Source: Terasakiella brassicae (lineage in GTDB: Bacteria; Pseudomonadota; Alphaproteobacteria; Rhodospirillales; Terasakiellaceae). From it: 64,000 bases of DNA. Positions 1 to 64,000 of the stretch are shown here, one piece after another (positions within the stretch are counted from its first letter, which is position 1; each line of letters opens with the position of its first letter). The position numbers were made by a program, and so were the translations under genes. A model generated the notes under the pieces. That model worked only from the letters and a program-made list of their open reading frames with translations, had not been told where the DNA came from and did no database searches. The DNA lies in the NCBI RefSeq assembly GCF_014641495.1, contig NZ_BMHV01000001.1, positions 62,001-126,000 on the forward strand, in the 5' to 3' direction.

Positions 1-226
1 TTTGCTCTTGATAAATCAGGTATTGGGGAATAAAGGTTTCAAAGCGGGCAAAATGATTGAACAGAAAAATATGCCCCTGTTCGACCTGATTGCGACCGGC
101 ATGAAGTTTGATGTTAACCCCAAGCATACGCTTGACCGTGGAAAAAGCACGCACGGACCAGCCATAGGTTTGCGGATTAATATCGGGCGGGCTGAAATGT
201 TGCATTCCGGGATTGACCCTTTCCAT
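1..226 (-). CDS. PlsC-like 1-acylglycerol-3-phosphate acyltransferase, N-terminal part (runs off left edge)
   Basis: The reverse strand is open from an ATG at 226 to the window edge, giving 75 codons. The start is preceded by an AGGGGA ribosome-binding site. The peptide carries the stretch IFLFNHFARFETFIPQYLI at about residues 54-72. This resembles the acyl-acceptor motif (NHxxxxD/E) of the PlsC/LPLAT acyltransferase superfamily, whose usual role is to esterify lysophosphatidic acid at the inner membrane. The second methionine (residue 8) is an alternative start. The gene is divergent from mnmC and shares a short intergenic region with it. The family call rests on one motif because the rest of the protein lies outside the window. 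Confidence 0.55.
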   Translation of the reverse strand, partial: MERVNPGMQHFSPPDINPQTYGWSVRAFSTVKRMLGVNIKLHAGRNQVEQGHIFLFNHFARFETFIPQYLIYQEQ

Positions 227-292
227 AGTTCCCCTGTGTTAGTATGTAGGGAGGGGAGCTATAAAAACAACATATTTTTGAGTAAGATAGCA

Positions 293-2224
293 ATGAAAGA
301 ACTGGGTTCTGCACAATTGGGCTGGAAAGAAAACAAAACCCCTGTATCCGGGCGCTTTGATGATGTTTATTTCAGTGTGGATGATGGCCTTGCGGAATCT
401 CTTTATGTTTTTGTGCATGGTTGCGGTCTTCCTGGGGCATTTGAAGATAAACAGGTTTTTAACGTTGCAGAAACCGGGTTTGGGACAGGGTTAAATTTCC
501 TTTTGACGTGGCAAGTCTGGAAGGAAAGTAAAACAGATTGTCAGTTAAACTATTTTTCGGTGGAAGCTTTTCCACTGGATCAGGAAGAATTGAAACAGGC
601 CTATGCAAACTTTCCCGACCTCGCTCCTTTTGCGGCAAAATTTCTGGATCATTATCCAACGCTCACCCCCGGGTTCCATCATATCGTATTGGAAGGCGGC
701 AAGGTTAAACTGACCCTGATGCTTGGGGATGCCGCCGATATGTTTGCACAATTGGACGGGCAGATTGATGCCTGGTATCTGGATGGTTTTGCCCCTGCAA
801 AAAATCCTGAAATGTGGCGCGACGATGTATTTCAACAAATCGGACGTTTGTCCAGATATGGAAGTGTTCTTTCGACCTTTACAGCGGCAGGCTTTGTCAA
901 ACGAGGTTTGCGCGATGTGGGATTTGATATGTCAAAACGCCGGGGGTTTGGGCGCAAACGTGACAGTTTAATCGGTGTGTTTGAAGGGAACGAAAAAAGA
1001 CAACCTGCACCATGGTTCGCCAAACCGCAAAAAGAATTTAAAAAACAAAAAATTGCGGTCATTGGGGCGGGGATTGCAGGATGCACAACAGCGCGGCGTT
1101 TAATCGCAGATGGTCACGATGTCACTTTGTTTGATCGAAATGATCGGGCAGGGCAAGAAGGGTCCGGTAATCGGTTAGGTCTGATCAAACCACGATTAAC
1201 GCAGGAAGGTTGGTTTAATGTCCGAACGTACCTGCATGCGCTTTATTACTATGATCATCTTGATGTTACATCGTGGCAAGGTGCGCGCGGCCTGTTTCAG
1301 ATGGAACAGGATACAGCAGACCGTTTAAAATTAAAATTGCTGGCGGAAAAAGAGATTTTGCCACCGGATCATATGCGTCTTGTCACGGCACAGGAAGCCA
1401 GTGCGTTAATTGGTGTGTCTGTGCCGCGCGGCGGGCTATGGTTTACCAAAGCAGGATATGTGGAACCTTCCGCCCTGTGTCAGGCCTTGAGTGCGGATAT
1501 GCAAACAAGATTTAATACGGATATTACCGCCTTGATCCGTCATACAGACGGCTGGCAACTGAAATCGGGGGAGGATGTCGTTTTTGAAGGGGATAGCGTT
1601 GTGTTGGCAACGGCGGGCGAAAATGCGGCCCTTAACCCCTATAGTAAAATGATTATGCGGGGTCGGCGCGGGCAGGTGTCTTATGTGCGTGCGACAAAGG
1701 AAAGTGAAAAAACACAATGCCCGTTGACCTGCGGCGGTTATTTTATCCCTGCCAAAAATGGACAGCATATTGTCGGAGCGACTTTTGATCATTGGCCCGA
1801 TTTCTTTGATAAAAGTTATCGCGAGGTAACAGAGCAAAGCCACGAAAAGAACCGTAATAAATTACGTGATTATTTCCCCGATATGGATTTTGCGGTTGAA
1901 GGGGGGCGGGCCTCGATCCGCGCCATGACGCCGGACCATATGCCGATTGTCGGGCCTGTTTTTGATGAGGCCTGGTATAAAGAGGCTTATACCCATTTGA
2001 AACATGGCCCCAAAGGAAAGGCTTTCTCAGATGCGCAATATGTTGACGGGCTGTATACCCTTTGTGGTCTTGGTGCACGTGGTGTGCAAACTGCGCCCTT
2101 GTTGGCGGATGTGATTGCCGCTTATATTTCCGGCACACCCTGTCCGCTGGAAAACAGTTTTCGTGAGGCCTTGCACCCGGCCCGTTTTCTTATTCGTGAT
2201 ATTCGAAAGGACCGTTTGCAATGA
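293..2224 (+). CDS. mnmC: Bifunctional tRNA 5-methylaminomethyl-2-thiouridine biosynthesis protein MnmC
   Basis: MnmC finishes the mnm5(s2)U34 wobble modification of tRNA. The FAD domain removes the carboxymethyl group from cmnm5U and the methyltransferase domain then methylates nm5U. From the ATG at 293 the protein is 643 aa, close to the roughly 670 aa usual for the fusion. The N-terminal DUF752 methyltransferase has a SAM loop (AETGFGTGLNF, about residues 56-66) and a D-A-W-Y-L-D-G-F-A-P segment. The C-terminal DAO-type oxidoreductase begins with the dinucleotide fold IAVIGAGIAG near residue 253 and ends with a typical GLGARGVQTAPLLA segment. The frame is open back to position 2, but the first 97 codons overlap the divergent acyltransferase gene and look non-coding on this strand, so I start at 293. 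The stop overlaps the next start as ATGA. Confidence 0.93.
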   Translation: MKELGSAQLGWKENKTPVSGRFDDVYFSVDDGLAESLYVFVHGCGLPGAFEDKQVFNVAETGFGTGLNFLLTWQVWKESKTDCQLNYFSVEAFPLDQEELKQAYANFPDLAPFAAKFLDHYPTLTPGFHHIVLEGGKVKLTLMLGDAADMFAQLDGQIDAWYLDGFAPAKNPEMWRDDVFQQIGRLSRYGSVLSTFTAAGFVKRGLRDVGFDMSKRRGFGRKRDSLIGVFEGNEKRQPAPWFAKPQKEFKKQKIAVIGAGIAGCTTARRLIADGHDVTLFDRNDRAGQEGSGNRLGLIKPRLTQEGWFNVRTYLHALYYYDHLDVTSWQGARGLFQMEQDTADRLKLKLLAEKEILPPDHMRLVTAQEASALIGVSVPRGGLWFTKAGYVEPSALCQALSADMQTRFNTDITALIRHTDGWQLKSGEDVVFEGDSVVLATAGENAALNPYSKMIMRGRRGQVSYVRATKESEKTQCPLTCGGYFIPAKNGQHIVGATFDHWPDFFDKSYREVTEQSHEKNRNKLRDYFPDMDFAVEGGRASIRAMTPDHMPIVGPVFDEAWYKEAYTHLKHGPKGKAFSDAQYVDGLYTLCGLGARGVQTAPLLADVIAAYISGTPCPLENSFREALHPARFLIRDIRKDRLQ

Positions 2225-2862
2225 CCCTTCGTCCCAGTGTGGTTTCCCCGCAATCCATGAAAAACTTACGTCCTCGTAACGGTGGTGCGCAGCCACAAAA
2301 AAGGATGGTGATTGATTGCCGACATGAAAGCCACTGGAAAGCAATCCATGATGTGCAAGTCAATGGTGTGGTTTTGCGCCGCCGCCCGATACGCGCGATA
2401 GAAACCTTTTTTAACAATGCATTGGAAGATGTTTTTAAAGTAAAAGATTTAGTTTGCGCACAAAGCCGTTTGCGCAGTGAATTGATCAAGTGCTTGCCCA
2501 TTGCTGATGACGCGGACGATCTGCGTCGGAAATTTTTGATCAATGATATCGCAAATTGGATGCGGGTTATGATCACCCAATCAAGATCACGCGATTATCG
2601 GATCCGGGTTTGTGACGCGTTACCAACCGATTTTCAATCTGATCCAACTGCCTTAAAAATGATCATCAGCTATCGTGGATTGGATGTGACCTTTCGCCAA
2701 CCCAAAGACAGTGATGAGCGCACAGTCAGCCCCTATGGCGTGATGTTATTTCGGGGGAAATCTTATGAAGGCCCCGTTGAATGGCGTACAAAAACAAGTG
2801 GGGAACAACCGTTTTATTTGACGATTGAACCCCATTCAAAACGCCGCCGGATCGGCATCTAA
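2221..2862 (+). CDS. DUF1826-like protein coupled to mnmC
   Basis: This 213-aa cytoplasmic protein starts inside the mnmC stop codon (ATGA), so the two are probably translated together. I see no catalytic motif that I can name. From memory of the family, the layout resembles DUF1826: a segment like NGVVLRRRP at 48-56 near the N-terminus, then DFQSDPTALKMIISYRG at 137-153 where family members have FHxDxVxLRLLxTYRG, and a closing LFRGK at 176-180. Two residues I associate with the family, the His before the Asp and an HRSP motif near the end, are absent here, so this would be a diverged member. The N-terminus (about 30 residues) and the C-terminus (SKRRRIGI) are basic. Function is unknown. Coupling to a tRNA-modification gene is the only contextual clue. 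Confidence 0.6.
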   Translation: MTLRPSVVSPQSMKNLRPRNGGAQPQKRMVIDCRHESHWKAIHDVQVNGVVLRRRPIRAIETFFNNALEDVFKVKDLVCAQSRLRSELIKCLPIADDADDLRRKFLINDIANWMRVMITQSRSRDYRIRVCDALPTDFQSDPTALKMIISYRGLDVTFRQPKDSDERTVSPYGVMLFRGKSYEGPVEWRTKTSGEQPFYLTIEPHSKRRRIGI

Positions 2863-3267
2863 TTATTTTTTATAAAGCTTGTCAGGGGAGACGATAACTT
2901 CTTCAACAGTTTCAATTTTGCCGTCACGCGCTGCCCATGAAAAACAGCTACGTCGTCCGGTGTGGCAGGCAACACCGGTTTGGTTGACGCTGACAAGAAC
3001 GGTGTCCTTGTCGCAATCGGTGCGAAAATCGATAAGTTCCTGTTGTTGACCGGAACTTTCCCCTTTGCGCCATAATTGTTGGCGTGAACGCGAATAATAA
3101 CAAACACGACCTGTTTTTAAGGTTTCTGCAACGGCTTCTTTGTTCATCCATGCCATCATCAGGATTTCGCCGCTATCATGTTGTTGTGCAATCGCCGGAA
3201 TGAGGCCGTCACTGTTGTATTTCAGCGCATCAACGATATTTTCGGGACTGTCTGTTTTCGAACACAT
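2863..3267 (-). CDS. hisI: Phosphoribosyl-AMP cyclohydrolase HisI
   Basis: HisI opens the adenine ring of phosphoribosyl-AMP to give ProFAR, the third step of histidine biosynthesis in the cytoplasm. The protein is 134 aa, normal for the single-domain form without HisE. Family signatures are present: MMAWMNKEA at 37-45, the WRKGESS loop at 66-72, the metal-binding DCDKD at 84-88, and the zinc cysteines C101 and C108 in the CHTGRRSC motif; a third zinc ligand is C85. An AAGG ribosome-binding site precedes the ATG. It stands alone and is convergent with the DUF1826-like gene with no gap. No other his gene is in the window. Confidence 0.96.
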   Translation of the reverse strand: MCSKTDSPENIVDALKYNSDGLIPAIAQQHDSGEILMMAWMNKEAVAETLKTGRVCYYSRSRQQLWRKGESSGQQQELIDFRTDCDKDTVLVSVNQTGVACHTGRRSCFSWAARDGKIETVEEVIVSPDKLYKK

Positions 3268-3358
3268 GATATAAAACCTTTGAAAGAGAAGGGTTGGCGA
3301 ATAAGTATCTATGTTCTAAATAGGACAAGAGCATGATTGAGACAAGGCAAAACCATCT

Positions 3359-4126
3359 ATGGAACTGGCATATCAAGATATAGGCGAAGGATACCCGGTC
3401 GTTATCCTGCATGGGTTGTTTGGTGCGGCTAAAAACTGGAATTCTATTGCCAAACAAATGGCGCGTAAGTACCGCATTTTAACCCTTGATTTGCGCAATC
3501 ATGGATCCAGCCCTTGGACAGATACAATGTCATATACGGAAATGGCTGCTGATGTTGTGGAATTTCTAGATCAACGCGGTTTAGACAGGGCGGCAATTGT
3601 CGGTCATTCAATGGGCGGAAAAGTTGCCATGACTGTGGCGCTGAAATCACCGGAACGGGTGGACCGTTTGGTGGTTGCCGATATTGCCCCGGTCAAATAT
3701 CCGCGCATGACGTTTAAATCCTATGTGGAAAAATTACAGTCTGTGGATTTAACCGGGATAAAACGCCGCAAGCAGGTTGATCCCTTGATTGCCGATGTGA
3801 TTGAAAGCCCGGCGGTTCGTGCCTTTTTGCTGGGGAATTTGGAAACAACAGCCGATGGTTTACGCTGGCAGGTGAACCTGGAAACCTTGGGCCGGGAAAT
3901 GGAAACCATCGGTGGTGTACCCGCCATTCGACCAGATCGCACATATACGGGTGAAACCCTGTTTATAAACGGGGCGCAATCGGATTATGTACAATCTTCT
4001 CATCATCAATTGATCCGCCATTTATTCCCGCAGGTAAAATTTAAAACGATTGAAGACGCTGGCCATTGGGTTCACGCCGAAAAGCCGCATGATTTTATGA
4101 ACGCACTTTATGATTTTCTGCCATGA
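3359..4126 (+). CDS. Alpha/beta hydrolase, YbfF/ABHD11-type esterase
   Basis: This is a 255-aa soluble esterase-type hydrolase. It has the oxyanion-hole HGLFG at 18-22, a DLRNHGSS strand-turn at 44-51, the nucleophile elbow GHSMGG with Ser84, a likely acid residue in the segment around 205-212, and the catalytic His in DAGHW near 233-237. These features match the YbfF/ABHD11 short-chain esterase family. Its stop codon overlaps bioF as ATGA, so it is the first gene of the biotin operon. By position it could supply pimeloyl-ACP methyl ester esterase (BioH) activity, but a second small hydrolase lies between bioF and bioC and competes for that role. The family call is firm; the substrate is inference. 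Confidence 0.85.
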   Translation: MELAYQDIGEGYPVVILHGLFGAAKNWNSIAKQMARKYRILTLDLRNHGSSPWTDTMSYTEMAADVVEFLDQRGLDRAAIVGHSMGGKVAMTVALKSPERVDRLVVADIAPVKYPRMTFKSYVEKLQSVDLTGIKRRKQVDPLIADVIESPAVRAFLLGNLETTADGLRWQVNLETLGREMETIGGVPAIRPDRTYTGETLFINGAQSDYVQSSHHQLIRHLFPQVKFKTIEDAGHWVHAEKPHDFMNALYDFLP

Positions 4127-5295
4127 GCGATACATTCAACAATAAGCTGTCGGCTTACGTAAATGGGCTTGATGTACAAGGCTTGCGTCGACATTTGCGC
4201 ACAGTTGGCCAAACCCGCAATGGTCATACGCAGTTAAATGGGCGTGATATTATTAATTTTTCGTCCAACAACTATATGGGGCTGGCCCAACATCCTGTGT
4301 TGATTGAACGCGCGTGTCAATGGGCGCAGAACTGGGGGACGGGATCTATGGCGTCACGCCTTGTTTGTGGCACGATGGAACTGCACGAACAGGTGGAAGA
4401 TCGATTGATTGCGGCCAAGGGGGGGGAAGCGGCCCTGATCTTTAATTCCGGTTTTCAAGGAAATTCTGCAATTTTATCAGCCTTGTTTGATAAGGATATT
4501 CTGGGGACGGAGCCGCTGGTTTTTTGTGATCGTTTAAATCATGCCAGCATGCATCATGGATTAAAGGCCGCTGGCGTGCGCCAAATTCGCTATCGTCATA
4601 ATGATTTGAACCATTTGGAAGAACTCCTGAAAAAACACGAAGGCAAACCGGGGGACCGTTTTATCCTGAGTGAAAGCGTCTTCAGTATGGACGGCGACCA
4701 AAGCGATGTCGACGCATTGATTGCCTTGGCAGACCGATATGGTGCGCAGCTTTATCTGGATGAAGCCCATGCAACAGGGGTTCTTGGTCAGCGTGGTTTT
4801 GGTTTATGTGCCGGAAAAAATGTTGCTTTCAAGATGGGGACCTTTTCGAAAGCATTAGGTGGTTTTGGGGCTTATCTGGTTTGTTCAAAGGCGGTGAAAG
4901 ACTATCTTGTGAACCGATGCACCGGATTTATTTATTCCACCTCGTTGCCGCCTGCGGTTTTGGGGGCGATGGATGCAGCCTTGGAACTGGTCCCAAGCAT
5001 GGATGAAACGCGCCGTTGTTTATTGAAAAACGCACAAAAAGTACGCGACAGCTTTATCGAAAGTGGATTTGATATCGGTGGATCGACAACGCAAATTATC
5101 CCCCTGATTGTCGGGGAAGAAGACCGCACATTGGAAATGGCAAAAGCTTTGGAAGACGCGGGTATTCTGGGGATTGCCATACGCCCGCCAACCGTACCGC
5201 GCGGAACAAGCCGTATCCGCTTTGCCCTGAGTGCCGCCCATAGCGAGGATGATATCGACAGACTGTGTGCTGTTGTGAAAAGTTTTGTCCGATGA
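4123..5295 (+). CDS. bioF: 8-amino-7-oxononanoate synthase BioF
   Basis: BioF condenses pimeloyl-ACP (or pimeloyl-CoA) with alanine to form KAPA, the first step in building the biotin rings. It is a PLP fold-type I enzyme of the alpha-oxoamine synthase family. At 390 aa it has normal length. Visible signatures are FSSNNYMGLA near the N-terminus, GTGSMASRLVCGT, the DEAHATGVLG motif that stacks on and binds the cofactor near residues 208-217, and the PLP lysine in GTFSKALGG near 240-248. Translational coupling through ATGA overlaps at both ends places it firmly in the operon. Other alpha-oxoamine synthases (ALAS, KBL) are excluded mainly by the bioC and bioD context. Confidence 0.93.
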   Translation: MSDTFNNKLSAYVNGLDVQGLRRHLRTVGQTRNGHTQLNGRDIINFSSNNYMGLAQHPVLIERACQWAQNWGTGSMASRLVCGTMELHEQVEDRLIAAKGGEAALIFNSGFQGNSAILSALFDKDILGTEPLVFCDRLNHASMHHGLKAAGVRQIRYRHNDLNHLEELLKKHEGKPGDRFILSESVFSMDGDQSDVDALIALADRYGAQLYLDEAHATGVLGQRGFGLCAGKNVAFKMGTFSKALGGFGAYLVCSKAVKDYLVNRCTGFIYSTSLPPAVLGAMDAALELVPSMDETRRCLLKNAQKVRDSFIESGFDIGGSTTQIIPLIVGEEDRTLEMAKALEDAGILGIAIRPPTVPRGTSRIRFALSAAHSEDDIDRLCAVVKSFVR

Positions 5296-5915
5296 AGAAG
5301 CTTGTTTTCGTTCATGGCTGGGGCTTTGCAGCTGAATTTTGGCATGGGTTGGCGACAGAATTACCAGAGTTTGCAAGTGAGTTTGTTAATCTTGGATTTC
5401 TAGGGGATGTTCACCCGATCAATGATCCTAATGCCGTTTATATTACCCATTCAATGGGGCTGGCGTGGGTTGTTGAACAGGTGGCGAACTGTCAGGCAAT
5501 CGTTGCGATTAATGGTTTTACCAAATTTTGTCGTGATGAAAACTGGTCGAACGGTGTGCCCCCACGGATGCTGGAACGTATGATCCGTCAATTTGACCGT
5601 ACACCAGAAACGGTATGGACGGAATTTATGAAAAATTGTGGTGCGATTGATCCGGTTTATCCAACTAAGGCAAACACGGAGGCTTTGTCAAAAGGACTTC
5701 GATGTTTGCGTGATTGTGACATCCGTTTAAAATTTAAAAATTTAACGGCTGATAAATTGATAATTGCCGGGGATCAAGACAGAATCGTTCCTGAAAAATT
5801 AACACGTGCCTCTTTCGGTGAGGATGTAATCTGGTATAAAGGGGGCAATCACCTGCTGCCCCTGTTTGAACAAAAAAAACTGGCTGTAGATATCCGCCGA
5901 TTTTTGGACCGTTAA
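5292..5915 (+). CDS. Small alpha/beta hydrolase, probable pimeloyl-ACP methyl ester esterase (BioH/BioG-like)
   Basis: This 207-aa hydrolase starts at the ATG inside the bioF stop (ATGA); a longer reading from 5265 would only add codons inside bioF. It has HGWGF at 8-12, the nucleophile in THSMG with Ser54, an acid candidate in AGDQDRIVP, and a His in GGNHLLPL near the C-terminus. The nucleophile comes very early and the chain is about 50 residues shorter than Escherichia coli BioH, more like the compact BioG class. Its place between bioF and bioC argues that it removes the methyl ester from pimeloyl-ACP methyl ester, which would end the BioC-initiated disguise of the malonyl starter. I cannot assign it to BioH, BioG or another non-orthologous type from sequence reading alone. 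Confidence 0.75.
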   Translation: MKKLVFVHGWGFAAEFWHGLATELPEFASEFVNLGFLGDVHPINDPNAVYITHSMGLAWVVEQVANCQAIVAINGFTKFCRDENWSNGVPPRMLERMIRQFDRTPETVWTEFMKNCGAIDPVYPTKANTEALSKGLRCLRDCDIRLKFKNLTADKLIIAGDQDRIVPEKLTRASFGEDVIWYKGGNHLLPLFEQKKLAVDIRRFLDR

Positions 5916-5918
5916 TCC

Positions 5919-6677
5919 GTGAATAAAAAACTTATTGCGCAGTCGTTTGGCAAGGCGTCAAACACATATGAAAAAGATGCACCGGTTCAGAAATGGACGG
6001 CTGGATTTTTGGCTGAGGTGATTAAGGGATTGGACCTTGATCAGCCGGTTGATTGTCTGGAAATCGGTTGCGGGACAGGTTTTTTAACGCAAGAAATGAA
6101 GACTTTATTTCCGCATGCGAATTGGCTGATTACAGATTTGTCAGCGGATATGTTGGAAAGCTGTCGCGCGCGTATTGGTGATAATGTTTCTTATCAGGTC
6201 ATGGATGGCGAACATCCCGCATTGGATCGGAAATTTGATCTAATCGTCAGTAGTTTGGCATTTCAATGGTTTCAAGATTTGGAAAGTGCCTTAAAAGGCC
6301 TGAGTGACTTATTAAAACCGGGCGGGCGATTGGTTTTTACAACCTTGGGTCAAGAAACGTTTCAGCAGTGGCGCGATAATTTAAATCAACAGGGCATGGC
6401 TGTCGGGTTGCACGATTATCCTCCGCTGGAAGATATGCAAAAAATTGCCATTAAAGGCTGTCAGGTGAATTTTGATCGTCAAAAGCGCCTGCAACCCTAT
6501 GAAAACGGTATTGCCTTTCTACGGGCGTTAAAAATGATCGGAGCACAGGCACCGCAGCCCGGTTATCAACCGTTATTACCGGGGCAAATGAGAAAAGTTA
6601 TCAAGGCATTGGAAAAAAGCGGAAGTTGCGCCATGACCTACGATATTCTGGTTGGCACAATTACCAAAGAGGCATAA
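5919..6677 (+). CDS. bioC: Malonyl-ACP O-methyltransferase BioC
   Basis: BioC methylates the free carboxyl of malonyl-ACP so that the fatty-acid synthase can extend it to pimeloyl-ACP methyl ester. The 252-aa protein begins with the characteristic IAQSFGKASNTYEKDAPVQ, the substrate-side helix, followed by SAM motif I in LEIGCGTGFLTQEM near residues 47-60 and the VSSLAFQWFQDL segment. The start is a GTG three bases after the previous stop, with no clear ribosome-binding site, so translation probably depends on re-initiation. The next gene, bioD, begins immediately after its stop. Confidence 0.93.
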   Translation: MNKKLIAQSFGKASNTYEKDAPVQKWTAGFLAEVIKGLDLDQPVDCLEIGCGTGFLTQEMKTLFPHANWLITDLSADMLESCRARIGDNVSYQVMDGEHPALDRKFDLIVSSLAFQWFQDLESALKGLSDLLKPGGRLVFTTLGQETFQQWRDNLNQQGMAVGLHDYPPLEDMQKIAIKGCQVNFDRQKRLQPYENGIAFLRALKMIGAQAPQPGYQPLLPGQMRKVIKALEKSGSCAMTYDILVGTITKEA

Positions 6678-7280
6678 ATGACGACTTATTTTGTAACGGG
6701 TACAGACACCGATGTCGGTAAAACGATTGTGTCCGCACTTTTAACCCAGCAGCTTGATGGCTTTTACTGGAAGCCTGTACAGTCCGGCATTATCGATATT
6801 GAAGATAAAGAAACGGTGCAAAAGGTCGGGAATATTGCCCCTGAGCGGATTTTGCCTTGTGCTTATGAATTACGTGAACCGCTTTCACCGCATGAGGCCG
6901 CACGGCGCGATGGTGTGGAAATTGATCTGGCAAAAATTATCAAGCCACAAGTCAATGCACCACTCGTCATCGAAGGGGCCGGTGGTGTGTTTGTTCCGCT
7001 CAATGATCAGGATTTAATGATCGACTTGATCAAGAAAATGGATTGCGAAGTCATCGTCGTTGCCCGGAGTGGTTTGGGGACAATCAATCATACGATGTTA
7101 ACGCTACATGCGTTGCAAAATTACAAAATACCCGTAAAAGGCGTTGTTTTGAACGGTCCATTAAATCCAGACAATAAAAATGCCATTGAACAATTTGGCA
7201 AGGTGCGTATTCTAGGGGAAATTCCGTATATTGAAGAACTGAACTTTTCAGGAATAGAAAAACCGATCTTCGATATCTGA
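6678..7280 (+). CDS. bioD: ATP-dependent dethiobiotin synthetase BioD
   Basis: BioD carboxylates 7,8-diaminopelargonic acid to dethiobiotin, using ATP and CO2. At 200 aa it is a little short, as in many alphaproteobacteria. It has the modified P-loop GTDTDVGKT at 7-15, KPVQSG near 31-36, EGAGGVFVPL near 98-107 and a VVARSGLGTINHT segment. It is the last gene of the operon; the next gene has its own ribosome-binding site after a gap of 47 bases. Neither bioA (or bioK) nor bioB is in the window, so those steps must be encoded elsewhere. Confidence 0.94.
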   Translation: MTTYFVTGTDTDVGKTIVSALLTQQLDGFYWKPVQSGIIDIEDKETVQKVGNIAPERILPCAYELREPLSPHEAARRDGVEIDLAKIIKPQVNAPLVIEGAGGVFVPLNDQDLMIDLIKKMDCEVIVVARSGLGTINHTMLTLHALQNYKIPVKGVVLNGPLNPDNKNAIEQFGKVRILGEIPYIEELNFSGIEKPIFDI

Positions 7281-7327
7281 CGTATCAGGATAACGAATAG
7301 CATATCCGGCTTAGAAGGATAGGATAA

Positions 7328-7960
7328 ATGAAATTTTTATTGGCAGACGACCATGGTCTCTTTCGAGAGGGGATCAAGTTGATCTTCAATAAACTGCAAC
7401 CGGACATTCAAGTTGTTGAGGCAGAAACCCTTCCTGAAACGGAAGCCAAGTTGCGGGCAGGCAATGATTTTGACCTGATTTTGCTTGATTTGAAGATGCC
7501 GGGTGTTTCCGGTCTGGATAGTGTGCAAAAGGTTGTGAGCCTTGCCGGTAAACAGCCCGTTGTGGTGATGTCCGGGGCCTATCGCCGTGTGGATGTGCTT
7601 ACCTGTATTGATAAAGGAGCCTCGGGTTTTATCCCTAAAACGTTGGGCGGGCAGGCCATGATCAATGCGATTAATCTGGTCTTGCACGGTGAAAAATTTA
7701 TCCCGTCTGTGATCTGTTCGACCGAAGAAGAATTAATCGAAGACGATACCGATTCCCATATTTTTGATGAATTAACAACCCGTGAACGGGAAGTTTTGAA
7801 ATATCTGGTCGAGGGGCATTCCAATAAAGTGATTGCCAGTATTCTGGAACTTCAAGAAGTCACGGTTCGCGCCCATTTGAAAGGCGTGTTCAGGAAGCTG
7901 GGCGTTTCCAGCCGTACCCAAGCTGTTGGTCTGGCTTTGAGAAGCGGTTTTACCGGCTAA
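7328..7960 (+). CDS. NarL/FixJ-type response regulator with LuxR-type HTH
   Basis: This 210-aa regulator has an N-terminal receiver domain and a C-terminal GerE/LuxR DNA-binding domain. The receiver shows the acidic pocket DDH near residue 7, the phospho-acceptor in LILLDLKMPG near residue 55, and the conserved Lys in GFIPK near residue 104. The output domain starts at LTTREREVLKYLVEG near 149 and has the recognition-helix segment VTVRAHLKGVFRKLGV. An AGGATAGGATAA leader is a strong ribosome-binding region. Its end overlaps the convergent receiver gene by 11 bases. The partner kinase is not proven, but the PAS kinase on the other strand is the nearest candidate. Confidence 0.9.
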   Translation: MKFLLADDHGLFREGIKLIFNKLQPDIQVVEAETLPETEAKLRAGNDFDLILLDLKMPGVSGLDSVQKVVSLAGKQPVVVMSGAYRRVDVLTCIDKGASGFIPKTLGGQAMINAINLVLHGEKFIPSVICSTEEELIEDDTDSHIFDELTTREREVLKYLVEGHSNKVIASILELQEVTVRAHLKGVFRKLGVSSRTQAVGLALRSGFTG

Positions 7961-8345
7961 TTTCTAAAGCCGTTGCGATTGCATCCAGTAATTGCTGCTT
8001 ATTTACAGGTTTTCGCAAAGTCAGGCAGGCACCGGATTCTATTGCCTGACTGGATAGATTTTGATGTCCAACGCGTGCGCCTCCGGTAAAGGTAATAATC
8101 GGGGTTGTGATCCCGTCTGCACGCAACGCCTGAATAAATTCAACGCCGTCCATTTGTGGCATAACCAGATCGGTTAGAATAATGTCGAAGGTGTTCTTTC
8201 GGCAGGCTTCCCGTCCTTGTTCACCCGAAGAAACGGCGATTGCCTCAAATTGATTGCGCCTTAAGACCATCGCAACGGCATTGCGTACCAGATCTTCATC
8301 ATCCACGATTAAAGCTTTAAGGGGGGGCGGGGGCGTATGTGTCAC
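7950..8345 (-). CDS. Single-domain response regulator (CheY-like receiver)
   Basis: This 131-aa protein is only a receiver domain with a short proline-rich N-terminus. It has the acidic pair DDED near residues 15-18, the phospho-acceptor Asp in IILTDLVMPQMDG near residue 59, the Thr of IITFTGG near residue 89, and the Lys of LRKPVN near residue 112. There is no output domain, so it probably relays phosphate or competes for the kinase. It starts six bases after the upstream PAS histidine kinase on the same strand, so the two form an operon and are a likely cognate pair. Confidence 0.9.
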   Translation of the reverse strand: MTHTPPPPLKALIVDDEDLVRNAVAMVLRRNQFEAIAVSSGEQGREACRKNTFDIILTDLVMPQMDGVEFIQALRADGITTPIITFTGGARVGHQNLSSQAIESGACLTLRKPVNKQQLLDAIATALEISR

Positions 8346-8351
8346 GGGTGG

Positions 8352-10298
8352 CTATTCCTTTAACAGGGGCAAATAAATACAAATACAGGCACCTATGGTC
8401 GGTTCATTGCTGTGACTGGTATAGAGGCACCCCCCATGAGGAATGGCTTCGACAGCGCCGCCGTGATTTTCAACAATTTGGCGGACGACCGAAAGACCCA
8501 GCCCGGATCCATCTGTTTGCGTTTTTGTCGTGAAGAAAGGATCAAAGATTTCATTGAGAATATGTTGAGGAATACCGGGGCCCGTGTCGCTGATGCAGAG
8601 GGTGACATAGTCGCCTTCCGGGATTTCAAATCGACTGATTAATTCGGAATTCTCATCAACATAGATTTTTCTCATTTCAAAGGTGATGACGCCTTTTTCT
8701 TCACCTATGGCTTGTGCGGCATTCATGCCGGTATTCATAATGACCTGATGAATTTGGTCAGGGTCGGCAAAACTGTAATAACTTTCGTGATCACAGATTT
8801 CTTCAATTTTTATCGTTTGCGGAATGGAGGAACGTAAAAGCGCGAGGGTTTCTTCCATTTCATGTCGCAGTTCAATGCGTGTCGGTTCGCTTTCTTCCGG
8901 TCGTGTGTAGGTCAGAATACGATGAACAAGGCGGCGCGCACGTTCAGCCGCCTGATGAATATTTCGTAAATTGCCATGAAGGAAAGGATCATCCTGTGCG
9001 TCTTCCATCAACATTTCGCTGACCAGAAGAATAGGGGAAAGCAGGTTATTAAAATCATGCGCGAGGCTGCCGGCAACTTGACCCAGCAATTCTTGTTTTT
9101 GTGCCTGAAATAATTGTTTTTGCAGTTCCAGCCGATCTTCTTCACTGGAACGCACATTGGTCAGATCATAGGCGGTTACAATAAATTGAACCTGCCCCTG
9201 ATCCTTGTAACGGGCCACATTAAAACCGGTTGGCAGAAGTCTTCCATCTGCAGTCTGCAAGTTGCCTTCCATATGGATTGAGGATCGTGTGTTGGCTTCC
9301 ATGAGGATTTCGGTCGGGCTGATCTCCATATCGAAATCGGTTATGTCGCGAAAATTACTTTGCAGCAGGACTGAGCGTTTCAATCCTGTGCTTTCACAAA
9401 GCTTGGGATTGACGGCAAGAATATTACCATCGGATGTTAATAACATAATCCCTTCGCGGGCTTCATCAACAAGGCTGCGGTAACGTTGTTCGCTGCGGAT
9501 CAGGGCATTTTGGGCCTGTTGCTGGGCCGTAATGTCACGCATGATGACCACAAGCATCTGCTGAGAGCCGATTTCGATTGAACGTCCCGAAATTTCAACA
9601 GGTGTTCTTTTACCTTTTTTGCCGATTATAGTACTGCGTGCAGACTGGTCCTGCCCCCATAGAAACCCCTGATAATATCCCATCATTATATCAAGTTCTT
9701 GTTGATCATGGATATCGTCAACACTCAACTGAGAGAGGTTATCCGGTAAAACTTCCAAGAGTTCGGCAGCTTTTGGGTTGCCTTCAATGATATTGCCTTC
9801 GTGAGAGAGTAATATGATGGCATCACCTGCACCCGACATAACCCCGCGATATTTTGCAAGCGTTTCGAGCAGAGATTCCCGCTCTTCAAAGTCGGTAGCG
9901 ACATCCTGCACAAAGCCAATCATTTTATGTGTTTGTGCATCCATTTTCGCCATGAGAAGCACAGGAGTTTCCTGACCTTGTCGGGATAAGGTATGTGTAT
10001 AAAAACGAAAACTACCGCCTTGCTGAGACAGAGTTTCAAAATGTTTTTGCACCTTTGCCTGATCACTCGGGCGGAAAAGTCCGATTAACGCATTTAAAGA
10101 AGGTGGCAGGGTTTGAATATCGAGATTGACAATTTTATATAGATTTTGGGACCACCAAAACTCACCCGTTTCAATATCCCATTCCAACCCGGCAATTTTG
10201 GCACAATCTTCGATTTGTTTGCGGCGTGATATTTCTCTATCCAATATATAGGACGTTTTTTCTTTATTTAATATCGCATTATTGTTTGTAGAATTCAT
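8352..10298 (-). CDS. Soluble multi-PAS histidine kinase
   Basis: This is a 648-aa kinase without obvious membrane segments. An N-terminal PAS-like region (about 30-140) is followed by two more PAS domains (about 145-265 and 270-390). The phospho-acceptor His lies in GSLAHDFNNLLSP near residue 416, the AHDFNN form common in HWE-unlike PAS kinases, and the HATPase domain has NTGMNAAQAI, DTGPGI, FFTTK and GSGLGLSVV. I place the start at the ATG at 10298; the frame can also begin at a GTG at 10307. It is transcribed with the single receiver that follows. Tandem cytosolic PAS domains suggest that it senses an internal cue such as redox state, energy state or a small ligand. Confidence 0.9.
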   Translation of the reverse strand: MNSTNNNAILNKEKTSYILDREISRRKQIEDCAKIAGLEWDIETGEFWWSQNLYKIVNLDIQTLPPSLNALIGLFRPSDQAKVQKHFETLSQQGGSFRFYTHTLSRQGQETPVLLMAKMDAQTHKMIGFVQDVATDFEERESLLETLAKYRGVMSGAGDAIILLSHEGNIIEGNPKAAELLEVLPDNLSQLSVDDIHDQQELDIMMGYYQGFLWGQDQSARSTIIGKKGKRTPVEISGRSIEIGSQQMLVVIMRDITAQQQAQNALIRSEQRYRSLVDEAREGIMLLTSDGNILAVNPKLCESTGLKRSVLLQSNFRDITDFDMEISPTEILMEANTRSSIHMEGNLQTADGRLLPTGFNVARYKDQGQVQFIVTAYDLTNVRSSEEDRLELQKQLFQAQKQELLGQVAGSLAHDFNNLLSPILLVSEMLMEDAQDDPFLHGNLRNIHQAAERARRLVHRILTYTRPEESEPTRIELRHEMEETLALLRSSIPQTIKIEEICDHESYYSFADPDQIHQVIMNTGMNAAQAIGEEKGVITFEMRKIYVDENSELISRFEIPEGDYVTLCISDTGPGIPQHILNEIFDPFFTTKTQTDGSGLGLSVVRQIVENHGGAVEAIPHGGCLYTSHSNEPTIGACICIYLPLLKE

Positions 10299-10396
10299 TG
10301 TTCCCACATATTAATAGAGATTGAATAGTTTATCTGCGAATTATTCTTTGGGGAAGCAGTGTAGCTTATCAATCCGTTTGATAAAAGGGGAACACA

Positions 10397-13300
10397 ATGA
10401 TTTTCCGGTTTACTCCGGTTGTTTTGTTTTTATTTTTTAGTGCTCTCTTCGGGGTGAGCATTTTGCTGTTACAGGTGTCCTATAAAAGTGCCAAGGAAGC
10501 CTTGCAGTTTGAACAGATTGAACAGCTTTCCCGGACGCATGAAATTGCGCAACAATATTTGAATTTTCGATTGAAAGAAGCCCGGCAATCTCTTTTAACG
10601 ATTGCTTCTGTTTCCAATGATGAGACAATACTTACCTCTTCACCAAATATTTTGAAAAACACAATCCTTGATTACGCCCTTTGGTTTGAATTGGAACAAG
10701 GTGGGGTACCTGTCTTAAAGAAAACATTCGGTTCCCCATTTGAAGGGGCACAAACTCTTTTATTTAAAAATGAACATTGGGAAATAGAGCAAACCCCGAA
10801 GGGCCCCGCCCTTGTGATTCAAATACATGTTTTTAGCGAAAATGAGAATGAGGACCAGCCGAGCAACCTCATAAAAGGCGGCATATATCTCAAGAATAAT
10901 TTTTCACTTGTGCATGGCTTGCGTTCGGCCAGCCATGCCTATGCCCATTATATTATTCTGGAGAATACGGTCCTTGTGTCCTCCTTGTCTCTGGAAGAAG
11001 GGGTTGAAGAAACGGCAAGGCTGGTTTTGGAACATAAAGATCCGGTCTTTGCAGAACTGGGGGAATTTTTTAGCGGCGATATTTTACCCCTGCGATTGGA
11101 AGACGGGCAAAGCGGCTTGTATCTGGTAACGGTATCGACAACACAAGGGAGCCAGAACTGGCAGGAAAGCTTTAAACAAACGATTTTATTCGGGCTGTTT
11201 TGTTCGCTGATTATTTGCATTTGTGGAACTTATTTTCTGCATTTCTGGACGCACCATTCCATTCGCAAGCTTTTGGATTATGCAACAGGTGTACGAATGG
11301 GTCGTCAGGACATTCGCTATAAGCCGGGCACGATTTATGAATTTAATAGTGTCGGTAAAGTTATCGAGGAGATGGTCGGCGAATTATCTGAGCAGTCAAA
11401 ATATATTACGGATTTGTTTGAAGCTGGAAATTCTCCCATCATTTCCTGGGATAAAGACGGTACGATTCGTGTCGTGAATAACGCGATGCAACGTATTTTT
11501 GATTTGCAATCGGTTGATCAAATTAAAAGTATCGATGATTTCTTTAAATGTTATCCGCATAACGATGCGCGCAAGGCCTGCGAAGATGCCCTTGCGGGCA
11601 AAACAACGGCGGCGCTGGAAACAGTTACGAAAAATAATGGGCGTACCTACTATATTGTTTGGAGTGTTACCCCGCTCAGAGATACGCAGGAAAATGTATC
11701 CGGTGTGATTTGTATGGGACAGGACGTGACCGAACGCCGTATTGCGGAAGGTAATTTACGGTTATCTTCCACTGTCTTTGATAACACGGCGGAAGGCATT
11801 ATCATTACCGATCATAATGCAGAAATAATTGATGTTAATACCGCCTTTAGTGAAATTACCGGATTTAGCCGCGAAGAAGTCATCGGACAAAACCCGCGCC
11901 TTATGAAATCAGGCCGTCATTCTCCGAAATTTTATGATGAGATGTGGCGCAAACTAAATACCAATGGATTTTGGCAGGGTGAAATTTGGGACCGGCGCAA
12001 AAATGGCGAGGAATTCCCCAAATGGCTATCCATTAATGCCTGTCGGAATGAAAAGGGGAAATTGACGCATTATGTTGCTGTTTTTTCCGATATTACGGAT
12101 AAAAAAGCAGATGAAGAAAAATTGGAGCAACTGGCCCATTTTGATCATTTGACAGGCTTACCAAACCGCATTCTTTTTCAGGATCGATTGCACACGGCGC
12201 TGGCACGTTCGCGTCGTGAAAAAGCCCATCTTGCCGTTTTGTTTGTCGATCTAGATCGTTTTAAACAAATCAATGACACTTTAGGCCATCGCGTTGGGGA
12301 TTTACTTCTGAAAGAAGTGTCAAAACGTCTGTTATTTAGTATTCGTGAAATTGATACGGTGGCCCGTCTGTCGGGTGATGAGTTTACGGTGATTTTGACC
12401 GATATATCGTCGATTGAAGCCGTGGAACTGATCGCCTCTCGTATCGTTAAATCATTGGGGGCACCGTATTTCTTTGAAGGACACGAACTTTTTGTGTCTG
12501 CCAGTGTCGGTATTGCGATTTATCCCACCGATGGTGAAAACAGCGTGGATTTATTACGTCACGCCGATGTTGCGATGTATCACGCAAAAGAAAAGGGGCG
12601 CAATAATTATCAATTCTTCAATGCGGCCATGAACGAAAAGGCGCAATCCCAATTGTCTTTGGCAAATAAATTACGTGTTGCGCTTAATCGAAAGATTATT
12701 CATCCCCACTACCAATTGAAAGTGGATACGCAGCTCGGAAAACCAGTCGGTCTGGAAGCGTTGGCCCGGTGGAATGATGAAAGAGGAAAACCCATTTCCC
12801 CCGTTCATTTCATTCCCGTGGCCGAAGAACATGGCTTAATCGCAAGATTGGGGAAATCCGTTCTTAATCAGGTCTGCATTCAAATCAGAATGTGGCAGGA
12901 TATGGATGTTGAATTTGGAAGTGTTGCCGTCAACCTATCTGCGCAACAGTTTCGGGACGCCAATCTGCTGAATGATATCAAAGAAGCGATTGAAGACAAC
13001 CGGATTGATCCAACGTCACTTGAAGTTGAAGTGACGGAAAATATGGTTATGGATGATGTGGAAGATGCTATTCGCATTTTAAATGACATCAAGGAGATGG
13101 GCCTTAAAATCGCCATTGATGATTTTGGAACCGGGTATTCTTCGCTCAGTTATTTGAAACGTTTCCCTGTGGATACATTAAAAATTGATCGAACGTTTAT
13201 TCGGGATTTGAGCATTGACAACGACGATGCCGCCATTGTTTCAGCGATTGTATCAATGGCACAAAAACTGGAAATAAACGTTGTCGCAGAAGGTGTCGAA

Positions 13301-13432
13301 ACACAGGAGCAAGTCGAATTTTTGCGATCAATTAACTGTAATGTGGTGCAAGGATTCCTATATGCAAAACCATGTGCAGGCGGGGAAGTCCCGCTTGTGT
13401 GGCATCGCATGATTGAGGAATTCGAAGAATAA
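10397..13432 (+). CDS. Membrane PAS-PAS-GGDEF-EAL cyclic-di-GMP signalling protein
   Basis: This 1011-aa protein has an N-terminal membrane segment (about 4-26), a periplasmic sensor region of roughly 230 residues, a second segment (about 260-284), a HAMP-like linker, two PAS domains (about 335-450 and 455-570), GGDEF and EAL. The diguanylate cyclase motif is SGDEF, a functional variant of GGDEF, and the inhibitory site RxxD (REID) sits exactly five residues before it. The EAL domain keeps the residues needed for hydrolysis: EAL in LEALARW, the Asn of VNLSAQQF, EVTEN, IDDFGTGYSSL, LKID, AEGVE and VVQGF. Both activities look possible, so the net output cannot be read from sequence. A strong GGGGAA ribosome-binding site precedes the ATG. 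The gene is divergent from the PAS kinase. Confidence 0.92.
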   Translation: MIFRFTPVVLFLFFSALFGVSILLLQVSYKSAKEALQFEQIEQLSRTHEIAQQYLNFRLKEARQSLLTIASVSNDETILTSSPNILKNTILDYALWFELEQGGVPVLKKTFGSPFEGAQTLLFKNEHWEIEQTPKGPALVIQIHVFSENENEDQPSNLIKGGIYLKNNFSLVHGLRSASHAYAHYIILENTVLVSSLSLEEGVEETARLVLEHKDPVFAELGEFFSGDILPLRLEDGQSGLYLVTVSTTQGSQNWQESFKQTILFGLFCSLIICICGTYFLHFWTHHSIRKLLDYATGVRMGRQDIRYKPGTIYEFNSVGKVIEEMVGELSEQSKYITDLFEAGNSPIISWDKDGTIRVVNNAMQRIFDLQSVDQIKSIDDFFKCYPHNDARKACEDALAGKTTAALETVTKNNGRTYYIVWSVTPLRDTQENVSGVICMGQDVTERRIAEGNLRLSSTVFDNTAEGIIITDHNAEIIDVNTAFSEITGFSREEVIGQNPRLMKSGRHSPKFYDEMWRKLNTNGFWQGEIWDRRKNGEEFPKWLSINACRNEKGKLTHYVAVFSDITDKKADEEKLEQLAHFDHLTGLPNRILFQDRLHTALARSRREKAHLAVLFVDLDRFKQINDTLGHRVGDLLLKEVSKRLLFSIREIDTVARLSGDEFTVILTDISSIEAVELIASRIVKSLGAPYFFEGHELFVSASVGIAIYPTDGENSVDLLRHADVAMYHAKEKGRNNYQFFNAAMNEKAQSQLSLANKLRVALNRKIIHPHYQLKVDTQLGKPVGLEALARWNDERGKPISPVHFIPVAEEHGLIARLGKSVLNQVCIQIRMWQDMDVEFGSVAVNLSAQQFRDANLLNDIKEAIEDNRIDPTSLEVEVTENMVMDDVEDAIRILNDIKEMGLKIAIDDFGTGYSSLSYLKRFPVDTLKIDRTFIRDLSIDNDDAAIVSAIVSMAQKLEINVVAEGVETQEQVEFLRSINCNVVQGFLYAKPCAGGEVPLVWHRMIEEFEE

Positions 13433-13441
13433 AGCACGCAC

Positions 13442-13470
13442 CGTCACAAAAATGTAATAAGAATTACATA
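13442..13470 (+). promoter_or_regulatory. Pho box upstream of phoR
   Basis: Three 7-base units recur with an 11-base phase: CGTCACA at 13442, TGTAATA at 13453 and a weaker TTACATA at 13464, separated by A-rich four-base spacers. This matches the alphaproteobacterial PhoB operator pattern (TGTCACA-like repeats every 11 bp). It lies about 50-80 bases before the likely phoR start, so PhoB probably autoregulates phoR. Confidence 0.7.
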
Positions 13471-13519
13471 TATTACGGTGCATTCATTTATTTTTGCTCA
13501 GTTATCACACGAGGATATT

Positions 13520-14614
13520 GTGCTTTTTCGTAAAAAAAAGCCGGTTGTACAGGCTCGGCTACCCGAAATTGAAGAAAGAAAGCGCGTTGATGAAACGGCT
13601 GCTATTTTAGCATCGCTGGCAGAACCCATTATTGTTCTGGACCGCGAACGTGTTGTTAAATATGCCAACAAAGCCGCAATGGATTTATTCGGTCGTGTTT
13701 TAATCGGGCGTAATATTGTGCAATGTTTACGTCAACCTCATGTGGTGGAGGCGGTCGAACATGTTTTCAATCACAAAAAAACATGGGTCGGGGATGCTAA
13801 ATTCCCGGCACCGGTGGAACGCCATTTAAGTTTGCATGTGGCCTTGTTTGGCGATGGGGACGGGGTGACGATTACGGTGCACGATACCACGTTGGAAAAA
13901 CGTACAGAAGAAATGCATTCTGATTTTGTCGCCAATGTCAGCCATGAGTTGCGTTCTCCCTTATCCGCGTTGTTGGGGTTTATCGAAACGCTGCAAGGTC
14001 CGGCGCAAGATGACAAAGAGGCCCGCGTACGCTTTCTGGACATTATGATACAAGAAGCCAACCGCATGGCGCGTCTGATTGACGACTTACTCTCCTTATC
14101 ACGCGTGCAGATACAGGAACACGTTGTGCCTGCGGAAGCTGTCAATCTGACGCTGATTTTGCAAAATATTGTGGATATTCTCAGCCTGAAGGCCGAGGCA
14201 CGCGATATGCCGCTGATTTTAAATGCGGTGGATCGTGCGTATTGGGTTACAGGTGATTCTGACCAGATCACGCAAGTTTTTCAAAATCTTATTGATAACG
14301 CGATAAAATATGGTCGTTCGGGGACACCGGTTGAAATTACCTGTAATTTTCTGGACCGAATGCCGGACCGTGCCGTTCCCGGCATCGCTGTCAAAATCAA
14401 AGATCACGGCGAAGGGATTGAAGAAGAACATCTACCCCGTTTGACCGAGCGTTTCTATCGTATCGATAAGGCGCGGTCCCGAACATTGGGGGGGACTGGA
14501 TTGGGACTCGCAATTGTGAAACACATCATCATGCGCCACCGTGGGCGCCTGAATGTGGAAAGCAAGATCGGTTTCGGGTCCACCTTTACAGTTATATTGC
14601 CGCAAAAAGTCTGA
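13520..14614 (+). CDS. phoR: Phosphate regulon sensor histidine kinase PhoR
   Basis: PhoR phosphorylates PhoB when phosphate is scarce, with its state set by the Pst transporter and PhoU. From the GTG at 13520, which has a GAGG ribosome-binding site seven bases upstream, the protein is 364 aa; an upstream GTG at 13478 would add 14 residues but has no such site. A PAS domain (about 30-125) precedes the HisKA motif NVSHELRSPLSALLGF near residue 140 and an HATPase with NLIDNAIKYG, KDHGEGI and GTGLGLAIVKH. I see no membrane segment, unlike Escherichia coli PhoR, so it may be recruited to the membrane through Pst and PhoU. It heads the gene series phoR-pstSCAB-phoU-phoB. Confidence 0.9.
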   Translation: MLFRKKKPVVQARLPEIEERKRVDETAAILASLAEPIIVLDRERVVKYANKAAMDLFGRVLIGRNIVQCLRQPHVVEAVEHVFNHKKTWVGDAKFPAPVERHLSLHVALFGDGDGVTITVHDTTLEKRTEEMHSDFVANVSHELRSPLSALLGFIETLQGPAQDDKEARVRFLDIMIQEANRMARLIDDLLSLSRVQIQEHVVPAEAVNLTLILQNIVDILSLKAEARDMPLILNAVDRAYWVTGDSDQITQVFQNLIDNAIKYGRSGTPVEITCNFLDRMPDRAVPGIAVKIKDHGEGIEEEHLPRLTERFYRIDKARSRTLGGTGLGLAIVKHIIMRHRGRLNVESKIGFGSTFTVILPQKV

Positions 14615-14625
14615 AAATTTCGCAG

Positions 14626-14658
14626 TGTCACAAAAGCGTAATGTTAACGTAATAAAAT
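14626..14658 (+). promoter_or_regulatory. Pho box upstream of pstS (three 11-bp repeats)
   Basis: TGTCACA at 14626, CGTAATG at 14637 and CGTAATA at 14648 are spaced by AAAG and TTAA, which gives three in-phase 11-base repeats. The layout repeats that found before phoR and fits dimers of PhoB binding in tandem. The site is about 100 bases upstream of the pstS start, so there is room for a PhoB-activated promoter and a leader. Confidence 0.8.
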
Positions 14659-14754
14659 CGTATCCAAGTAAAAATACTGTGGGATCACTGATGTAAACGA
14701 AAAAGCGTTTACAAACTGAATCTCAGTTCACTTACTTTGTTTGGAGAATTCCTT

Positions 14755-15786
14755 ATGTCACTTAAGAAGACTCTTGCTGTCGCAGCTTTAGCTTCTGTTG
14801 TTGCCGCTGGCGCTGCTGAAGCACGCGATCAAATTCGTATCGTTGGTTCTTCTACTGTTTATCCGTTTGCAACAGCTGTTGCGGAAACATTCGGTAAAAC
14901 AACAAATTTTAAAACACCGATTATCGAGTCAACCGGTTCTGGCGGTGGTTTCAAATTGTTCTGCGCCGGTGTTGGTGAAGAACATGCGGATATCACAAAC
15001 GCGTCTCGCGCTGTGAAAAAATCCGAAATTGAACGTTGTGCGGAAAACGGTGTTAAAGAAATTACCGAAGTTAAAGTTGGCTACGATGGTATCGTGATGG
15101 CAAACTCCAAAAGCGGTAAGCGCATGGAAATTACCCGCAAGCAGATCTTCCTGGCTTTGGCCAAGGATGTTCCGAACGCGGAAGGCAAACTGGTAGCCAA
15201 CCCGTATCAAAAATGGTCCGATATTGATCCGTCTTTGCCTGATTTCAAAATCGAAGTTCTCGGCCCGCCGCCGACCTCTGGTACACGTGACGCGTTTGCC
15301 GAGCTGGCGCTTGAAGGTGGTTGTAAACAATTCCCGGATATTAAAGCACTGAAAAAGTCCGACAAAAAGAAATACAAAGCTGTATGTCATTCTGTTCGTG
15401 AAGACGGCGCTTACATTGATGCCGGTGAAAACGACAACCTGATCATCCAGAAATTGAACGCAAATCCTGATGCATTCGGTGTATTTGGTTTCTCCTTCCT
15501 TGATCAAAACTCCGATACTGTTCAGGGTTCTTTGATCGATGGTAAAGAGCCGCTGTTTGAAGCGATTGCTGATGGTTCTTATCCGGTTTCACGTCCGTTG
15601 TTCTTCTACGTCAAGAATGCACATATCGGTTCTGTACCGGGCATTCTGGAATATCTGGCTGAATTCACCAACGACAAAGCCTGGGGTGATGAAGGTTACC
15701 TGACAGACAAAGGTTTGATCCCGATGCCGACTGAAGAACGCGCGAAATATAAAGCCGCCGTTCAAGCACTGGGTGCTGGCAGCTAA
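14755..15786 (+). CDS. pstS: Periplasmic phosphate-binding protein PstS
   Basis: PstS captures inorganic phosphate in the periplasm and hands it to PstCA. The ATG at 14755 has a GGAG ribosome-binding site and gives 343 aa; a longer reading from 14737 lacks support. The first 22 residues form a signal peptide (MSLKKTLAVAALASVVAAGA) cut near AEA-RD. The phosphate-binding loop IVGSSTVYPFATAV follows at once, with ESTGSGGGFKLFC, ITNASRAVK and GPPPTSGTRDAF further on, all typical of the family. A hairpin lies between pstS and pstC, which would allow more PstS than permease to be made. Confidence 0.96.
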   Translation: MSLKKTLAVAALASVVAAGAAEARDQIRIVGSSTVYPFATAVAETFGKTTNFKTPIIESTGSGGGFKLFCAGVGEEHADITNASRAVKKSEIERCAENGVKEITEVKVGYDGIVMANSKSGKRMEITRKQIFLALAKDVPNAEGKLVANPYQKWSDIDPSLPDFKIEVLGPPPTSGTRDAFAELALEGGCKQFPDIKALKKSDKKKYKAVCHSVREDGAYIDAGENDNLIIQKLNANPDAFGVFGFSFLDQNSDTVQGSLIDGKEPLFEAIADGSYPVSRPLFFYVKNAHIGSVPGILEYLAEFTNDKAWGDEGYLTDKGLIPMPTEERAKYKAAVQALGAGS

Positions 15787-15801
15787 TCTACCGTTTCTTG
15801 T

Positions 15802-15839
15802 GAAAGGCGGCGGTGTTTGAACGTCGCCTTTCCTTTTTC
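15802..15839 (+). terminator. Attenuator hairpin between pstS and pstC
   Basis: GAAAGGCG at 15802-15809 pairs with CGCCTTTC at 15825-15832 around a 15-base loop, and is followed by a T-rich stretch. The pst genes continue downstream, so this is more likely a partial terminator or 3' stabiliser that raises pstS expression over pstCAB than the end of the operon. Confidence 0.7.
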
Positions 15840-15871
15840 TGTTCATTTTAATTGATTGTGATCGCTGAGAT

Positions 15872-17254
15872 ATGCAAACCACGATTTTTACATTTACCGT
15901 TCTGCTTCTGGCTTTAATCGGCTTCTATATGGGACGTGCGCGTGCGGTTTCTTCCGTTGGGGGGGATATCCGTCAGTTGCATTCTTTGCCACGCCATTAT
16001 GGATATTACGTCTCTTTATGGTGCGGACTCCCGACATTATTTTTATTTATTCTTTGGTTTATTTTTGAACCGCAGATTATTAACAGTCTGGTTCTCCATA
16101 ATGTCACGGCTATCAATGACGAGACATCAAGCGCGATGGTCGCCCGTATCCTTAGTGATATTAAATTCATCGCTGCAAACGGAACCAACGTTAAATCTGC
16201 TACACCGGAAATGATTGCCGCAGCCGACCATTACCTTGAACTGAAAAAGATTGGCATTGCCTGTCTGGGTGTGGCCGTTCTGGCCTTTGCGATTGTCGGT
16301 TTGGTGATCGGCAATAAAAATATCGGTGAAAAACTCAAGGCGCGTGATCAGGTTGAAAAAGCCATTCGGGTTTTACTGCTGGCCAGTTCCATTGTTGCGA
16401 TTCTGACGACCATCGGGATTGTGTCTTCCTTGTTATTTGAAGCCATTCGTTTCTTTGGAAAAGTTCCCTTAAGCGAGTTTCTGTTCGGATTGGAGTGGAG
16501 CCCGCAAATCGCGTTGCGTAAAGATCAGGTGGCAAGCCAAGGGTCCTTTGGTGCCGTTCCGATTTTTGCAGGCACAATGTTGATTTCCTTCATTGCAATG
16601 TGTGTGGCTGTTCCGGTTGGTTTGTTATCTGCAATCTATATGTCTGAATATGCAACGCCCAAAGTACGCGGTCTTGGGAAACCTATCCTTGAAATTCTGG
16701 CAGGCATACCCACGGTCGTGTATGGCTTCTTTGCCGCCCTCGTCGTTGCGCCGACCATCCGCAATATTGGCGAAGGATGGGGACTCGAAGTGGCTTCTGA
16801 AAGCGCATTGGCTGCCGGTCTGGTCATGGGGATTATGATTATCCCGTTCGTTTCCTCTTTGTCCGATGACGTTATCCGTGCGGTACCCCAAGCATTGCGG
16901 GATGGCTCTTATGCGTTGGGTGGGACAAAATCAGAAACGGTTTTGCAAGTTATTCTTCCTGCTGCGTTGCCGGGGATTGTTGGCGGTATTATGCTGGCGA
17001 TTTCTCGGGCGATCGGGGAAACGATGATCGTGGTTATGGCGGCTGGTTTATCCGCGAATTTAACCGCCAACCCGCTGCAAGCTGTTACGACTGCGACGGT
17101 GCAGATGGTCACCCTGCTTGTCGGTGACCAGGAATTTGATAGTCCCAAAACATTGGCAGCCTTTGCCCTTGGTTTGGTCCTGTTCTGTGTCACCCTCTGT
17201 TTGAATGTCATCGCGCTTCGCGTTGTCGCAAAATACCGAGAGAAATATGACTGA
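15872..17254 (+). CDS. pstC: Phosphate ABC transporter permease PstC
   Basis: PstC is one of two inner-membrane channel subunits of the high-affinity phosphate transporter. At 460 aa it is longer than the roughly 320 aa of Escherichia coli PstC. The extra N-terminal part holds three additional membrane segments (about 4-20, 45-68 and 122-148), as is common in alphaproteobacteria. The permease core begins with a segment near 165-190 and contains the EAA-type loop around RAVPQALRDGSYALGGTKSE before GGIMLAISRAIGETM. The start at 15872 has only a weak ribosome-binding site (CTGAG). Its end overlaps the pstA start by eight bases. Confidence 0.94.
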   Translation: MQTTIFTFTVLLLALIGFYMGRARAVSSVGGDIRQLHSLPRHYGYYVSLWCGLPTLFLFILWFIFEPQIINSLVLHNVTAINDETSSAMVARILSDIKFIAANGTNVKSATPEMIAAADHYLELKKIGIACLGVAVLAFAIVGLVIGNKNIGEKLKARDQVEKAIRVLLLASSIVAILTTIGIVSSLLFEAIRFFGKVPLSEFLFGLEWSPQIALRKDQVASQGSFGAVPIFAGTMLISFIAMCVAVPVGLLSAIYMSEYATPKVRGLGKPILEILAGIPTVVYGFFAALVVAPTIRNIGEGWGLEVASESALAAGLVMGIMIIPFVSSLSDDVIRAVPQALRDGSYALGGTKSETVLQVILPAALPGIVGGIMLAISRAIGETMIVVMAAGLSANLTANPLQAVTTATVQMVTLLVGDQEFDSPKTLAAFALGLVLFCVTLCLNVIALRVVAKYREKYD

Positions 17255-18533
17255 GTTAAAAGAATCTATGCAAAAAGCCCATGCGCGTTTGAAAAAACGC
17301 CGGGCGGCAGAAAAACGTTTCAAGATGTTTGGTGTTGGCGCTCTCGCATTTGCTTTTCTTTGCGTCCTGATGTTGTTTACCAGCATCATTTCAAATGGCT
17401 ACACGGGCTTTAAGCAAAGCTACATTCAGCTTGATGTCGTGATGGATGAGACGGTCGTCGACCCGGATGGTTCGCGTGATCCGGCAAAGATGATGTTTTC
17501 GAATTATAATGCCTTGGTAAAAACGGCATTGAAAACCAAATTCCCGGATGTGACCAACCGCCGCGACAAACGCAAGCTCTATGGTTTGATCAGTTCAAGT
17601 GCAGGTTATGACCTTCGCGATATGGTTTTGGATGATCCCTCGATTATTGGGACGACACAAACTGTTTGGGTGATGGCTTCTGATGAGGTTGATATGCTGA
17701 TCAAAGGTGTTTTTGATCGCACACAGCCCGAAAGTACGCGCCCGATCACCAATGATGAAATTGCATGGGTCGAAACTCTGGAAAAAGAAAATCGTGTTGA
17801 AAAACGTTTCAATACCAACTTCTTTACCGCAGGCGATTCCCGTGAACCGGAACAAGCCGGTATCCAAGGCGCACTTGTCGGCTCAGCCCTGACTATGCTG
17901 GTCACGTTGGCCCTGTCCTTCCCTTTGGGGGTTATGGCGGCGATTTACCTTGAAGAATTTGCACCGAAAAACAAGTTTACCTACCTTGTTGAAGTGAACA
18001 TCAATAATTTGGCGGCTGTTCCCTCGATTGTATTTGGTTTGTTGGGTCTTGCCATTTTCCTGAACCTGTTTGGTATGCCACGTTCGGCACCTGTGGCAGG
18101 TGGTATGGTTCTGGCCTTGATGACCTTGCCGACCATCATTATCGCCGCACGTGCGGCCCTCAAATCCATTCCACCGTCCATTATGGAAGCGGCGATTGGG
18201 GTTGGGGCCTCTAAAATGCAAGCGGTCTTTCATCATCAACTGCCTTTGGCCTTGCCGGGTATTCTGACAGGTACGATTATTGGTATGGCGCAGGCCTTGG
18301 GTGAAACCGCCCCCTTGCTGATGATTGGTATGGTTGCCTTTATCGCCGATGTGCCAAGTACACCGTTTGATCCGGCAACCGTCTTGCCTGTACAGGTTTA
18401 TTTGTGGGCCGATAGCCCCGAACGAGCCTTTGTTGAAAAAACTTCCGCCGCAATCATGGTCCTGTTGGGCTTCTTGATTACAATGAATGCTTTGGCCGTC
18501 CTCTTGCGTAAAAAGTTGGAACGACGTTGGTAA
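17247..18533 (+). CDS. pstA: Phosphate ABC transporter permease PstA
   Basis: PstA pairs with PstC in the inner membrane. The ATG at 17247 lies within the last codons of pstC and gives 428 aa. A basic cytoplasmic N-terminus leads into a first membrane segment (about 33-53). A long periplasmic insert of roughly 150 residues (about 55-205) follows, typical of the extended alphaproteobacterial form, and then the permease core with LYVEEF-like [24 protein letters not shown] and the coupling-loop region [20 protein letters not shown]. The pstB frame follows immediately. Confidence 0.93.
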
Positions 18534-18535
18534 AA

Positions 18536-19411
18536 ATGGAAATGAAAGCTATGAAACCAATGACAAAAGATAATGCAGTTGATATTGAGAAGGAACTCAA
18601 TCTCAGCAATGGAAATGTCTCGAAAGGTGTCAATTCCGTGAAACTGTCGCAAGACGAAGTCAAAATCTCCGCCAAGGATGTGCGCGTCAAGTATGGCGAA
18701 AAGGAAGCCTTGTTCGGTATTAACCTTGATATGCCAAAGGGTAAGGTAACTTCCTTCATCGGTCCGTCCGGTTGTGGTAAGTCAACGTTTCTGCGTTGCT
18801 TAAACCGTATGAACGACACAATTGATGGCTGTTCCGTCACAGGCCAAATCATCGTTGATGAGGTGGATATCCTTTCAAAACAAGTAGATACTGTTTTGTT
18901 GCGGGCCAAAATAGGCATGGTTTTCCAGAAACCGAACCCGTTCCCCAAATCGATTTATGATAACGTGGCCTACGGTCCGCGCCTTCATGGCTTGGCAACC
19001 GACAAAAACGAACTGGACGAGATCGTTGAAATCAGCCTTGAGAAAGTCGGTTTGTTAAAAGAGGTCAAAGATCGTTTGTTAGAACCGGGAACAGGTTTAT
19101 CCGGTGGGCAACAGCAACGTTTGTGTATTGCACGTGCCATTGCCGTTGATCCTGAAATCCTGTTGATGGACGAACCCTGTTCAGCCCTTGATCCGATTGC
19201 AACCGCAAAAATTGAGGAATTGATTGATGAGTTGCGCGGATCTTACACGATCGTAATTGTGACACACTCCATGCAGCAAGCGGCGCGTGTGTCCCAGCAA
19301 ACAGCCTTTTTCCACCTTGGTAATCTGGTGGAATATGGCGAAACTGAAAAAATCTTCACTTCACCGGTTGATGAGCGCACTAAAGGCTATATCACAGGGC
19401 GTTTCGGCTAA
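18536..19411 (+). CDS. pstB: Phosphate ABC transporter ATP-binding protein PstB
   Basis: PstB drives phosphate import and takes part in signalling to PhoR through PhoU. The Walker A motif GPSGCGKST, the Q-loop region [17 protein letters not shown], the signature [14 protein letters not shown] and Walker [14 protein letters not shown] are all intact, with the switch His in IVTHSM. The start is uncertain: ATG codons at 18536, 18542, 18551 and 18563 are all in frame, and a TTG at 18527 overlaps pstA. The choice changes only a non-conserved leader of about 30-45 residues ahead of the ATPase fold. Confidence 0.94.
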
Positions 19412-19426
19412 GGCGAGTATAAAAAA

Positions 19427-20137
19427 ATGAATAACGTAGAACATACTGTAAAATCCTACGACAGCGAATTAACCAAACTGGACAATGCGATTGCCCGCAT
19501 GGGCGGTATGGCGGAGTCTCTTCTGGGTCAAGCATCCGAAGCGTTGGTCAAACGTGATACAGCATTGGCCGCAGATGTCATTCACGATGATCTGAAAGTG
19601 GATGAGTTGGAAACAGAAATCAATGCCGAGGCAACCCGCATTTTGGCCTTGCGTCAACCGGTTGCCGATGACCTGCGCACGGTTATTTCTGCCCTGAAAA
19701 CATCTTCAGATCTGGAACGTATTGGTGATTTGTCTAAAAACATCGCCAAACGAACCATTACATTGTCCAGTGGAACGCCGATCGGGGCGGTTCATACAAT
19801 TGCGCGGATGGCCTCTTTGGTTCAGTCTATGGTGCATAATGTTCTGGATGCCTATCTGGAACGTGACGAGCGTAAAGCTCTGGATATCCGCCAGCAAGAC
19901 GAAGTCGTTGATCAACTGCACACCAGCCTGTTTCGCGAACTTCTGACCTATATGATGGAAGACCCGCGCAATATCACATCCTGTACACATTTGTTGTTTA
20001 TCGCGAAAAATGTGGAACGTGCAGGCGACCATGCAACCAATATTGCAGAAAATGTTTATTTCCTTGTGACGGGAACGCACCCGGAAGACGAGCGCCGCAA
20101 GGATGATGAAACCAGCTTTACCGGTCTTGAAGGATAA
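19427..20137 (+). CDS. phoU: Phosphate transport accessory regulator PhoU
   Basis: PhoU is a helical dimeric protein that links the transport state of Pst to PhoR and represses the regulon in high phosphate. The 236-aa protein consists of two repeats of a three-helix bundle, each with the metal-binding acidic motif of the family: LERIGDLSKNIAKR near residues 92-105 and VERAGDHATNIAENV near residues 195-209. A purine-rich AAGGCGAG ribosome-binding site precedes the ATG, and phoB follows after six bases. Confidence 0.95.
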   Translation: MNNVEHTVKSYDSELTKLDNAIARMGGMAESLLGQASEALVKRDTALAADVIHDDLKVDELETEINAEATRILALRQPVADDLRTVISALKTSSDLERIGDLSKNIAKRTITLSSGTPIGAVHTIARMASLVQSMVHNVLDAYLERDERKALDIRQQDEVVDQLHTSLFRELLTYMMEDPRNITSCTHLLFIAKNVERAGDHATNIAENVYFLVTGTHPEDERRKDDETSFTGLEG

Positions 20138-20143
20138 AAGACG

Positions 20144-20833
20144 ATGGAACCACTTGTTTTAATCGTTGAAGACGAACCGCCTTTGGCAGAGTTGGTCCGT
20201 TATAATATTGAAAAAGAAGGCTTTCGCACCCTTTGTGTCGGTGATGGCGAAGAAGCCATGTTGCTGGTTGAGGAAGAAGAACCCGATCTGGTTATTCTGG
20301 ATTGGATGCTGCCGGGATTAAGCGGCATTGAAGTGTGCCGCCGTTTGCGCGAACGCAAAAGCACAAAATCTTTGCCGATCATCATGTTGACAGCACGCGG
20401 TGAAGAAAGCGACCGTATTCGTGGTCTGGATAGCGGGGCAGATGATTATATCGTGAAACCGTTTTCCCCGAATGAGTTACTGGCCCGTGCAAAGGCGGTC
20501 TTACGCCGATCCAGCCCGGCCTTGGCGCAGGATAAATTGAGCTATGAAGATATCTCAATGGACTTGACGGAACATAAAGTTTTGCGCGATGAAATACCTG
20601 TTCACCTTGGCCCGACAGAATATCGCTTACTGCGTGTTCTGATGGAACGACCGGGTCGTGTATTTTCACGTGAACAGTTGTTGGACAAGGTCTGGGGACG
20701 TGACATTCATGTGGAAGTCCGTACCGTTGATGTTCATATCCGGCGCTTGCGCAAAGCGCTGAGCATTAATGACCGCCCTGATTTTATTCGGACCGTTCGG
20801 GCCGCAGGTTATTCATTAGACTCAACCGTTTAA
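20144..20833 (+). CDS. phoB: Phosphate regulon response regulator PhoB
   Basis: PhoB binds Pho boxes once phosphorylated by PhoR. The 229-aa protein has an OmpR-type layout: receiver (1-120) with VEDEPPL, the phospho-acceptor Asp in VILDWMLPG near residue 53, the Thr of IMLTARG and the Lys of IVKPFSP, then a winged helix (about 130-228) with GPTEYRLLRVLMERPGRVFSR and VRTVDVHIRRLRKAL. An AAGGA ribosome-binding site precedes the start. The two in-phase operators found before phoR and pstS are its expected targets. Confidence 0.95.
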   Translation: MEPLVLIVEDEPPLAELVRYNIEKEGFRTLCVGDGEEAMLLVEEEEPDLVILDWMLPGLSGIEVCRRLRERKSTKSLPIIMLTARGEESDRIRGLDSGADDYIVKPFSPNELLARAKAVLRRSSPALAQDKLSYEDISMDLTEHKVLRDEIPVHLGPTEYRLLRVLMERPGRVFSREQLLDKVWGRDIHVEVRTVDVHIRRLRKALSINDRPDFIRTVRAAGYSLDSTV

Positions 20834-20879
20834 AACGTGCCATAGTCTGCGTCTTATTTGCAGGCTAGGGATAGATAAA

Positions 20880-21737
20880 ATGAACCTCCGTGATACATTG
20901 CAGGCGTTATGCGTTGTGATTATCTGGGGGTTTAATTTTGCCGCCATCAAAGTCACGGTCGGTGAAATCCCGCCTTTAACCCTGACCATTATACGTTTTG
21001 GCATAACGGCGATTTTATTGTTGCCGTTTTTTCGACTGTCTTTCGTTCAATTAAAGCAGGTTGTTCCTGTCGCCCTTGTTCTTGGTGTCGGGCATTTTGG
21101 CTTGTTCTTTGTCGGTTTTCGCGGGGCAGATGCCGCAACGGTCGCCTTGTTATTGCAACTGGGTGTTCCTTTCAGTTGCATTTTAGCCGCAATCTTTTTT
21201 AAGGATAAGCTTGGTCCAAAACGAATAGCGGGTCTGACAATGGCCTTTGTCGGGGCTGCTTTTCTAGCGGGGGAGCCACAAGGCGGAACGGTCCTAAGTG
21301 TGGTATCTGTTATTGCTTGTGCCTTCTGTTGGGCATGGGCGAATATCCTTATTAAAAAACTGAAAGGTATCGCACCCTTGGCGATTATGGGGTGGATGAG
21401 CTTGCTTGCGATCCCTGTTCTTGGTCTTATGTCCTGGTTTTGGGAAGAAAACCAAATTCAGGCTGTGCAAGAGGCCTCAATTGTCGCATGGATGCTGCTG
21501 TCCTATACGATCATTGGTTCTTCCATTTTTGCCTATCACCTTTGGTATCGCCTCATTGATCGTCTGGATGTAAATCAGGTTGTTCCCTTTACCTTGATCG
21601 CCCCGGTGATCGGTGTGGGGGCCGGCGTGGTTCTTTTGGGGGAAAGCTTTACTATATATAAGCTGTTGGGTGGTCTGATGACGATCACGGGGGTTGCAAT
21701 TATTCAGTTCCGACAAATGAGAAGGCATAAGATATAA
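20880..21737 (+). CDS. DMT-superfamily EamA transporter
   Basis: This 285-aa inner-membrane protein has ten predicted membrane segments arranged as two EamA repeats. The first opens with LCVVIIWGFNFAAIKV and the second around ACAFCWAWANILIKKL, and conserved glycines and prolines end each repeat (FLAGEP near 125, VLLGE near 250). The family usually exports amino acids or other small metabolites; the substrate cannot be read. Its stop overlaps the next start (TAATG), so it is probably co-transcribed with the fatty-acid hydroxylase and the SAM-hydrolysing enzyme downstream. Confidence 0.88.
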   Translation: MNLRDTLQALCVVIIWGFNFAAIKVTVGEIPPLTLTIIRFGITAILLLPFFRLSFVQLKQVVPVALVLGVGHFGLFFVGFRGADAATVALLLQLGVPFSCILAAIFFKDKLGPKRIAGLTMAFVGAAFLAGEPQGGTVLSVVSVIACAFCWAWANILIKKLKGIAPLAIMGWMSLLAIPVLGLMSWFWEENQIQAVQEASIVAWMLLSYTIIGSSIFAYHLWYRLIDRLDVNQVVPFTLIAPVIGVGAGVVLLGESFTIYKLLGGLMTITGVAIIQFRQMRRHKI

Positions 21738-22525
21738 TGCAGTTCATTTTGGAAAATGAAGGGGTGATACGGCTTTCGGTTTTTGCAGGGGTGTTTTGCC
21801 TTATGGCGGTTTTGGAAACGGTTCGCCCACGTAGAAAACGGTCTTTTGCCCGTCAAAAACGCTGGTTTTCCAATTTTGCAAATCTGGCTATCGGTGCAGT
21901 TTGCGCACGCCTAATCCTGCCTTGGGTTCCGGTAAGTGTTGCGTTCTACGCTCAACAAAACCCGGTCTTGTTTGAACCGGTTCTTCCCGTTGTTGTCGGT
22001 ATCCTTCTTTTGGATTTTTGTATTTATCTACAACATGTCGCCATGCATAAAATCCCCGTGTTATGGCGCTTACATCGTTTGCATCATGCCGATCTGGATT
22101 ATGATGTGACTACGGGCATTCGGTTTCATCCCATTGAAATTATTTTATCCTTGTTATTTAAAATGGCAATAATTTTGATCTTTGCCATAGACCCCTTATC
22201 GGTGATCCTTTTTGAAGTTATCTTAAATGCAATGGCGATGTTTAATCATGCGAATTTCAAATTGCCTTTAAAATTGGACGCTGTTTTACGATTGTTTATC
22301 GTGACACCTGATTTTCACCGGGTTCACCATTCTTCCATACAGGCTGAGACAAACAGCAATTACGGTTTTAATATCAGTTTGTGGGACCGTTTGTGCCGGA
22401 CCTATACCGCGCAGCCGCAAGACGGACATGAAACCATGCAAATCGGTCTGGAATATTTTCGGGATCCTGCCCAATTGCGTTTAGGAAAAATGATTATTCA
22501 ACCTTTTTGTAAAAAAGAACCATGA
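21737..22525 (+). CDS. Sterol desaturase / fatty acid hydroxylase family membrane protein
   Basis: This 262-aa integral membrane protein belongs to the di-iron FA-hydroxylase superfamily. The His clusters that bind the irons are visible: HVAMH (about 95-99), HRLHH (about 111-115), FNHANF (about 171-176) and HRVHH (about 194-198). Four hydrophobic segments surround them. Members hydroxylate or desaturate lipid chains, sterols or carotenoids using O2. It is coupled at both ends: TAATG with the transporter and ATGA with the SAM enzyme. The substrate is unknown; bacterial members of this type have often been linked to hopanoid, ornithine-lipid or fatty-acid modification. Confidence 0.87.
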   Translation: MQFILENEGVIRLSVFAGVFCLMAVLETVRPRRKRSFARQKRWFSNFANLAIGAVCARLILPWVPVSVAFYAQQNPVLFEPVLPVVVGILLLDFCIYLQHVAMHKIPVLWRLHRLHHADLDYDVTTGIRFHPIEIILSLLFKMAIILIFAIDPLSVILFEVILNAMAMFNHANFKLPLKLDAVLRLFIVTPDFHRVHHSSIQAETNSNYGFNISLWDRLCRTYTAQPQDGHETMQIGLEYFRDPAQLRLGKMIIQPFCKKEP

Positions 22526-23244
22526 TTGTTACCTTTACTGATTTTGGTATTACTGGCCCTTATATGGGTCAAATGAAAGCCCGTTTACTGCAATATGCCC
22601 CATGCGAACCAATCATTGATTTAATGGTCGATGTTCCCGCTTTCCAAATCGCATATGGCGCAAAATTGCTTGCGGGCCTTGTTGAAAATATGCCGGAAGA
22701 GGCGGTTTATCTATGTGTTGTTGATCCCGGAGTAGGGGGGCAACGCAAACCCATTTGCCTGCAATGTGATGGAGGTTGGTTTGTTGGTCCCGACAATGGC
22801 CTGTTTCAATATGTAATTCAATCAAATGAGAATGTGCAGGCTTTTGAAATTCTGTGGCGAGGCGAGACGCTTTCAAAGTCATTTCATGGGCGCGATCTTT
22901 TTGCGCCGGTTGCTGGAATGCTGGCACAGAATATAGATTTTGATAAAGCCGCTGTGCCGGTTGACGATCTTGTGACTTTATCGGCAACAGTGTCGGGGGA
23001 AGTTATCTATATTGATGGTTATGGCAATTGTTGGACGGATATTCGTCATAATGACATCACAATATCTGAACCCTTAATGATCGGTACGCAGACATTAAAA
23101 TATGCAGATGTGTTTTGTGACACAGAAGAAGGGCATGCCTTTTGGTACTTTAATTCATCAGGTTTTGTTGAAATCGCGGTTAATCAAGGAAATGCGGCGC
23201 AAATTTTAGGTCTGGTGCTTGGAAGTCAGATAAAGAGAAACTAA
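22522..23244 (+). CDS. SAM hydroxide adenosyltransferase (DUF62 / chlorinase-fluorinase fold)
   Basis: Enzymes of this fold cleave S-adenosylmethionine to adenosine and methionine using water; a few relatives use halide. The 240-aa protein opens with TFTDFGITGPYMGQMK, and has VDPGVGG near residues 71-77 followed by an Arg, GPDNGLF near 93-99 and SFHGRDLFAP near 125-134. These supply the Asp-Arg-His set used by the hydroxide-type enzymes. The short halide-binding insertion of the fluorinase is not evident, so a hydrolase is more likely. Its ATG overlaps the preceding stop (ATGA). Why SAM hydrolysis would be linked to a lipid hydroxylase is not known. Confidence 0.88.
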   Translation: MIVTFTDFGITGPYMGQMKARLLQYAPCEPIIDLMVDVPAFQIAYGAKLLAGLVENMPEEAVYLCVVDPGVGGQRKPICLQCDGGWFVGPDNGLFQYVIQSNENVQAFEILWRGETLSKSFHGRDLFAPVAGMLAQNIDFDKAAVPVDDLVTLSATVSGEVIYIDGYGNCWTDIRHNDITISEPLMIGTQTLKYADVFCDTEEGHAFWYFNSSGFVEIAVNQGNAAQILGLVLGSQIKRN

Positions 23245-23310
23245 GTAAGAATGAGAATATTTCACTTTTGTTTAAAGATTTTCACTTTATCATCTAAATG
23301 TTGAAATAAA

Positions 23311-24147
23311 ATGAGCCAAAGAACGATGTCTTTCGCAGTCAAATTTTGGGGCGTACGTGGATCGATTGCTTGTCCGTCACCGGAACATATCGAATATGGT
23401 GGCAATACAAGCTGCATTGAAGTCTGTGCGGGGGAATATCGTTTTATTCTGGATGCAGGCACGGGCATTCGCTGTTTGGGGCAAGAATTCCTGAAATCAG
23501 GCATTAAGGAAGCGCACCTTCTTCTGACACATACCCACTGGGATCATATTAACGGTTTTCCGTTTTTTGCCCCGGCTTATGTACCGGGAAACAGTTTTCA
23601 TGTTATGGCTGGACATTTGATGGATGTAGGCGGTATTCGCCAAGTTCTTGCCAGCCAAATGGCAAACCCGACATTTCCTGTGCCTTTGGAAGTTATGCAA
23701 GCGAATTTGACATTCGAAGATTTTCGCGCCGGCGATAGTTTTATGTTGAATGACCAAATTAAAATTGTGACGGCACCTCTACATCATCCAAACGGTGCAA
23801 CAGGTTACCGTATTGAATTTGATGGAAAATCTGTTTGTTATGTGACGGATACAGAACATATTATCGGCAAGCCGGATCAAAATATTTTAAAGCTGATCGA
23901 AGGCGCCGATCTTGTTATTTATGACAGCACCTACAGTGATGAAACGTTTGAAAGCAAGATAGGGTGGGGGCATTCCACCTGGCAGGAAGGTATTCGATTA
24001 TGTCGTGCTGCACAGGTGAAAAAACTGGCTATTTTCCACCATGACCCCGAACATACCGACGATATCATGCATGAGGTTGAGGAAGCTGCAAAGGCGGAAT
24101 GGTCATCTTGTTTTGTCGCAAAAGAACGCATGGTTGTTGAGGTTTAG
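23311..24147 (+). CDS. MBL-fold metallo-hydrolase
   Basis: This 278-aa protein has a metallo-beta-lactamase fold. It starts with VKFWGVRGSIACPSPE, a hallmark of a PhnP/RNase Z-like subgroup often annotated only as MBL-fold hydrolase, and carries the metal ligands in THTHWDH near residues 75-81, a later His in HHPNGATGY near 152, an Asp in CYVTDTEH near 175, and FHHDPEH near the C-terminus. Soluble, with no signal peptide. Members of this subgroup often act on phosphodiesters or cyclic nucleotides; the substrate here is unknown. The ATG at 23311 has a weak ribosome-binding site, and an in-frame ATG at 23326 begins right at the conserved region and is a plausible alternative. Confidence 0.87.
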   Translation: MSQRTMSFAVKFWGVRGSIACPSPEHIEYGGNTSCIEVCAGEYRFILDAGTGIRCLGQEFLKSGIKEAHLLLTHTHWDHINGFPFFAPAYVPGNSFHVMAGHLMDVGGIRQVLASQMANPTFPVPLEVMQANLTFEDFRAGDSFMLNDQIKIVTAPLHHPNGATGYRIEFDGKSVCYVTDTEHIIGKPDQNILKLIEGADLVIYDSTYSDETFESKIGWGHSTWQEGIRLCRAAQVKKLAIFHHDPEHTDDIMHEVEEAAKAEWSSCFVAKERMVVEV

Positions 24148-24164
24148 ATAGATCTTAGCCCCAT

Positions 24165-24204
24165 AAAAAAAGCCTCTGACCCAATTGGATTAGAGGCTTT
24201 TTTT
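24165..24204. terminator. Bidirectional terminator between the MBL gene and motB
   Basis: AGCCTCT at 24171-24177 pairs with AGAGGCT at 24192-24198, flanked by A7 on the left and T7 on the right, so it can stop transcription on both strands between the two convergent genes. Confidence 0.9.
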
Positions 24205-24219
24205 ATAGTCCGTTATTTC

Positions 24220-25014
24220 TTATTGGTTTTGTGTTGCCGGGGTATTAGAGGGCGTTTCGGCTGGGGCTGCGGGTTGCTCGCCTGTTGGCTCTGCTTCTGT
24301 GCCTTCACGGGCAATAGAGGTAACGGGAACATATTTGGGTGGTGAGTATTCAAATGGTTTTTGATGAATACGCATAACAACACGGCGGTTTTTTGCTTTA
24401 TTTTCCGCAATTGGTGTACCGTCTTCCATCCGGTTTGGGGCTTTGGGACGGGTGGAGGCATAAGATAAGACACGCATGCGATCAATCTTGGTCCCATTTT
24501 CATTCATAACCCGTAACACAGATGCAGCCCGTGCCGCCCCAAGTTCCCAGTTGGATGGGAATTGAACGGTACTGATCGGGTCGTCATCTGTGTGACCTTC
24601 CAGATCGAGATTAAACATTTCATATTGCGGGGCGTTTACCAGTTCGGCAACGGCTGTCAGAACAGGGTAGGCAGCCTCCACGATTTGCGCTGTACCGGGA
24701 AGGAAAAAGGTGGAACTATCAAATTCCAGCACAATCCCGCTATCATCAACGCCGAGTTTTAGAACCTTGCCATCGGTCAATTCCTGAACAACTTCGGCAG
24801 CATCTTCCTTGAAATCCTTAATCGGGGCTTTGCGTTCCTTTTTATTGACCTGTTCGTTGATCCCTTCGGCAACCTGTTCATAAAGGGCGAGGTCAACTTT
24901 GGACACAGCAACCATAAGAACGAAAAATGCCATCAGCAGGGTAATCGCATCCGCATATGTGGCAAGCCAGGACTCGTCGGCTGGTTCTTCTTGTGGTGGT
25001 GGTGGAGGTGCCAT
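24220..25014 (-). CDS. motB: Flagellar stator protein MotB/PomB
   Basis: MotB anchors the stator to peptidoglycan and carries the ion-conducting aspartate. The 264-aa protein has one membrane segment (about 20-42) containing TYADAITLLMAFF, where the Asp is the ion-binding residue. A plug/linker region and an OmpA-type peptidoglycan-binding domain (about 120-225) with LEGHTDDDP and NWELGAARA follow. The C-terminus is Ala/Pro/Thr-rich. A GAGGGA ribosome-binding site precedes the ATG. It is downstream of motA on the same strand with a 24-base gap. Confidence 0.93.
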   Translation of the reverse strand: MAPPPPPQEEPADESWLATYADAITLLMAFFVLMVAVSKVDLALYEQVAEGINEQVNKKERKAPIKDFKEDAAEVVQELTDGKVLKLGVDDSGIVLEFDSSTFFLPGTAQIVEAAYPVLTAVAELVNAPQYEMFNLDLEGHTDDDPISTVQFPSNWELGAARAASVLRVMNENGTKIDRMRVLSYASTRPKAPNRMEDGTPIAENKAKNRRVVMRIHQKPFEYSPPKYVPVTSIAREGTEAEPTGEQPAAPAETPSNTPATQNQ

Positions 25015-25038
25015 CTCGGTTCCCTCAGTTCAATGAAA

Positions 25039-25836
25039 TTATTTTCGCATCATCTTATCAAGATTGTAATGAATAGCCGGATCAAGAAAGCTGTTCATAC
25101 GGTCTTGAATATAACGCGGGCTTTTTCTGTCCGCGAGCAAACACAACCCTTCCGCGACAAGGTAGTTTCTAAAACGTACAATTTCCTCACGCTGCTGAAT
25201 TTTATTGGCCGCAGGAAGGAAAATCATGCGGGCAAAGATCACACCATAAAGTGTGGTCAACAAAGCAACGGCAAGACCCGCACCAAGCTGAGTGGGGTCG
25301 CCTCCCATATTATCCAGCATAATGATAAGACCAATCAAGGTCCCGATCATACCGAAAGCGGGGCAGGTTGCGGCGATTTCGCGCAGAATTCTGGCCTGAA
25401 TGGTGTTACGCACAAAGGTGGTTTCAATTGTATTGGTCAGAATTTCGCGGACTTCCTGTCCGGTATATCCGCTGATCACCATATCCATACCAAAACCAAT
25501 AAATCGATCCGAACGGGCGGCTTTCTTGGATTCTTGTTCCAAAGCCGGAATGCCGTTTTTCTGAACGGTATAACCCCATTTGATAATACGCCCGACTTCG
25601 GCCGTCAAAATGTTACGGGCCACTTTGGGTGCAAAGACCAGTCGACCAATGAGTTTGAGCGCCAGCATGACATAGCGTGGTTCATAAGAGACAAAAGTTG
25701 CTGCGAACGTGCCGCCGATGACCATGATGAAACTTGGTAAATCCAGGAACATCAGGAAATTGTCCGTACTGAGCAAAATAGCCCCGACGAAAAGCCCAAT
25801 CCCCCCAAGGATCCCGATTATTGTTGCAAACGACAT
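25039..25836 (-). CDS. motA: Flagellar stator protein MotA, PomA-like
   Basis: MotA forms the pentamer of the stator that turns torque onto FliG. The 265-aa protein has four membrane segments (about 5-22, 30-50, 150-172, 183-205). The segment PAFGMIGTLIGLIIML and the following AVALLTTLYG closely resemble PomA of sodium-driven motors, and the length also fits PomA. The large cytoplasmic loop between segments 2 and 3 carries the charged residues of the family. An AGAGG ribosome-binding site precedes the ATG. It is first in a motA-motB operon. No other flagellar genes are near. Confidence 0.92.
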   Translation of the reverse strand: MSFATIIGILGGIGLFVGAILLSTDNFLMFLDLPSFIMVIGGTFAATFVSYEPRYVMLALKLIGRLVFAPKVARNILTAEVGRIIKWGYTVQKNGIPALEQESKKAARSDRFIGFGMDMVISGYTGQEVREILTNTIETTFVRNTIQARILREIAATCPAFGMIGTLIGLIIMLDNMGGDPTQLGAGLAVALLTTLYGVIFARMIFLPAANKIQQREEIVRFRNYLVAEGLCLLADRKSPRYIQDRMNSFLDPAIHYNLDKMMRK

Positions 25837-25948
25837 TTTTTAGCCTCTGCCCTATTTCGTTTGTTATTCGTATTTAGCCATTCATAGAATAAGCTATTAA
25901 ACCTCATTTTGGCGTAAAAATCCTAATAGAATCATAACAAGTTGTTAT

Positions 25949-27238
25949 TTATCTTTCTCGAAAGGCCTCATGTTTCATTTTCAGGACCGGTTTGACCATA
26001 TATTCGATAACGGATTTTGTCCCGGTATGAATATCAACCGTTGCTTCCATACCTGGTGTAATTTCATACAAGCCTTCTTTTTCACCCAAATAGGTTTTTT
26101 CTGTTTGGACGATAACGCGAAAATACGTTTCCCCTTCGGGCGATGTTGTCGAGTCCGGGGCAACATGGATAACTTTACCGTCAAGGCTGCCATATCGAAT
26201 AAAGTCATAGGTATTGATTTTTACAACGGCAGCCTGATTTTCTTCAACATAACCCCGGTCGATGGGTTTTAAGCGGGCCTCAATGACCAAATTCTCACCT
26301 ACAGGGACAATTTCCATAATCGGTTCACCGCCAGTGACCACCCCGCCGATGGTGTTATAGGTCATATTTTTAACCACGCCATCAATCGGGCTTTTAATCA
26401 GGGCGCGCAATCCCTGATCCGTTGCTTTGCTCAATAATTCGCGTGTTTGTGCAATGTTTTGCTCCACGGTCCCCAGTTCTTCAATTGCTTCACGTTGAAA
26501 AGCTGTTTTTTCTTCGTTTATTGTGCTTTGTGCTTCTTTAATCGCTGCTTTTGCTTTCGGGATCGAGTTTAATAAGCTGCTTCTCTCGCCTTCCAGTTTC
26601 TGCGCCTCGGCTTCCAGTTTCAGGTGATCCATTTTGGACGTCAGCTTGTCTTTCAGCAAATCGGTAGACATGGCAAAACGTTGTCGGGCAAGCCTGAGGT
26701 TACGTTTGGCACTTTCCAGCTTGTCTTCCAACTCATCTACGGTTAATTCTTTTTGGCGTAATTTGTCATTGAGCACGTTTAAGCGGGAGTTTAAATCCCG
26801 CAGGCGCGCTTGATAGGACTGTTTAGCCGCAGCGGCCATTTGGGGGCGGGCTACGACAATATCTTGTGGAAATTCGACTTCGGTCCCATTGGCTTCGGCA
26901 AGAAGGCGGGCACGATTTAACAATAATCCATCAAGGCGGACTTCCAGTTCTTCTTTATTGACTCCGCCTGTACCGAGATCAAGCTGGACCAACTCACTTC
27001 CTGTTCTGACAAGATCGCCTTCCTGAACGTAAATATCCGTGATGATCCCGCCTTCAAGGTGTTGAACGACTTTGACTTTTCCCTGCGGGACAACTTCACC
27101 GATGGCAACGGAGACTTCTTCCAACTCGGTAAAAACAGCCCATGTGGTGAATATAACAAGGGCGAACATAATCCCATACGCAACGGGCTTAAATGTTTGA
27201 ACCGGGTTTTCTTTCACCAATTGATCAAGGCGTGTCAT
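25949..27238 (-). CDS. Type I secretion membrane-fusion protein (HlyD/LapC family)
   Basis: This 429-aa periplasmic adaptor bridges the inner-membrane ABC exporter and a TolC-type outer-membrane channel. One membrane segment near residues 21-40 follows a short cytoplasmic tail. A half-lipoyl motif (GEVVPQGKVKVVQHLEGGII) comes next, then a long coiled coil (about 130-270) and the second lipoyl and beta-barrel part with the family signature around TYFRVIVQTEKTYLG near 370 and PGMEATVDIHTG near 398. Its start overlaps the ABC gene stop by four bases (ATGA), so both are one operon. Confidence 0.92.
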   Translation of the reverse strand: MTRLDQLVKENPVQTFKPVAYGIMFALVIFTTWAVFTELEEVSVAIGEVVPQGKVKVVQHLEGGIITDIYVQEGDLVRTGSELVQLDLGTGGVNKEELEVRLDGLLLNRARLLAEANGTEVEFPQDIVVARPQMAAAAKQSYQARLRDLNSRLNVLNDKLRQKELTVDELEDKLESAKRNLRLARQRFAMSTDLLKDKLTSKMDHLKLEAEAQKLEGERSSLLNSIPKAKAAIKEAQSTINEEKTAFQREAIEELGTVEQNIAQTRELLSKATDQGLRALIKSPIDGVVKNMTYNTIGGVVTGGEPIMEIVPVGENLVIEARLKPIDRGYVEENQAAVVKINTYDFIRYGSLDGKVIHVAPDSTTSPEGETYFRVIVQTEKTYLGEKEGLYEITPGMEATVDIHTGTKSVIEYMVKPVLKMKHEAFRER

Positions 27239-29043
27239 GGTTGCGGTTCTCCCTTTTTATCGGTAGCTGCGGGAGGAGGGGAAGGATTGGATTGGGGGAT
27301 AGGCGGTTGTGCCGCATTGGGCGTGGCTTTTTTCTGCTGTGTGCTTTGTGCCAGTTTGGGTAAAACATCTTTGGTTGCTCCGGCAAGGGCAATCCGTCCC
27401 TGATCCATAACGATCATATTTGCGCATGCCCCCAACAGGATCGGGCTGTGCGTGACGAGAATGATTGTATGATCCTTGGCAAGCTTGACGAGAAGATCTC
27501 GCAATTCTTCTTCGGCTTGACGGTCCAGACTGCCCGATGGTTCATCCAGCAAAAGTACAGGGGGGTCCCCAAGAAGTGCGCGTGAGATGGTCAGGCGTTG
27601 ACGTTGGCCACCTGAAAGACGCCGTCCGGCTTCGCCGATATCACTGGCATAACCATCGGGTAAATCAATAATGGTGTCGTGCACACCCGTTGCTTTACAG
27701 GCGGCGATAATTTCTTCATCACTGGCTTCGGGACGGGAAAAGGCAAGGTTATCTCGTACACTGCCATGTAAAAGCGCACATTCTTGCGGGACATAACCAA
27801 TCCAGCTTGCCAACTGGCTGCGTGTAAATTGTTTGATGTCCGCTTTATCCAGCAACACCCGTCCGTTTTGCGGGATATAAAGGCCTTGTATCAATTTGAC
27901 CAAGGTGGTTTTGCCACTGCCGTTTCGACCAACAAGGGCAGTTAAACCGCCGGGCTTAAGTGTAAAGCTGACCTCGCTGACAACGGGGTCCAAGTCTTGC
28001 CCATAAGAAAATGAAACTTTATCCAGACTGATCAAACCTTGAGGGCGGCCCATTTCAACCGAACTTTCCTGACGTTCGACCGGGAGTTCAAAAAGTGTGC
28101 CTAACCGTTCAACAGATTGCTTGAAACCGCCAAAGGTTCGCCACGACCCGACCAACTGGTTCATCGGTCCCAACAAACGCCCGGATAACATATTCGTCGC
28201 AATAAGGGCACCCATCGTCAATTCCTGATTGATGATGGCAATGGCACCAACTGTGGTGAGGGCGATTGTTGTCATTAAAGTCAACGTCATGCCGAGATTT
28301 GTGTATGCGTCAGCTTTACCGCCGCGAATAATGGAATTTTCAATATTGTCGGCATGGCGGTCTTCCCATGTTTTTTCCAACGTCTTGTCCATTGCCAAGG
28401 CTTTGATTGTGGTCCGTCCGGCAATCACACCTGCAATCAAATCGTCCCGGCTGAGGGCGGTCTTTTTTTCTTCCTGACTGGCATTGCCGATCACTTTCCC
28501 GGAACGCCAGGCAACCAGCAAGAATAAAGGTAAAATAATGAGGAAAACCCACGCAATCGGTAAGGCCAGAATAAGGATAAGACCAAGGAAGAGAAATACA
28601 AAGGGCAGATCAACCAGCAGAATTGCCGTGCCGCCACTGAGTGTATTACGAACGGTATCCACATCACGAAACATGGTTTGCCAATAGGCCGCCGGTTTGC
28701 TTTCCAGCGTATGCAAAGGGACTTGTGTAAATTGCTTAAATAATTTTCGCCCGACATCCACATCAATTTTTAACGCAACACGCTGCATGACTTTGGATCG
28801 GGCTTGGCGCAAGGAATAATCAAAGACCAGAACAAGGACGATACCGATAAGTAGTCCTTTTAACGTTTCAATGCCTCCATTGAAAACCACACGATCATAG
28901 ACCTGCAAGACAAAAACCGGGACTGCCAAGGCTAACATGTTGATAAAAAATGACATGCCCATGACTTCGCGAAAGGTCTTCAGAAGTGGTTTTACGATGG
29001 GTTTTAACCAGTTGAAACTCTGCGGCAGCATTTGCGATTCCAT
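27235..29043 (-). CDS. Type I secretion ABC transporter (permease-ATPase fusion)
   Basis: This 602-aa half-transporter has six membrane segments (about 25-320) and a C-terminal ATPase with Walker A GRNGSGKTT, signature LSGGQRQRL and Walker B VLLLDEPSGSLD, followed by the H-loop LVTHSP. There is no N-terminal C39 peptidase or degenerate C39 domain, so it belongs to the class that secretes RTX-type or adhesin-type proteins with an uncleaved C-terminal signal. The last about 40 residues are Pro/Gln/Ala-rich and lie beyond the normal end of the domain. No RTX substrate gene is visible in the window. The outer-membrane partner may be the TolC-family gene 4.6 kb away. Confidence 0.92.
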   Translation of the reverse strand: MESQMLPQSFNWLKPIVKPLLKTFREVMGMSFFINMLALAVPVFVLQVYDRVVFNGGIETLKGLLIGIVLVLVFDYSLRQARSKVMQRVALKIDVDVGRKLFKQFTQVPLHTLESKPAAYWQTMFRDVDTVRNTLSGGTAILLVDLPFVFLFLGLILILALPIAWVFLIILPLFLLVAWRSGKVIGNASQEEKKTALSRDDLIAGVIAGRTTIKALAMDKTLEKTWEDRHADNIENSIIRGGKADAYTNLGMTLTLMTTIALTTVGAIAIINQELTMGALIATNMLSGRLLGPMNQLVGSWRTFGGFKQSVERLGTLFELPVERQESSVEMGRPQGLISLDKVSFSYGQDLDPVVSEVSFTLKPGGLTALVGRNGSGKTTLVKLIQGLYIPQNGRVLLDKADIKQFTRSQLASWIGYVPQECALLHGSVRDNLAFSRPEASDEEIIAACKATGVHDTIIDLPDGYASDIGEAGRRLSGGQRQRLTISRALLGDPPVLLLDEPSGSLDRQAEEELRDLLVKLAKDHTIILVTHSPILLGACANMIVMDQGRIALAGATKDVLPKLAQSTQQKKATPNAAQPPIPQSNPSPPPAATDKKGEPQP

Positions 29044-29212
29044 TTGCCCGATTGATTTATAAACGTAAAAGTAACTTAAATCCGTCTGAAAAACGACTGT
29101 ATATATCTGTTTTTTGTAGCATTATTTCAAATAAATGCCATGATTTCTTGACCTGTGATGGCTTAGCTGGTGTCATACCTATAAGTTGGCACGATTACGA
29201 GGGGATTGTCAC

Positions 29213-31456
29213 GTGGCTGAAGATGTGTCTAAACAACAAAAGAAACCGGGCAGAATACGTAAGTTTTTCTCGATGGCGCGACTGGTCGGTTTTTTGCTTC
29301 TCCTCGGTTTACTGGGTGTTCAGGTCATTAATCCTTATCCGGTCGAATTTTTACGGGTTAAAACCTTTGATATGTATCAACGCGCCCAGCCGCGTGAGGT
29401 CAAAACCCGCCCTGTCACCATTGTGGATTTGGACGAAGAAAGCCTTGCGACAGTCGGGCAATGGCCGTGGCCGCGCACAATCATTGCCGATATGGTTGCC
29501 AATTTGTTTCGGATGGGGGCGGGGGTTGTCGCCTTCGATATTGCATTCCCGGAACCGGATAGACTTTCGCCTAATATGATCGCTGATAACGTCAGTGGAC
29601 TGGACCCGTCGATTGAAGAAACCATTCGACAATTGCCCAGTAACGATGCCTATTTCGCCAATATCATTAAGCAAACACGCGTTGTGTTGGGACAAGCAGG
29701 CTTTGACCGTAAGATCGAAGATCAGGTTCACCGTCCGCCTGTTAAAAAATCAATTGCTTTTCGTGGTGAGAAACCACACGCATTTGTGCCTTCGCTGCCT
29801 TCACTTGTGCGCAATATTCCTGAAATTGAAGAAGTCGCCGCTGGTCATGGCTTCTTTTCATTATTCCCGGAACCGGATGGGGTAGTTCGACGTGTACCGA
29901 CCCTTTTCCAATATGAAAATGAAATCTATACAGGTTTAGCTGTGGAAATGCTGCGTGTTGCAACGGGCAGACGCACGATTTTGGTAACCTCCAACGAATT
30001 AGGTGTTGAAAAAGTCGCCATTGCAAAAGGTTTAATTCTTCCAACCGATAAAAAAGGGCGCGTCTGGCCGCATTTTTCCAAGCGCGATAAGGCAAAATAT
30101 GTTTCGGCACGCGATGTTTTAAGCGGTGTTGTTGATCCGGCTATGGTGCGCGGCAAGCTTGTGATCGTGGGTACATCCGCCGTTGGTTTGCTTGATATTC
30201 GTTCTACACCGGTGGAAGAAACCTTACCGGGGGTGGAGGTGCATGCAAATGTTATTGAGGCTGTGGTCGATAATGCGTTTCTCAGTCGACCGCCTAATAT
30301 GGATGGTGCTGAATTCCTGCTTACCCTGTTTGCCGGGTTGATTATGATTATTCTCGTGCCGATGATCGGGGCGAAATGGACATTGGTCCTTTTTCTCTTC
30401 ATTGCAGGTGGTTCGGGTGCCTCGTCATGGTATCTGTTTAGCGAGAAAAAACTGCTGTTTGATGCCGGCTTTGCAATGATTTCGACACTCGGTATTTACA
30501 TACAATTGACCTATATGGGATATGCCGCCGAAGAAGCGCAGAAGAAACAAGTGCGATCCGCGTTTTCACACTACATGTCACCGGCCTTGGTGGAACGATT
30601 GGCGGAAGATCCCGGTCAATTGAAATTGGGGGGCGAAAATCGTGAAATGACGCTGTTGTTCTGCGATGTGCGTGGCTTTACCTCTATTTCAGAACTGTTT
30701 GATGCCGAGGGGCTTACCAAACTCATCAATAAGTTCCTGACTCCGCTGACAAACGTGATTTTGCAAAGGCAGGGAACGATCGATAAGTATATGGGCGATT
30801 GTATCATGGCGTTCTGGAATGCGCCGCTGGATGATCCTAACCATCAACGCAATGGATGTCTCTCCGCCCTTGAAATGATTGACTCCCTTGTTGCGGTTAA
30901 TGAACGATTGGAAAAAGAGGCCGAAGAAGAAGGACGGCCTCATATCCCGTTGAAAATCGGTATTGGTTTGAATACAGGAACCTGTTGTGTGGGCAATATG
31001 GGGTCTGATCAACGTTTTGATTATTCCGTTCTGGGCGATAGCGTAAATCTGGCCTCGCGTCTTGAGGGGCAATCCAAAACATATGGTGTGACAATTGTTA
31101 TTGGCGAAAACACCTATAGGAATGTGCAGGACTTGGCCTGTATTGAACTGGATTTGATTAAAGTAAAAGGAAAAACAGAAGCCGTTCGGATCTATTCCGT
31201 TCTGGGTGATGACCAAGTTGCACAGAAACCGGAATTTATTGAATATGCCAAACATCACGCGACACTGTTAAAAGATTATCGTCAGCAAAATTGGGAAAAA
31301 GTACGCGAGGATATTAAAACAGCCCATCAAATGATTGATGCATTGGGAATGGAACATCACGGGCTCTATGATCTTTATGAAGAACGTATGATTGCTTATG
31401 AAGCCGAACCGCCGGGCGAGAATTGGGACGGTGTCTTTGTTGCCACCACAAAATAA
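29213..31456 (+). CDS. CHASE2-domain class III adenylate cyclase
   Basis: This membrane-bound cyclase of 747 aa probably makes cAMP in response to a periplasmic signal. I place the start at the GTG at 29213, which has an AGGGG ribosome-binding site; the frame also reads from a TTG at 29186. A membrane segment (about 22-42) leads to a periplasmic CHASE2 domain (about 45-330), three membrane segments (about 345-425) and a catalytic domain (about 460-640). The catalytic domain has both metal aspartates (FCDVRGFTSI and YMGDCIMAFW), the ATP-specifying Lys in DKYMGD, and the Asn/Arg pair in VLGDSVNLASRLE. The gene is divergent from the type I secretion pair and ends at a strong terminator. Confidence 0.92.
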   Translation: MAEDVSKQQKKPGRIRKFFSMARLVGFLLLLGLLGVQVINPYPVEFLRVKTFDMYQRAQPREVKTRPVTIVDLDEESLATVGQWPWPRTIIADMVANLFRMGAGVVAFDIAFPEPDRLSPNMIADNVSGLDPSIEETIRQLPSNDAYFANIIKQTRVVLGQAGFDRKIEDQVHRPPVKKSIAFRGEKPHAFVPSLPSLVRNIPEIEEVAAGHGFFSLFPEPDGVVRRVPTLFQYENEIYTGLAVEMLRVATGRRTILVTSNELGVEKVAIAKGLILPTDKKGRVWPHFSKRDKAKYVSARDVLSGVVDPAMVRGKLVIVGTSAVGLLDIRSTPVEETLPGVEVHANVIEAVVDNAFLSRPPNMDGAEFLLTLFAGLIMIILVPMIGAKWTLVLFLFIAGGSGASSWYLFSEKKLLFDAGFAMISTLGIYIQLTYMGYAAEEAQKKQVRSAFSHYMSPALVERLAEDPGQLKLGGENREMTLLFCDVRGFTSISELFDAEGLTKLINKFLTPLTNVILQRQGTIDKYMGDCIMAFWNAPLDDPNHQRNGCLSALEMIDSLVAVNERLEKEAEEEGRPHIPLKIGIGLNTGTCCVGNMGSDQRFDYSVLGDSVNLASRLEGQSKTYGVTIVIGENTYRNVQDLACIELDLIKVKGKTEAVRIYSVLGDDQVAQKPEFIEYAKHHATLLKDYRQQNWEKVREDIKTAHQMIDALGMEHHGLYDLYEERMIAYEAEPPGENWDGVFVATTK

Positions 31457-31495
31457 GCAATGAAAGCCGATAAATCACAAAGTTCAACGCCCCTG

Positions 31496-31528
31496 CGCCG
31501 TATCCGATAGAGATACGGCGTTTTTTTT
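31496..31528 (+). terminator. Rho-independent terminator after the CHASE2 cyclase
   Basis: CGCCGTATC at 31496-31504 pairs perfectly with GATACGGCG at 31512-31520 around a seven-base loop and is followed by eight Ts. Confidence 0.93.
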
Positions 31529-31661
31529 AATTAATAAGCTTATATTGAATATGGTTTCTCGTTACCTACATATTTTAAATTAGGGGTAGATGATCAAAGA
31601 AGAAAATAAACTATTTACAGGTCAATTCGCTACCTTATACAATTTTATGTGAGGGTGAGTC

Positions 31662-33608
31662 ATGTTTGTCAACATTGGTAGCCGGTTGTTAACGGTCGCA
31701 GCATTGATTGTTATTGTGACCTTTACGGCATTTATTCTCTATTTTGATTTTAATCAACGTCAGGCGATCCGCAGTACTTTGACATCTGATTTGGCAGAAA
31801 CATCGGAACTTGCAACCAATACCATTTCAAACTGGATTGATATTCGGCGGCGACTTATTGAAAATTTTGGACAAGTCATTAACGAAGGCGACAGTGTTGA
31901 TCGGGTCATGAATTTGGCCGACCGCCCGGTCATGGCCCGGACTTTCAAATATGCCTATTTTGGGGATGCCCAAGGGGTGATGACAATGGCACCTCCAGAT
32001 GATCTACCGGAAGGCTATGATCCACGTCAACGCCCGTGGTATAAAGATGCCGTTGCCGCCCAAAAGGCCACCCTGACGGAACCTTACGTTGATGCATCCT
32101 CCGGCAGCCTGATTGTCACAACGGCATATCCAATCGAAAAGGATGGAAAGACCTTAGGGGTTGTCGGTGGTGATATTGATATTACCGACTTGGGGGATTT
32201 AATTCGCAGTGTTGATCTTGGCGGTATGGGCTATGCCTTCCTTGCCAATGATAAAGGGACCGTCCTGATCCACCCGGATGTGAAAAATACCTTAAAACCT
32301 ATGACGGAAGTCTTTCCTGAAAATACGCCGCAGATTCAGGAAGGCAATGATCATATTCTCGATAGTGATCATAAAGAGCTTTATCTATTTAAAAAGGTAA
32401 CAGGCTTGCCCAGCGTTAATTGGTATCTCGGTTTTGCGATTGATCGCGACAAAGCCTTTGCAGCCCTGTCCTCGTTTCGCAAAACCGCGATTATTATGAC
32501 ATTGATTGCTGTTGGTGCGATTATTGGCTTGATGGGTATTTTGGTTAGAACATGGGTCTCTCGCCCTATTCTAAAAATGGCTGGCGCGATGAGTGAACTG
32601 GCCAATCGTAACCTTGATATATCCATCCCCCAAAGTTCGTTTAAAGATGAATTAAGTGAAATGTCGGAGGCACTTGGTGTGTTCAAGGAAAATGCCAAAA
32701 AGATGGAGGAACTATCGCGTGAAAATGAACAAGCCAGCGCCCGGATGGCAGAAGAACGTCGTAGAACATTAAATGACATGGCTGATTCTTTTGAAAGCAA
32801 AGTACTTTCAATTGTTGAAAATGTCGCAAAGTCATCAGAACAGACACAAGATGTAGCCCGCCGTGTTCAGGAAAGTGCAGAAGAGTCCAGCCAAAGAGCC
32901 AATGTTGTGACCAATGCAGCCGAGGAAACAACACAAAGTGTACAAACTGTCGCAGCAGCAACAGAACAACTGTCCGCAGCCATTCGTGAAATTGGCGGAC
33001 AAGTGACCCAGTCTATTGAAATTGCCCGACAAGCTGTTGAAGATGTGGAAAATACAAATTTAACCATTACTGAACTGGCAGGAGCCGCCGATAAAATTGG
33101 CGAAGTCGTCAACCTTATTCAAAACATTGCCGGGCAAACGAATTTATTGGCCCTTAATGCAACGATTGAAGCGGCGCGGGCAGGCGAAGCCGGTAAAGGA
33201 TTTGCCGTGGTGGCCAGCGAAGTTAAAAACCTTGCTACACAAACTGACCGGGCAACAGGCGATATTCAATCCCAAGTCAGCGGCATTCAGACAAGCAGCA
33301 CAAATTCTGTCAGCGCAATCACGGCGATCAGTCAAATCATGGGACAGATCAGTGAATATGCCAGTGCAATTGCGGCTGCGGTTGAACAACAAGGCGCAGC
33401 AACACAGGAAATATCCGATAGTGTTCAACGTGCCGCCTCCGGTACGCAGGAAGTTTCCAGTAATGTTACGGCGGTTTCCGAGGCATCCAATGCCCTGCGC
33501 GAAGAAGCAAATAGTTTATTGACAGCATCCAACGAGATGCTTTCTTTATCAAACCTGTTAAAGACAGAGGTTGTTGATTTCTTGTCTACTGTGCGACAAA
33601 ACGAGTAA
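31662..33608 (+). CDS. Methyl-accepting chemotaxis protein with periplasmic Cache domain
   Basis: This is a 648-aa chemoreceptor. A membrane segment (about 7-28) precedes a double Cache ligand-binding domain (about 30-270), recognisable by [13 protein letters not shown] and [11 protein letters not shown] second membrane segment (about 278-300), a HAMP domain (about 300-355) and a long helical signalling domain follow. The hairpin tip [31 protein letters not shown] is intact (near 492-520), so it should contact CheA/CheW. I see no C-terminal NWETF pentapeptide. Cache receptors of this kind often bind amino or organic acids; the ligand is not deducible. A GAGGGTGA ribosome-binding site precedes the ATG. 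Confidence 0.94.
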
Positions 33609-33623
33609 ATATCGCACTAACAT

Positions 33624-33656
33624 AAAAAAAACCGCCTGATGAGAGGCGGTTTTTTT
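33624..33656. terminator. Bidirectional terminator between the chemoreceptor and the TolC-family gene
   Basis: ACCGCCT pairs with AGGCGGT around a GATGAG loop, flanked by A7-8 and T7, in the convergent gap. Confidence 0.92.
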
Positions 33657-33662
33657 AAATCA

Positions 33663-34985
33663 CTAGGAACCAAGCCCCAAAACATCGGGGGTAAGCTGAC
33701 CTGTTGTATAAAGGACTGTGTAAATTGCAAGACGATGGTCGTAAAACAGTTCAGCGTATTTAATCTTGGTTTCGTAAACTTCTTTTTCACGATCCAAAAC
33801 ATTTAAAACATCTACACCTTCGGCACCGTTTTCGCGTTGCTTACGTGTATCCAGAAAAATTTCTTCCTTGAGGATGACATCGTTTTCTTTAAGGGCAAGG
33901 CGTTCCTGATTGGTTTCCAATGTATGCCATGCCTGTCTGGTCGCTTCTATTGTTTTACGCGAGGTATAATCATAAGTGCTTTTGCTGGCGGCGTAATCGA
34001 ATGTTGCTTTCTTCATTGCATATTCAGTTGAAAACCCACTGAAAAGGTCCCAGTTTGCTTCCACCAGAACTGAATAATCACGGCGAACGCCGATGGTTGC
34101 GTTCTTGTTTTCTTCAAAATTCATTGATCCCACAAGATCGACACTGGGCATGTATTCGGCATAAATGCCGCGTTTATTTTCATTGGCGATTTCAGAAGTT
34201 AAATCTGCTTTTTGCAGGTTTGGATTCTGCTTCAATGCTAATTGAACCGCTTCATCCAGACTTGTCGGCAACAAATTCATCGGTGGATTAGGGTCCAACA
34301 TAGCGGCAATATCCGGGGCATGGCCGAACACCTGCATAAACTGGTCTGCCGCCCGCGCGAGATCACCTTCATAGCCGACACGTGTGTCTTTCGCTGTTTG
34401 TAAACGGGATTTCGCATTCAGGACATCAATGCCAATACCGGAACCACGTCTGACGCGTTCATCTTCCAGTTCCATCTGGGTTTTGATGTTTGCTTCATTT
34501 TCGCGCGCATATTCGATACGGCGGGCCTGTTTAAGGACTTCCAGATAAACCGTGATACCTTCGATCAAAAGGTTTTGGCGCGTTGATTCTTCGCCTTTCT
34601 CTGTCTCTTCCTTGGTCAGGGTTGCACTGCGAATAGCTGAGTCTGTTGCAAAACCGTCGAACAGGTTTTGGGTCACTTTTACGCCAGCTACAGATCGCAT
34701 CAGGGAGGAATCATTCTTTCCGTCCGAATTGGCCCGTTCTGTCGGGTTGGTTATCCATTCGTACCCGTAATCCCCGGTAAAGGCGACTGTGGGCAGGTTT
34801 GCAGACTGTTGTACTTCTATTTCTTCTTCGGCACCTTTGGTGGTTTTTGTGGCTGCTTTCAATTGCGGATGTTCAACCAGCATGTTGCTGAGCTCTGTTT
34901 CCAAACTTGCTGCATGTGATGTGGTTGCGTTTACAACACAGAGCAATGCCCCTAAACACGTTCCTAAGAAATAATGAGCCCTCAC
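33663..34985 (-). CDS. TolC-family outer-membrane channel (probable type I secretion partner)
   Basis: This 440-aa outer-membrane efflux protein starts at a GTG with a strong GGAGGGAAG ribosome-binding site. A signal peptide of about 25 residues ends at HAAS. Two outer-membrane-efflux (OEP) repeats follow, with long helical stretches and LFDGF (near 107) and LFSGF (near 305) in the beta-barrel strands, as in TolC and LapE. It is a second TolC-type gene besides the one at 42.3 kb. Its closeness to the HlyD/ABC pair on the same strand, with the cyclase and chemoreceptor between, suggests it completes that exporter; this is inference. Confidence 0.9.
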   Translation of the reverse strand: MRAHYFLGTCLGALLCVVNATTSHAASLETELSNMLVEHPQLKAATKTTKGAEEEIEVQQSANLPTVAFTGDYGYEWITNPTERANSDGKNDSSLMRSVAGVKVTQNLFDGFATDSAIRSATLTKEETEKGEESTRQNLLIEGITVYLEVLKQARRIEYARENEANIKTQMELEDERVRRGSGIGIDVLNAKSRLQTAKDTRVGYEGDLARAADQFMQVFGHAPDIAAMLDPNPPMNLLPTSLDEAVQLALKQNPNLQKADLTSEIANENKRGIYAEYMPSVDLVGSMNFEENKNATIGVRRDYSVLVEANWDLFSGFSTEYAMKKATFDYAASKSTYDYTSRKTIEATRQAWHTLETNQERLALKENDVILKEEIFLDTRKQRENGAEGVDVLNVLDREKEVYETKIKYAELFYDHRLAIYTVLYTTGQLTPDVLGLGS

Positions 34986-35098
34986 AGGACTTCCCTCCAG
35001 CCAATAAGTACATTTTGACGACAGATTTTAGTGCGATACATTCAATCCGTCAAACCTTATTGGTGTAATAGGTTATGGTTTCATGTTTTAAAAAGGGT

Positions 35099-37768
35099 TT
35101 ATAGTTTGAGTTTTACTTCCACGATATCTTCTTCGATGATTGTTTTTGCTTCAAAGCCCATTGCTTTTACCATTTCAAGCATGGTTCTGTTTTCCCGTAA
35201 AATTTGACCGGTAAAGTAAGTCGTACCGCGAGAACGGCAATAATCGATCATTTTATTGAGGAGCTTCCATCCCAGTTTCTGACCTTTAAGGTCGGATCGA
35301 ACCAAAATGGCATATTCGGCATTTTCGTTGTTTGGATCAGTCCCTGTGCGCACAACGCCAAGCGTTTCCATATGTCCGTCTTCCTCGTTTGGAGCTTGTG
35401 CAATAAAGGCCATTTCCCGGTCGTAGTCAATTTGGGTCAGACGCGCCATTTCGGTATGTGGCAATTCACGAACAGAACCAAAGAAGCGGAAACGAATATC
35501 TTCCGGTGACACATGAGTCATAAATTCATTATGGGCGGGTTCATCTTCCGGCTTGATCGGGCGGATCAAAACTTTACGCCCGTTGCGCAAGGTAAATTCT
35601 TCTTCCAGAGATGCCGGATAGGATCGAATAGCCAGTCGACGGTTTGGGTGCTTATGGGTTATTTTTTTGATACGCATTCGGCAATCAACCGCCAACGCCC
35701 CATCCTTGGATGCAAAAATAGGGTTCACGTCAAATTCTTGAATTTCCGGAAAATCAATACAGATTTCAGAAAGTTCAATTAAGGCCTGACATAAGGCATT
35801 ACGATCAATTGGCGGTGTGTCCCGGTATCCCTTCAGCAATTTATTGATTTTTGTTCGGGAAATGAGATCGTCAGCCAATCTCATATTCAAGGGCGGCAAG
35901 GCAATGGCACGGTCCGCAATGATTTCGGTTGCGGTCCCGCCTTCACCACAGAGTAAAACAGGCCCAAATACAGGGTCGTGCGTCATGCCCGCGATTAATT
36001 CGTGGCAACGGGGATGATGAACCATTTTCTGAATGATAAAGCCCGTAATTTGTGCCCTTTTATCGAATTTATGGACGCGGTTACTAATGGCTTTAACGGC
36101 CTCTTCGACGGCGCGTTCGTTTTCAAGGGACAGAACCACCCCGCCTACATCGGATTTATGAACAATGTCAGGAGACAGGATTTTAACAACAACGGGGAAA
36201 CCAATCTCGCTTGCGACTTTTTGGGCTTCGGTTGCGTCTTTTGCAAGTCGTGAGTCAACAGTATGAATGCCATAGGCCCGCAATATTTTTTTTGTATCCG
36301 TTTCTTTTAGCCATGTTTCACCGTTTTCAAGGGCTTCATTAATAATTTGGCGCACTTCCGCACGGGCTGGCTTAATCTCGGCGGGGACACGTTCGGGGAT
36401 TTCCATCAATGTGGTCTGGTTTTTCAGATACTCTACAATATGCATAAAGGCGGTAATTGCCATGCGGGGAGAGGAATAAGCCGGAATGGCATTTTCTTCA
36501 AAAATTTGATGGGCTTCCTGAACGGTTTTTTCGCCAACCCAACAGGTTAAAATATTGCCTTTCAGTTTTTTATGCGTTGCGACTAACTGACGGGCGCTTT
36601 CTGTGCTGTTTTCCTGAATGTTGGGCGAATACAGAAATAAGATACAATCTGCTTCCTTGCTTTTTTTCAGAACTTCATAAACCTGTGGAAAATCCTGCGC
36701 ACGACAACGAATGCCGGTATGGTTGGTTTTGGATAATACATCGCATTTGCCGATGATATTGTTCAGTTTTTGGTGGGTTTCTTCTGACAGGGTCGCAAGC
36801 TTGCCATTGCTTTCCAGCAGATGATCTGCTGCAATGAGGTTAAGCCCGACACCGTTTGACACAATGGCAAGCTTGTTGCCTTTAAAAGGTTTTGTAACCG
36901 ACAGGGTTTCCGCACCTGCAAAGAGTTCGGCAATGCTGTTTACCCGTAACATACCGGCCCGTTTAAAGGCTGCGTCATAGACCAAATCACTGGCCGCCAT
37001 TGCGCCTGAATGGGATTGCGTTGTCAGGTTTACAATCTCGTGACGACCGGATTTCATAACAAGTATGGGCTTGTTGCGCGCTGCGGATCGGGCGGCTGAC
37101 ATAAAACTTCGTTGATCCTGAATGGATTCCATATAAAGCAGGATGGCACGGGTGAAAGGATCACTGCCGAGATAGTCGATAATATCGCCGAAATCGAGTC
37201 CGGTGCATTTCCCGATAGAAATAAAGTGGGAGAACCCCACACCATGTGCGTTGGCCCAATCCAGAACCGTGCTCGACATTGTTGAAGATTGGGAGACATA
37301 GGCGATTTTCCCCCCTTTAATGGGAAGGTGATGGGTACTTGCATTCAAGTTTTTACCCGGAACAACAGCGCCCATACTGTTGGGACCCAAAATACGCATA
37401 CCGTATTTTTTGTGTAATTCACCCAGGAAGGCCGGTGTTTCTTCATCAATACAGCTGGTCTGATGGCTTACAAGAATAGCCGCTTTTACACCTTTCTCGC
37501 CAAGAGCCTGCATAGTCTCTTCAAGGGCGGCAACTTCGGTACAGACGATGGCAAGGTCAGGTGTTTCGGGCAGGGCAGGGATATCGCGATAGGTTAAAAT
37601 GCCGCCAATGGCCTTATAATCAGCACTTACCGGCATGATAGGGCCTTGAAAGCCACCCGTTATCAAATTTCGAATAACAACGTTGCCGCACTGTCCTTCC
37701 TCGTTCGTTGCGCCAATAACGCAAATTGATCTGGCGGCAAACATTTTATCGAGATTACGGATTCCCAT
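35099..37768 (-). CDS. Pat-like protein acetyltransferase: ADP-forming acyl-CoA synthetase fused to GNAT
   Basis: This 889-aa cytoplasmic protein has three parts. An NDP-forming acyl-CoA synthetase region comes first (CoA-binding fold about 5-130, then ligase-CoA domains to about 470), an ATP-grasp domain follows (about 490-700), and a GNAT domain closes it (about 730-889) with the acetyl-CoA loop around DLKGQKLGWKLL. This layout is that of the Pat/YfiQ lysine acetyltransferases that inactivate acetyl-CoA synthetase and other enzymes. The synthetase region keeps a QSHSGA motif, where the phosphohistidine of active ligases lies. A GGGGGAAAAGAG ribosome-binding site precedes the ATG. It is followed upstream by an FNR-type regulator on the same strand. 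Confidence 0.9.
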   Translation of the reverse strand: MGIRNLDKMFAARSICVIGATNEEGQCGNVVIRNLITGGFQGPIMPVSADYKAIGGILTYRDIPALPETPDLAIVCTEVAALEETMQALGEKGVKAAILVSHQTSCIDEETPAFLGELHKKYGMRILGPNSMGAVVPGKNLNASTHHLPIKGGKIAYVSQSSTMSSTVLDWANAHGVGFSHFISIGKCTGLDFGDIIDYLGSDPFTRAILLYMESIQDQRSFMSAARSAARNKPILVMKSGRHEIVNLTTQSHSGAMAASDLVYDAAFKRAGMLRVNSIAELFAGAETLSVTKPFKGNKLAIVSNGVGLNLIAADHLLESNGKLATLSEETHQKLNNIIGKCDVLSKTNHTGIRCRAQDFPQVYEVLKKSKEADCILFLYSPNIQENSTESARQLVATHKKLKGNILTCWVGEKTVQEAHQIFEENAIPAYSSPRMAITAFMHIVEYLKNQTTLMEIPERVPAEIKPARAEVRQIINEALENGETWLKETDTKKILRAYGIHTVDSRLAKDATEAQKVASEIGFPVVVKILSPDIVHKSDVGGVVLSLENERAVEEAVKAISNRVHKFDKRAQITGFIIQKMVHHPRCHELIAGMTHDPVFGPVLLCGEGGTATEIIADRAIALPPLNMRLADDLISRTKINKLLKGYRDTPPIDRNALCQALIELSEICIDFPEIQEFDVNPIFASKDGALAVDCRMRIKKITHKHPNRRLAIRSYPASLEEEFTLRNGRKVLIRPIKPEDEPAHNEFMTHVSPEDIRFRFFGSVRELPHTEMARLTQIDYDREMAFIAQAPNEEDGHMETLGVVRTGTDPNNENAEYAILVRSDLKGQKLGWKLLNKMIDYCRSRGTTYFTGQILRENRTMLEMVKAMGFEAKTIIEEDIVEVKLKL

Positions 37769-37908
37769 TGCTCTTTTCCCCCATTTGAAAAAGCAAACAT
37801 TCTACAAATATATATTCGTGGTTCGGAGCGTATCTAAAATCAGGGTAAAAACAAGTTACAAAGATGGGACAGTGCTGCGCGTAAAGCGCATGGCTATCTT
37901 TAATCTAT

Positions 37909-38640
37909 CTATGCTTCCGCCTCAAAATCTTCCTGAAGAAGATCCAGACTTGGGATTGTCACCTGGCGCCCTTTAAAGAAAGCCAACTGGTCTTCTTCCA
38001 GCTTCTTGATTGTGCGGGCAATTGTTTCCGGGCGTGTGCCAATGGCAGCGGCCAATTCCTGACGCGATAAGGGAAGCTCAATGACAACTTCATCGTCTTC
38101 GCTTTCGTTACTTGAATAACGCGTTTTAAGGCTGAGAAGCAAATGCGCGAGTCTTTTGCGAACAGGTTGTGTGGTCGTCAGCAGGTATAATTCTTCAATT
38201 TCACGTAAATCACGCGCAACGCGTCGGGTAAAACGAATGGCAACATCGGGTGATTGAGACAATAAATGTTCAAGGCTAGCACGCGGGATAAAACAGAGTT
38301 TGCTTTTCACCAGAACCTCTGCCGTTCCGGCATGGCGTTCATTCGCCAAAAAAGAACGGTGACCAAAGGCTTCCCCCGGTTGAACCAGTCGGACAACGGC
38401 AGAGTTACCATTTACATCGGTTTTACGAATGGCAATCAAACCGGCTTTCAGGCAATAGACACCTTCGCAATTGTCCCCTTCAAGGTAAATATTTTGTCCG
38501 ATATCATAACTGCGATGCGTGCGTTGCAAACGATCAGATTCAAGGCCGGAACGGGCGAGCCCGCATAATGAGGAATCGTCTTTTCCTCCTCCGCAGGTAC
38601 CGCATTTTGTAACAGTGATCGGTTTGCCTTCTATACCCAC
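37909..38640 (-). CDS. CRP/FNR-family transcription regulator, FNR-like with four candidate cluster cysteines
   Basis: From the GTG at 38640 (GAGAGG just upstream) the protein is 243 aa; a TTG at 38652 is an alternative. It has an N-terminal Cys-rich stretch, a cyclic-nucleotide-type effector domain (about 40-130), a dimer helix and a winged HTH (about 165-230) with LSRQELAAAIGTRPETIARTIKKLE. C13, C16 and C26, plus C116 in SKLCFIP, line up with the FNR [4Fe-4S] ligands, but the spacing after the second Cys is X9 instead of X5 (Escherichia coli FNR). The recognition helix reads RPETIAR, which has E and R where FNR has E-S-R. An oxygen-sensing role is plausible. The gene is divergent from the LuxR gene. 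Confidence 0.85.
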   Translation of the reverse strand: MGIEGKPITVTKCGTCGGGKDDSSLCGLARSGLESDRLQRTHRSYDIGQNIYLEGDNCEGVYCLKAGLIAIRKTDVNGNSAVVRLVQPGEAFGHRSFLANERHAGTAEVLVKSKLCFIPRASLEHLLSQSPDVAIRFTRRVARDLREIEELYLLTTTQPVRKRLAHLLLSLKTRYSSNESEDDEVVIELPLSRQELAAAIGTRPETIARTIKKLEEDQLAFFKGRQVTIPSLDLLQEDFEAEA

Positions 38641-38756
38641 TTTGCCTCTCAACGACGCTCAGCTAATTTTTTCAATGCCTTGAATGACTTCTTTTAGTCA
38701 TTCTCCTTATTGGTAAATTACATCTTACTAACAATTTGGCGAAATGAAATAGAAAA

Positions 38757-38770
38757 TTGATCTATGTCAC
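38757..38770 (+). promoter_or_regulatory. Candidate FNR/FixK-type binding site
   Basis: TTGATCTATGTCAC matches the FNR/FixK consensus TTGAT-N4-ATCAA at eight of the ten defined positions. It lies in the 224-base gap between the divergent FNR-like and luxR genes, about 95 bases before the luxR start and about 117 before the FNR start, so it could serve autoregulation, control of luxR, or both. Confidence 0.5.
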
Positions 38771-38776
38771 GTAAAA

Positions 38777-38798
38777 CCTTCAATCTGAAATTGGAAGG
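38777..38798. promoter_or_regulatory. Imperfect 22-base dyad before luxR (lux-box-like)
   Basis: CCTTC at one end is complementary to GAAGG at the other, with CAAT/ATTG inside, shifted by one base. The size fits a LuxR-type operator about 65-90 bases upstream of the luxR start, but the arms are imperfect and no family-specific consensus can be checked by eye. Confidence 0.3.
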
Positions 38799-38864
38799 TG
38801 AACAATTTTTAATTGCCTCTATCAATGTTAAATGGAATAATCAGCATGTAGATAGGACTTAAAG

Positions 38865-39593
38865 ATGCTGACAACTTCCATTCAAGATTCCGTAACTCAA
38901 TTAGACAAAATTGATAACTTACAGGATTTTAGCGACTTTCTATTGACGCTAAAAGACCATCTGGGGTTTGACCATTTTACCTATGCTATTTTCAACTCTC
39001 CGAATGTTAAGGTTCGGGATCCCTTGGTTGCATGTAGTTACCAAAATGAATGGCTGGATTATTATTTTTCCGAAGACTGTATAAATTGTGATCCGATTGT
39101 GCGCGCAGCTCAAAAATCGCATACGCCCTATATTTGGGAAAGCCTGAAAAAGAATAAGACGGAACAGGCCTTTATGCAACGTGCTCAGGATTTTGGTATT
39201 TCAAAGCGCGGCATGACAATTCCCATTCGCCGTGCGAATAATGAATTGGCGCTCGTCAGTGTATGTGCGAATGCAAATAGAAGACAATGGAACGACCTGA
39301 TGAATTACAGCGTTCCTGTCGTTCGTTTTATTGCTGATTATTGCCACGATGCGTTTATGGAGAAATTTACGGAAGCAGCCGGAGGGAACGCAGAGATTAA
39401 ATTAACCGCACGTGAACGAGAATGCCTGTTGTGGACGGCGCGGGGCAAGAGTAACTGGGAAATCGCAAATATCTTAAATATCGCTGAACGCACAGTAACT
39501 TTTCATATTGGAAATGCGTGTACAAAGTTAGGTGTGAATGGTCGTTTTCAAGCGACCGTCAAGGCGATTGCACACCATATTATTTATCCATAA
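38865..39593 (+). CDS. LuxR-family quorum-sensing regulator (solo)
   Basis: This 242-aa protein has an N-terminal autoinducer-binding domain (about 15-165) and a C-terminal GerE HTH (about 175-240). The residues that line the acyl-homoserine-lactone pocket in TraR are all present: W63, Y67, D76, P77, W91 and G116, which correspond to TraR W57, Y61, D70, P71, W85 and G113. The HTH has LTARERECLLWTARGKSNWEIA. An AGGA ribosome-binding site precedes the ATG. No luxI-type synthase occurs in the window, so it may respond to AHLs made elsewhere in the genome or by neighbours. Confidence 0.9.
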   Translation: MLTTSIQDSVTQLDKIDNLQDFSDFLLTLKDHLGFDHFTYAIFNSPNVKVRDPLVACSYQNEWLDYYFSEDCINCDPIVRAAQKSHTPYIWESLKKNKTEQAFMQRAQDFGISKRGMTIPIRRANNELALVSVCANANRRQWNDLMNYSVPVVRFIADYCHDAFMEKFTEAAGGNAEIKLTARERECLLWTARGKSNWEIANILNIAERTVTFHIGNACTKLGVNGRFQATVKAIAHHIIYP

Positions 39594-39679
39594 AAAAACC
39601 TGTAGGATTCTACAGGATGATTTCTATATCAAAATACTGTCTAATTTCCCTTAAATTTATGAAGCTGGGGAGCGGATAG

Positions 39680-39859
39680 ATGACAGTTGTACATATTGAT
39701 GATTATCGCAATTATACGCCGTTTGAGCGTATTTCAGCAGATGAACTCGTCAAATGCATCGGGTACCTTCAAAAAGAAGCTGAAAAATCTGGATTTAGCG
39801 AAGTTTCCGATCTTTTGTCACTGGCAAATATGGCAACAACAGACTTGTTGCATAAGTAG
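39680..39859 (+). CDS. Small 59-aa protein of unknown function downstream of luxR
   Basis: An ATG at 39680 with a GGGGAGCGG ribosome-binding site opens 59 codons ending at TAG. The peptide starts MTVVHIDDYRNY, is acidic and soluble, and looks helical after residue 15 (ADELVKCIGYLQKEAEKSGF, then LLSLANMATTDLL). The strong ribosome-binding site and the placement 86 bases after luxR on the same strand make it probably real. I do not recognise a family. It could be a LuxR-regulated target or a small modulator. Confidence 0.6.
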   Translation: MTVVHIDDYRNYTPFERISADELVKCIGYLQKEAEKSGFSEVSDLLSLANMATTDLLHK

Positions 39860-39864
39860 AAACA

Positions 39865-39890
39865 AAGGAACGGTTTTATGACCGTTCCTT
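39865..39890. repeat. Hairpin copy 1 bracketing the palindromic element
   Basis: AAGGAACGGT at 39865-39874 pairs with ACCGTTCCTT at 39881-39890 across a six-base loop. A near-identical hairpin lies at 40059-40085. There is no long T-run, so it is a poor terminator, although it sits right after the small ORF. Confidence 0.75.
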
Positions 39891-39898
39891 ACAGATTA

Positions 39899-40049
39899 TT
39901 GACAAAGCCCCGAAACTGTCATCCCCGACCCTGATCGGGGATCCATCTTTGCTCAATGAGTAATATATAACTCATTGATTTTAAATGGATCCCGCATCAA
40001 GTGCAGGATGACGGCTTTTGGTCAATTATTTACTAAAAACACTTTGTCA
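39899..40049. mobile_element. Nested palindromic repeat element (MITE-like), no coding capacity
   Basis: The element is a set of nested inverted repeats. Outer arms are TGACAAAG at 39900-39907 and CTTTGTCA at 40042-40049. Middle arms start GTCATCC at 39918 and end GGATGAC at 40012, and both approach the centre through GGATCCAT/ATGGATCC; each also holds its own small hairpin (CCCCGA-TCGGGG on the left). Inner arms are TCAATGAGT at 39953 and ACTCATTGA at 39970. The left and right middle arms resemble the GTCATCCCCG...GGATCC repeats scattered through many alphaproteobacterial genomes. A short non-autonomous element or REP-like unit is the most likely identity. Confidence 0.65.
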
Positions 40050-40058
40050 GCAGTCTGA

Positions 40059-40085
40059 AAGGAACGATTTTTGTGACCGTTCCTT
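40059..40085. repeat. Hairpin copy 2 bracketing the palindromic element
   Basis: AAGGAACG at 40059-40066 pairs with CGTTCCTT at 40078-40085. It is a near-duplicate of the hairpin at 39865-39890 and lies just past the XRE gene's 3' end. Confidence 0.75.
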
Positions 40086-40110
40086 ATGTTCTTTAATCTT
40101 CTTCTTGTGA

Positions 40111-40575
40111 TTAACCGTTAACGGTTTCACTTTCGGCAATGGCGCGCACGACATCAATAACACGTTTGCGGATAACTGGATCCTGAAGACGTGAGAACGT
40201 GCGAACCAATTCCAAAGTCTGACGACGGTGAAGTGTCAGGTGTTCTTCAGGAATGTCGCTTTCTGCGGTTTCCCCTTGATAGCCCGGGAATGATTCGCGC
40301 ACGCTCTCAGGCATATCTTCAAAAAAGAAAGAGATCGGCACATCCAATACATTGCCAAGCTGCCAAAGCTTGCTGGCACTCACGCGGTTCGCGCCACGTT
40401 CATATTTTTGGATTTGCTGGAATGTCAGACCGATACTTTCACCCAGTTTGCCTTGTGTCATCCCCATGAGTGTGCGGCGCAACTTAACACGTTGCCCCAC
40501 ATGTACATCAACCGGATGAGGGGTATCGCTTCCGCGTGTGCCCGGCAAAATATCTTTTGTAGCAGTTTTTACCAT
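40111..40575 (-). CDS. XRE-family helix-turn-helix regulator
   Basis: This 154-aa DNA-binding protein has a Cro/C1-type HTH at about 26-82 (VGQRVKLRRTLMGMTQGKLG, then GLTFQQIQKYERGANRVSASKLWQL). The segment DVPISFFFED follows, a combination very common in alphaproteobacterial regulators near stress or cell-cycle loci. The C-terminal part (about 105-150) is helical and without a recognised domain. An AAGGA ribosome-binding site precedes the ATG. It is monocistronic on the minus strand, with the tRNA genes upstream. Its targets are unknown. Confidence 0.88.
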   Translation of the reverse strand: MVKTATKDILPGTRGSDTPHPVDVHVGQRVKLRRTLMGMTQGKLGESIGLTFQQIQKYERGANRVSASKLWQLGNVLDVPISFFFEDMPESVRESFPGYQGETAESDIPEEHLTLHRRQTLELVRTFSRLQDPVIRKRVIDVVRAIAESETVNG

Positions 40576-40672
40576 TTAATTTTTCCTTTTGGTTACTCGG
40601 CTGTTTTCAGTTCTCTATACCCTAACGATAGTAAGTAACAACCTCTATCAACTCGGGTTGGGTTGTATTATA

Positions 40673-40697
40673 GCGAGACATTATTCGTTTGTCTCGC
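40673..40697. repeat. Inverted repeat upstream of the XRE gene
   Basis: GCGAGAC at 40673-40679 and GTCTCGC at 40691-40697 form a perfect seven-base stem with an 11-base AT-rich loop. There is no T-run on either strand, so a terminator is unlikely. It could be an operator for the XRE protein about 100 bases downstream, or chance. I see nothing else in the gap between the XRE start and the tRNA terminator. Confidence 0.4.
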
Positions 40698-40816
40698 AGA
40701 AAACGCAATCACAAGTGGTTTATTACCTATTTTTTTGGGCGTTGATGCTGCGCTAGGTGTATATACGTAGCGATTTCCGATCAAAAGGACTGTTAAACAC
40801 TATTCATGGGGGTAAC

Positions 40817-40852
40817 AAAAAAGCACTCCCGCATAATGCTGAGAGTGCTTTT
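40817..40852 (-). terminator. Terminator of the tRNA operon
   Basis: On the minus strand AAAAGCACTC is read first, pairs with GAGTGCTTTT, and is followed by further Ts, just after the 3' end of the second tRNA-Asn. It closes the Cys-Asn-Asn transcription unit. Confidence 0.85.
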
Positions 40853-40857
40853 AGTAT

Positions 40858-40933
40858 TGGCTCCGCCTGCTGGGCTCGAACCAGCGACATATGGATTAAC
40901 AGTCCACCGTTCTACCAACTGAACTAAGGCGGA
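40858..40933 (-). tRNA. tRNA-Asn (GTT), copy 2
   Basis: The 76-base gene on the minus strand folds into a full cloverleaf: acceptor TCCGCCT/AGGCGGA, D-arm with TTCAGTTGGTAGAA, anticodon loop CTGTTAA (anticodon GTT), T-arm with GGTTCGAGCC, discriminator G and an encoded CCA. It is identical in sequence to the copy at 40972-41047. Confidence 0.97.
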
Positions 40934-40971
40934 TCAGAGCTATAGCCGATGATTACATCCAGAACCAAAAT

Positions 40972-41047
40972 TGGCTCCGCCTGCTGGGCTCGAACCAGCG
41001 ACATATGGATTAACAGTCCACCGTTCTACCAACTGAACTAAGGCGGA
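40972..41047 (-). tRNA. tRNA-Asn (GTT), copy 1
   Basis: This is the same 76-base sequence as the gene at 40858-40933, including the encoded CCA, anticodon GTT. The two copies are separated by 38 bases and appear to be a recent tandem duplication within one transcript. Confidence 0.97.
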
Positions 41048-41056
41048 TCGGAGATG

Positions 41057-41130
41057 TGGAGGCGCGGAGCGGATTCGAACCGCTGTTCACGGATTTGCAA
41101 TCCGCTGCATAACCACTCTACCACCGCGCC
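41057..41130 (-). tRNA. tRNA-Cys (GCA)
   Basis: The 74-base minus-strand gene has acceptor GGCGCGG/CCGCGCC, an anticodon arm reading GCGGATTGCAAATCCGT with anticodon GCA, a T-arm with GGTTCGAATCC, discriminator T and an encoded CCA. It is the first gene of the tRNA unit. The 265 bases upstream of it, to the PCMT-like gene, hold T-rich runs near 41210-41232 and no ORF that I can support. Confidence 0.97.
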
Positions 41131-41395
41131 AGATCCAATCACTTCGGTTTGGCTGTAACCATCGGCGGAGCGGAAATTAGTCGGATGACCTCTCGCGGTC
41201 AATCCATTTTTTTCATTTTTTTTCATTTTTTATGAATTGTGGCTAAAAAACTGGGATTTATTCGTTCTACACCATTGTCATAGAGGCGAATGAGGATTAT
41301 AAAACGGCACATGAGATGCGCAGGGTACTCAAAATTTTAGTGATCCTGTTCGTCATCGACGAGTTTATTGATTTAACACTTTTTACGGTGCCACT

Positions 41396-42049
41396 ATGGA
41401 TTATGCGCTTTCCCGTTCGAATATGATTGAAGGTCAGATAAAAACCAACCGGGTCGCCGACCCTTATGTTTTGGATGCGATGGGTGCGGTTCCCCGTGAG
41501 GTGTTTGTGCCGACATCCAAAAAAGGTGTCGCTTATATTGATGATGCGCTTGAGGTTGGTAACGGGCGTTTTGTTCTGGAACCTATGGTTCTCGCCAGAA
41601 TGCTGGAAACTGCCGAACTGGATGAAAATGATATCGTTCTCGATATTGGATGCAATACCGGATACTCAACGGCTGTTCTGGCCAAGATTGTCAGCATGGT
41701 TGTCGCTATCGAAAGTGATGAAGAACTTGCAACGGCTGCTACAAAAAACTTAAGCCAAATCGGCATTGATAACGCAGTGGTGGTTACCGGTGACATGAAA
41801 GATGGCGTTGAAAAACAGGCGCCTTATAATGTCATTCTTTTTAACGGTGCTATTTCCCAACTGCCGGATTCCATTAAAAATCAATTGGCTGATGGCGGGC
41901 GATTGCTGGTTATCGAACAAGGCAAGGCAACGATGTCCAACGTCTGCGTATATACACGCAATGGCGATATCTTTTCAAAACACGACATTATGGAAGCGGG
42001 CGTAGCGACTTTGCCGGGCTTTGAGAAAGAATCGGCTTTTACTTTTTAA
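41396..42049 (+). CDS. PCMT-like SAM-dependent methyltransferase upstream of tolC
   Basis: This 217-aa protein has the fold of protein-L-isoaspartate O-methyltransferase. It starts DYALSRSNMIEGQIKTNRV and has the SAM loop VLDIGCNTGYSTA near residues 81-93 and an acidic VVAIESDEEL segment that would bind the ribose. The region that in true Pcm reads GxxQT[IL]SxP is VGNGRFVLEP here (about 51-60), so the active-site Thr/Ser motif is lost. A genuine pcm gene with this motif is at 53.0 kb. A PCMT-like gene directly before tolC is a familiar alphaproteobacterial arrangement. The reaction is therefore unknown and may not be isoaspartate repair. The ribosome-binding site is weak. Confidence 0.8.
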   Translation: MDYALSRSNMIEGQIKTNRVADPYVLDAMGAVPREVFVPTSKKGVAYIDDALEVGNGRFVLEPMVLARMLETAELDENDIVLDIGCNTGYSTAVLAKIVSMVVAIESDEELATAATKNLSQIGIDNAVVVTGDMKDGVEKQAPYNVILFNGAISQLPDSIKNQLADGGRLLVIEQGKATMSNVCVYTRNGDIFSKHDIMEAGVATLPGFEKESAFTF

Positions 42050-42070
42050 GTCTTTGAAAATAATGTTTTT

Positions 42071-42110
42071 AATGCCTTGTTCGACAATGATCGGGCGAGG
42101 CATTTTTTTT
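42071..42110 (+). terminator. Rho-independent terminator after the PCMT-like gene
   Basis: AATGCCT at 42071 pairs with AGGCATT ending at 42104, extended inward by wobble pairs (TGTTCG with CGGGCG), followed by eight or more Ts. tolC must therefore have its own promoter in the 42111-42290 gap. Confidence 0.9.
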
Positions 42111-42290
42111 GAAAAAAAGATTTATCTATATGTGAGGTAATTCACTTTTTTAGCCTTGTAATCGGTTGTAAAGAATTAGTTTAGATAATTCTGTTAAAAA
42201 ACATTAATTTACAAGTGTCTGAATCCTTTGCCTTTCATGTTGCAGATGGTTAGACTGTGCGAAACTTATATAAGTGTTATGGGTAATAAA

Positions 42291-43673
42291 ATGAACCTGA
42301 GAAAAAACTTTCTAATCGGCGTTGCCTTGAGCGCGATGGCTTTTAGTTCGCAAGCGAATGCCGAAACTCTTAGAGAGGCCCTCGTTAAAGCCTATATGAA
42401 TAATCCCGCGCTGAATTCTGAACGGGCAACTGTACGCGCAACAGACGAAGGCGTTTCTCAGGCGTTAGCCAATTGGCGCCCGGAAGTAACTTGGACGGGG
42501 ACCGTTGCCAAGGAACGTAATGACAATAATTCGCGCTCGGGTTCAAATCGGGAGCAAACGCTCACCCCGATGACCAGTTCTTTCTCTGTAACCCAGCCTT
42601 TATTCCGTGGTTTCCAGACCGAAGCGGCCACGGCGGAAGCCGAGTCAAAAGTGGATGCTGCGCGCGCCCGCTTGCTGGAAAAAGAACAAGAAGTTCTGAT
42701 GGATGCGGTTTTGGCCTATTCTAATATTGTACGCGATGAAGCCGTTCTTGAACTCAATCGTAATAACGAACAGGTTTTGCGCCGCCAGTTTGAAGCAACA
42801 AATGATCGTTTTGAAGTCGGGGAGCTTACCCGGACGGATGTCAGTCAGGCAGAAGCGCGTTTTGCAAAAGCAACCGCTGATCGGATCCAATCCGAAGGGG
42901 ATCTCGAATCGTCCCGGGCGACCTATCAAAGAGTCATTGGTGAAATTCCGACTAAACCGATTCCCTCTCCTTTGCCGAGTGATATCCCAACAACAGTGGA
43001 AGAAGTGATCGAACGGGCACAGCAGAACAACCCGACTTTTCTGGCGGCTGTTGCGGATGAAAAAGCAGCAATGGAGAATATCGAGGAAATGGCAGGTAAG
43101 TTATTGCCGGAATTAAACCTAACCGCATCTACGGATACGGCACTTGAATCATCTTCGCGAAACAGCCGGACCGAGTCGGCAAGCATTGGTCTGTCCTTGA
43201 AAGTTCCGTTCTATCAAAAAGGGACGGTATATTCTCAAGTTCGCGAAGCTAAGCAAACCGCCGCCGAAAAACGCATGGATATGGAAGAAGCCCGTCGCAG
43301 TGCTGTGGAAAGTGGTCGGACAGGTTGGGAAGGGCTCGTCACCGCAAGAGCGCGTATCCAGTCTTTCTTGGCACAAATTCGCTCTGCTGAAGTGGCATTG
43401 GATGGGGTGCAACGTGAGGCCGCTGTCGGTTCACGTACCGTTCTTGATGTCCTTGATGCCGAACAAGAATTGTTGGATGCTAAAGTAAGCTTGGTACGGG
43501 CACAACGTGATGAACTGGTTGCCGTTTATGAATTAAAGCAGGCTGTCGGTGAATTGACAGCGGAAAAACTAGGGCTGGACACCGGGATTTATGACCCGAA
43601 AGTCCATTATGATGAAGTTCGCGATGCATGGATCGGCACATCGTCTGTCGGCGATGTTGACGAAAAAGAATAA
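42291..43673 (+). CDS. tolC: Outer-membrane channel protein TolC
   Basis: TolC forms a trimeric channel across the outer membrane and periplasm for efflux pumps and type I secretion. I start at the ATG at 42291, which places a normal signal peptide at the N-terminus (MNLRKNFLIGVALSAMAFSS, cut after ANA); the frame is open to 42228. The mature part begins ETLREALVKAYMNNPALNSER, typical of alphaproteobacterial TolC, and has two OEP repeats, with LFRGFQT near 106, DVLDAEQELLDAK near 384 and a C-terminal helix. Length is 460 aa. It follows the PCMT-like gene after a terminator. Confidence 0.93.
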   Translation: MNLRKNFLIGVALSAMAFSSQANAETLREALVKAYMNNPALNSERATVRATDEGVSQALANWRPEVTWTGTVAKERNDNNSRSGSNREQTLTPMTSSFSVTQPLFRGFQTEAATAEAESKVDAARARLLEKEQEVLMDAVLAYSNIVRDEAVLELNRNNEQVLRRQFEATNDRFEVGELTRTDVSQAEARFAKATADRIQSEGDLESSRATYQRVIGEIPTKPIPSPLPSDIPTTVEEVIERAQQNNPTFLAAVADEKAAMENIEEMAGKLLPELNLTASTDTALESSSRNSRTESASIGLSLKVPFYQKGTVYSQVREAKQTAAEKRMDMEEARRSAVESGRTGWEGLVTARARIQSFLAQIRSAEVALDGVQREAAVGSRTVLDVLDAEQELLDAKVSLVRAQRDELVAVYELKQAVGELTAEKLGLDTGIYDPKVHYDEVRDAWIGTSSVGDVDEKE

Positions 43674-43770
43674 GTCGATAACAATTCATTAAGGTGAGGA
43701 CGCGTATAATATTTACATTGGAAACTTTTTTGATGAATATATACGCAAAATATAATCGGGTGAAGTTGAG

Positions 43771-44460
43771 ATGAGTGACGAAAATACAGAAGCAGGTGAC
43801 GGCGCAGAGCCGTCGATGGAGGATATTCTAGCCTCTATCCGGCGTATTCTTTCTGAGGATGATGAAGAAGGTGCCGAGGCTGCTCCGAGTGAAGAAGCAA
43901 CACCCGAACCGGAACCAATGCCTGAGCCGGAACCAGAGCCAATGCCTGAGCCTGAGCCTGAGCCGGAACCAATGCCTGAACCCGAACCGGAACCAATGCC
44001 GGAACCAGAGCCGGAACCAATGCCTGAGCCCGAGCCGGAACCCGTGATTGAATTGGAAGACCCCGAACCAATCATTGAAGAGATTGAAGAAATCGATATC
44101 GATGATGATATCCTAGATTTAACATCTGATATGATGATTGAGGAAGAAGAACCAGAGCCGGAACCGGAACCTGTTTTTGAACCACAACCCATTTTGGCAT
44201 CCGATGTTGCCAATCGGATTGTTTCTCCACCGACGGCTGATGCATCGACTGATGTTTTGTCAGAACTGGCAAAAGCAATTTTGGATCAACGCGATATTGC
44301 AGTTGGGACACGCGATATTACGCTGGAAGGCTTGACCCGGGAAATGTTGCGGCCCTTGCTGAAAGAATGGCTGGATCGCAATTTGCCTTACTTGATTGAA
44401 CGATTGGTCAAAAAAGAAATCGATATTATGATTAACCGCGCGGAACGTCTGGAAGACTAA
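43771..44460 (+). CDS. popZ: Polar organizing protein PopZ (DUF2497)
   Basis: PopZ forms polymeric scaffolds at the cell pole, anchors the centromere through ParB and recruits regulators. The 229-aa protein has the family N-terminus with [19 protein letters not shown] (about 13-31), a long acidic, proline-rich spacer (about 45-135), and a helical oligomerisation end with [20 protein letters not shown] and [14 protein letters not shown] (about 190-226). The spacer is mainly [12 protein letters not shown] repeats encoded by a degenerate tandem DNA repeat. Its location just before valS matches the Caulobacter arrangement. In that organism the spacer is disordered and sets how fluid the condensate is, so the repeat length could matter. 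Confidence 0.93.
43903..44043 (+). repeat. Tandem coding repeat inside popZ (Pro-Glu, with periodic Met)
   Basis: Units of the kind CC(G/A)GA(A/G)CC(G/A)GAACCAATGCCTGAG recur about five times, coding PEPEP with a Met-Pro every eight to ten residues. Such repeats change copy number easily by slippage or recombination without breaking the frame. Confidence 0.85.
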
Positions 44461-44487
44461 AACACGATTAATCTTGCGAAATTACAG

Positions 44488-44513
44488 CGCCCGGGCTTGT
44501 CCTCGGGCGTTTT
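44488..44513 (+). terminator. Terminator between popZ and valS
   Basis: CGCCCG at 44488 pairs with CGGGCG at 44504 and is followed by TTTT. valS starts about 50 bases later with its own AGAGG ribosome-binding site. Confidence 0.75.
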
Positions 44514-44565
44514 CGCGTTTATTAAAGCTATAAATTTTCATTTAGATAAGAGGCTGTGTCTTAAA

Positions 44566-47202
44566 ATGCTCGACAAGACATTCAACCCGGCGGCAGTTGA
44601 AGAAAAACACTATACGCTTTGGGAAGAGAAAAATGCATTTGCCGCCAATCACGAAGCTGGCAAAGAACCCTATACAATTATGATGCCGCCGCCCAATGTG
44701 ACAGGTAGCTTGCATATGGGACACGCCCTGACATTTACTTTGCAGGATATCCTGATCCGCTATAACCGGATGAAGGGTAAAGATGCTCTGTGGCAGCCCG
44801 GAACCGACCATGCGGGGATCGCTACACAAATGGTTGTGGAACGCCGTTTAGAAGCCGAAGGTGTGACCCGCCATGATTTGGGGCGCGACAAATTTATTGA
44901 TAAAATTTGGGAATGGAAAGCGCAATCAGGTGGGACAATTGTTAATCAATTGCGCCGCCTTGGTGCCTCTGCCGATTGGGCGAAAGAACGCTTTACAATG
45001 GATGAAGGTTTGTCCGAAGCTGTCCGTAAAGTCTTCGTCGAACTTTATAAACAAGACCTGATTTATCGCGATAAAAAACTCGTCAACTGGGACCCGAAAC
45101 TGCATACCGCAATTTCAGATCTGGAAGTGGAACAACGCGAAGTCAACGGTAAAATGTGGTACTTCAACTACCCGCTGGAAGGCGAGGACGGTAAATTTGT
45201 TACCGTTGGGACCACACGCCCGGAAACCATGCTCGGTGATACGGGCGTTGCGGTTCATCCCGATGATGAGCGTTATAAAGATTTGATTGGTAGAAATGTT
45301 ATTTTGCCGATCGTAAATCGTGCAATCCCGATTGTTGCCGATGAATATGCTGATCCTGAAAAAGGCTCGGGGGCTGTAAAAATTACACCGGGTCACGATT
45401 TTAATGACTACGAAGTTGGTAAACGCTGCAATCTGGAAATTATCAACGTTCTGGATCTTAACGCACATTTAAATGAAAATGTGCCTGAAAAATATCAAGG
45501 TATGGATCGCTTCGAAGCCCGTACAAAAGTTGTCGCCGAAATGGAAGAACTCGGCCTTTTGGTGAAGATCGAAGAAAACCCGATGACGGTTCCTTATGGG
45601 GATCGTTCCGGGGTTGTGATCGAACCCTGGTTGACAGACCAATGGTTTGTAAAAGCCGATGTTTTGGCAAAACCAGCCTTGGAAGCGGTCGAAACCGGCA
45701 AGACCCGGTTTGTTCCCAAACAATGGGAAAATACCTATTATGAATGGATGCGCAACATCCAGCCTTGGTGTATTTCCCGTCAAATCTGGTGGGGGCATCA
45801 AATCCCGGCATGGTTTGACGAGGATGGCAATGTCTATGTTGAAATGACCGAAGAGGCTGCGCAGAAAGCAGCAGGCGAGGGTGTTAAGCTGACCCGTGAA
45901 ACCGATGTGCTTGATACTTGGTTCTCTTCTGCACTTTGGCCGTTCTCTACATTGGGCTGGCCGGAAAAAACACCGCAGCTCGATCATTATTATACAACGG
46001 ATGTTCTGGTCACCGGGTTTGATATCATTTTCTTCTGGGTTGCCCGGATGATGATGATGGGCATTCATTTCATGGGCGAAGTTCCGTTCAAGGACATCTA
46101 TATTCATGCACTTGTTCGCGATGAACAAGGGGCGAAAATGTCCAAATCCAAAGGGAACGTTATTGATCCGTTAGAATTGATTGATCAATACGGCGCGGAT
46201 GCCATGCGCTTTACACTGACCGCAATGGCTGCACAGGGGCGTGATATCAAACTTGCCACCAGCCGTGTCGAAGGATACCGCAATTTTGCAACAAAGCTTT
46301 GGAATGCGGCCCGTTTCTGTCAAATAAACGGGTGTAAACCGGTTAAAGGACTTGATGCGGCCAGTGTTAAGCACCCCGTTAACCGTTGGATTGTTGGCAA
46401 GGTTGGCGAGGTCGCTGGCGAAGTTGGCACAGCAATTGACGGCTATCGTTTCAACGAGTCGGCCAATGCGATTTATGGATTTGCCTGGGGCACATTCTGT
46501 GACTGGTATCTGGAATTCACCAAACCCATCTTAAATGGCGATGACGAAAGCGCGATTGAAGAAACGCGGGCCACAACCGCATGGGTTTTTGATCAAATTC
46601 TCCATATTCTGCATCCGATGATGCCGTTTATTACAGAGGAACTGTGGGAATCGATGGCTGATGAGCGCGATATGCAGTTGATCAGTGCCGCATGGCCGGA
46701 AAAATTGTTAGATGATAGCGATGCCAACGAGGAAATGGATTGGCTGGTTCAACTGATTTCTACAATCCGTACAACGCGTTCGGAATTGAATGTGCCCGGC
46801 AGTGTCGCCCTTTCTGTATATCTGCAAGGTGCCAATGAAAAGACGGCCCAACGTTTGGTGCGCAATGAAAACCTGATCAAACGCATGGCCCGCCTCGGAT
46901 CGATTAATCTGGTTGATGAAGCCGTTGCACACGGCTGTGTTCAGGAAGTCGTGGGCGAATCTACTGTCTTTATCAATGTGGTTGATCATATGGATGTGGC
47001 GGCGGAAAAAGCCCGTTTGGAAAAAGAAATCGCCAATCTGGATAAAATCATCGGTGGCAAAGAAAAGAAACTCGCAAACGAAAAATTTGTTGCCAATGCA
47101 CCGGCTGATGTTGTTGCAACAGAACGTCAAAAAGTCCAAGAACTCAGCGAGAAAAATGCTAAGTTCAAAGAAGCCTTGGCACGTTTGACATCGGCACTTT
47201 AA
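44566..47202 (+). CDS. valS: Valyl-tRNA synthetase ValS
   Basis: ValS charges tRNA-Val with valine and edits threonine. From the ATG at 44566 (AGAGG upstream) it is 878 aa. It has the class I motifs [14 protein letters not shown] near residues 42-55 (HMGH form of HIGH) and [12 protein letters not shown] near 525-536. The editing domain lies between ([15 protein letters not shown]), the anticodon-binding domain follows, and the C-terminal coiled-coil arm closes it ([20 protein letters not shown] near 808). An upstream ATG at 44497 has no support. A terminator follows. Confidence 0.97.
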
Positions 47203-47233
47203 CCGATTGTTTGCAAGTTCACACTTATGATAG

Positions 47234-47265
47234 AAGCCTCACCAAAATTTGGTGGGGCTTTTTCA
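47234..47265 (+). terminator. Rho-independent terminator after valS
   Basis: AAGCCTCACC at 47234-47243 pairs with GGTGGGGCTT at 47251-47260 (one G-U), followed by TTT. Confidence 0.85.
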
Positions 47266-47287
47266 TGTTGAGTGAACGAAAATTAAG

Positions 47288-47809
47288 ATGGCAAAAAACG
47301 ATCCTACCCCCGATGAACGTGCGGAATATATTGTAAAGCGCCTTGAATTGTTTATTCGGGAAAACCGCGAACCTTTTAAAGGAATGAATTTTAACAAGTG
47401 GCAACAACTTGCCCGTAGTGAAATTTCCAACTCCTTGCGCGATTACGAAAAATCACAATATGATCAAAACCAAGTGACAAGACGGATGCTTTTTATTATC
47501 GGTTCCTCCATTGCCACCATCGGTTTTTGGGGAGTCGCCGCTGCCTTTGGCCGGATTGATTATATGCTGGCCGGAATGATTTGCCTGATTGCCGGGATTA
47601 TCGTCATTGCCCACGCCGGGGAATGGATGACGCGTTCCATGTGGAAAAAAGCCCAAGCCAAAAAAAGGGAACGTGCTTATAACAATGCCGTTTCCTTGGA
47701 TCGACAGATCAAACAAATGGAAAAAGAATTAAAAAACAAAGCCAAAGAATTGGAAAAAACCTTAGGGGCAATGGGCCGGGCCGTTCCTCAACCCTCTGAC
47801 AAAAAATAA
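47288..47809 (+). CDS. Small two-helix membrane protein of unknown function
   Basis: This 173-aa protein has a soluble N-terminal part with charged helices (about 1-64), two membrane segments (about 68-86 and 91-110), and a strongly charged C-terminal helix predicted to form a coiled coil (about 120-160, with KQMEKELKNKAKELEKTLG). Both ends would face the cytoplasm. I do not recognise the family, although a similar small gene after valS is seen in related genomes from memory. It sits alone between a valS terminator and the HAD-like gene. Confidence 0.75.
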   Translation: MAKNDPTPDERAEYIVKRLELFIRENREPFKGMNFNKWQQLARSEISNSLRDYEKSQYDQNQVTRRMLFIIGSSIATIGFWGVAAAFGRIDYMLAGMICLIAGIIVIAHAGEWMTRSMWKKAQAKKRERAYNNAVSLDRQIKQMEKELKNKAKELEKTLGAMGRAVPQPSDKK

Positions 47810-47841
47810 ACACGTATCACATATTGAAATATCAACTACGT

Positions 47842-47870
47842 CTTCTTACTTAAGGGGTACGCTTAAGAAG
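47842..47870 (+). promoter_or_regulatory. Leader hairpin just before the ribosome-binding site of the HAD-like gene
   Basis: CTTCTTA at 47842-47848 pairs with TAAGAAG at 47864-47870, and an alternative CTTAAG pairing lies inside. The GGGGAGG ribosome-binding sequence begins at the very base of the stem, so the hairpin could affect ribosome access. There is no T-run. Confidence 0.4.
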
Positions 47871-47886
47871 GGGAGGCGATATCTAT

Positions 47887-48402
47887 ATGCATGATCGATT
47901 TGGCCTGAGAAATGACTTGGGCACAGAAGAAGTTGGCTTTCTTCAAGATGACGACACCCTGACTGTTAAGGTCGACGGGGTGATGGATCTTGTGCGCGAT
48001 TATGATGTTTTTCTGTTTAGTATCCATGCAACTTTGATCCGAAATGGTTTAACGGTCCCATCCGGTGCGTCTTTGGTTCCTCAACTGCGCAAACTGGATA
48101 AACGGGTTGGTGTTTTTTGTTTAAGCGGCGATGCGTGCCGCGATGATATGACGGCCCAAATGAACCGGTGCGGTTATTCCATTACCAATAATCGTGTTCT
48201 TCTGCGCGACGATTTGGATAATCTGGAACGCCCCTTTCCGTTTGTAAGCACGGAACGTGTTCTCATGGTTTGCAGTGATGTTTTAAACGAAGTTGCACAT
48301 GCTAAAGTCAAGGGCCTCAAATCCTTATTGATAGATGGTAATTGTGATCTCGATAAAAAAACGTTCAGACTTTCACCGGACTTTGTCGCAGCCAGCGTAT
48401 AA
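47887..48402 (+). CDS. HAD-like protein lacking the catalytic aspartates
   Basis: This 171-aa soluble protein resembles the core of a class IIA HAD phosphatase: DVFLFSIHATLIRNG at 40-54 aligns with the usual D-V-x-x-x-D-x-D-G-T-L-x-x-G, PSGASLVPQLRKLDKRVGVFCLSG with motif II, and a later MVCSDVLNEVAHAK stretch with the substrate side. The two Asp residues of the DxDGT motif are replaced by Ser45 and His47, so phosphatase chemistry is not expected. GGGGAGG at 47870-47876 is a clear ribosome-binding site. I cannot name a function; it may be a pseudo-enzyme that binds a ligand or protein. It lies just upstream of ilvD on the same strand. Confidence 0.7.
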   Translation: MHDRFGLRNDLGTEEVGFLQDDDTLTVKVDGVMDLVRDYDVFLFSIHATLIRNGLTVPSGASLVPQLRKLDKRVGVFCLSGDACRDDMTAQMNRCGYSITNNRVLLRDDLDNLERPFPFVSTERVLMVCSDVLNEVAHAKVKGLKSLLIDGNCDLDKKTFRLSPDFVAASV

Positions 48403-48489
48403 ACCTTTCCAAATCTAAACGATATGTTTATGTTAGTTGCCGCACTTCTTAGGGAAGCGTTCTGATTATAATACCAAAAGGATTGGATT

Positions 48490-50343
48490 ATGCCCGAATA
48501 TCGTTCACGTACATCGACAGCAGGCCGCAATATGGCAGGTGCGCGTAGCCTTTGGCGCGCGACAGGGATGAAAGATGCCGACTTTGAAAAACCCATTATT
48601 GCCGTTGTGAACTCATTCACCCAATTTGTACCGGGCCATGTCCACCTTAAAGACCTGGGGCAAATGGTCGCCCGTGAAATTGAAAAGGCCGGTGGCGTTG
48701 CCAAAGAATTCAACACCATTGCCGTGGATGATGGGATCGCAATGGGCCATGACGGTATGCTTTATAGCTTGCCGTCTCGTGATTTGATTGCCGATAGTGT
48801 CGAATATATGGTGAATGCGCATTGCGCCGATGCGATGGTTTGTATTTCAAACTGCGACAAAATCACGCCGGGGATGTTGATGGCGTCCATGCGCCTGAAT
48901 ATCCCGACTGTTTTTGTATCCGGTGGTCCGATGGAAGCCGGTAAAGTCACCATTGATGATATTGAACATTCCCTTGATCTGGTTGATGCAATGGTCAAGG
49001 CGGCTGATCCCAATGTATCGGATGAAGAAGTCGATGCGATTGAACGTAGCGCATGCCCGACTTGCGGGTCATGTTCCGGCATGTTTACGGCCAATTCCAT
49101 GAATTGCCTGACCGAAGCGTTGGGCCTGTCTTTGCCGGGGAATGGAACCGTTGTTGCCACCCATGAAGACCGCAAGGAATTGTTCCTGCGTGCCGGGCGG
49201 TTGGCGGTTGATCTGTGCAAACGTTATTATGAAAATGATGATATCAGTGTGACACCGCGCGGCATTGCAACATATGATGCTTTTGAAAATGCAATGACAT
49301 TGGATATTGCAATGGGCGGGTCCACAAATACCGTTCTTCACCTGTTGGCAGTTGCACAGGAAGCCGGCGTTGATTTTACCATGAAAGACATGGACCGTTT
49401 GTCCCGCAAGGTACCTTGCCTGTCTAAAATCGCGCCGTCCGTTCCTGATGTTCATATCGAAGACGTCCACCGGGCAGGCGGTATAATGTCTTTGTTGGGG
49501 CGTCTGGATGATGCTGGTTTGTTAAAACGCGATGTATCCACAGTTCACGCCAAAACATTGGGCGAGGCAATTGATACGTGGGATATCAGCCGCACTTCAG
49601 ATGCCGAGGTTCATAAGTTTTATAAAGCTGCACCGGGTGGCGTTCCGTCACAAACGGCCTTTTCACAGGCCGCGCGTTATCGTGATCTGGATCGTGATCG
49701 CTCCAAGGGCGTGATCCGCAGCGTTGAAGATGCCTTTACAAAAGACGGCGGCTTGGCTGTACTTTATGGCAATATTGCCGAAGATGGTTGTGTCGTAAAA
49801 ACAGCAGGTGTGGATGAAAGTATCTGGACTTTCACTGGGATAGCCCGCGTGTGTGAAAGTCAGGACGAAGGGATTTCGCGCATTCTGGGGGGCGAAGTCG
49901 GTGCCGGTGATGTTGTGATTATCCGTTACGAAGGGCCGAAAGGCGGACCGGGCATGCAGGAAATGCTTTATCCGACCAGCTACCTGAAATCTATGGGATT
50001 GGGTAAGGAATGCGCCTTGTTAACCGATGGTCGTTTTTCCGGTGGTACGGCTGGTCTGTCCATTGGCCATGCCTCACCAGAAGCCGCCAACGGCGGGGCA
50101 ATCGGCTTGATTGAAGAAGGTGATACGATTGAAATCGATATTCCCAATCGTTCCATTAACCTGAAGATTTCAGATGCCGATCTTGCAAAACGCCGCGAAG
50201 CAATGGATGCCAAGGGCGCGGATGCATGGAAACCTGTAAAACCACGTCAACGTCATGTAAGTGCAGCCTTACGCGCCTATGCCGCAATGGCAACCAGTGC
50301 CGATAAAGGTGCGGTTCGCGATGTCAGCAAGCTTGAACGTTAA
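48490..50343 (+). CDS. ilvD: Dihydroxy-acid dehydratase IlvD
   Basis: IlvD dehydrates dihydroxyisovalerate and dihydroxymethylvalerate in valine and isoleucine synthesis, using an Fe-S cluster and Mg2+. The 617-aa protein has the cluster cysteines in [11 protein letters not shown] (near 119-129) and [16 protein letters not shown] (near 193-208), the DGxAMGHDGM segment near 79, and the C-terminal LTDGRFSGG(T). This is the long (Escherichia coli-type) class. An AGGA ribosome-binding site precedes the ATG. It is single and is followed by a terminator. Confidence 0.97.
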
Positions 50344-50365
50344 TTCAAGCCAGCTAAAGCAAAAG

Positions 50366-50392
50366 AAAGCCCACCATTTGAGTGGGCTTTTT
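50366..50392 (+). terminator. Rho-independent terminator after ilvD
   Basis: AAAGCCCAC at 50366-50374 pairs with GTGGGCTTT at 50382-50390, followed by further Ts. Confidence 0.93.
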
Positions 50393-50534
50393 AAATACAT
50401 CTAAAGATTACAAATTTAAAATCTGAATATTTGCATCCGTTGGGCACAATATATGTATTGATAAAATTATATATCCCGGCAATCGCTATATCATTATAAT
50501 ACGAACCCTGACATGAACATAAAATCAAAAGAAG

Positions 50535-51980
50535 ATGGTTAATTTACGAGCGACATATCCCATTATTGGATGGATTATCTGTTGGGTTGGGGCAATGCTC
50601 CTGATACCTGCTGCAACAGATGCAATATATCACAATATTGACTGGCAAGTTTTTTTGCTTTCAGCAGCAATTTCATCATTTATTGGTGTGTGCGTTGTTT
50701 TAGGTGCAAAAAATACCGATAATCATCGATTGAGTTTTCCTCAGGCCTTTTTCCTGATTACTTCCGGCTGGGTTGTTGTGACAATATTTGGCGCCATTCC
50801 CTTTGTCATTAAGGGAGTTTCGCCTACGGATGCGGTGTTCGAAACGATGTCGGCAATAACAACAACCGGTTCCACAATTTTTACTGAAATCGACACTCTT
50901 CCCCCAGGTATATTGTTTTGGCGTTCAATTCTTCAATGGATTGGCGGTATAGGAATTATTGCTATTGCAGTTCTCATCCTTCCAATACTTAGAATTGGCG
51001 GCATGCAGCTCTTTAAAATAGAAAGCTCTGGAACCGAAAATGAGTCTGATCGTTTTACAAAAAGCACAATTTACAGATTAAGTGGCGTTTATTTGGTCTT
51101 AACCGTCTTGTGTGTTCTGGTCTATTACATTCTGGGAATGGGCTTTTTTGACGCTGTTAATCACGCGATGACAACCATTTCAACAGGCGGTTATTCAACT
51201 CATAATGCATCATTTGGATATTTTGAGAATTTAAGCCTTCACTGGGCAGGCACAATATTTATGATATGTGGCGCAATTCCTTTCTTTTTGTTTGTAAAGA
51301 TGACTTTGGGTAATTACCGTGCCATCGTTTCAGACCAACAGGTTAAGGGATTTCTTTTGTTTCTCTTGATAAGCTGTACCTTTATGACGATCTGGTTGGT
51401 TAATGAAAGGGAAATCGGCATTTTTCATGCTCTTACCTTAACGTCTTTCAATATAACGTCTGTTGTTACAACAACCGGTTATGCGACTGATGATTATACC
51501 GCATGGGGGCATGGCGCTGTCGGTATGTTTTTAGTTCTTATGTTTGTTGGTGGCTGTTCAGGATCAACCGCAGGGGCAATCAAGATCTACCGATATCAGG
51601 TATTATGGATTTTTGTTCGAAGCCACCTGAAAAAGCTTTTATCACCTAATCGTGTGGTGATTATGAAATATAATGGTCGCACATTAACAGACGATGTGCC
51701 GTCATCCGTGTTGGCTTTTCTTGCTGTTTTTATTGCAACAATAGCTGTGTTTACCGTTGTTTTATCATTATTGGGACTTGATATTATTACGGCTTATTCA
51801 GCCAGCGTTACAGCGATCACCAACGTTGGCCCCGGGATGGGGCATATTATCGGGCCTTCAGGCACTTTTCAGCCTTTATCTGATGCTGCAAAATGGGTTT
51901 TAACAGTTGCAATGCTTGCAGGGAGACTTGAAGTCCTCGTCTTGTTGATCTTTTTCGAAAAAGATTTTTGGATCAATTAG
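50535..51980 (+). CDS. TrkH-family potassium uptake protein
   Basis: TrkH/KtrB-type proteins form the K+-conducting subunit of low-affinity uptake systems that work with cytoplasmic TrkA/KtrA. The 481-aa protein has about ten or more membrane segments and four pore loops with selectivity-filter glycines: AITTTGST near residue 114, TTISTGGYST near 219, VVTTTGYAT near 314 and AITNVGPGMG near 425. That number matches TrkH. No trkA lies in the window. The gene and its 5' region look richer in A+T than ilvD and use ATA more often. An AAGAAG ribosome-binding site precedes the ATG. Confidence 0.93.
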   Translation: MVNLRATYPIIGWIICWVGAMLLIPAATDAIYHNIDWQVFLLSAAISSFIGVCVVLGAKNTDNHRLSFPQAFFLITSGWVVVTIFGAIPFVIKGVSPTDAVFETMSAITTTGSTIFTEIDTLPPGILFWRSILQWIGGIGIIAIAVLILPILRIGGMQLFKIESSGTENESDRFTKSTIYRLSGVYLVLTVLCVLVYYILGMGFFDAVNHAMTTISTGGYSTHNASFGYFENLSLHWAGTIFMICGAIPFFLFVKMTLGNYRAIVSDQQVKGFLLFLLISCTFMTIWLVNEREIGIFHALTLTSFNITSVVTTTGYATDDYTAWGHGAVGMFLVLMFVGGCSGSTAGAIKIYRYQVLWIFVRSHLKKLLSPNRVVIMKYNGRTLTDDVPSSVLAFLAVFIATIAVFTVVLSLLGLDIITAYSASVTAITNVGPGMGHIIGPSGTFQPLSDAAKWVLTVAMLAGRLEVLVLLIFFEKDFWIN

Positions 51981-52014
51981 GTATTTACGCAAAATATAAA
52001 TACTTCTTATCCAG

Positions 52015-52989
52015 TTACCCTTTTAAGAACCCGTTGGGGTTAACCGGGTTCATACCCCGGCGGATTTCGAAGTGGAGTTGAGGAGTGACCACACTGCCGC
52101 TGCTGCCTACGCTTGCGATGGATTGCCCGCGCGTTACTTTTTGGCCGCGTGTGACCAATATTTTATCAACATGGGCATAAGCCGTAATCCAACCGCCGCT
52201 ATGTTTTACAAGGATCATATTGCCAAACCCGCGCAGTTCATTGCCACTGTAAGCAACGACACCGTTTTCAGCAGCTTTTACAGGGGCACCGCGTTTGGCA
52301 GAAATATTGATACCGTCATTGCGTAATCCATCGCGTTTGGTCCCAAAACCAGAGATAATCCGCCCCTTGATCGGCCATGCAAAACGGCTACTGGATCGTG
52401 GTGCCGGTTTGGGAATGGCTTTGCGATTGAGGTGCGGCTCCGCTTTCGCTTGCATTGTGGATTTATTTTTGGGCTTGGTGGTAACTTCGGCATTGACCCG
52501 TGGCGGTACATCCAGATTTTTAGACGCCGTTGTTAAATTCCCTGAATTGGGCAGTTTTAATCGCTGTCCCGGTGTCAGGGTAAACGGGGATTTTAGATTG
52601 TTGGTTTTGGCCAATGTATAAACATCGGTGCGATACTGTCTGGAGACCGAATAAAGTGTATCACCGGGTTGAACAACATGAACCGGACCTTGCGGCAGAT
52701 AAAGTCGTTGGTCGATCTTTAAATGAAAAGGCGGTTTCAGGGCATTTCTTTCGATAAGTCCCCGCACAGAAACATCGTGTTTGCGCGAAATGGCATAAAC
52801 GGTATCGCCTTTTTGAACCACAACTGTTCCCGGTATCGCTTTGGGCTGTTCTGCCTTTTCTTTTTCAATTGATTGTGTGGCAGGGGGGCGATAGCTTCCT
52901 TGCCCTTCAAAGGGGACTTCCACCCAACCACAGGCAGCAAGGCTGAAAAGCAGGGCGAAAACGCCAATATGTCGCGATGTTCTAAACAT
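52015..52989 (-). CDS. LysM/M23 lipoprotein, NlpD/EnvC-type murein hydrolase activator
   Basis: From the ATG at 52989 the protein is 324 aa; a TTG at 53007 adds six codons without a ribosome-binding site. A lipoprotein signal peptide ends in the lipobox LAAC at residues 16-19. Two LysM domains follow (about 50-95 and 100-150, VVQKGDTVYAISRKHDVSVR and VQPGDTLYSVSRQYRTDVY). A C-terminal M23 (LytM) domain (about 205-322) has GFGTKRDGLRNDGINIS where active zinc peptidases have HxGxD, so the metal site looks lost, but LHFEIRRG remains. Degenerate LytM proteins of this kind activate amidases during division. Confidence 0.88.
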   Translation of the reverse strand: MFRTSRHIGVFALLFSLAACGWVEVPFEGQGSYRPPATQSIEKEKAEQPKAIPGTVVVQKGDTVYAISRKHDVSVRGLIERNALKPPFHLKIDQRLYLPQGPVHVVQPGDTLYSVSRQYRTDVYTLAKTNNLKSPFTLTPGQRLKLPNSGNLTTASKNLDVPPRVNAEVTTKPKNKSTMQAKAEPHLNRKAIPKPAPRSSSRFAWPIKGRIISGFGTKRDGLRNDGINISAKRGAPVKAAENGVVAYSGNELRGFGNMILVKHSGGWITAYAHVDKILVTRGQKVTRGQSIASVGSSGSVVTPQLHFEIRRGMNPVNPNGFLKG

Positions 52990-53027
52990 GATGCGGATTA
53001 TGCCCAAGCTTAATCAGGGTTTCAAAC

Positions 53028-53663
53028 TTATTCTGGCAAACCGGGAAGAAGAGGGACAAAACGAACCTTTTCCAATTCTTCCACATCAAAACCATCTTCG
53101 GTACGCGTCACGCGAATAAGCCATTGTGCAGAGGTATCTTCCCCAATCGGTAAAACCATAATACCGCCAACAGATAACTGATCGGCAAGGGCAGGGGGAA
53201 CATCTACGGCCGCAGCGGTGACCATGATACGATCAAACGGGGCTTGTTTGGGCCAGCCTAATGTTCCGTCCCCGCAATGGGTTGTAATATTGGTTTGCCT
53301 GAAATCATGGAAGCGTTTTTCAGCCTGTTCCAATAAAGGCTTGAACCGTTCAATCGTATAAAGACGGCGGCAAAGCTTTGCCAAAACCAAAGCCTGATAG
53401 CCTGACCCTGTCCCGATTTCAAGTACCTTCATACGGTCATTGACCTGAAGCTTTTCTGTCATATAGGCGACAATATAAGGCTGACTGAGCGTCTGGTTAT
53501 ACCCAATCGGTAATGCGATATTGTCATAAGCCTGATCTAAAAAGCTGGCTGCAACAAAACTTTCACGTGGAATACGTTCCAGTGCAGCTAACACATTGGT
53601 ATCGGTAATGCCTTGTCGGCGTAATTCCATGAGAAGGCGAATTTTCTGGGCTTCGATACTCAT
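53028..53663 (-). CDS. pcm: Protein-L-isoaspartate O-methyltransferase Pcm
   Basis: Pcm methylates isoaspartyl residues formed by ageing of proteins and starts their repair. The 211-aa protein has the active-site segment PIGYNQTLSQPYIVAYMT near 52-69, SAM motif I VLEIGTGSGYQALVLA near 82-97 and a later GDGTLGWP. The start codon overlaps the surE stop by four bases (ATGA). surE-pcm-(LysM) order is conserved across proteobacteria. This gene retains QTLS, unlike the PCMT-like gene at 41.4 kb. Confidence 0.95.
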   Translation of the reverse strand: MSIEAQKIRLLMELRRQGITDTNVLAALERIPRESFVAASFLDQAYDNIALPIGYNQTLSQPYIVAYMTEKLQVNDRMKVLEIGTGSGYQALVLAKLCRRLYTIERFKPLLEQAEKRFHDFRQTNITTHCGDGTLGWPKQAPFDRIMVTAAAVDVPPALADQLSVGGIMVLPIGEDTSAQWLIRVTRTEDGFDVEELEKVRFVPLLPGLPE

Positions 53664-54430
53664 AACAGTTCCCCCTGTAAGTCAGTGAGTGTCGAATAAT
53701 CTGTAAAATCAAGCGAGATCGGCGTTATTGAAATTTTGCCGTGCGTGATCGCGTATAAATCCGTTCCTTCATGGAAAGTTTGTTGAGAACGCAAAGCACC
53801 GACCCAAAAATATTCTTCTCCGCGCGGATCAATTCCTTTGGCCAGATCATCCCCGATTTTGCGCCGGCCTTGTTGCGTAACCTCAATTCCTTGTACAGAT
53901 TTTGCAACCACATCCGGGAAGTTTACATTTATCAATGTATTTTTTGGCCAACCGATCGCAGCCAGCTTTCGCAAGACATCCGGGCCATGCGTCTGGGCGG
54001 TTGCCCATTTCACCCGATCAGGATCAGCATAAAATTGTGACAAGGCGATCGCAGGCACTCCTAACAAGGTGGCTTCCATCGCCGCCGCAACCGTACCGGA
54101 ATAGGTGATATCTTCGCCGAGATTCCCGCCACGGTTTACACCGGAAAGTACCAAATCAGGCGGGTTATCTTTCATAATTTCATTCAAAGCCAACAAAACA
54201 CTGTCGGTCGGCGTCCCATCCACGCTGAAACGTTGATCTGAATGTTTATGAATACGCAAAGGGCGGCGAAGGGTGAGGGAATGCCCGGTTGCACTTTGTT
54301 CCGTTTCCGGCGCAACCACCCAGACCTCTTTCGCCACCTCTTTGGCAATATGTTCCAGTACCTTCAAGCCCGGTGCATGGATACCGTCGTCATTTGATAT
54401 CAAAATTCGGGCTTGGGACAGGTCTATCAT
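53660..54430 (-). CDS. surE: 5'/3'-nucleotidase SurE
   Basis: SurE hydrolyses nucleoside 5'- and 3'-monophosphates and short polyphosphates and is linked to stationary-phase survival. The 256-aa protein has the N-terminal metal motif [13 protein letters not shown] near 9-21, [14 protein letters not shown] near 40-53, and [22 protein letters not shown] near 95-116. Both ends overlap neighbours by four bases (serS before, pcm after), so it belongs to the same operon. Confidence 0.95.
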
Positions 54431-55704
54431 TTGTTTGGCTCGATAACCTCAAGGCCACCCATGTAGGGACGCAGAACCTCAGGCACGATGACGCTGCCAT
54501 CGGCTTGTTGGTAATTCTCAAGAACGGCAACCAAGCACCGACCGACTGCCAGGCCGGACCCGTTTAAGGTATGCACAAACTGCGGTTTTTTCTCACCTTC
54601 TGCGCGGTAACGGGCCTTCATACGGCGAGCCTGAAAATCCCCTGTTGTGGAACAGGATGAAATTTCACGATAACGGTCCTGACCCGGCAACCAAACTTCG
54701 ATGTCATAAGTGCGGCGGGCGCTAAAGCCCATATCGCCCGCGCAAAGCGTAATCACGCGGTAGGGAAGTTTCAAACCTTGTAAAACCGCTTCGGCACAAC
54801 CGGTCATACGTTCCAGTTCCGCATCCGATTCTTCAGGTTTGGTGACACAAACCATCTCAACCTTACTAAACTGATGCTGACGGATCATCCCGCGTGTATC
54901 CTTGCCCGCAGACCCCGCTTCGGAACGGAAACACCATGTCATAGCCGTATAACGACGCGGCAGATAATCTTCCGACAGAATTTCCCCGGCGACAATATTC
55001 GTCAGCGGAACTTCGGCCGTGGGGATCATCCAGAACCCGTCTTCGGTACGAAACAGGTCTTCGGAAAATTTCGGCAATTGCCCCGTGCCATAAAGGGCTG
55101 CGTCCTTCACTAAGGCCGGCGGATTTACTTCGATAAATCCGTGTTGCATGGTGTGGAGATCAAGCATGTAAGAGGCCAAGGCGCGTTCCATACGGGCAAG
55201 GGCACCAGACAGTAAAACGAACCGGGACCCGGAGAGTTTGGCCGCAGTTTCAAAATCCATCAGGCCAAGTGTTTCGCCTATATCGAAATGCTCTTTCGCT
55301 TCAAAATCAAAAGATGGAACCTCGCCCCATTTGCGGACTTCAACGTTATCGTCTTCATCCTTACCATCCGGCACATCATCGTAAGGAAGGTTGGGCAAGG
55401 ACATGAGCGCATTTTCAAGCTCGGCTTCCTTGGTTTTTGCCTGTTCTTCCAACTCGGCTTGTAAATTTTTGGATTGCGAGACTTTTTCCATAATATCGGA
55501 AGCATCGCGACCTTCGCGTTTGGCAAGTCCAATTTCTTTGGACAGCTTGTTGCGCTCTGCCTGAACGTCTTGGGCGCGCGTTAAAATATCACGGCGTTCG
55601 GTATCAAGCGCAATCAGACGTTCCGCCTGTGCCTCTTGCCCACGTCGTGCCAGCCCTGTATCGAATTGATCAGGGTTATCTCGTATCCATTTAATATCGA
55701 ACAT
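54427..55704 (-). CDS. serS: Seryl-tRNA synthetase SerS
   Basis: SerS charges tRNA-Ser and tRNA-Sec with serine. The 425-aa protein begins [15 protein letters not shown] and has the N-terminal tRNA-binding coiled coil (about 30-105). The class II motif 2 region [22 protein letters not shown] follows near 257-278, then the motif 3 region [21 protein letters not shown] near 378-398. It is the first gene of a serS-surE-pcm run, 12 bases after tatC. Confidence 0.97.
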
Positions 55705-55716
55705 AGCTACAAAGCC

Positions 55717-56538
55717 TTAAGTCATATTGAAGTCTGTTTCTTCGAATTCATCGTCATCTTCTTCATCTTCGATGTCGCCGCGTTTTTTTTCTACGCTGCG
55801 CACCGAAATGATAGAGATTTCATACAAAAACAGAATGGGAATTGCCAGCCCTACTTGCGAAATAATATCGGGTGGGGTCATAAGGGCTGCGGCGATAAAG
55901 GTCACAACAACAGCATATTTACGTTTTGCGGCAAGACCGCGTGAGGTTGCGGCCCCGATACGCGCCATTAAAGTTAAAACCAGTGGCAGTTGAAAACTGA
56001 TACCAAAGGCAAAAATCAACTTCATAACCAGCGAGAGGTATTCATTGACCTTTGCTTCCAACTGGATAGGCAACGTGCCATCGGTGCCCAAGGTTTCAAA
56101 GCTAAGGAAGAATTTCCAGGCCAATGGCATAATGAAATAATAGACCAGTGCGCCACCCAGTGCGAACAGGATTGGCGATAAAACCAGATAAGGCGCAAGG
56201 GCGGCTTTCTCGTTTTTATAAAGACCCGGTGCTAAAAATTTCCAAAATTGGGTCGCAATAACAGGAAAGGCAAGAAACAGGGCTGCAAAGAATGAAACTT
56301 TAATCTGCGTAAAAAATGCTTCATGCAGCGCCGTATAGATCATGCGGCGATTGCCGCCAAGTTCGGAAAGAATAGTCGCAAGGGGATGAACCAGAAATCC
56401 GTAAATTTCGTTGGCAAAGTAATAACACCCCAAAAAAGCGACGAACAGAGCACCAACCGCAACGGTCAGGCGGTTTTTCAGTTCAATCAGATGCTCCATT
56501 AAGGGCATCGTATTTTCAACGGCTTGAGGTTCTTGCAC
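55717..56538 (-). CDS. tatC: Twin-arginine translocase subunit TatC
   Basis: TatC is the receptor that recognises twin-arginine signal peptides. The 273-aa protein starts at a GTG 11 bases after tatB and has six membrane segments. Its N-terminal MEHLIELKNRL segment carries the Glu that contacts the signal peptide, and FWKFLAPGLYKNEK (near 92-105) is the first periplasmic-loop/TM3 signature. The C-terminal tail after about 245 is highly acidic (DIEDEEDDDEFEE), an unusual but low-complexity addition. Confidence 0.95.
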   Translation of the reverse strand: MQEPQAVENTMPLMEHLIELKNRLTVAVGALFVAFLGCYYFANEIYGFLVHPLATILSELGGNRRMIYTALHEAFFTQIKVSFFAALFLAFPVIATQFWKFLAPGLYKNEKAALAPYLVLSPILFALGGALVYYFIMPLAWKFFLSFETLGTDGTLPIQLEAKVNEYLSLVMKLIFAFGISFQLPLVLTLMARIGAATSRGLAAKRKYAVVVTFIAAALMTPPDIISQVGLAIPILFLYEISIISVRSVEKKRGDIEDEEDDDEFEETDFNMT

Positions 56539-56549
56539 GGCCTAACTCG

Positions 56550-56948
56550 TTATTTCTTTTCTGATTGATCCGATACTGCATCCTTTTTCGGGACAGCAAC
56601 TTGTTCTTCGTTTTGCAACGGGGATGGCTCTTTCATGGAATTATTGAAAGCGGCCGCCTCTTTCGAAAGGTCCATTCCTTTTTCAATTGATCCATCTGAA
56701 TCAATCGCCTTGGCGACTTGGCTTTTCACGTCAAAATTACGGGCGGATTGAATGGACTTTTTGACTTCCTCCAATTCCGTATCCCGGATCATATCATCGA
56801 CGTTGTTTTGAAATTCACGCATCATATGCTTGGCTTTTCCGATCATCTTGGCCATTGCACGCATTGCTTTGGGCAAATCGCGTGGGCCGATGATAAGAAC
56901 AGCAAGAATCACAATGGTGACGATTTCCGTCCAACCGATATCAAACAT
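56550..56948 (-). CDS. tatB: Sec-independent protein translocase TatB
   Basis: TatB bridges TatC and TatA in the translocase. The 132-aa protein has the signature MFDIGWTEIVTIVILAVLII (one membrane segment at about 4-20), followed by GPRDLP at the hinge and an amphipathic helix with MRAMAKMIGKAKHMMREFQ. A charged helical tail follows. It is separated from tatA by 33 bases. Confidence 0.95.
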   Translation of the reverse strand: MFDIGWTEIVTIVILAVLIIGPRDLPKAMRAMAKMIGKAKHMMREFQNNVDDMIRDTELEEVKKSIQSARNFDVKSQVAKAIDSDGSIEKGMDLSKEAAAFNNSMKEPSPLQNEEQVAVPKKDAVSDQSEKK

Positions 56949-56981
56949 CGATTCTATCCAGATTCAGGGAAAGGGAAGGGC

Positions 56982-57209
56982 TTAAGAGACGTCTTTTTTC
57001 TCGGAAGACGCCGGAACTTCCGTTTCTTCTTTAGCTGAGATCGCAGCTTGGTCGTCTGCTTTGGCTTCTTCTTCGCCTTCTTTCAGGCCGGATTTGAAGT
57101 TCTTGACGCCTTTTGCAACATCGCCCATGACTTTAGGCAATTTGCCTGCGCCGAAAATGATCAAAACAATGACAAGGACAAGGACAACTTGCCAAACACC
57201 AATACCCAT
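56982..57209 (-). CDS. tatA: Sec-independent protein translocase TatA
   Basis: TatA oligomerises into the pore or membrane-thinning patch of the translocase. The 75-aa protein starts [20 protein letters not shown], then [20 protein letters not shown] for the hinge and amphipathic helix, then an acidic tail. It is the first gene of tatABC. The ABC transporter gene downstream on the minus strand end lies 94 bases upstream of it. Confidence 0.96.
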
Positions 57210-57303
57210 GCGAGGTCTCCAAGATTTTAGTTATACAATTGTTGACAAGCATATAAGCAGAAAGATGGAAGCCCGGCAATGCTAAAGGCACAATTTTTTA
57301 CAT

Positions 57304-58359
57304 TTAGCAGGCGCGAAATACAAAGGCGCGCGCAGGGTCCATTGTTGCAACAATATTTTGATCTACGATAGGTTTCAACTGACTATCAATACGTGCATGC
57401 AAATGTGTGCAAGCCCCCGTTTCATCTTCAACACAAAGATGCAGCAAGCTGTCTCGTCCCAGATAACGGGCGGCCTCAATTTTTGTTGTATGGAAATGCT
57501 GATCAACATCGTTTCTGGGCCGGACAATCACGTTTTCCGGTCGAATGAGGACGTCAACAATTTCACCTTCGTTAAAGCCAGATACTGGAACACTGCCCAA
57601 AATAGTTTGTGCGGTGCTCTCTTTAATGACCCCTTTAATGATATTGATTTCCCCAAAGAAAGAGGCTGCAAAATGGTCAATCGGATTTGTATAAAGTTCG
57701 TGCGGCGCCCCGTCCTGAATAATGGAACCGCCCTTCATCAAGACAATACGGTCAGCCATAAACATGGCTTCTTCCGGGTCATGGGTAACCATCACGGCAG
57801 CGACATTTGTTGATTTTAAAACATGCAGGGTTTCATCACGAATATCAGCACGTAAGCCTGAATCAAGGCCGGAAAAAGGTTCATCCAACAACATGATCCC
57901 CGGCTTTGGCGCCAAAGCACGCGCAAGCGCGACACGTTGTTGTTGTCCGCCAGACAAGGTATGGGGCAGGGCATGGGCGTATTTATCCATGCGGACCTGT
58001 TTTAAAACTTCGAGAACACGGCGTTCTGTTTCAGGTTTAGAATATCCTTTGAGGCCAAAGGCGACATTTTGAAAAATATTCAAATGCGGGAAAAGTGCAA
58101 AATCCTGAAAAAGAAAACCGATGTGCCGTTTTTCCGGCGGTAAGACTTTCGTGCCATCGGTTACGATTTTATCGCCGAGCATAACCCGACCACTTAACGG
58201 GCTTTCCAAACCTGCACAAACCCGCAAGGTTGATGTCTTGCCACATCCACTGGGACCAAGCAAACAGACAAATTCACCGGCTTTCACATGAAGGCTGAGA
58301 TTATCCAGAACGCAAAAACCATCAAAAGAAAGTCTTATATCTTCAAGCTTTAAAACCAT
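57304..58359 (-). CDS. ABC transporter ATP-binding protein, FbpC/Fe3+ type
   Basis: This 351-aa ATPase has Walker A LLGPSGCGKTSTLR near residues 33-46, the signature [15 protein letters not shown] near 133-147, Walker B GIMLLDEPFSGLD near 152-164 and a VMVTHDPEEAMFMADRI segment. A C-terminal TOBE-like regulatory domain (about 240-351) follows. The length and layout are those of the FbpC/SfuC family that powers ferric-iron or related import. It lies 12 bases after the permease gene, with which it forms an operon. No periplasmic binding protein gene adjoins. Confidence 0.9.
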   Translation of the reverse strand: MVLKLEDIRLSFDGFCVLDNLSLHVKAGEFVCLLGPSGCGKTSTLRVCAGLESPLSGRVMLGDKIVTDGTKVLPPEKRHIGFLFQDFALFPHLNIFQNVAFGLKGYSKPETERRVLEVLKQVRMDKYAHALPHTLSGGQQQRVALARALAPKPGIMLLDEPFSGLDSGLRADIRDETLHVLKSTNVAAVMVTHDPEEAMFMADRIVLMKGGSIIQDGAPHELYTNPIDHFAASFFGEINIIKGVIKESTAQTILGSVPVSGFNEGEIVDVLIRPENVIVRPRNDVDQHFHTTKIEAARYLGRDSLLHLCVEDETGACTHLHARIDSQLKPIVDQNIVATMDPARAFVFRAC

Positions 58360-58371
58360 ATTCGTTCTGTC

Positions 58372-60030
58372 CTAATTTTCTTGACCCGGGCGTGATTTCG
58401 CAATGGTGCGACTGATCATAATCACCGGAATAATACCAACGAGTACCATTGCAAGTGCTGCACTGGAAGCTTCGGCCAATTGTTCATCACTTGCCAGTTC
58501 AAATGTGCGAACGGCTAGTGTAGTAAAATTGAACGGGCGCATAATCATGGTTGCTGGAAGTTCTTTAATCACATCGACAAAGACTAAAATCCCGGCACTA
58601 AACATACTGGCACGAATAAGCGGGAGATGTACTTTTTTAAGGGTTTCGGATGGATTATGTCCAAGCGTACGTGACGCGCAATCCATATTTTGTGTGATTT
58701 TACCCAATCCGGCCTCAATGCCATTAAAAGAAACAGACAAAAACCGGACAATATAGGCAAAAACAACGGCAACGATTGTTCCAGACAGAATCAATCCGGT
58801 TGAAAAACCCAGATGTTCGCGCGCCCAACTATCCACGAGGTTATCGGTCCAGGCAAACGGCAGCATAATGCCAACCGCCAGAACAGATCCTGGCACAGCA
58901 TAACCGATAGACGCGGCACGCACACCGAATTTGGTAAAAAATGACGGGCGAAGTCTGGCGCCATAGGCCATTAAAACAGCCAAGAAGACAGCAAGCAAAG
59001 CCGCGACACAGGCAAGAATGAAACTGTTAAAGGCGAATTCGACAAATTGCAGGTTCATCCACCATTCGGTTGTTTGAAAAGCCCAGTTTAACAAGACGCC
59101 TGCGGGCAGTAAAAAACCCAATAAAACAGGAAAAAAACAAGCCAGAATGCAAATGACTTGCTTCAGGGGCGACATTTCCAACTTGCTTAACGCCCGATAG
59201 CGCACGGTGGTATGATGATAAGCTGCTTTACCACGTGAATAACGTTCAAGGGCGATTAAGCTGACAATAAAAATAAGCAGACATGCGCCCAGTTGTGCCG
59301 CTGCCGCCGGTTCCCCCATGCCAAACCACGTTCGGTAAATGCCTGTGGTAAAGGTATCAACCGCAAAGAAATGAACGGTGCCAAAATCATTCAGGGTTTC
59401 CATCAGGGCAAGGGCACTTCCTGCCGCAATTGCGGGACGTGCCAAGGGAAAGGCAACATCTTTAAAAGCCTGCCAAGGGGTGCGCCCAAGGGTACGGCTG
59501 ACTTCCAAAACGCAAATGGATTGTTCAAGGAATGCAGCGCGCGACAACATATAGACATAGGGATAAAGCACCAATGTAAACATGGTCATCGCCCCCCAAA
59601 CTGAACGGATTTCAGGGAACCAGTAATCACGCCGCGAGGTCCAGCCGAAAATCTCGCGCAAGACAGTTTGTACGGGACCGGCAAAATCTGTGAGCCCGGT
59701 GTAGGTATAGGCAATCACATAAGCCGGGACCGCCAAGGGCAGCAAAAGCGCCCATTCAAACACCTTTTGTCCCGGAAAACGGCACATGGTGACAATCCAC
59801 GCGCACCCCGTACCGACCACAAGCGTACCTGTGCCCACACCAACCAATAAAAGAACGGAATTATAGATATAGTTCCCAAGCACCGTATCGGCCAAATGCG
59901 ACCAGATTTCACCTGTAGGAACGAATACATAGGAAACAACAATGAAAACAGGTGAGGCAATAATCAGCGCGGTGATAACGGTGAAGAGAGTCCAGCCGTT
60001 AAAGAGATTTTGCAATCCGTATTGTTTCAT
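58372..60030 (-). CDS. ABC transporter permease, FbpB-type fused double domain
   Basis: This inner-membrane protein is 552 aa from the ATG at 60030 (a GTG at 60036 is also possible). It has about 12 membrane segments in two BPD_transp_1 halves (about 55-270 and 330-535), each with an EAA coupling loop: VSRTLGRTPWQAFKDVAFPL near 181-200 and ASRTLGHNPSETLKKVHLPL near 453-472. A fused two-domain permease is typical of the Fe3+ importers SfuB and FbpB and of some 2-aminoethylphosphonate transporters. No binding protein lies beside it. Confidence 0.9.
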   Translation of the reverse strand: MKQYGLQNLFNGWTLFTVITALIIASPVFIVVSYVFVPTGEIWSHLADTVLGNYIYNSVLLLVGVGTGTLVVGTGCAWIVTMCRFPGQKVFEWALLLPLAVPAYVIAYTYTGLTDFAGPVQTVLREIFGWTSRRDYWFPEIRSVWGAMTMFTLVLYPYVYMLSRAAFLEQSICVLEVSRTLGRTPWQAFKDVAFPLARPAIAAGSALALMETLNDFGTVHFFAVDTFTTGIYRTWFGMGEPAAAAQLGACLLIFIVSLIALERYSRGKAAYHHTTVRYRALSKLEMSPLKQVICILACFFPVLLGFLLPAGVLLNWAFQTTEWWMNLQFVEFAFNSFILACVAALLAVFLAVLMAYGARLRPSFFTKFGVRAASIGYAVPGSVLAVGIMLPFAWTDNLVDSWAREHLGFSTGLILSGTIVAVVFAYIVRFLSVSFNGIEAGLGKITQNMDCASRTLGHNPSETLKKVHLPLIRASMFSAGILVFVDVIKELPATMIMRPFNFTTLAVRTFELASDEQLAEASSAALAMVLVGIIPVIMISRTIAKSRPGQEN

Positions 60031-60065
60031 GGCCACGCGTTTTTATTTGTAAGGTTGTTGTTTTT

Positions 60066-60084
60066 GAAAATGACTTGCAATAAC
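60066..60084 (-). promoter_or_regulatory. Weak Fur-box-like sequence before the ABC permease gene
   Basis: GAAAATGACTTGCAATAAC agrees with the 19-base Fur consensus at 12 positions and lies about 36-54 bases before the permease start. It would fit iron control of the transporter, but the match is modest and could be chance in this AT-rich gap. Confidence 0.25.
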
Positions 60085-60139
60085 AAATATACAAAAGAAG
60101 TTGATCCGTCCAGCAGAAATACTGGCAATTTTTCTATGA

Positions 60140-60781
60140 TTATTCTTCTGCGAGCGGTTCGATCAATTCGTCTTCATCTTCCGGTTGATCGGGGTGGTCA
60201 AACGGCAGTTCCATTTCCCCGCGCACACTATAGGCATTGATGGCGGGGCGGGCATCCAGCAGGCCAGCTGATTTCAATTCTTCGATCCCCGGCAGGTCTT
60301 CGACCCGTTCCAACCCGAATTGATCAAGAAAATCAATCGTGGTGCCCCATGTCATGGGCCGTCCCGGTGTCCGTCTGCGTCCGCGCGGTTTGATCCAATC
60401 GGCTTCAAACAAAACATCTAGCGTCCCTTTTGAAAGGGAAACACCACGAATTTCTTCAATCTCAGCACGGGTTACCGGTTGATGATAGGCGATAATGGCT
60501 AAAGTTTCGATGGCGGCACGCGATAAGGTTTTTACGTTTTCGCGATATTCGCTTAATTTTTCCGCTAAATCCGGTGCCGTGCGAAACGCCCATGCATTGC
60601 CACGTCGGACCAGATTGACCCCTTTATTGGCATATTCTTCCTGAAGGGTTTTCAGCAAGGCTTTTAGATCAATTTCATCTTCAAAATAATTGGAAAGTTT
60701 GCGTTCGCCCAAGGGTTCCTTGGTTGCAAAAAGAACGGCTTCCAAAAGGCGGAGGTTTTGCGTGAACTGTTCGTCGCTCAT
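60140..60781 (-). CDS. scpB: Segregation and condensation protein ScpB
   Basis: ScpB is a winged-helix protein that dimerises and binds ScpA in the SMC condensin complex. The 213-aa protein has LLEAVLFATKEPL near 11-23, two winged-helix regions with LSRAAIETLAIIAYHQPVTRAEIEEIRG near 84-111, and a conserved GRRRTPGRPMTWGTT near 133-147. Its C-terminus is acidic. Its ATG directly abuts the scpA stop codon. It ends 103 bases before the ABC permease gene. Confidence 0.95.
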   Translation of the reverse strand: MSDEQFTQNLRLLEAVLFATKEPLGERKLSNYFEDEIDLKALLKTLQEEYANKGVNLVRRGNAWAFRTAPDLAEKLSEYRENVKTLSRAAIETLAIIAYHQPVTRAEIEEIRGVSLSKGTLDVLFEADWIKPRGRRRTPGRPMTWGTTIDFLDQFGLERVEDLPGIEELKSAGLLDARPAINAYSVRGEMELPFDHPDQPEDEDELIEPLAEE

Positions 60782-61579
60782 TTACTTGGTCTCCATATCC
60801 GGGCTTTGGATATAAATCGGGCCGAAGGTATCGGATTGTCTGATTTTCACTTTACCATCACGTGCCATTTCCAAAGCAGCGGCAAAGGTGGACGCAATTG
60901 CAGAACGGGTATGAAGGCTGTTTTTCAAATCCTTGGGCAGAAAATGCATTAACGTTGTCCATTCCGGTATTTTCCCAAGGAAAGCGCGTAACCGTTCAAT
61001 CGCCATATCCATAGAATAAAGGTCTGTGGGTTCAATATGAAGAGTTTGATCCACATGCTTGTTCATCTGGTCCCCATAAGCCTTCATCAAGTCGTATAAC
61101 GTGACATCATAGGTCACATCATCCAGCTTGCCGAAATTTTCCGGTTCCCCCCGGCGAAAGATTGTCAGGTTTAAAGCGTTGCGTTCCAGCAAGGTCTGCC
61201 CGGCATTACGCATAGCTTCCAATCGTTGCAATTGAAAGGCGAGGGCGGCAGCCATTTCTTCGGCGCTTGGTTCTTCTTCACTGGCTTGTGCCGGGATCAA
61301 CAAACGGCTTTTCAGATAAGCCAACCAGGCCGCCATAACAAGGTAATCCGCCGCCAGTTCCAGATTTTGGCGACGGGCTTCTGCCACCCACAACAAATAT
61401 TGATCGGCCAGTTCCAAAATGGACAGATGGATCAAATCAACCTTTTGATCGCGGGCCAATTCCAACAGGATATCCAGCGGCCCTTCAAACCCATCCAGAT
61501 CAATAATCAGTGACGCTTTTTTGCGCTTTGGGCGCAGGTCATCGTCTTCATGCTGATCAAGATCAATAAGATTGGCCAT
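60782..61579 (-). CDS. scpA: Segregation and condensation protein ScpA
   Basis: ScpA is the kleisin that bridges the SMC heads in chromosome condensation. The 265-aa protein has FEGPLDILLELARDQKVDL near 29-47 and the helical N-terminal domain including ADYLVMAAWLAYLKSRLLIP near 78-97. A C-terminal winged helix near 210-262 carries SAIASTFAAALEMARDGKV. The ATG at 61579 has a GGGG ribosome-binding site nine bases upstream; a GTG at 61582 is the other option. Confidence 0.95.
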   Translation of the reverse strand: MANLIDLDQHEDDDLRPKRKKASLIIDLDGFEGPLDILLELARDQKVDLIHLSILELADQYLLWVAEARRQNLELAADYLVMAAWLAYLKSRLLIPAQASEEEPSAEEMAAALAFQLQRLEAMRNAGQTLLERNALNLTIFRRGEPENFGKLDDVTYDVTLYDLMKAYGDQMNKHVDQTLHIEPTDLYSMDMAIERLRAFLGKIPEWTTLMHFLPKDLKNSLHTRSAIASTFAAALEMARDGKVKIRQSDTFGPIYIQSPDMETK

Positions 61580-61585
61580 CACGTT

Positions 61586-62278
61586 TTACCCCGCGATACC
61601 GACCATATAGGCAATTCCATAAGTGATATAGTCAGCAGGAACTTTAACCAACCACCAAAAAATATTTAAGTTTAAGCCGATAATACTTCCTAAATAGGGT
61701 ACTAAAAAAATCATGCCCAATAAAATGAACATGCCATAACGTTCAAGGCTTGCCAAACGCATAGCTAATGGATGGGGTAATAGACCAACAGCAATCCGCC
61801 CGCCATCTAATGGGGGCAAAGGTATTAAGTTAAAAACGCACAATATTACATTGATATACAAAGAATTTTTAAGGTTATGACCTAACCAGTTTGCGACATC
61901 AGGAGGCATTAAAGGTAAGGTATAAAATAACAAAGCAGAGATAATGGCTATCAGGATATTGGCCCCTGGCCCAGCCGCCGCCACCAGCACCATATCACGC
62001 CGGATATTGGAAAAATTGCGCATGTTAACCGGGACGGGTTTGGCATAACCAAACATCATTTTTCCACCGGATAGCAACAGCATCAACCCCGGCATTAAAA
62101 GCGTGCCGAACGGGTCAATATGCTTAATCGGATTGAATGTAACACGCCCCATCATGTAGGCCGTATGATCGCCAAGGCGCCAAGCCACCCAGCCATGTGC
62201 GGCTTCGTGTAAGGTCACGGCAATGATAATCGGAATGATCCAGACTGAAACCATAAAACCGATGTTGGCAAAATCCAT
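61586..62278 (-). CDS. M50-type site-2 protease family membrane protein
   Basis: This 230-aa integral membrane protein is a zinc metalloprotease of the S2P/M50 family (short form, without a PDZ domain). The zinc motif is HEAAHG near residues 24-29 in the first membrane segment, and the second motif NLIPLPPLDGGRI near 144-156 supplies the Asp ligand. About five membrane segments. Proteins of this class lying between nagZ and scpA are common in alphaproteobacteria. The start is one base after the nagZ stop. Confidence 0.92.
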   Translation of the reverse strand: MDFANIGFMVSVWIIPIIIAVTLHEAAHGWVAWRLGDHTAYMMGRVTFNPIKHIDPFGTLLMPGLMLLLSGGKMMFGYAKPVPVNMRNFSNIRRDMVLVAAAGPGANILIAIISALLFYTLPLMPPDVANWLGHNLKNSLYINVILCVFNLIPLPPLDGGRIAVGLLPHPLAMRLASLERYGMFILLGMIFLVPYLGSIIGLNLNIFWWLVKVPADYITYGIAYMVGIAG

Positions 62279-62279
62279 G

Positions 62280-63317
62280 TTACAAGACCAATTCCATCAG
62301 GGTGTTGAAACGATGTTCGGCTTGGTCAAAGTCAATCTCTTCCAGATTTTCCCGACACATTTTCCAGCCTTCTTCCAGACGGTCATCGGTTTGATCATTA
62401 ATCGGTCGCAAACCTTCGGCAACCGCCAGCATTTCGTCGCGTTCCCCGTTACAATGAAGGACAAGGTCACATCCGGCTTCCAAGGCGCTTTGTGCCCGGT
62501 TTGTAAAATCACCTTCCAAGGCATGCATGGAAAGGTCATCCGAAATCAAAATGCCGTTGAAACCAATTTGGCAGCGAATAACATCTTCGATCAGGCGTGG
62601 CGACATGGTTGCCGGTGCATAAGGGTCGATATCGCTGTAAACGATATGTGCCGTCATCGCCCAAGGCATATCCGCCAGATCAATAAAGGGGCGGAAATCG
62701 ACACTTTCCAGAATATCAAGGGTGGTATCGACAACTGGCAAAGCCTTATGGCTGTCCACAGTTGCCCGCCCATGACCTGGGATATGTTTTACAATAGGCA
62801 AGACACCGCCTGCCATGAAGCCCCGACAGGCCGCCCGGCCCAAAACAGCCACCATTTCCGGGTGTGTGGAATAAGCCCGATCACTGATAATCGGATCGGC
62901 ATCTTCTGTCGGAATATCCAGTACAGGGGCACAATCCACATTAATGCCAAGGTCCATTAATTCCGAGGCAAACAGGCGTGCGTTTAAGTGCGTTGCTTCC
63001 AATCCCATTTCCAGATTAAAAGCCGCCAGTTCACCGATTTTGGCCGCTGTCGGGGCTGCACGCCAATGCGGTGGCTTTAACCGGGCAACACGTCCGCCTT
63101 CCTGATCAATCAGGATCGGCACATCCGGGTGTGAGACACAACTTCGTAAATCATCACAAAGTTCACGCACCTGATAGGGATTATCGATATTGCGGGCAAA
63201 AAGAATAAAACCAAGCGGATTCACATCGCGAAAGAAATCACGTTCCCAGTCATTCAGTTCCAATCCCTCACAGCCAAAAATGACGGCATTCGGATTGTCA
63301 TTATCGTACTTTGACAA
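62280..63317 (-). CDS. nagZ: Beta-N-acetylhexosaminidase NagZ
   Basis: NagZ removes N-acetylglucosamine from muropeptides during cell-wall recycling in the cytoplasm. I place the start at a TTG at 63317, with GGGG seven bases upstream, which gives 345 aa, the usual length. The frame can also be read from a TTG at 63392, inside the preceding gene, which adds basic residues unlike the family. It has LILIDQEGGRVARL-type LIDQEGGRVARLKPP near 68-82, KHIPGHGRATVDSH near 175-188 with the catalytic His, and LISDDLSMHAL near 252-262 with the nucleophile Asp. Confidence 0.93.
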   Translation of the reverse strand: MSKYDNDNPNAVIFGCEGLELNDWERDFFRDVNPLGFILFARNIDNPYQVRELCDDLRSCVSHPDVPILIDQEGGRVARLKPPHWRAAPTAAKIGELAAFNLEMGLEATHLNARLFASELMDLGINVDCAPVLDIPTEDADPIISDRAYSTHPEMVAVLGRAACRGFMAGGVLPIVKHIPGHGRATVDSHKALPVVDTTLDILESVDFRPFIDLADMPWAMTAHIVYSDIDPYAPATMSPRLIEDVIRCQIGFNGILISDDLSMHALEGDFTNRAQSALEAGCDLVLHCNGERDEMLAVAEGLRPINDQTDDRLEEGWKMCRENLEEIDFDQAEHRFNTLMELVL

Positions 63318-64000
63318 TGAAGCACCCCACTTTACGTTTTTTGAATTGCGCGCATAAAGATTTCGCTTTATCCGCCGTTTGAACCGGACCAAGGCGTAAA
63401 CGGTAATAAATGCCTTTTTCAGGCCCTAAATCCGCCTTGACGATATGGACGGGAAGATCGCCGATAATATCGGTGTTTTTGGCCTTGATCTTATCCCAAG
63501 TGGATTGCACGCCACTTTCGCTTTTTGACGACAGCAATTGCAGAATGTACCCGGCCTGATCCAGTGGCTTTATCTCACTTGGAATGGTTTTCGGCTTTTC
63601 TTCTACCTTTGCCATTGCCGTTTTGGGGGCTGGGGCGGGTGTTGGCTGTTCAACTTGTGTTTCTTCACCAAGGGCTTCAGCGATTTTCGCATTCAGGTCT
63701 TCTTTATCCTGTTGCGTTGGTGCGTTCTGTGGTGAATTTTCAGGTTCATCTTCGGGTGTTGTGGCCTCTTCTATACCGCGTTTCACCAACGCGCGTGGTG
63801 AATTGGGGTCGTCAATTTGCACGGGGGCCGGTGCAGGTTCAGATATATTTTTCGCCAAATCTTCTGACGGTACCTCGGGTAAGGCCGGTGTCGGGGTTTC
63901 TGATTGTGTTGCTTGCTCTGTTGTATCCGTTGCAGCGACATCTTCGCTTGGCGTGAGTGGCGTTTCCATGTCAGGCAGGGGGATACTTTGAACAGGCTTA
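63301..64000 (-). CDS. SPOR-domain protein, C-terminal part (runs off right edge)
   Basis: The reading frame enters from the right edge and is open across it: the codons before the ATG at 63969 read KPVQSIPLPD without a stop, so the gene most likely begins outside the window. The visible 232 residues include a long Pro/Glu/Thr-rich linker and a C-terminal SPOR domain with YILQLLSSKSESGVQSTWDK and YYRLRLGPVQTADKAKSLC (last 90 residues). SPOR domains bind denuded glycan strands at the septum, so the protein probably has an upstream membrane anchor and acts at division. Its end overlaps nagZ by 17 bases. Confidence 0.85.
   Translation of the reverse strand, partial: KPVQSIPLPDMETPLTPSEDVAATDTTEQATQSETPTPALPEVPSEDLAKNISEPAPAPVQIDDPNSPRALVKRGIEEATTPEDEPENSPQNAPTQQDKEDLNAKIAEALGEETQVEQPTPAPAPKTAMAKVEEKPKTIPSEIKPLDQAGYILQLLSSKSESGVQSTWDKIKAKNTDIIGDLPVHIVKADLGPEKGIYYRLRLGPVQTADKAKSLCAQFKKRKVGCFIVKVR

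Follow-up and report, generated by a model that had tools for sequence, protein, structure and literature searches.

Duplicated terminator hairpins flank a probable IS1182-family MITE in a Terasakiella genome

The palindromic sequence at 39892-40057 of the window (the whole 64,000-nucleotide stretch of DNA that was analysed) is one copy of a dispersed mobile element. We consider it very likely that this element is a non-autonomous MITE of the IS1182 family, inserted in trans into a bidirectional terminator hairpin that was copied to both sides. The data supporting this assignment are the repeat family itself, its ends, hairpin target-site duplications (TSDs) that are specific to each locus, empty sites with a single hairpin, and autonomous IS1182-family elements of like ends and behavior.

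Structure and ends of the element

The features of the locus are listed by position, strand and description.

39680-39859, plus strand: small ORF of 59 aa, 3' end towards the element (context only)
39864-39891, unstranded: left TSD copy, a complete terminator hairpin AAAGGAACGGTTTTATGACCGTTCCTTA, equal to the right copy at 26 of 29 aligned positions
39892-40057, plus strand: MITE, a non-coding mobile element CAG...CTG, with the same ends at about 20-25 places in the genome and no internal transposase gene
39892-39907, plus strand: left terminal inverted repeat CAGATTATTGACAAAG, common to the MITE copies and matching the ends of the T. pusilla IS1182-family IS (CAGATTGCTGACAAAG)
39918-39945, unstranded: inner palindrome GTCATCCCCGACCCTGATCGGGGATCCA, left half of a genus-wide repeat unit; a similar repeat occurs in congeners without IS1182-type ends
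39953-39978, plus strand: central inverted repeat TCAATGAGTAATATATAACTCATTGA, from the fold; terminator-like on the plus strand in a simple terminator scan
39986-40012, unstranded: inner palindrome TGGATCCCGCATCAAGTGCAGGATGAC, right half, pairing with 39918-39945 (inverted repeat, fold and congener comparison)
40042-40057, minus strand: right terminal inverted repeat, read as CAGACTGCTGACAAAG; its first 15 bases are the CAGACTGCTGACAAA end
40058-40086, unstranded: right TSD copy AAAGGAACGATTTTTGTGACCGTTCCTTA, from the flank alignment with the left copy
40111-40575, minus strand: gene for an XRE-type regulator that converges with the gene to the left, 3' end towards the element (context only)

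The host is a marine bacterium with a Terasakiella-like genome (3.64 Mb in 83 contigs), and a search of this genome returned 33 matches to the element, about 20-25 of them substantial. The full copies share the first bases CAG and the last bases CTG, which correspond to 39892 and 40057 in the window and give the element exact limits and a length of 166 bp. The terminal inverted repeats of 16 bp each (CAGATTATTGACAAAG and CAGACTGCTGACAAAG) are identical at 13 of 16 positions and are of the type found in the IS1182 family. The first 15 bases of CAGACTGCTGACAAAG equal the end CAGACTGCTGACAAA of IS1182-family ISs from Burkholderia, Rhizobium, Klebsiella and others. The element is short, repeated and non-coding, as is the case for MITEs, and no IS1182-family DDE transposase gene or other transposase ORF lies within 39892-40057. 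A search of the element against Rfam gave a sub-threshold miRNA as its sole match, which we take as chance.

When 39860-40090 was folded as single-stranded DNA, the energy was -50.8 kcal/mol, compared to -20.6 +/- 3.1 for dinucleotide shuffles (z = -9.8); the structure is therefore far beyond chance. The initial annotation had described three nested pairs of inverted repeats between near-identical hairpins (39865-39890 and 40059-40085), and all are located where it placed them. It had likened the inner arms to widespread alphaproteobacterial GTCATCCCCG repeats, and they do match a congener repeat that is found without the element ends. The number of copies in the genome runs counter to a single copy conserved by descent, which it had named as the contrary outcome. 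The connection to IS1182 was not made there.

Relation to IS1182-family elements

A family search in the genus showed that Terasakiella pusilla DSM 6293 has an IS of the IS1182 family in multiple copies. The protein of this IS scores 371.5 bits with NF033551 (cut-off 270) and also matches PF05598/PF13751. Wherever the left end of the IS, CAGATTGCTGACAAAGG, was read, a terminator-like hairpin directly precedes it. The T. pusilla assembly breaks inside the IS, and the left and right contig ends were matched through the hairpin. They paired in all three pairs read, where a left end and a right end share the hairpin GGATGTCCTTTTAGGTAGGACATCC, AAACGGCCCAGCATGTGCGGGCCGTTT or AGCCTGCATTTTCATGCAGGCT, which places the IS between duplicated hairpins. 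The MITE and the T. pusilla IS share the 16-bp ends only, and their interiors are unrelated. The genome of the host holds a left-end relic of an IS1182 element at C50:7209, after a terminator-like hairpin and identical to the T. pusilla end at 78 of 88 positions, and a right-end relic at C2:58928-58965. The MITE hence has its ends in common with autonomous elements of T. pusilla and of other phyla and, within its own genome, with relics only.

As the 16-bp ends match both the multicopy T. pusilla IS and the relics, the element is best read as an IS1182-mobilized MITE, and the resemblance suggests that it was probably moved by an IS1182-family transposase. The assembled genome contains no intact IS1182 transposase (the best matches in it are to IS982, at about 25 bits). 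The element is thus probably stranded, and for the same reason we infer, from its relatives, that an IS1182 transposase moved the window copy.

A side observation was made at G000:C2:58740-58990 (locus L002), where a MITE copy apparently sits in the subterminal hairpin of the IS1182 right-end relic. A further duplicated hairpin (CGCTTTTAAGATAWAAGCT) flanks the relic in turn, and the whole appears to be a nested insertion from which the rest of the IS was lost.

Mobilization by another accompanying element, namely one of the IS110, IS982 or IS3 families or a REP/RAYT-type Y1 transposase, was also considered, given that ends of IS982, IS110 and IS3 elements adjoin MITE sequence at several contig edges. 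At these junctions, the MITE is interrupted by the IS, whose own, different ends lie inside it. The junctions are therefore nested insertions, and the three families were rejected as parents of the MITE. The ends of the element (CAGRYTRYTGACAAAG) and its hairpin TSD fit IS1182-family ISs instead, and we regard a different mobilizer as improbable. REP/RAYT and IS200/IS605-type elements have Y1-type ends and no TSD, whereas this element has terminal inverted repeats and a long TSD and does not belong to them. To our knowledge, neither Y1/RAYT nor IS110 elements generate a TSD of the hairpin kind.

Duplication of the hairpin at the MITE copies

The left hairpin of the window locus (39865-39890) has a 10-bp stem, and the right one (40059-40085) has 8 perfect base pairs followed by a mismatch or indel near the loop. 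A simple terminator scan called the left hairpin (39864-39891) on the minus strand and did not call the right one. Nearly every full MITE copy is bracketed by two copies of a hairpin with an A/T tract before or after it, an arrangement typical of intrinsic terminators. The sequence of the hairpin changes from locus to locus, for example AGCCTCTTTCACGAGAGGCT at L007, AGCGCCTGTTTGACGGGCGCT at L009 and AAACGCCCTCATTTTTTAGGGCGTTT at L006.

We examined the flanks of the 20 best copies and limited the scored test to the 16 that have both ends. Palindromic flank repeats of 20-31 nt, which constitute a TSD as seen with MITEs, were present in 13 of these 16 copies and absent from three (L002, L005 and L032). 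The observed flank-repeat scores had a median of 18.75, compared to a maximum of 9.0 among 240 mismatched left/right pairs, and all 13 lay above that maximum. The duplications at L007 and L009 are perfect and directly abut the element ends. Since the hairpins vary between loci and agree within a locus, they are target-site duplications and not parts of the element.

The two hairpin copies of a locus can differ in their stems. In about 14 of 15 cases, assigned by hand, the change that breaks pairing affects the copy next to the right MITE end, and mostly the inner arm of that copy (11 of 15, a small sample). The tally took in L001, L003, L004, L006, L008, L010-L012, L014, L017 and L034 of the host genome.

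Empty sites were sought in congeners, with orthology set by gene order and about 80% nucleotide identity of the flanking gene. At the orthologue of the window locus, a single terminator hairpin lies next to the same XRE gene in five of five congeners, and the orthologue of the L014 locus likewise has a single terminator hairpin in all five. Because terminator sequences diverge fast, these empty sites are positional and not base-exact. At several other loci, L004, L007 and L012 among them, most congeners are arranged differently, without a recognizable orthologous terminator.

Hairpin duplication by autonomous relatives

Related loci from genome collections and plasmids were tested for the same ends and TSDs. 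The ends CAGACTGCTGACAAA or near variants, together with hairpin TSDs, were found in Burkholderia, Marinobacter, Lentisphaera, a Desulfuromonadales MAG, Candidimonas, Variovorax, Paludifilum and Paenibacillus; autonomous relatives thus duplicate whole hairpins in Proteobacteria, Lentisphaera and Bacillota. On plasmids, 14 of 16 copies have a perfect hairpin TSD, with examples from Rhizobium, Sphingobium, Aminobacter, Klebsiella, Providencia, Bacillus, Salinivibrio, Vibrio, ISBspe1 and Sutcliffiella. ISEfa7, among the 16 plasmid copies, has no hairpin TSD and six genome loci (L222, L226, L231, L233, L234 and L243) have no clear one, although in several of these cases an end was not locatable or lay off the contig. 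The remaining plasmid copy, an IS1182 element on the Salmonella plasmid CP053580.1 (L267), has inverted flanks: on its right side, hairpin and outer flank read as the reverse complement of those on its left, which suggests that the DNA was either rearranged across the IS or duplicated in inverted orientation.

For two insertions in IncC plasmids, joining the flanks through a single hairpin gives a sequence that other plasmids contain in full length and at 100% identity. The two cases are therefore exact before/after pairs, with one hairpin before insertion and two after. In all 31 sites measured, the TSD midpoint and the hairpin dyad are no more than half a base apart, and the TSDs are 16-30 nt long; the sites were picked without regard to symmetry, and the TSD strings were entered by hand. 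The element and its relatives thus target palindromes, as some IS1182 members do.

These sites bear on whether the hairpin was doubled only after insertion, by tandem duplication of the terminator or by recombination, and not through transposition. The differences of several bases in some left/right hairpin pairs would accord with such a history. However, the duplications are perfect and abut the ends exactly at L007, at L009 and in most autonomous copies, and the plasmid empty sites have one hairpin in flanks that are otherwise identical. We consider doubling after the event very unlikely.

We also weighed an insertion that replaces the hairpin, as with IS1272/TnSha1 of staphylococci. These elements belong to the same family, have a DDE transposase and insert into the same kind of target, hairpins or terminators, without primary-sequence specificity (PMC4923244, PMC5678879). 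Their insertions remove the hairpin wholly or partly and leave no TSD: replacement of the hairpin was observed for IS1272 (Wan et al. 2017, PMC5678879), and partial deletion on insertion was seen by Furi et al. 2016 (PMC4923244). In contrast, the hairpin of the window element is fully duplicated and the empty sites have one copy, so that the element is not of the IS1272 type; we give a replacing insertion hardly any credence. Duplication of the stem-loop was drawn by Wan et al. as a theoretical alternative (Fig. 13, pathway b, PMC5678879).

The initial annotation had offered two readings. Landing of an element in a hairpin that it duplicated is borne out by the locus-specific hairpins and by the one hairpin, in place of the two that would have spoken against it, at the orthologous site of five congeners. 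Its other reading, a composite hairpin-palindrome-hairpin unit, would fit the direct abutment of both hairpins on the element at the window locus and is refuted, almost beyond doubt, by hairpins that are unrelated between loci and match within a locus only (none of the 240 mismatched pairs scores as high as the 13 true ones).

Relation to known systems

IS1182-family ISs with the ends CAGACTGCTGACAAA (ISBspe1-like elements and the T. pusilla IS1182) are among the closest known systems; the window element differs from them in being 166 bp long, in lacking a transposase and in having a genus-wide palindromic repeat as its interior. It resembles the bacterial MITEs MITEAba12, RUP and QMITE (PMC10969869), which are short, non-coding, multicopy and intergenic, with terminal inverted repeats and a TSD, but the TSD of the window family is palindromic, measures 20-31 nt and differs according to the hairpin that was hit. 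The words IS1182 and hairpin are absent from that review, and its passages on terminators are without hairpin TSDs (PMC10969869).

Palindrome targeting by the IS1182 family is already known; in the part of PMC4923244 that cites Siguier et al. 2015, it is stated for some members. For earlier reports of hairpin TSDs or of IS1182 MITEs, the open-access literature yields the IS1272/TnSha1 papers and the theoretical pathway only. Within the open-access literature searched, the combination of a MITE and a consistent, dyad-centered duplication of the whole terminator hairpin across phyla appears to be new. ISfinder, we presume, gives variable direct repeats (0-60 bp) for IS1182, and isolated cases of hairpin TSDs may be recorded there.

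Proposed mechanism

DDE transposons normally produce a TSD of nearly fixed, short length that is set by the transpososome: strand transfer takes place at staggered points, gap repair follows, and the TSD equals the stagger. Here, the stagger varies with the target hairpin and centers on it. The simplest account is that the ends are joined at the feet of an extruded stem-loop or cruciform, where these feet are close in space. In the proposed sequence of events, a transposase supplied in trans would insert the element, composed of two 16-bp IS1182-type ends flanking the genus-wide palindromic repeat, between two convergent genes, with the bidirectional terminator hairpin there as its target. One element end would be joined at each foot of the hairpin, on opposite strands and symmetrically about the dyad. 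Gap repair would then copy the whole stem-loop and leave each side with a complete hairpin and its outer A/T tract.

The symmetry and the outcome are visible in the sequences. Recognition of an extruded cruciform or stem-loop by the transposase is what they suggest, with the qualification that sequence alone does not fully separate structure recognition from a bias towards A-T base pairs at the cut. We favor, with some reservation, the broader proposal that, in a large group of IS1182-family transposons and their MITEs, the secondary structure of the DNA determines both where the element inserts and how long the TSD is. The transposase would dock on the extruded hairpin or cruciform and make joins symmetric about the dyad; the TSD would be the whole hairpin (16-30 nt) with no fixed stagger, and a terminator hairpin would be kept on both sides.

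A variable, palindromic and dyad-centered TSD points to recognition of DNA shape, and it provides sequence evidence for a pathway until now only drawn as a possibility for IS1272. The exact before/after sites are available for testing cruciform-guided transposition. For genome annotation, the reading also accounts for palindrome-in-hairpins structures as a class.

Convergent genes

The small ORF and the XRE-type gene converge on the element, and the same setting holds for 13 of the 16 two-ended MITE copies (L003 was assigned by hand from its sequence), whereas a rough tally of ORFs in the window gives 6 of 53 neighboring pairs. After each insertion, a complete hairpin and an outer A/T tract remain on either side, and both neighboring genes therefore probably keep their terminators, so that termination would survive the insertion. 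The copies illustrate a way for a mobile element to insert between converging genes and still leave each of them a complete hairpin. A published survey counts IS1182 as one of the families that occur in excess between convergent genes (PMC9208149).

Origin of the interior

The inner arms of the MITE (39918-39945 and 39986-40012) are of the type of the alphaproteobacterial palindromic repeat GTCATCCC...GGATGAC. Congeners contain very similar double-palindrome units (L049, L063 and others); unlike the MITE, these have no IS1182-type ends and no hairpin duplication (seven loci viewed). A DNA search of 60 relatives returned the inner GTCATCCC palindromes only, and the element ends in none. By its sequence, the MITE looks like a GTCATCCC-type repeat that ended up between two IS1182-type ends.

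Other ISs are found in the same sequences. An IS982-family IS with the ends ACGTCAATTCGGGATAAGG and ACGCGGATTCGGGATAAGG sits in the subterminal part of MITE copies (G000:C19:1-351, C38:1-338 and L013). An IS110-family IS splits the GTCATCCC palindrome, either in MITE copies or in a repeat that stands alone (G000:C11:1-170, C1:257749-257881, C27:35448 and the ends of C31 and C50), and the repeat seems to be a target of this IS.

Follow-up and report, generated by a model that had tools for sequence, protein, structure and literature searches.

The gene lying directly upstream of tolC in the window (the whole 64,000-nt stretch of Terasakiella DNA that was analysed) is probably an orthologue of CI-PIMT of Paracoccus denitrificans, i.e. 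a former isoaspartate methyltransferase which has given up catalysis and now serves complex I as an accessory subunit. This reading is based on the loss of the substrate motif, on orthology seen in the sequence, the tree and the predicted fold, on the finding of complex I genes in this genome too and on the co-occurrence of the two across genomes. The label of a repair enzyme is most likely wrong for this gene, because the residues which grip the substrate are lost and the nearest protein of known structure belongs to complex I. The probable misannotation as a protein repair enzyme (for example in the S. meliloti record) concerns a gene found in 267 of the 320 sampled alphaproteobacterial genomes, and the CI-PIMT reading gives this gene a testable respiratory role.

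CI-PIMT is chain t in the 2.3-Å structure of P. denitrificans complex I (8QBY), and its position and state are described in the passages of PMC11522691 on which we rely throughout. It attaches to NDUFS3 via a basic patch, and the TMH1-2 loop of ND3 and the N-terminus of NDUFS2 lie under it in contact. The canonical Thr60/Ser62 are replaced by Val/Leu and Asp134/Gly135 of the SAM site by Ala/Leu; the cofactor site is obstructed by Arg59 and cofactor density is absent, and the access of substrate to the active site is blocked. Its authors propose that CI-PIMT stabilises the closed state of complex I, and their Discussion describes the PIMT subunit as specific, to date, to the Paracoccus enzyme and places its incorporation later than the endosymbiotic event. 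RPA2580 of Rhodopseudomonas palustris is described in the same passages as catalytically inactive, with features similar to CI-PIMT. The motif loss of the CI-PIMT family is already published in this work (PMC11522691). In an earlier purification of P. denitrificans complex I the protein was present but unassigned, according to the part of PMC8115037 consulted, and the RPA2580 deletion strain shows wild-type growth rates and poor survival in growth arrest in the corresponding part of PMC5705917. Among the literature matches listed, with subscription literature outside the search, CI-PIMT was named in PMC11522691 alone, and one search on an isoaspartate O-methyltransferase with tolC in alphaproteobacteria found no paper.

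Active-site motifs of the tolC-linked protein

The product of the tolC-linked frame matched PF01135 with 139.7 bits (cut-off 20.3) and scored below the cut-offs of both NCBIfam equivalogs, i.e. TIGR00080 (145.9 vs 159.05) and NF001453 (145.6 vs 188). A complete pcm gene at 53.0 kb, as claimed in the initial annotation, was confirmed (Table 1); its product likewise scores as PF01135 and reached 258 bits with NF001453 and 224 bits with TIGR00080. The two products share 30% identity over 198 aligned columns. The genes adjoining this pcm are presumably surE-like and nlpD-like. In the whole genome, two PCMT matches span most of the domain and three are partial.

Table 1. Coordinates of the tolC-linked gene, its motifs and the related or neighbouring genes in the window
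Feature	Position	Strand	Basis or remark
PCMT-fold protein of the CI-PIMT type (217 aa, ATG start), proposed to be an accessory subunit of complex I	41396..42049	+	PF01135; best PDB relative 8qby_t
GRFVLEP (residues 57-63) at the site of the QT[IL]SxP substrate motif	41564..41584	+	Alignments
Motif I (SAM loop), residues 79-91, DIVLDIGCNTGYS	41630..41668	+	Intact, though decayed in some orthologues
Motif II site, residues 132-134, with GDM instead of canonical GDG	41789..41797	+	Alignments
C-terminal F-x-F, residues 215-217, family mark	42038..42046	+	Alignment of 174 member and 34 canonical rows
TolC-family outer membrane protein (assumed name), next downstream	42228..43673	+	S. meliloti annotation of the same gene order
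PopZ-like protein (assumed name) in the conserved neighbourhood	43771..44460	+	
Valine--tRNA ligase (assumed name)	44497..47202	+	Same order annotated in S. meliloti; listed from TTG
Canonical Pcm with NQTLSQP, likely repair enzyme of the genome	53028..53663	-	Both NF001453 and TIGR00080 passed

In the alignment with the window's own Pcm, residues G-R-F-V-L-E-P of the tolC-linked protein fall opposite N-Q-T-L-S-Q-P, with Phe59 and Leu61 in place of the Thr/Ser substrate pair, and the motif loss claimed initially is borne out. A QTIS-like motif at a shifted position was looked for in the aligned region and is ruled out, since Leu occupies the aligned column and no displaced T-x-S is found there. 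The SAM loop had been called intact, which holds for motif I (DIGCNTGY) and for E106, which is also retained. The remainder of the cofactor site departs from this description: at motif II Asp133 is retained and Met134 stands where the canonical enzyme has Gly, and R58 occupies the position of the obstructing Arg59 of P. denitrificans CI-PIMT.

In the family alignment the hydroxyl pair was present in 0 of 174 member rows and in all 34 canonical rows, a count which is partly circular because the rows had been sorted into members and canonical enzymes by motif pattern. The split holds up, since a tree made without the motif label (FastTree; several long branches flagged) puts the two classes on either side of one branch, with a support of 98 for the 174 member rows and 99 for 175 rows when the Paracoccus sequence was included. 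Phe at position 215, which is independent of the motif sorting, was found in 165 of the 174 member rows and in none of the 34 canonical ones. Among 97 orthologue rows the Ser position holds Met in 36, Leu in 31 and Ser in 2, position 58 is Arg in 90 (canonical rows have Gln, 8/8), the motif II Asp is retained in 14 and the Gly position of this motif is Leu in 63. Whether the substitution is common to all tolC-linked homologues had been posed as a question, and an intact pair was seen at none of the 81 alphaproteobacterial and 19 other tolC-adjacent loci, which had been collected with the family's own profile.

A residual repair enzyme with a rearranged active site is a very remote prospect for the present gene. 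Such an enzyme would share the fold and motif I of Pcm, as this protein does, but the pair is missing from every motif-sorted member row, a canonical Pcm is encoded about 11 kb away, and RPA2580 with the same two replacements is stated to be inactive (PMC11522691, passages cited). The lost pair, the two missed equivalogs and the inactivity of this similar protein give good support to the initial view that isoaspartate is unlikely to be repaired here.

Some departures from the family pattern were also observed. In family f82 (L149, L150, L045, L048, L423) a member is retained and the otherwise nearly fixed Arg58 is gone; NuoD and NuoH are divergent and the NDUFA12 match is absent, and G110 has a cluster of NuoC, NuoD and NuoG frames. 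A split reading frame or one stop lies within the match in L173 (G357), G076:C1:2311154-2311795 and G174:C1:1022282-1022911. In L206 (Paraburkholderia sprentiae) and L288 (G547) the PCMT domain lies at the start of longer proteins (about 670 aa) which form a fused lineage of their own, and the L288 protein reads QTISQP.

Relationship to the Paracoccus complex I subunit

The best PDB match by sequence was 8qby_t (E 3.6e-41), and the family profile matched this chain nearly end to end with 245 bits, followed by V. cholerae Pcm with 146 bits. The AF2 model of the protein (mean pLDDT 95.1) superposed on 8qby_t with a TM of 0.96. This chain was also the closest fold (Z 37.0, rmsd 1.4, 216 aligned), the next entry having Z 32.3 and E. 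coli 3LBF Z 31.6. Both the fold and the family profile place 8qby_t as the closest relative over the full length, C-terminus included. In the tree the Paracoccus chain (178 residues) falls among the alphaproteobacterial members beside L179, a locus which has TolC alongside. Among the 19 distinct PDB sequences matched by the family profile (E up to 1e-6), no eukaryotic complex I chain was found by name.

The Terasakiella protein and P. denitrificans CI-PIMT (8QBY; A1B5L6) are alike in full-length homology and fold, in the lost Thr/Ser pair, in Leu at the place of the substrate-site Ser and in Arg at the cofactor-blocking position. They differ in much of their sequence (35-36% identity), in the replacement of the Thr (Phe in Terasakiella, Val in Paracoccus) and in the motif II Asp, which is retained in the former whereas it is Ala in the latter. 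Binding to complex I was seen for the Paracoccus protein, whereas the Terasakiella protein is known from its sequence and predicted fold. RPA2580, annotated as a PIMT, shares with Terasakiella the Phe and Leu replacements of the substrate pair; its motif II Asp/Gly is Glu/Ala in place of the Asp/Met of Terasakiella, and the cited passages of PMC11522691 assign it no place in complex I. Canonical Pcm/PIMT (EC 2.1.1.77; E. coli 3LBF and the 53-kb gene of the window) shares the PCMT fold and motif I at 28-30% identity, but the Terasakiella protein is without T-x-S, carries the C-terminal F-x-F and lies under the equivalog cut-offs. By analogy with Paracoccus, the protein would bind complex I in Terasakiella and, once bound, would probably help to hold the complex in its working shape or closed state, as the Paracoccus authors propose for their protein.

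Co-occurrence with complex I

At the order level an orthologue was found in 53 of 60 genomes, that of the window included (at least 142 bits; other listed matches had at most 108 bits). The orthologue of another Terasakiella genome (G002) is 73% identical to the 217-aa protein, and the window's own genome has matches to NuoD and NDUFA12. In a class-wide sample of 320 alphaproteobacterial genomes of at least 95% completeness, a member was carried by 265 of the 288 genomes with complex I and by 2 of the 31 without detected complex I (G325 and G285), for which Fisher p-values exaggerate the evidence since the sampled genomes share ancestry. Genomes up to 2.0 Mb were taken as a separate size class to temper genome reduction, and here the member was present in 52 of 72 genomes with complex I vs 1 of 30 without it; 20 of the 23 complex I genomes without a member are also at most 2.0 Mb. 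The CI-PIMT family is general in the sampled Alphaproteobacteria and tracks complex I, which is new with respect to the published wording.

For this tally 247 members were accepted by profile score alone (best E no higher than 1e-40), the sequence was read in all 25 genomes whose best E ranged from 1e-40 to 1e-15 (20 members, 5 canonical only), and 48 genomes had no match or a match near 1e-4. Assignment was by exclusion for 19 of the 39 genomes without a match and for 11 of the 31 without NuoD. For G228 a partial NuoD match together with NDUFA12 was counted as complex I, G285 and G369 were scored as without it despite NDUFA12, and G046 was excluded as ambiguous.

G325 (L161/L424; 1.7 Mb, 99% complete), in which a member is linked to tolC and NuoD and NuoH are both missing, is a real exception to the complex I link and the clearest one. 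The other carrier, G285, may reflect an assembly gap, as suggested by its NDUFA12, and a gap is also possible in G369, where NDUFA12 is present and NuoD, NuoH and the member are absent. Within family f48, G244 is without NuoD, NuoH, NDUFA12 and member, and four other genomes (G076, G174, G304, G359) retain NuoD, NDUFA12 and the member. Very divergent members with no tolC nearby were seen in G102 and G136.

A complex I assembly factor or chaperone, as opposed to a permanent subunit, would be expected to show the same co-occurrence, and mitochondria have methyltransferase-fold assembly factors. This explanation is nevertheless improbable, as the Paracoccus protein is part of the solved 2.3-Å complex (PMC11522691, passages cited).

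Outside Alphaproteobacteria, 122 of 168 sampled genomes were evaluated with a profile that included the Neisseria member. Full-length members occur in many of them, with motifs such as GQVMLAP, NQEMLSP and SRRCLTP; the motif was read in 73 of the 74 carriers and G574 was placed by match coverage. NuoD is unfused in all 74 carriers, its frame being too short for NuoC or shown to be without it. These frames have 391-489 aa except for four longer ones (G390, G397, G513, G558), of which the extra part is not NuoC according to Pfam in three cases and to the start sequence in one. Among the 48 non-carriers (motif read in G526, G428, G580, G413, G438, G547 and G488, the others called by match coverage), 21 have frames of NuoCD length (588-647 aa), 24 have no NuoD over the cut-off and the other 3 have it unfused, each of these being an f200 genome of 1.7-2.1 Mb. 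The fusion was confirmed in all eight long frames examined, one per family, by the presence of both the 30-kDa and the 49-kDa domain, two of these frames (G541, G499) being from genomes outside the 122 and the other fusion calls resting on frame length. Since the NDUFS2 N-terminus touches the PIMT in Paracoccus, a fusion of NuoC to NuoD would plausibly remove or occupy the binding site. This pattern may rest on one or very few events.

SAM-site decay, gene neighbourhood and proposed role

Decay of the SAM site was found in several alphaproteobacterial orthologues. In four f40 genomes (G168, G238, G298, G354; loci L151-L154) tolC has beside it a frame of 217-231 aa in which the profile recognises two stretches only, at about residues 3-113 and 135-217, and leaves the SAM-site middle without a match. 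In three f76 genomes (G104, G260, G319; loci L164-L166) motif I is shortened (ALAIAAPYAA and similar), with ValS nearby in all three and TolC in two. NuoD and NDUFA12 are present in all seven genomes. Another tolC- or valS-linked orthologue with a decayed or residue-losing SAM region is L172 (G155). The 74 non-alphaproteobacterial alignment rows, which include Neisseria and exclude G574 and so are not the 74 carrier genomes, have Gly at 85 and 89 of motif I without exception, Gly at 134 in 23 rows and Gln instead of Arg at position 58 in 38. Decayed loops in Alphaproteobacteria together with Gly85/Gly89 kept elsewhere fit an order in which substrate binding was lost first and SAM binding later, within Alphaproteobacteria; we infer this order from the alignments. 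As the non-alphaproteobacterial members keep motif I and often Gln58, they need not share the complex I function, and with more of the SAM motifs retained they may differ in function.

The gene order is also conserved. A tolC gene comes next downstream on the same strand at 81 of 94 alphaproteobacterial and 19 of 38 other loci, and PopZ-like and ValS matches often follow. None was found next door at 13 and 19 loci, respectively, the latter figure being overstated since alphaproteobacterial sequences were the source of the TolC profile and the contigs of L255, L269 and L285 end soon after the gene; at L152 TolC was found by tblastn and missed in the adjacency count. The S. meliloti Ak57 annotation lists PIMT, TolC and valine--tRNA ligase in this order. 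In the window, the names of these neighbours are our assumption, partly so for the TolC-family protein, and we take the next two frames to encode a PopZ-like protein and valine--tRNA ligase; the true start of the last is probably a little downstream of the listed TTG. A rhodanese gene follows the member in G325 (L424, by Pfam) and seems to follow the Neisseria member as well (by reading).

Motif I and E106 of the 217-aa protein, the glycines kept outside Alphaproteobacteria and the frequent tolC adjacency would all suit a SAM-dependent methyltransferase that is still active but on a different substrate, e.g. a carboxylate or a protein of the adjoining envelope export system. We regard this as unlikely, as Arg58, of which the counterpart obstructs the Paracoccus cofactor site (PMC11522691, passages cited), is present in 88 of the 100 alphaproteobacterial rows of the larger alignment, orthologues with decayed SAM loops are retained, and members exist which have no adjoining tolC. 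The initial annotation had suggested that the protein methylates something else or acts as a SAM-binding scaffold. Neither is the best reading, since the nearest solved relative belongs to complex I and shows no cofactor density; the notion of a scaffold survives in spirit, but it is doubtful that SAM is bound, and complex I, not TolC, is the likely client.

TolC was considered as a partner on the strength of the adjacency and was set aside, as 13 of the 94 alphaproteobacterial loci have members without it; it is a conserved neighbour and not evidently a partner. A role in complex I leaves the conserved tolC neighbourhood unaccounted for.

The wide distribution of the family questions the description of the subunit as Paracoccus-specific and post-endosymbiotic in the cited passages of PMC11522691. 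A broader joint reading can be put forward tentatively, its chance falling somewhat short of even. CI-PIMT would be an ancient complex I accessory subunit which is general among Alphaproteobacteria and may go back to an ancestor shared with the other Pseudomonadota lineages of unfused NuoD; it would be older than mitochondria, which would have lost it. It would require a free NuoD N-terminus and so be absent where NuoCD is fused, the growth-arrest defect of the RPA2580 mutant would be a defect of resting complex I, and the non-alphaproteobacterial forms would record an earlier, SAM-binding stage. The CI-PIMT reading of the tolC-linked gene would explain a bacterial longevity gene (RPA2580) in concrete terms and makes the gene a genetic handle on how the resting state of complex I is set.

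A plasmid origin was also considered; the best 15 of 385 plasmid records with a match include six of 2.1-4.6 Mb. NZ_CP119140.1 and NZ_CP119142.1, both of Neisseria gonorrhoeae and about 2.17 Mb, are of chromosome size and filed among plasmids.
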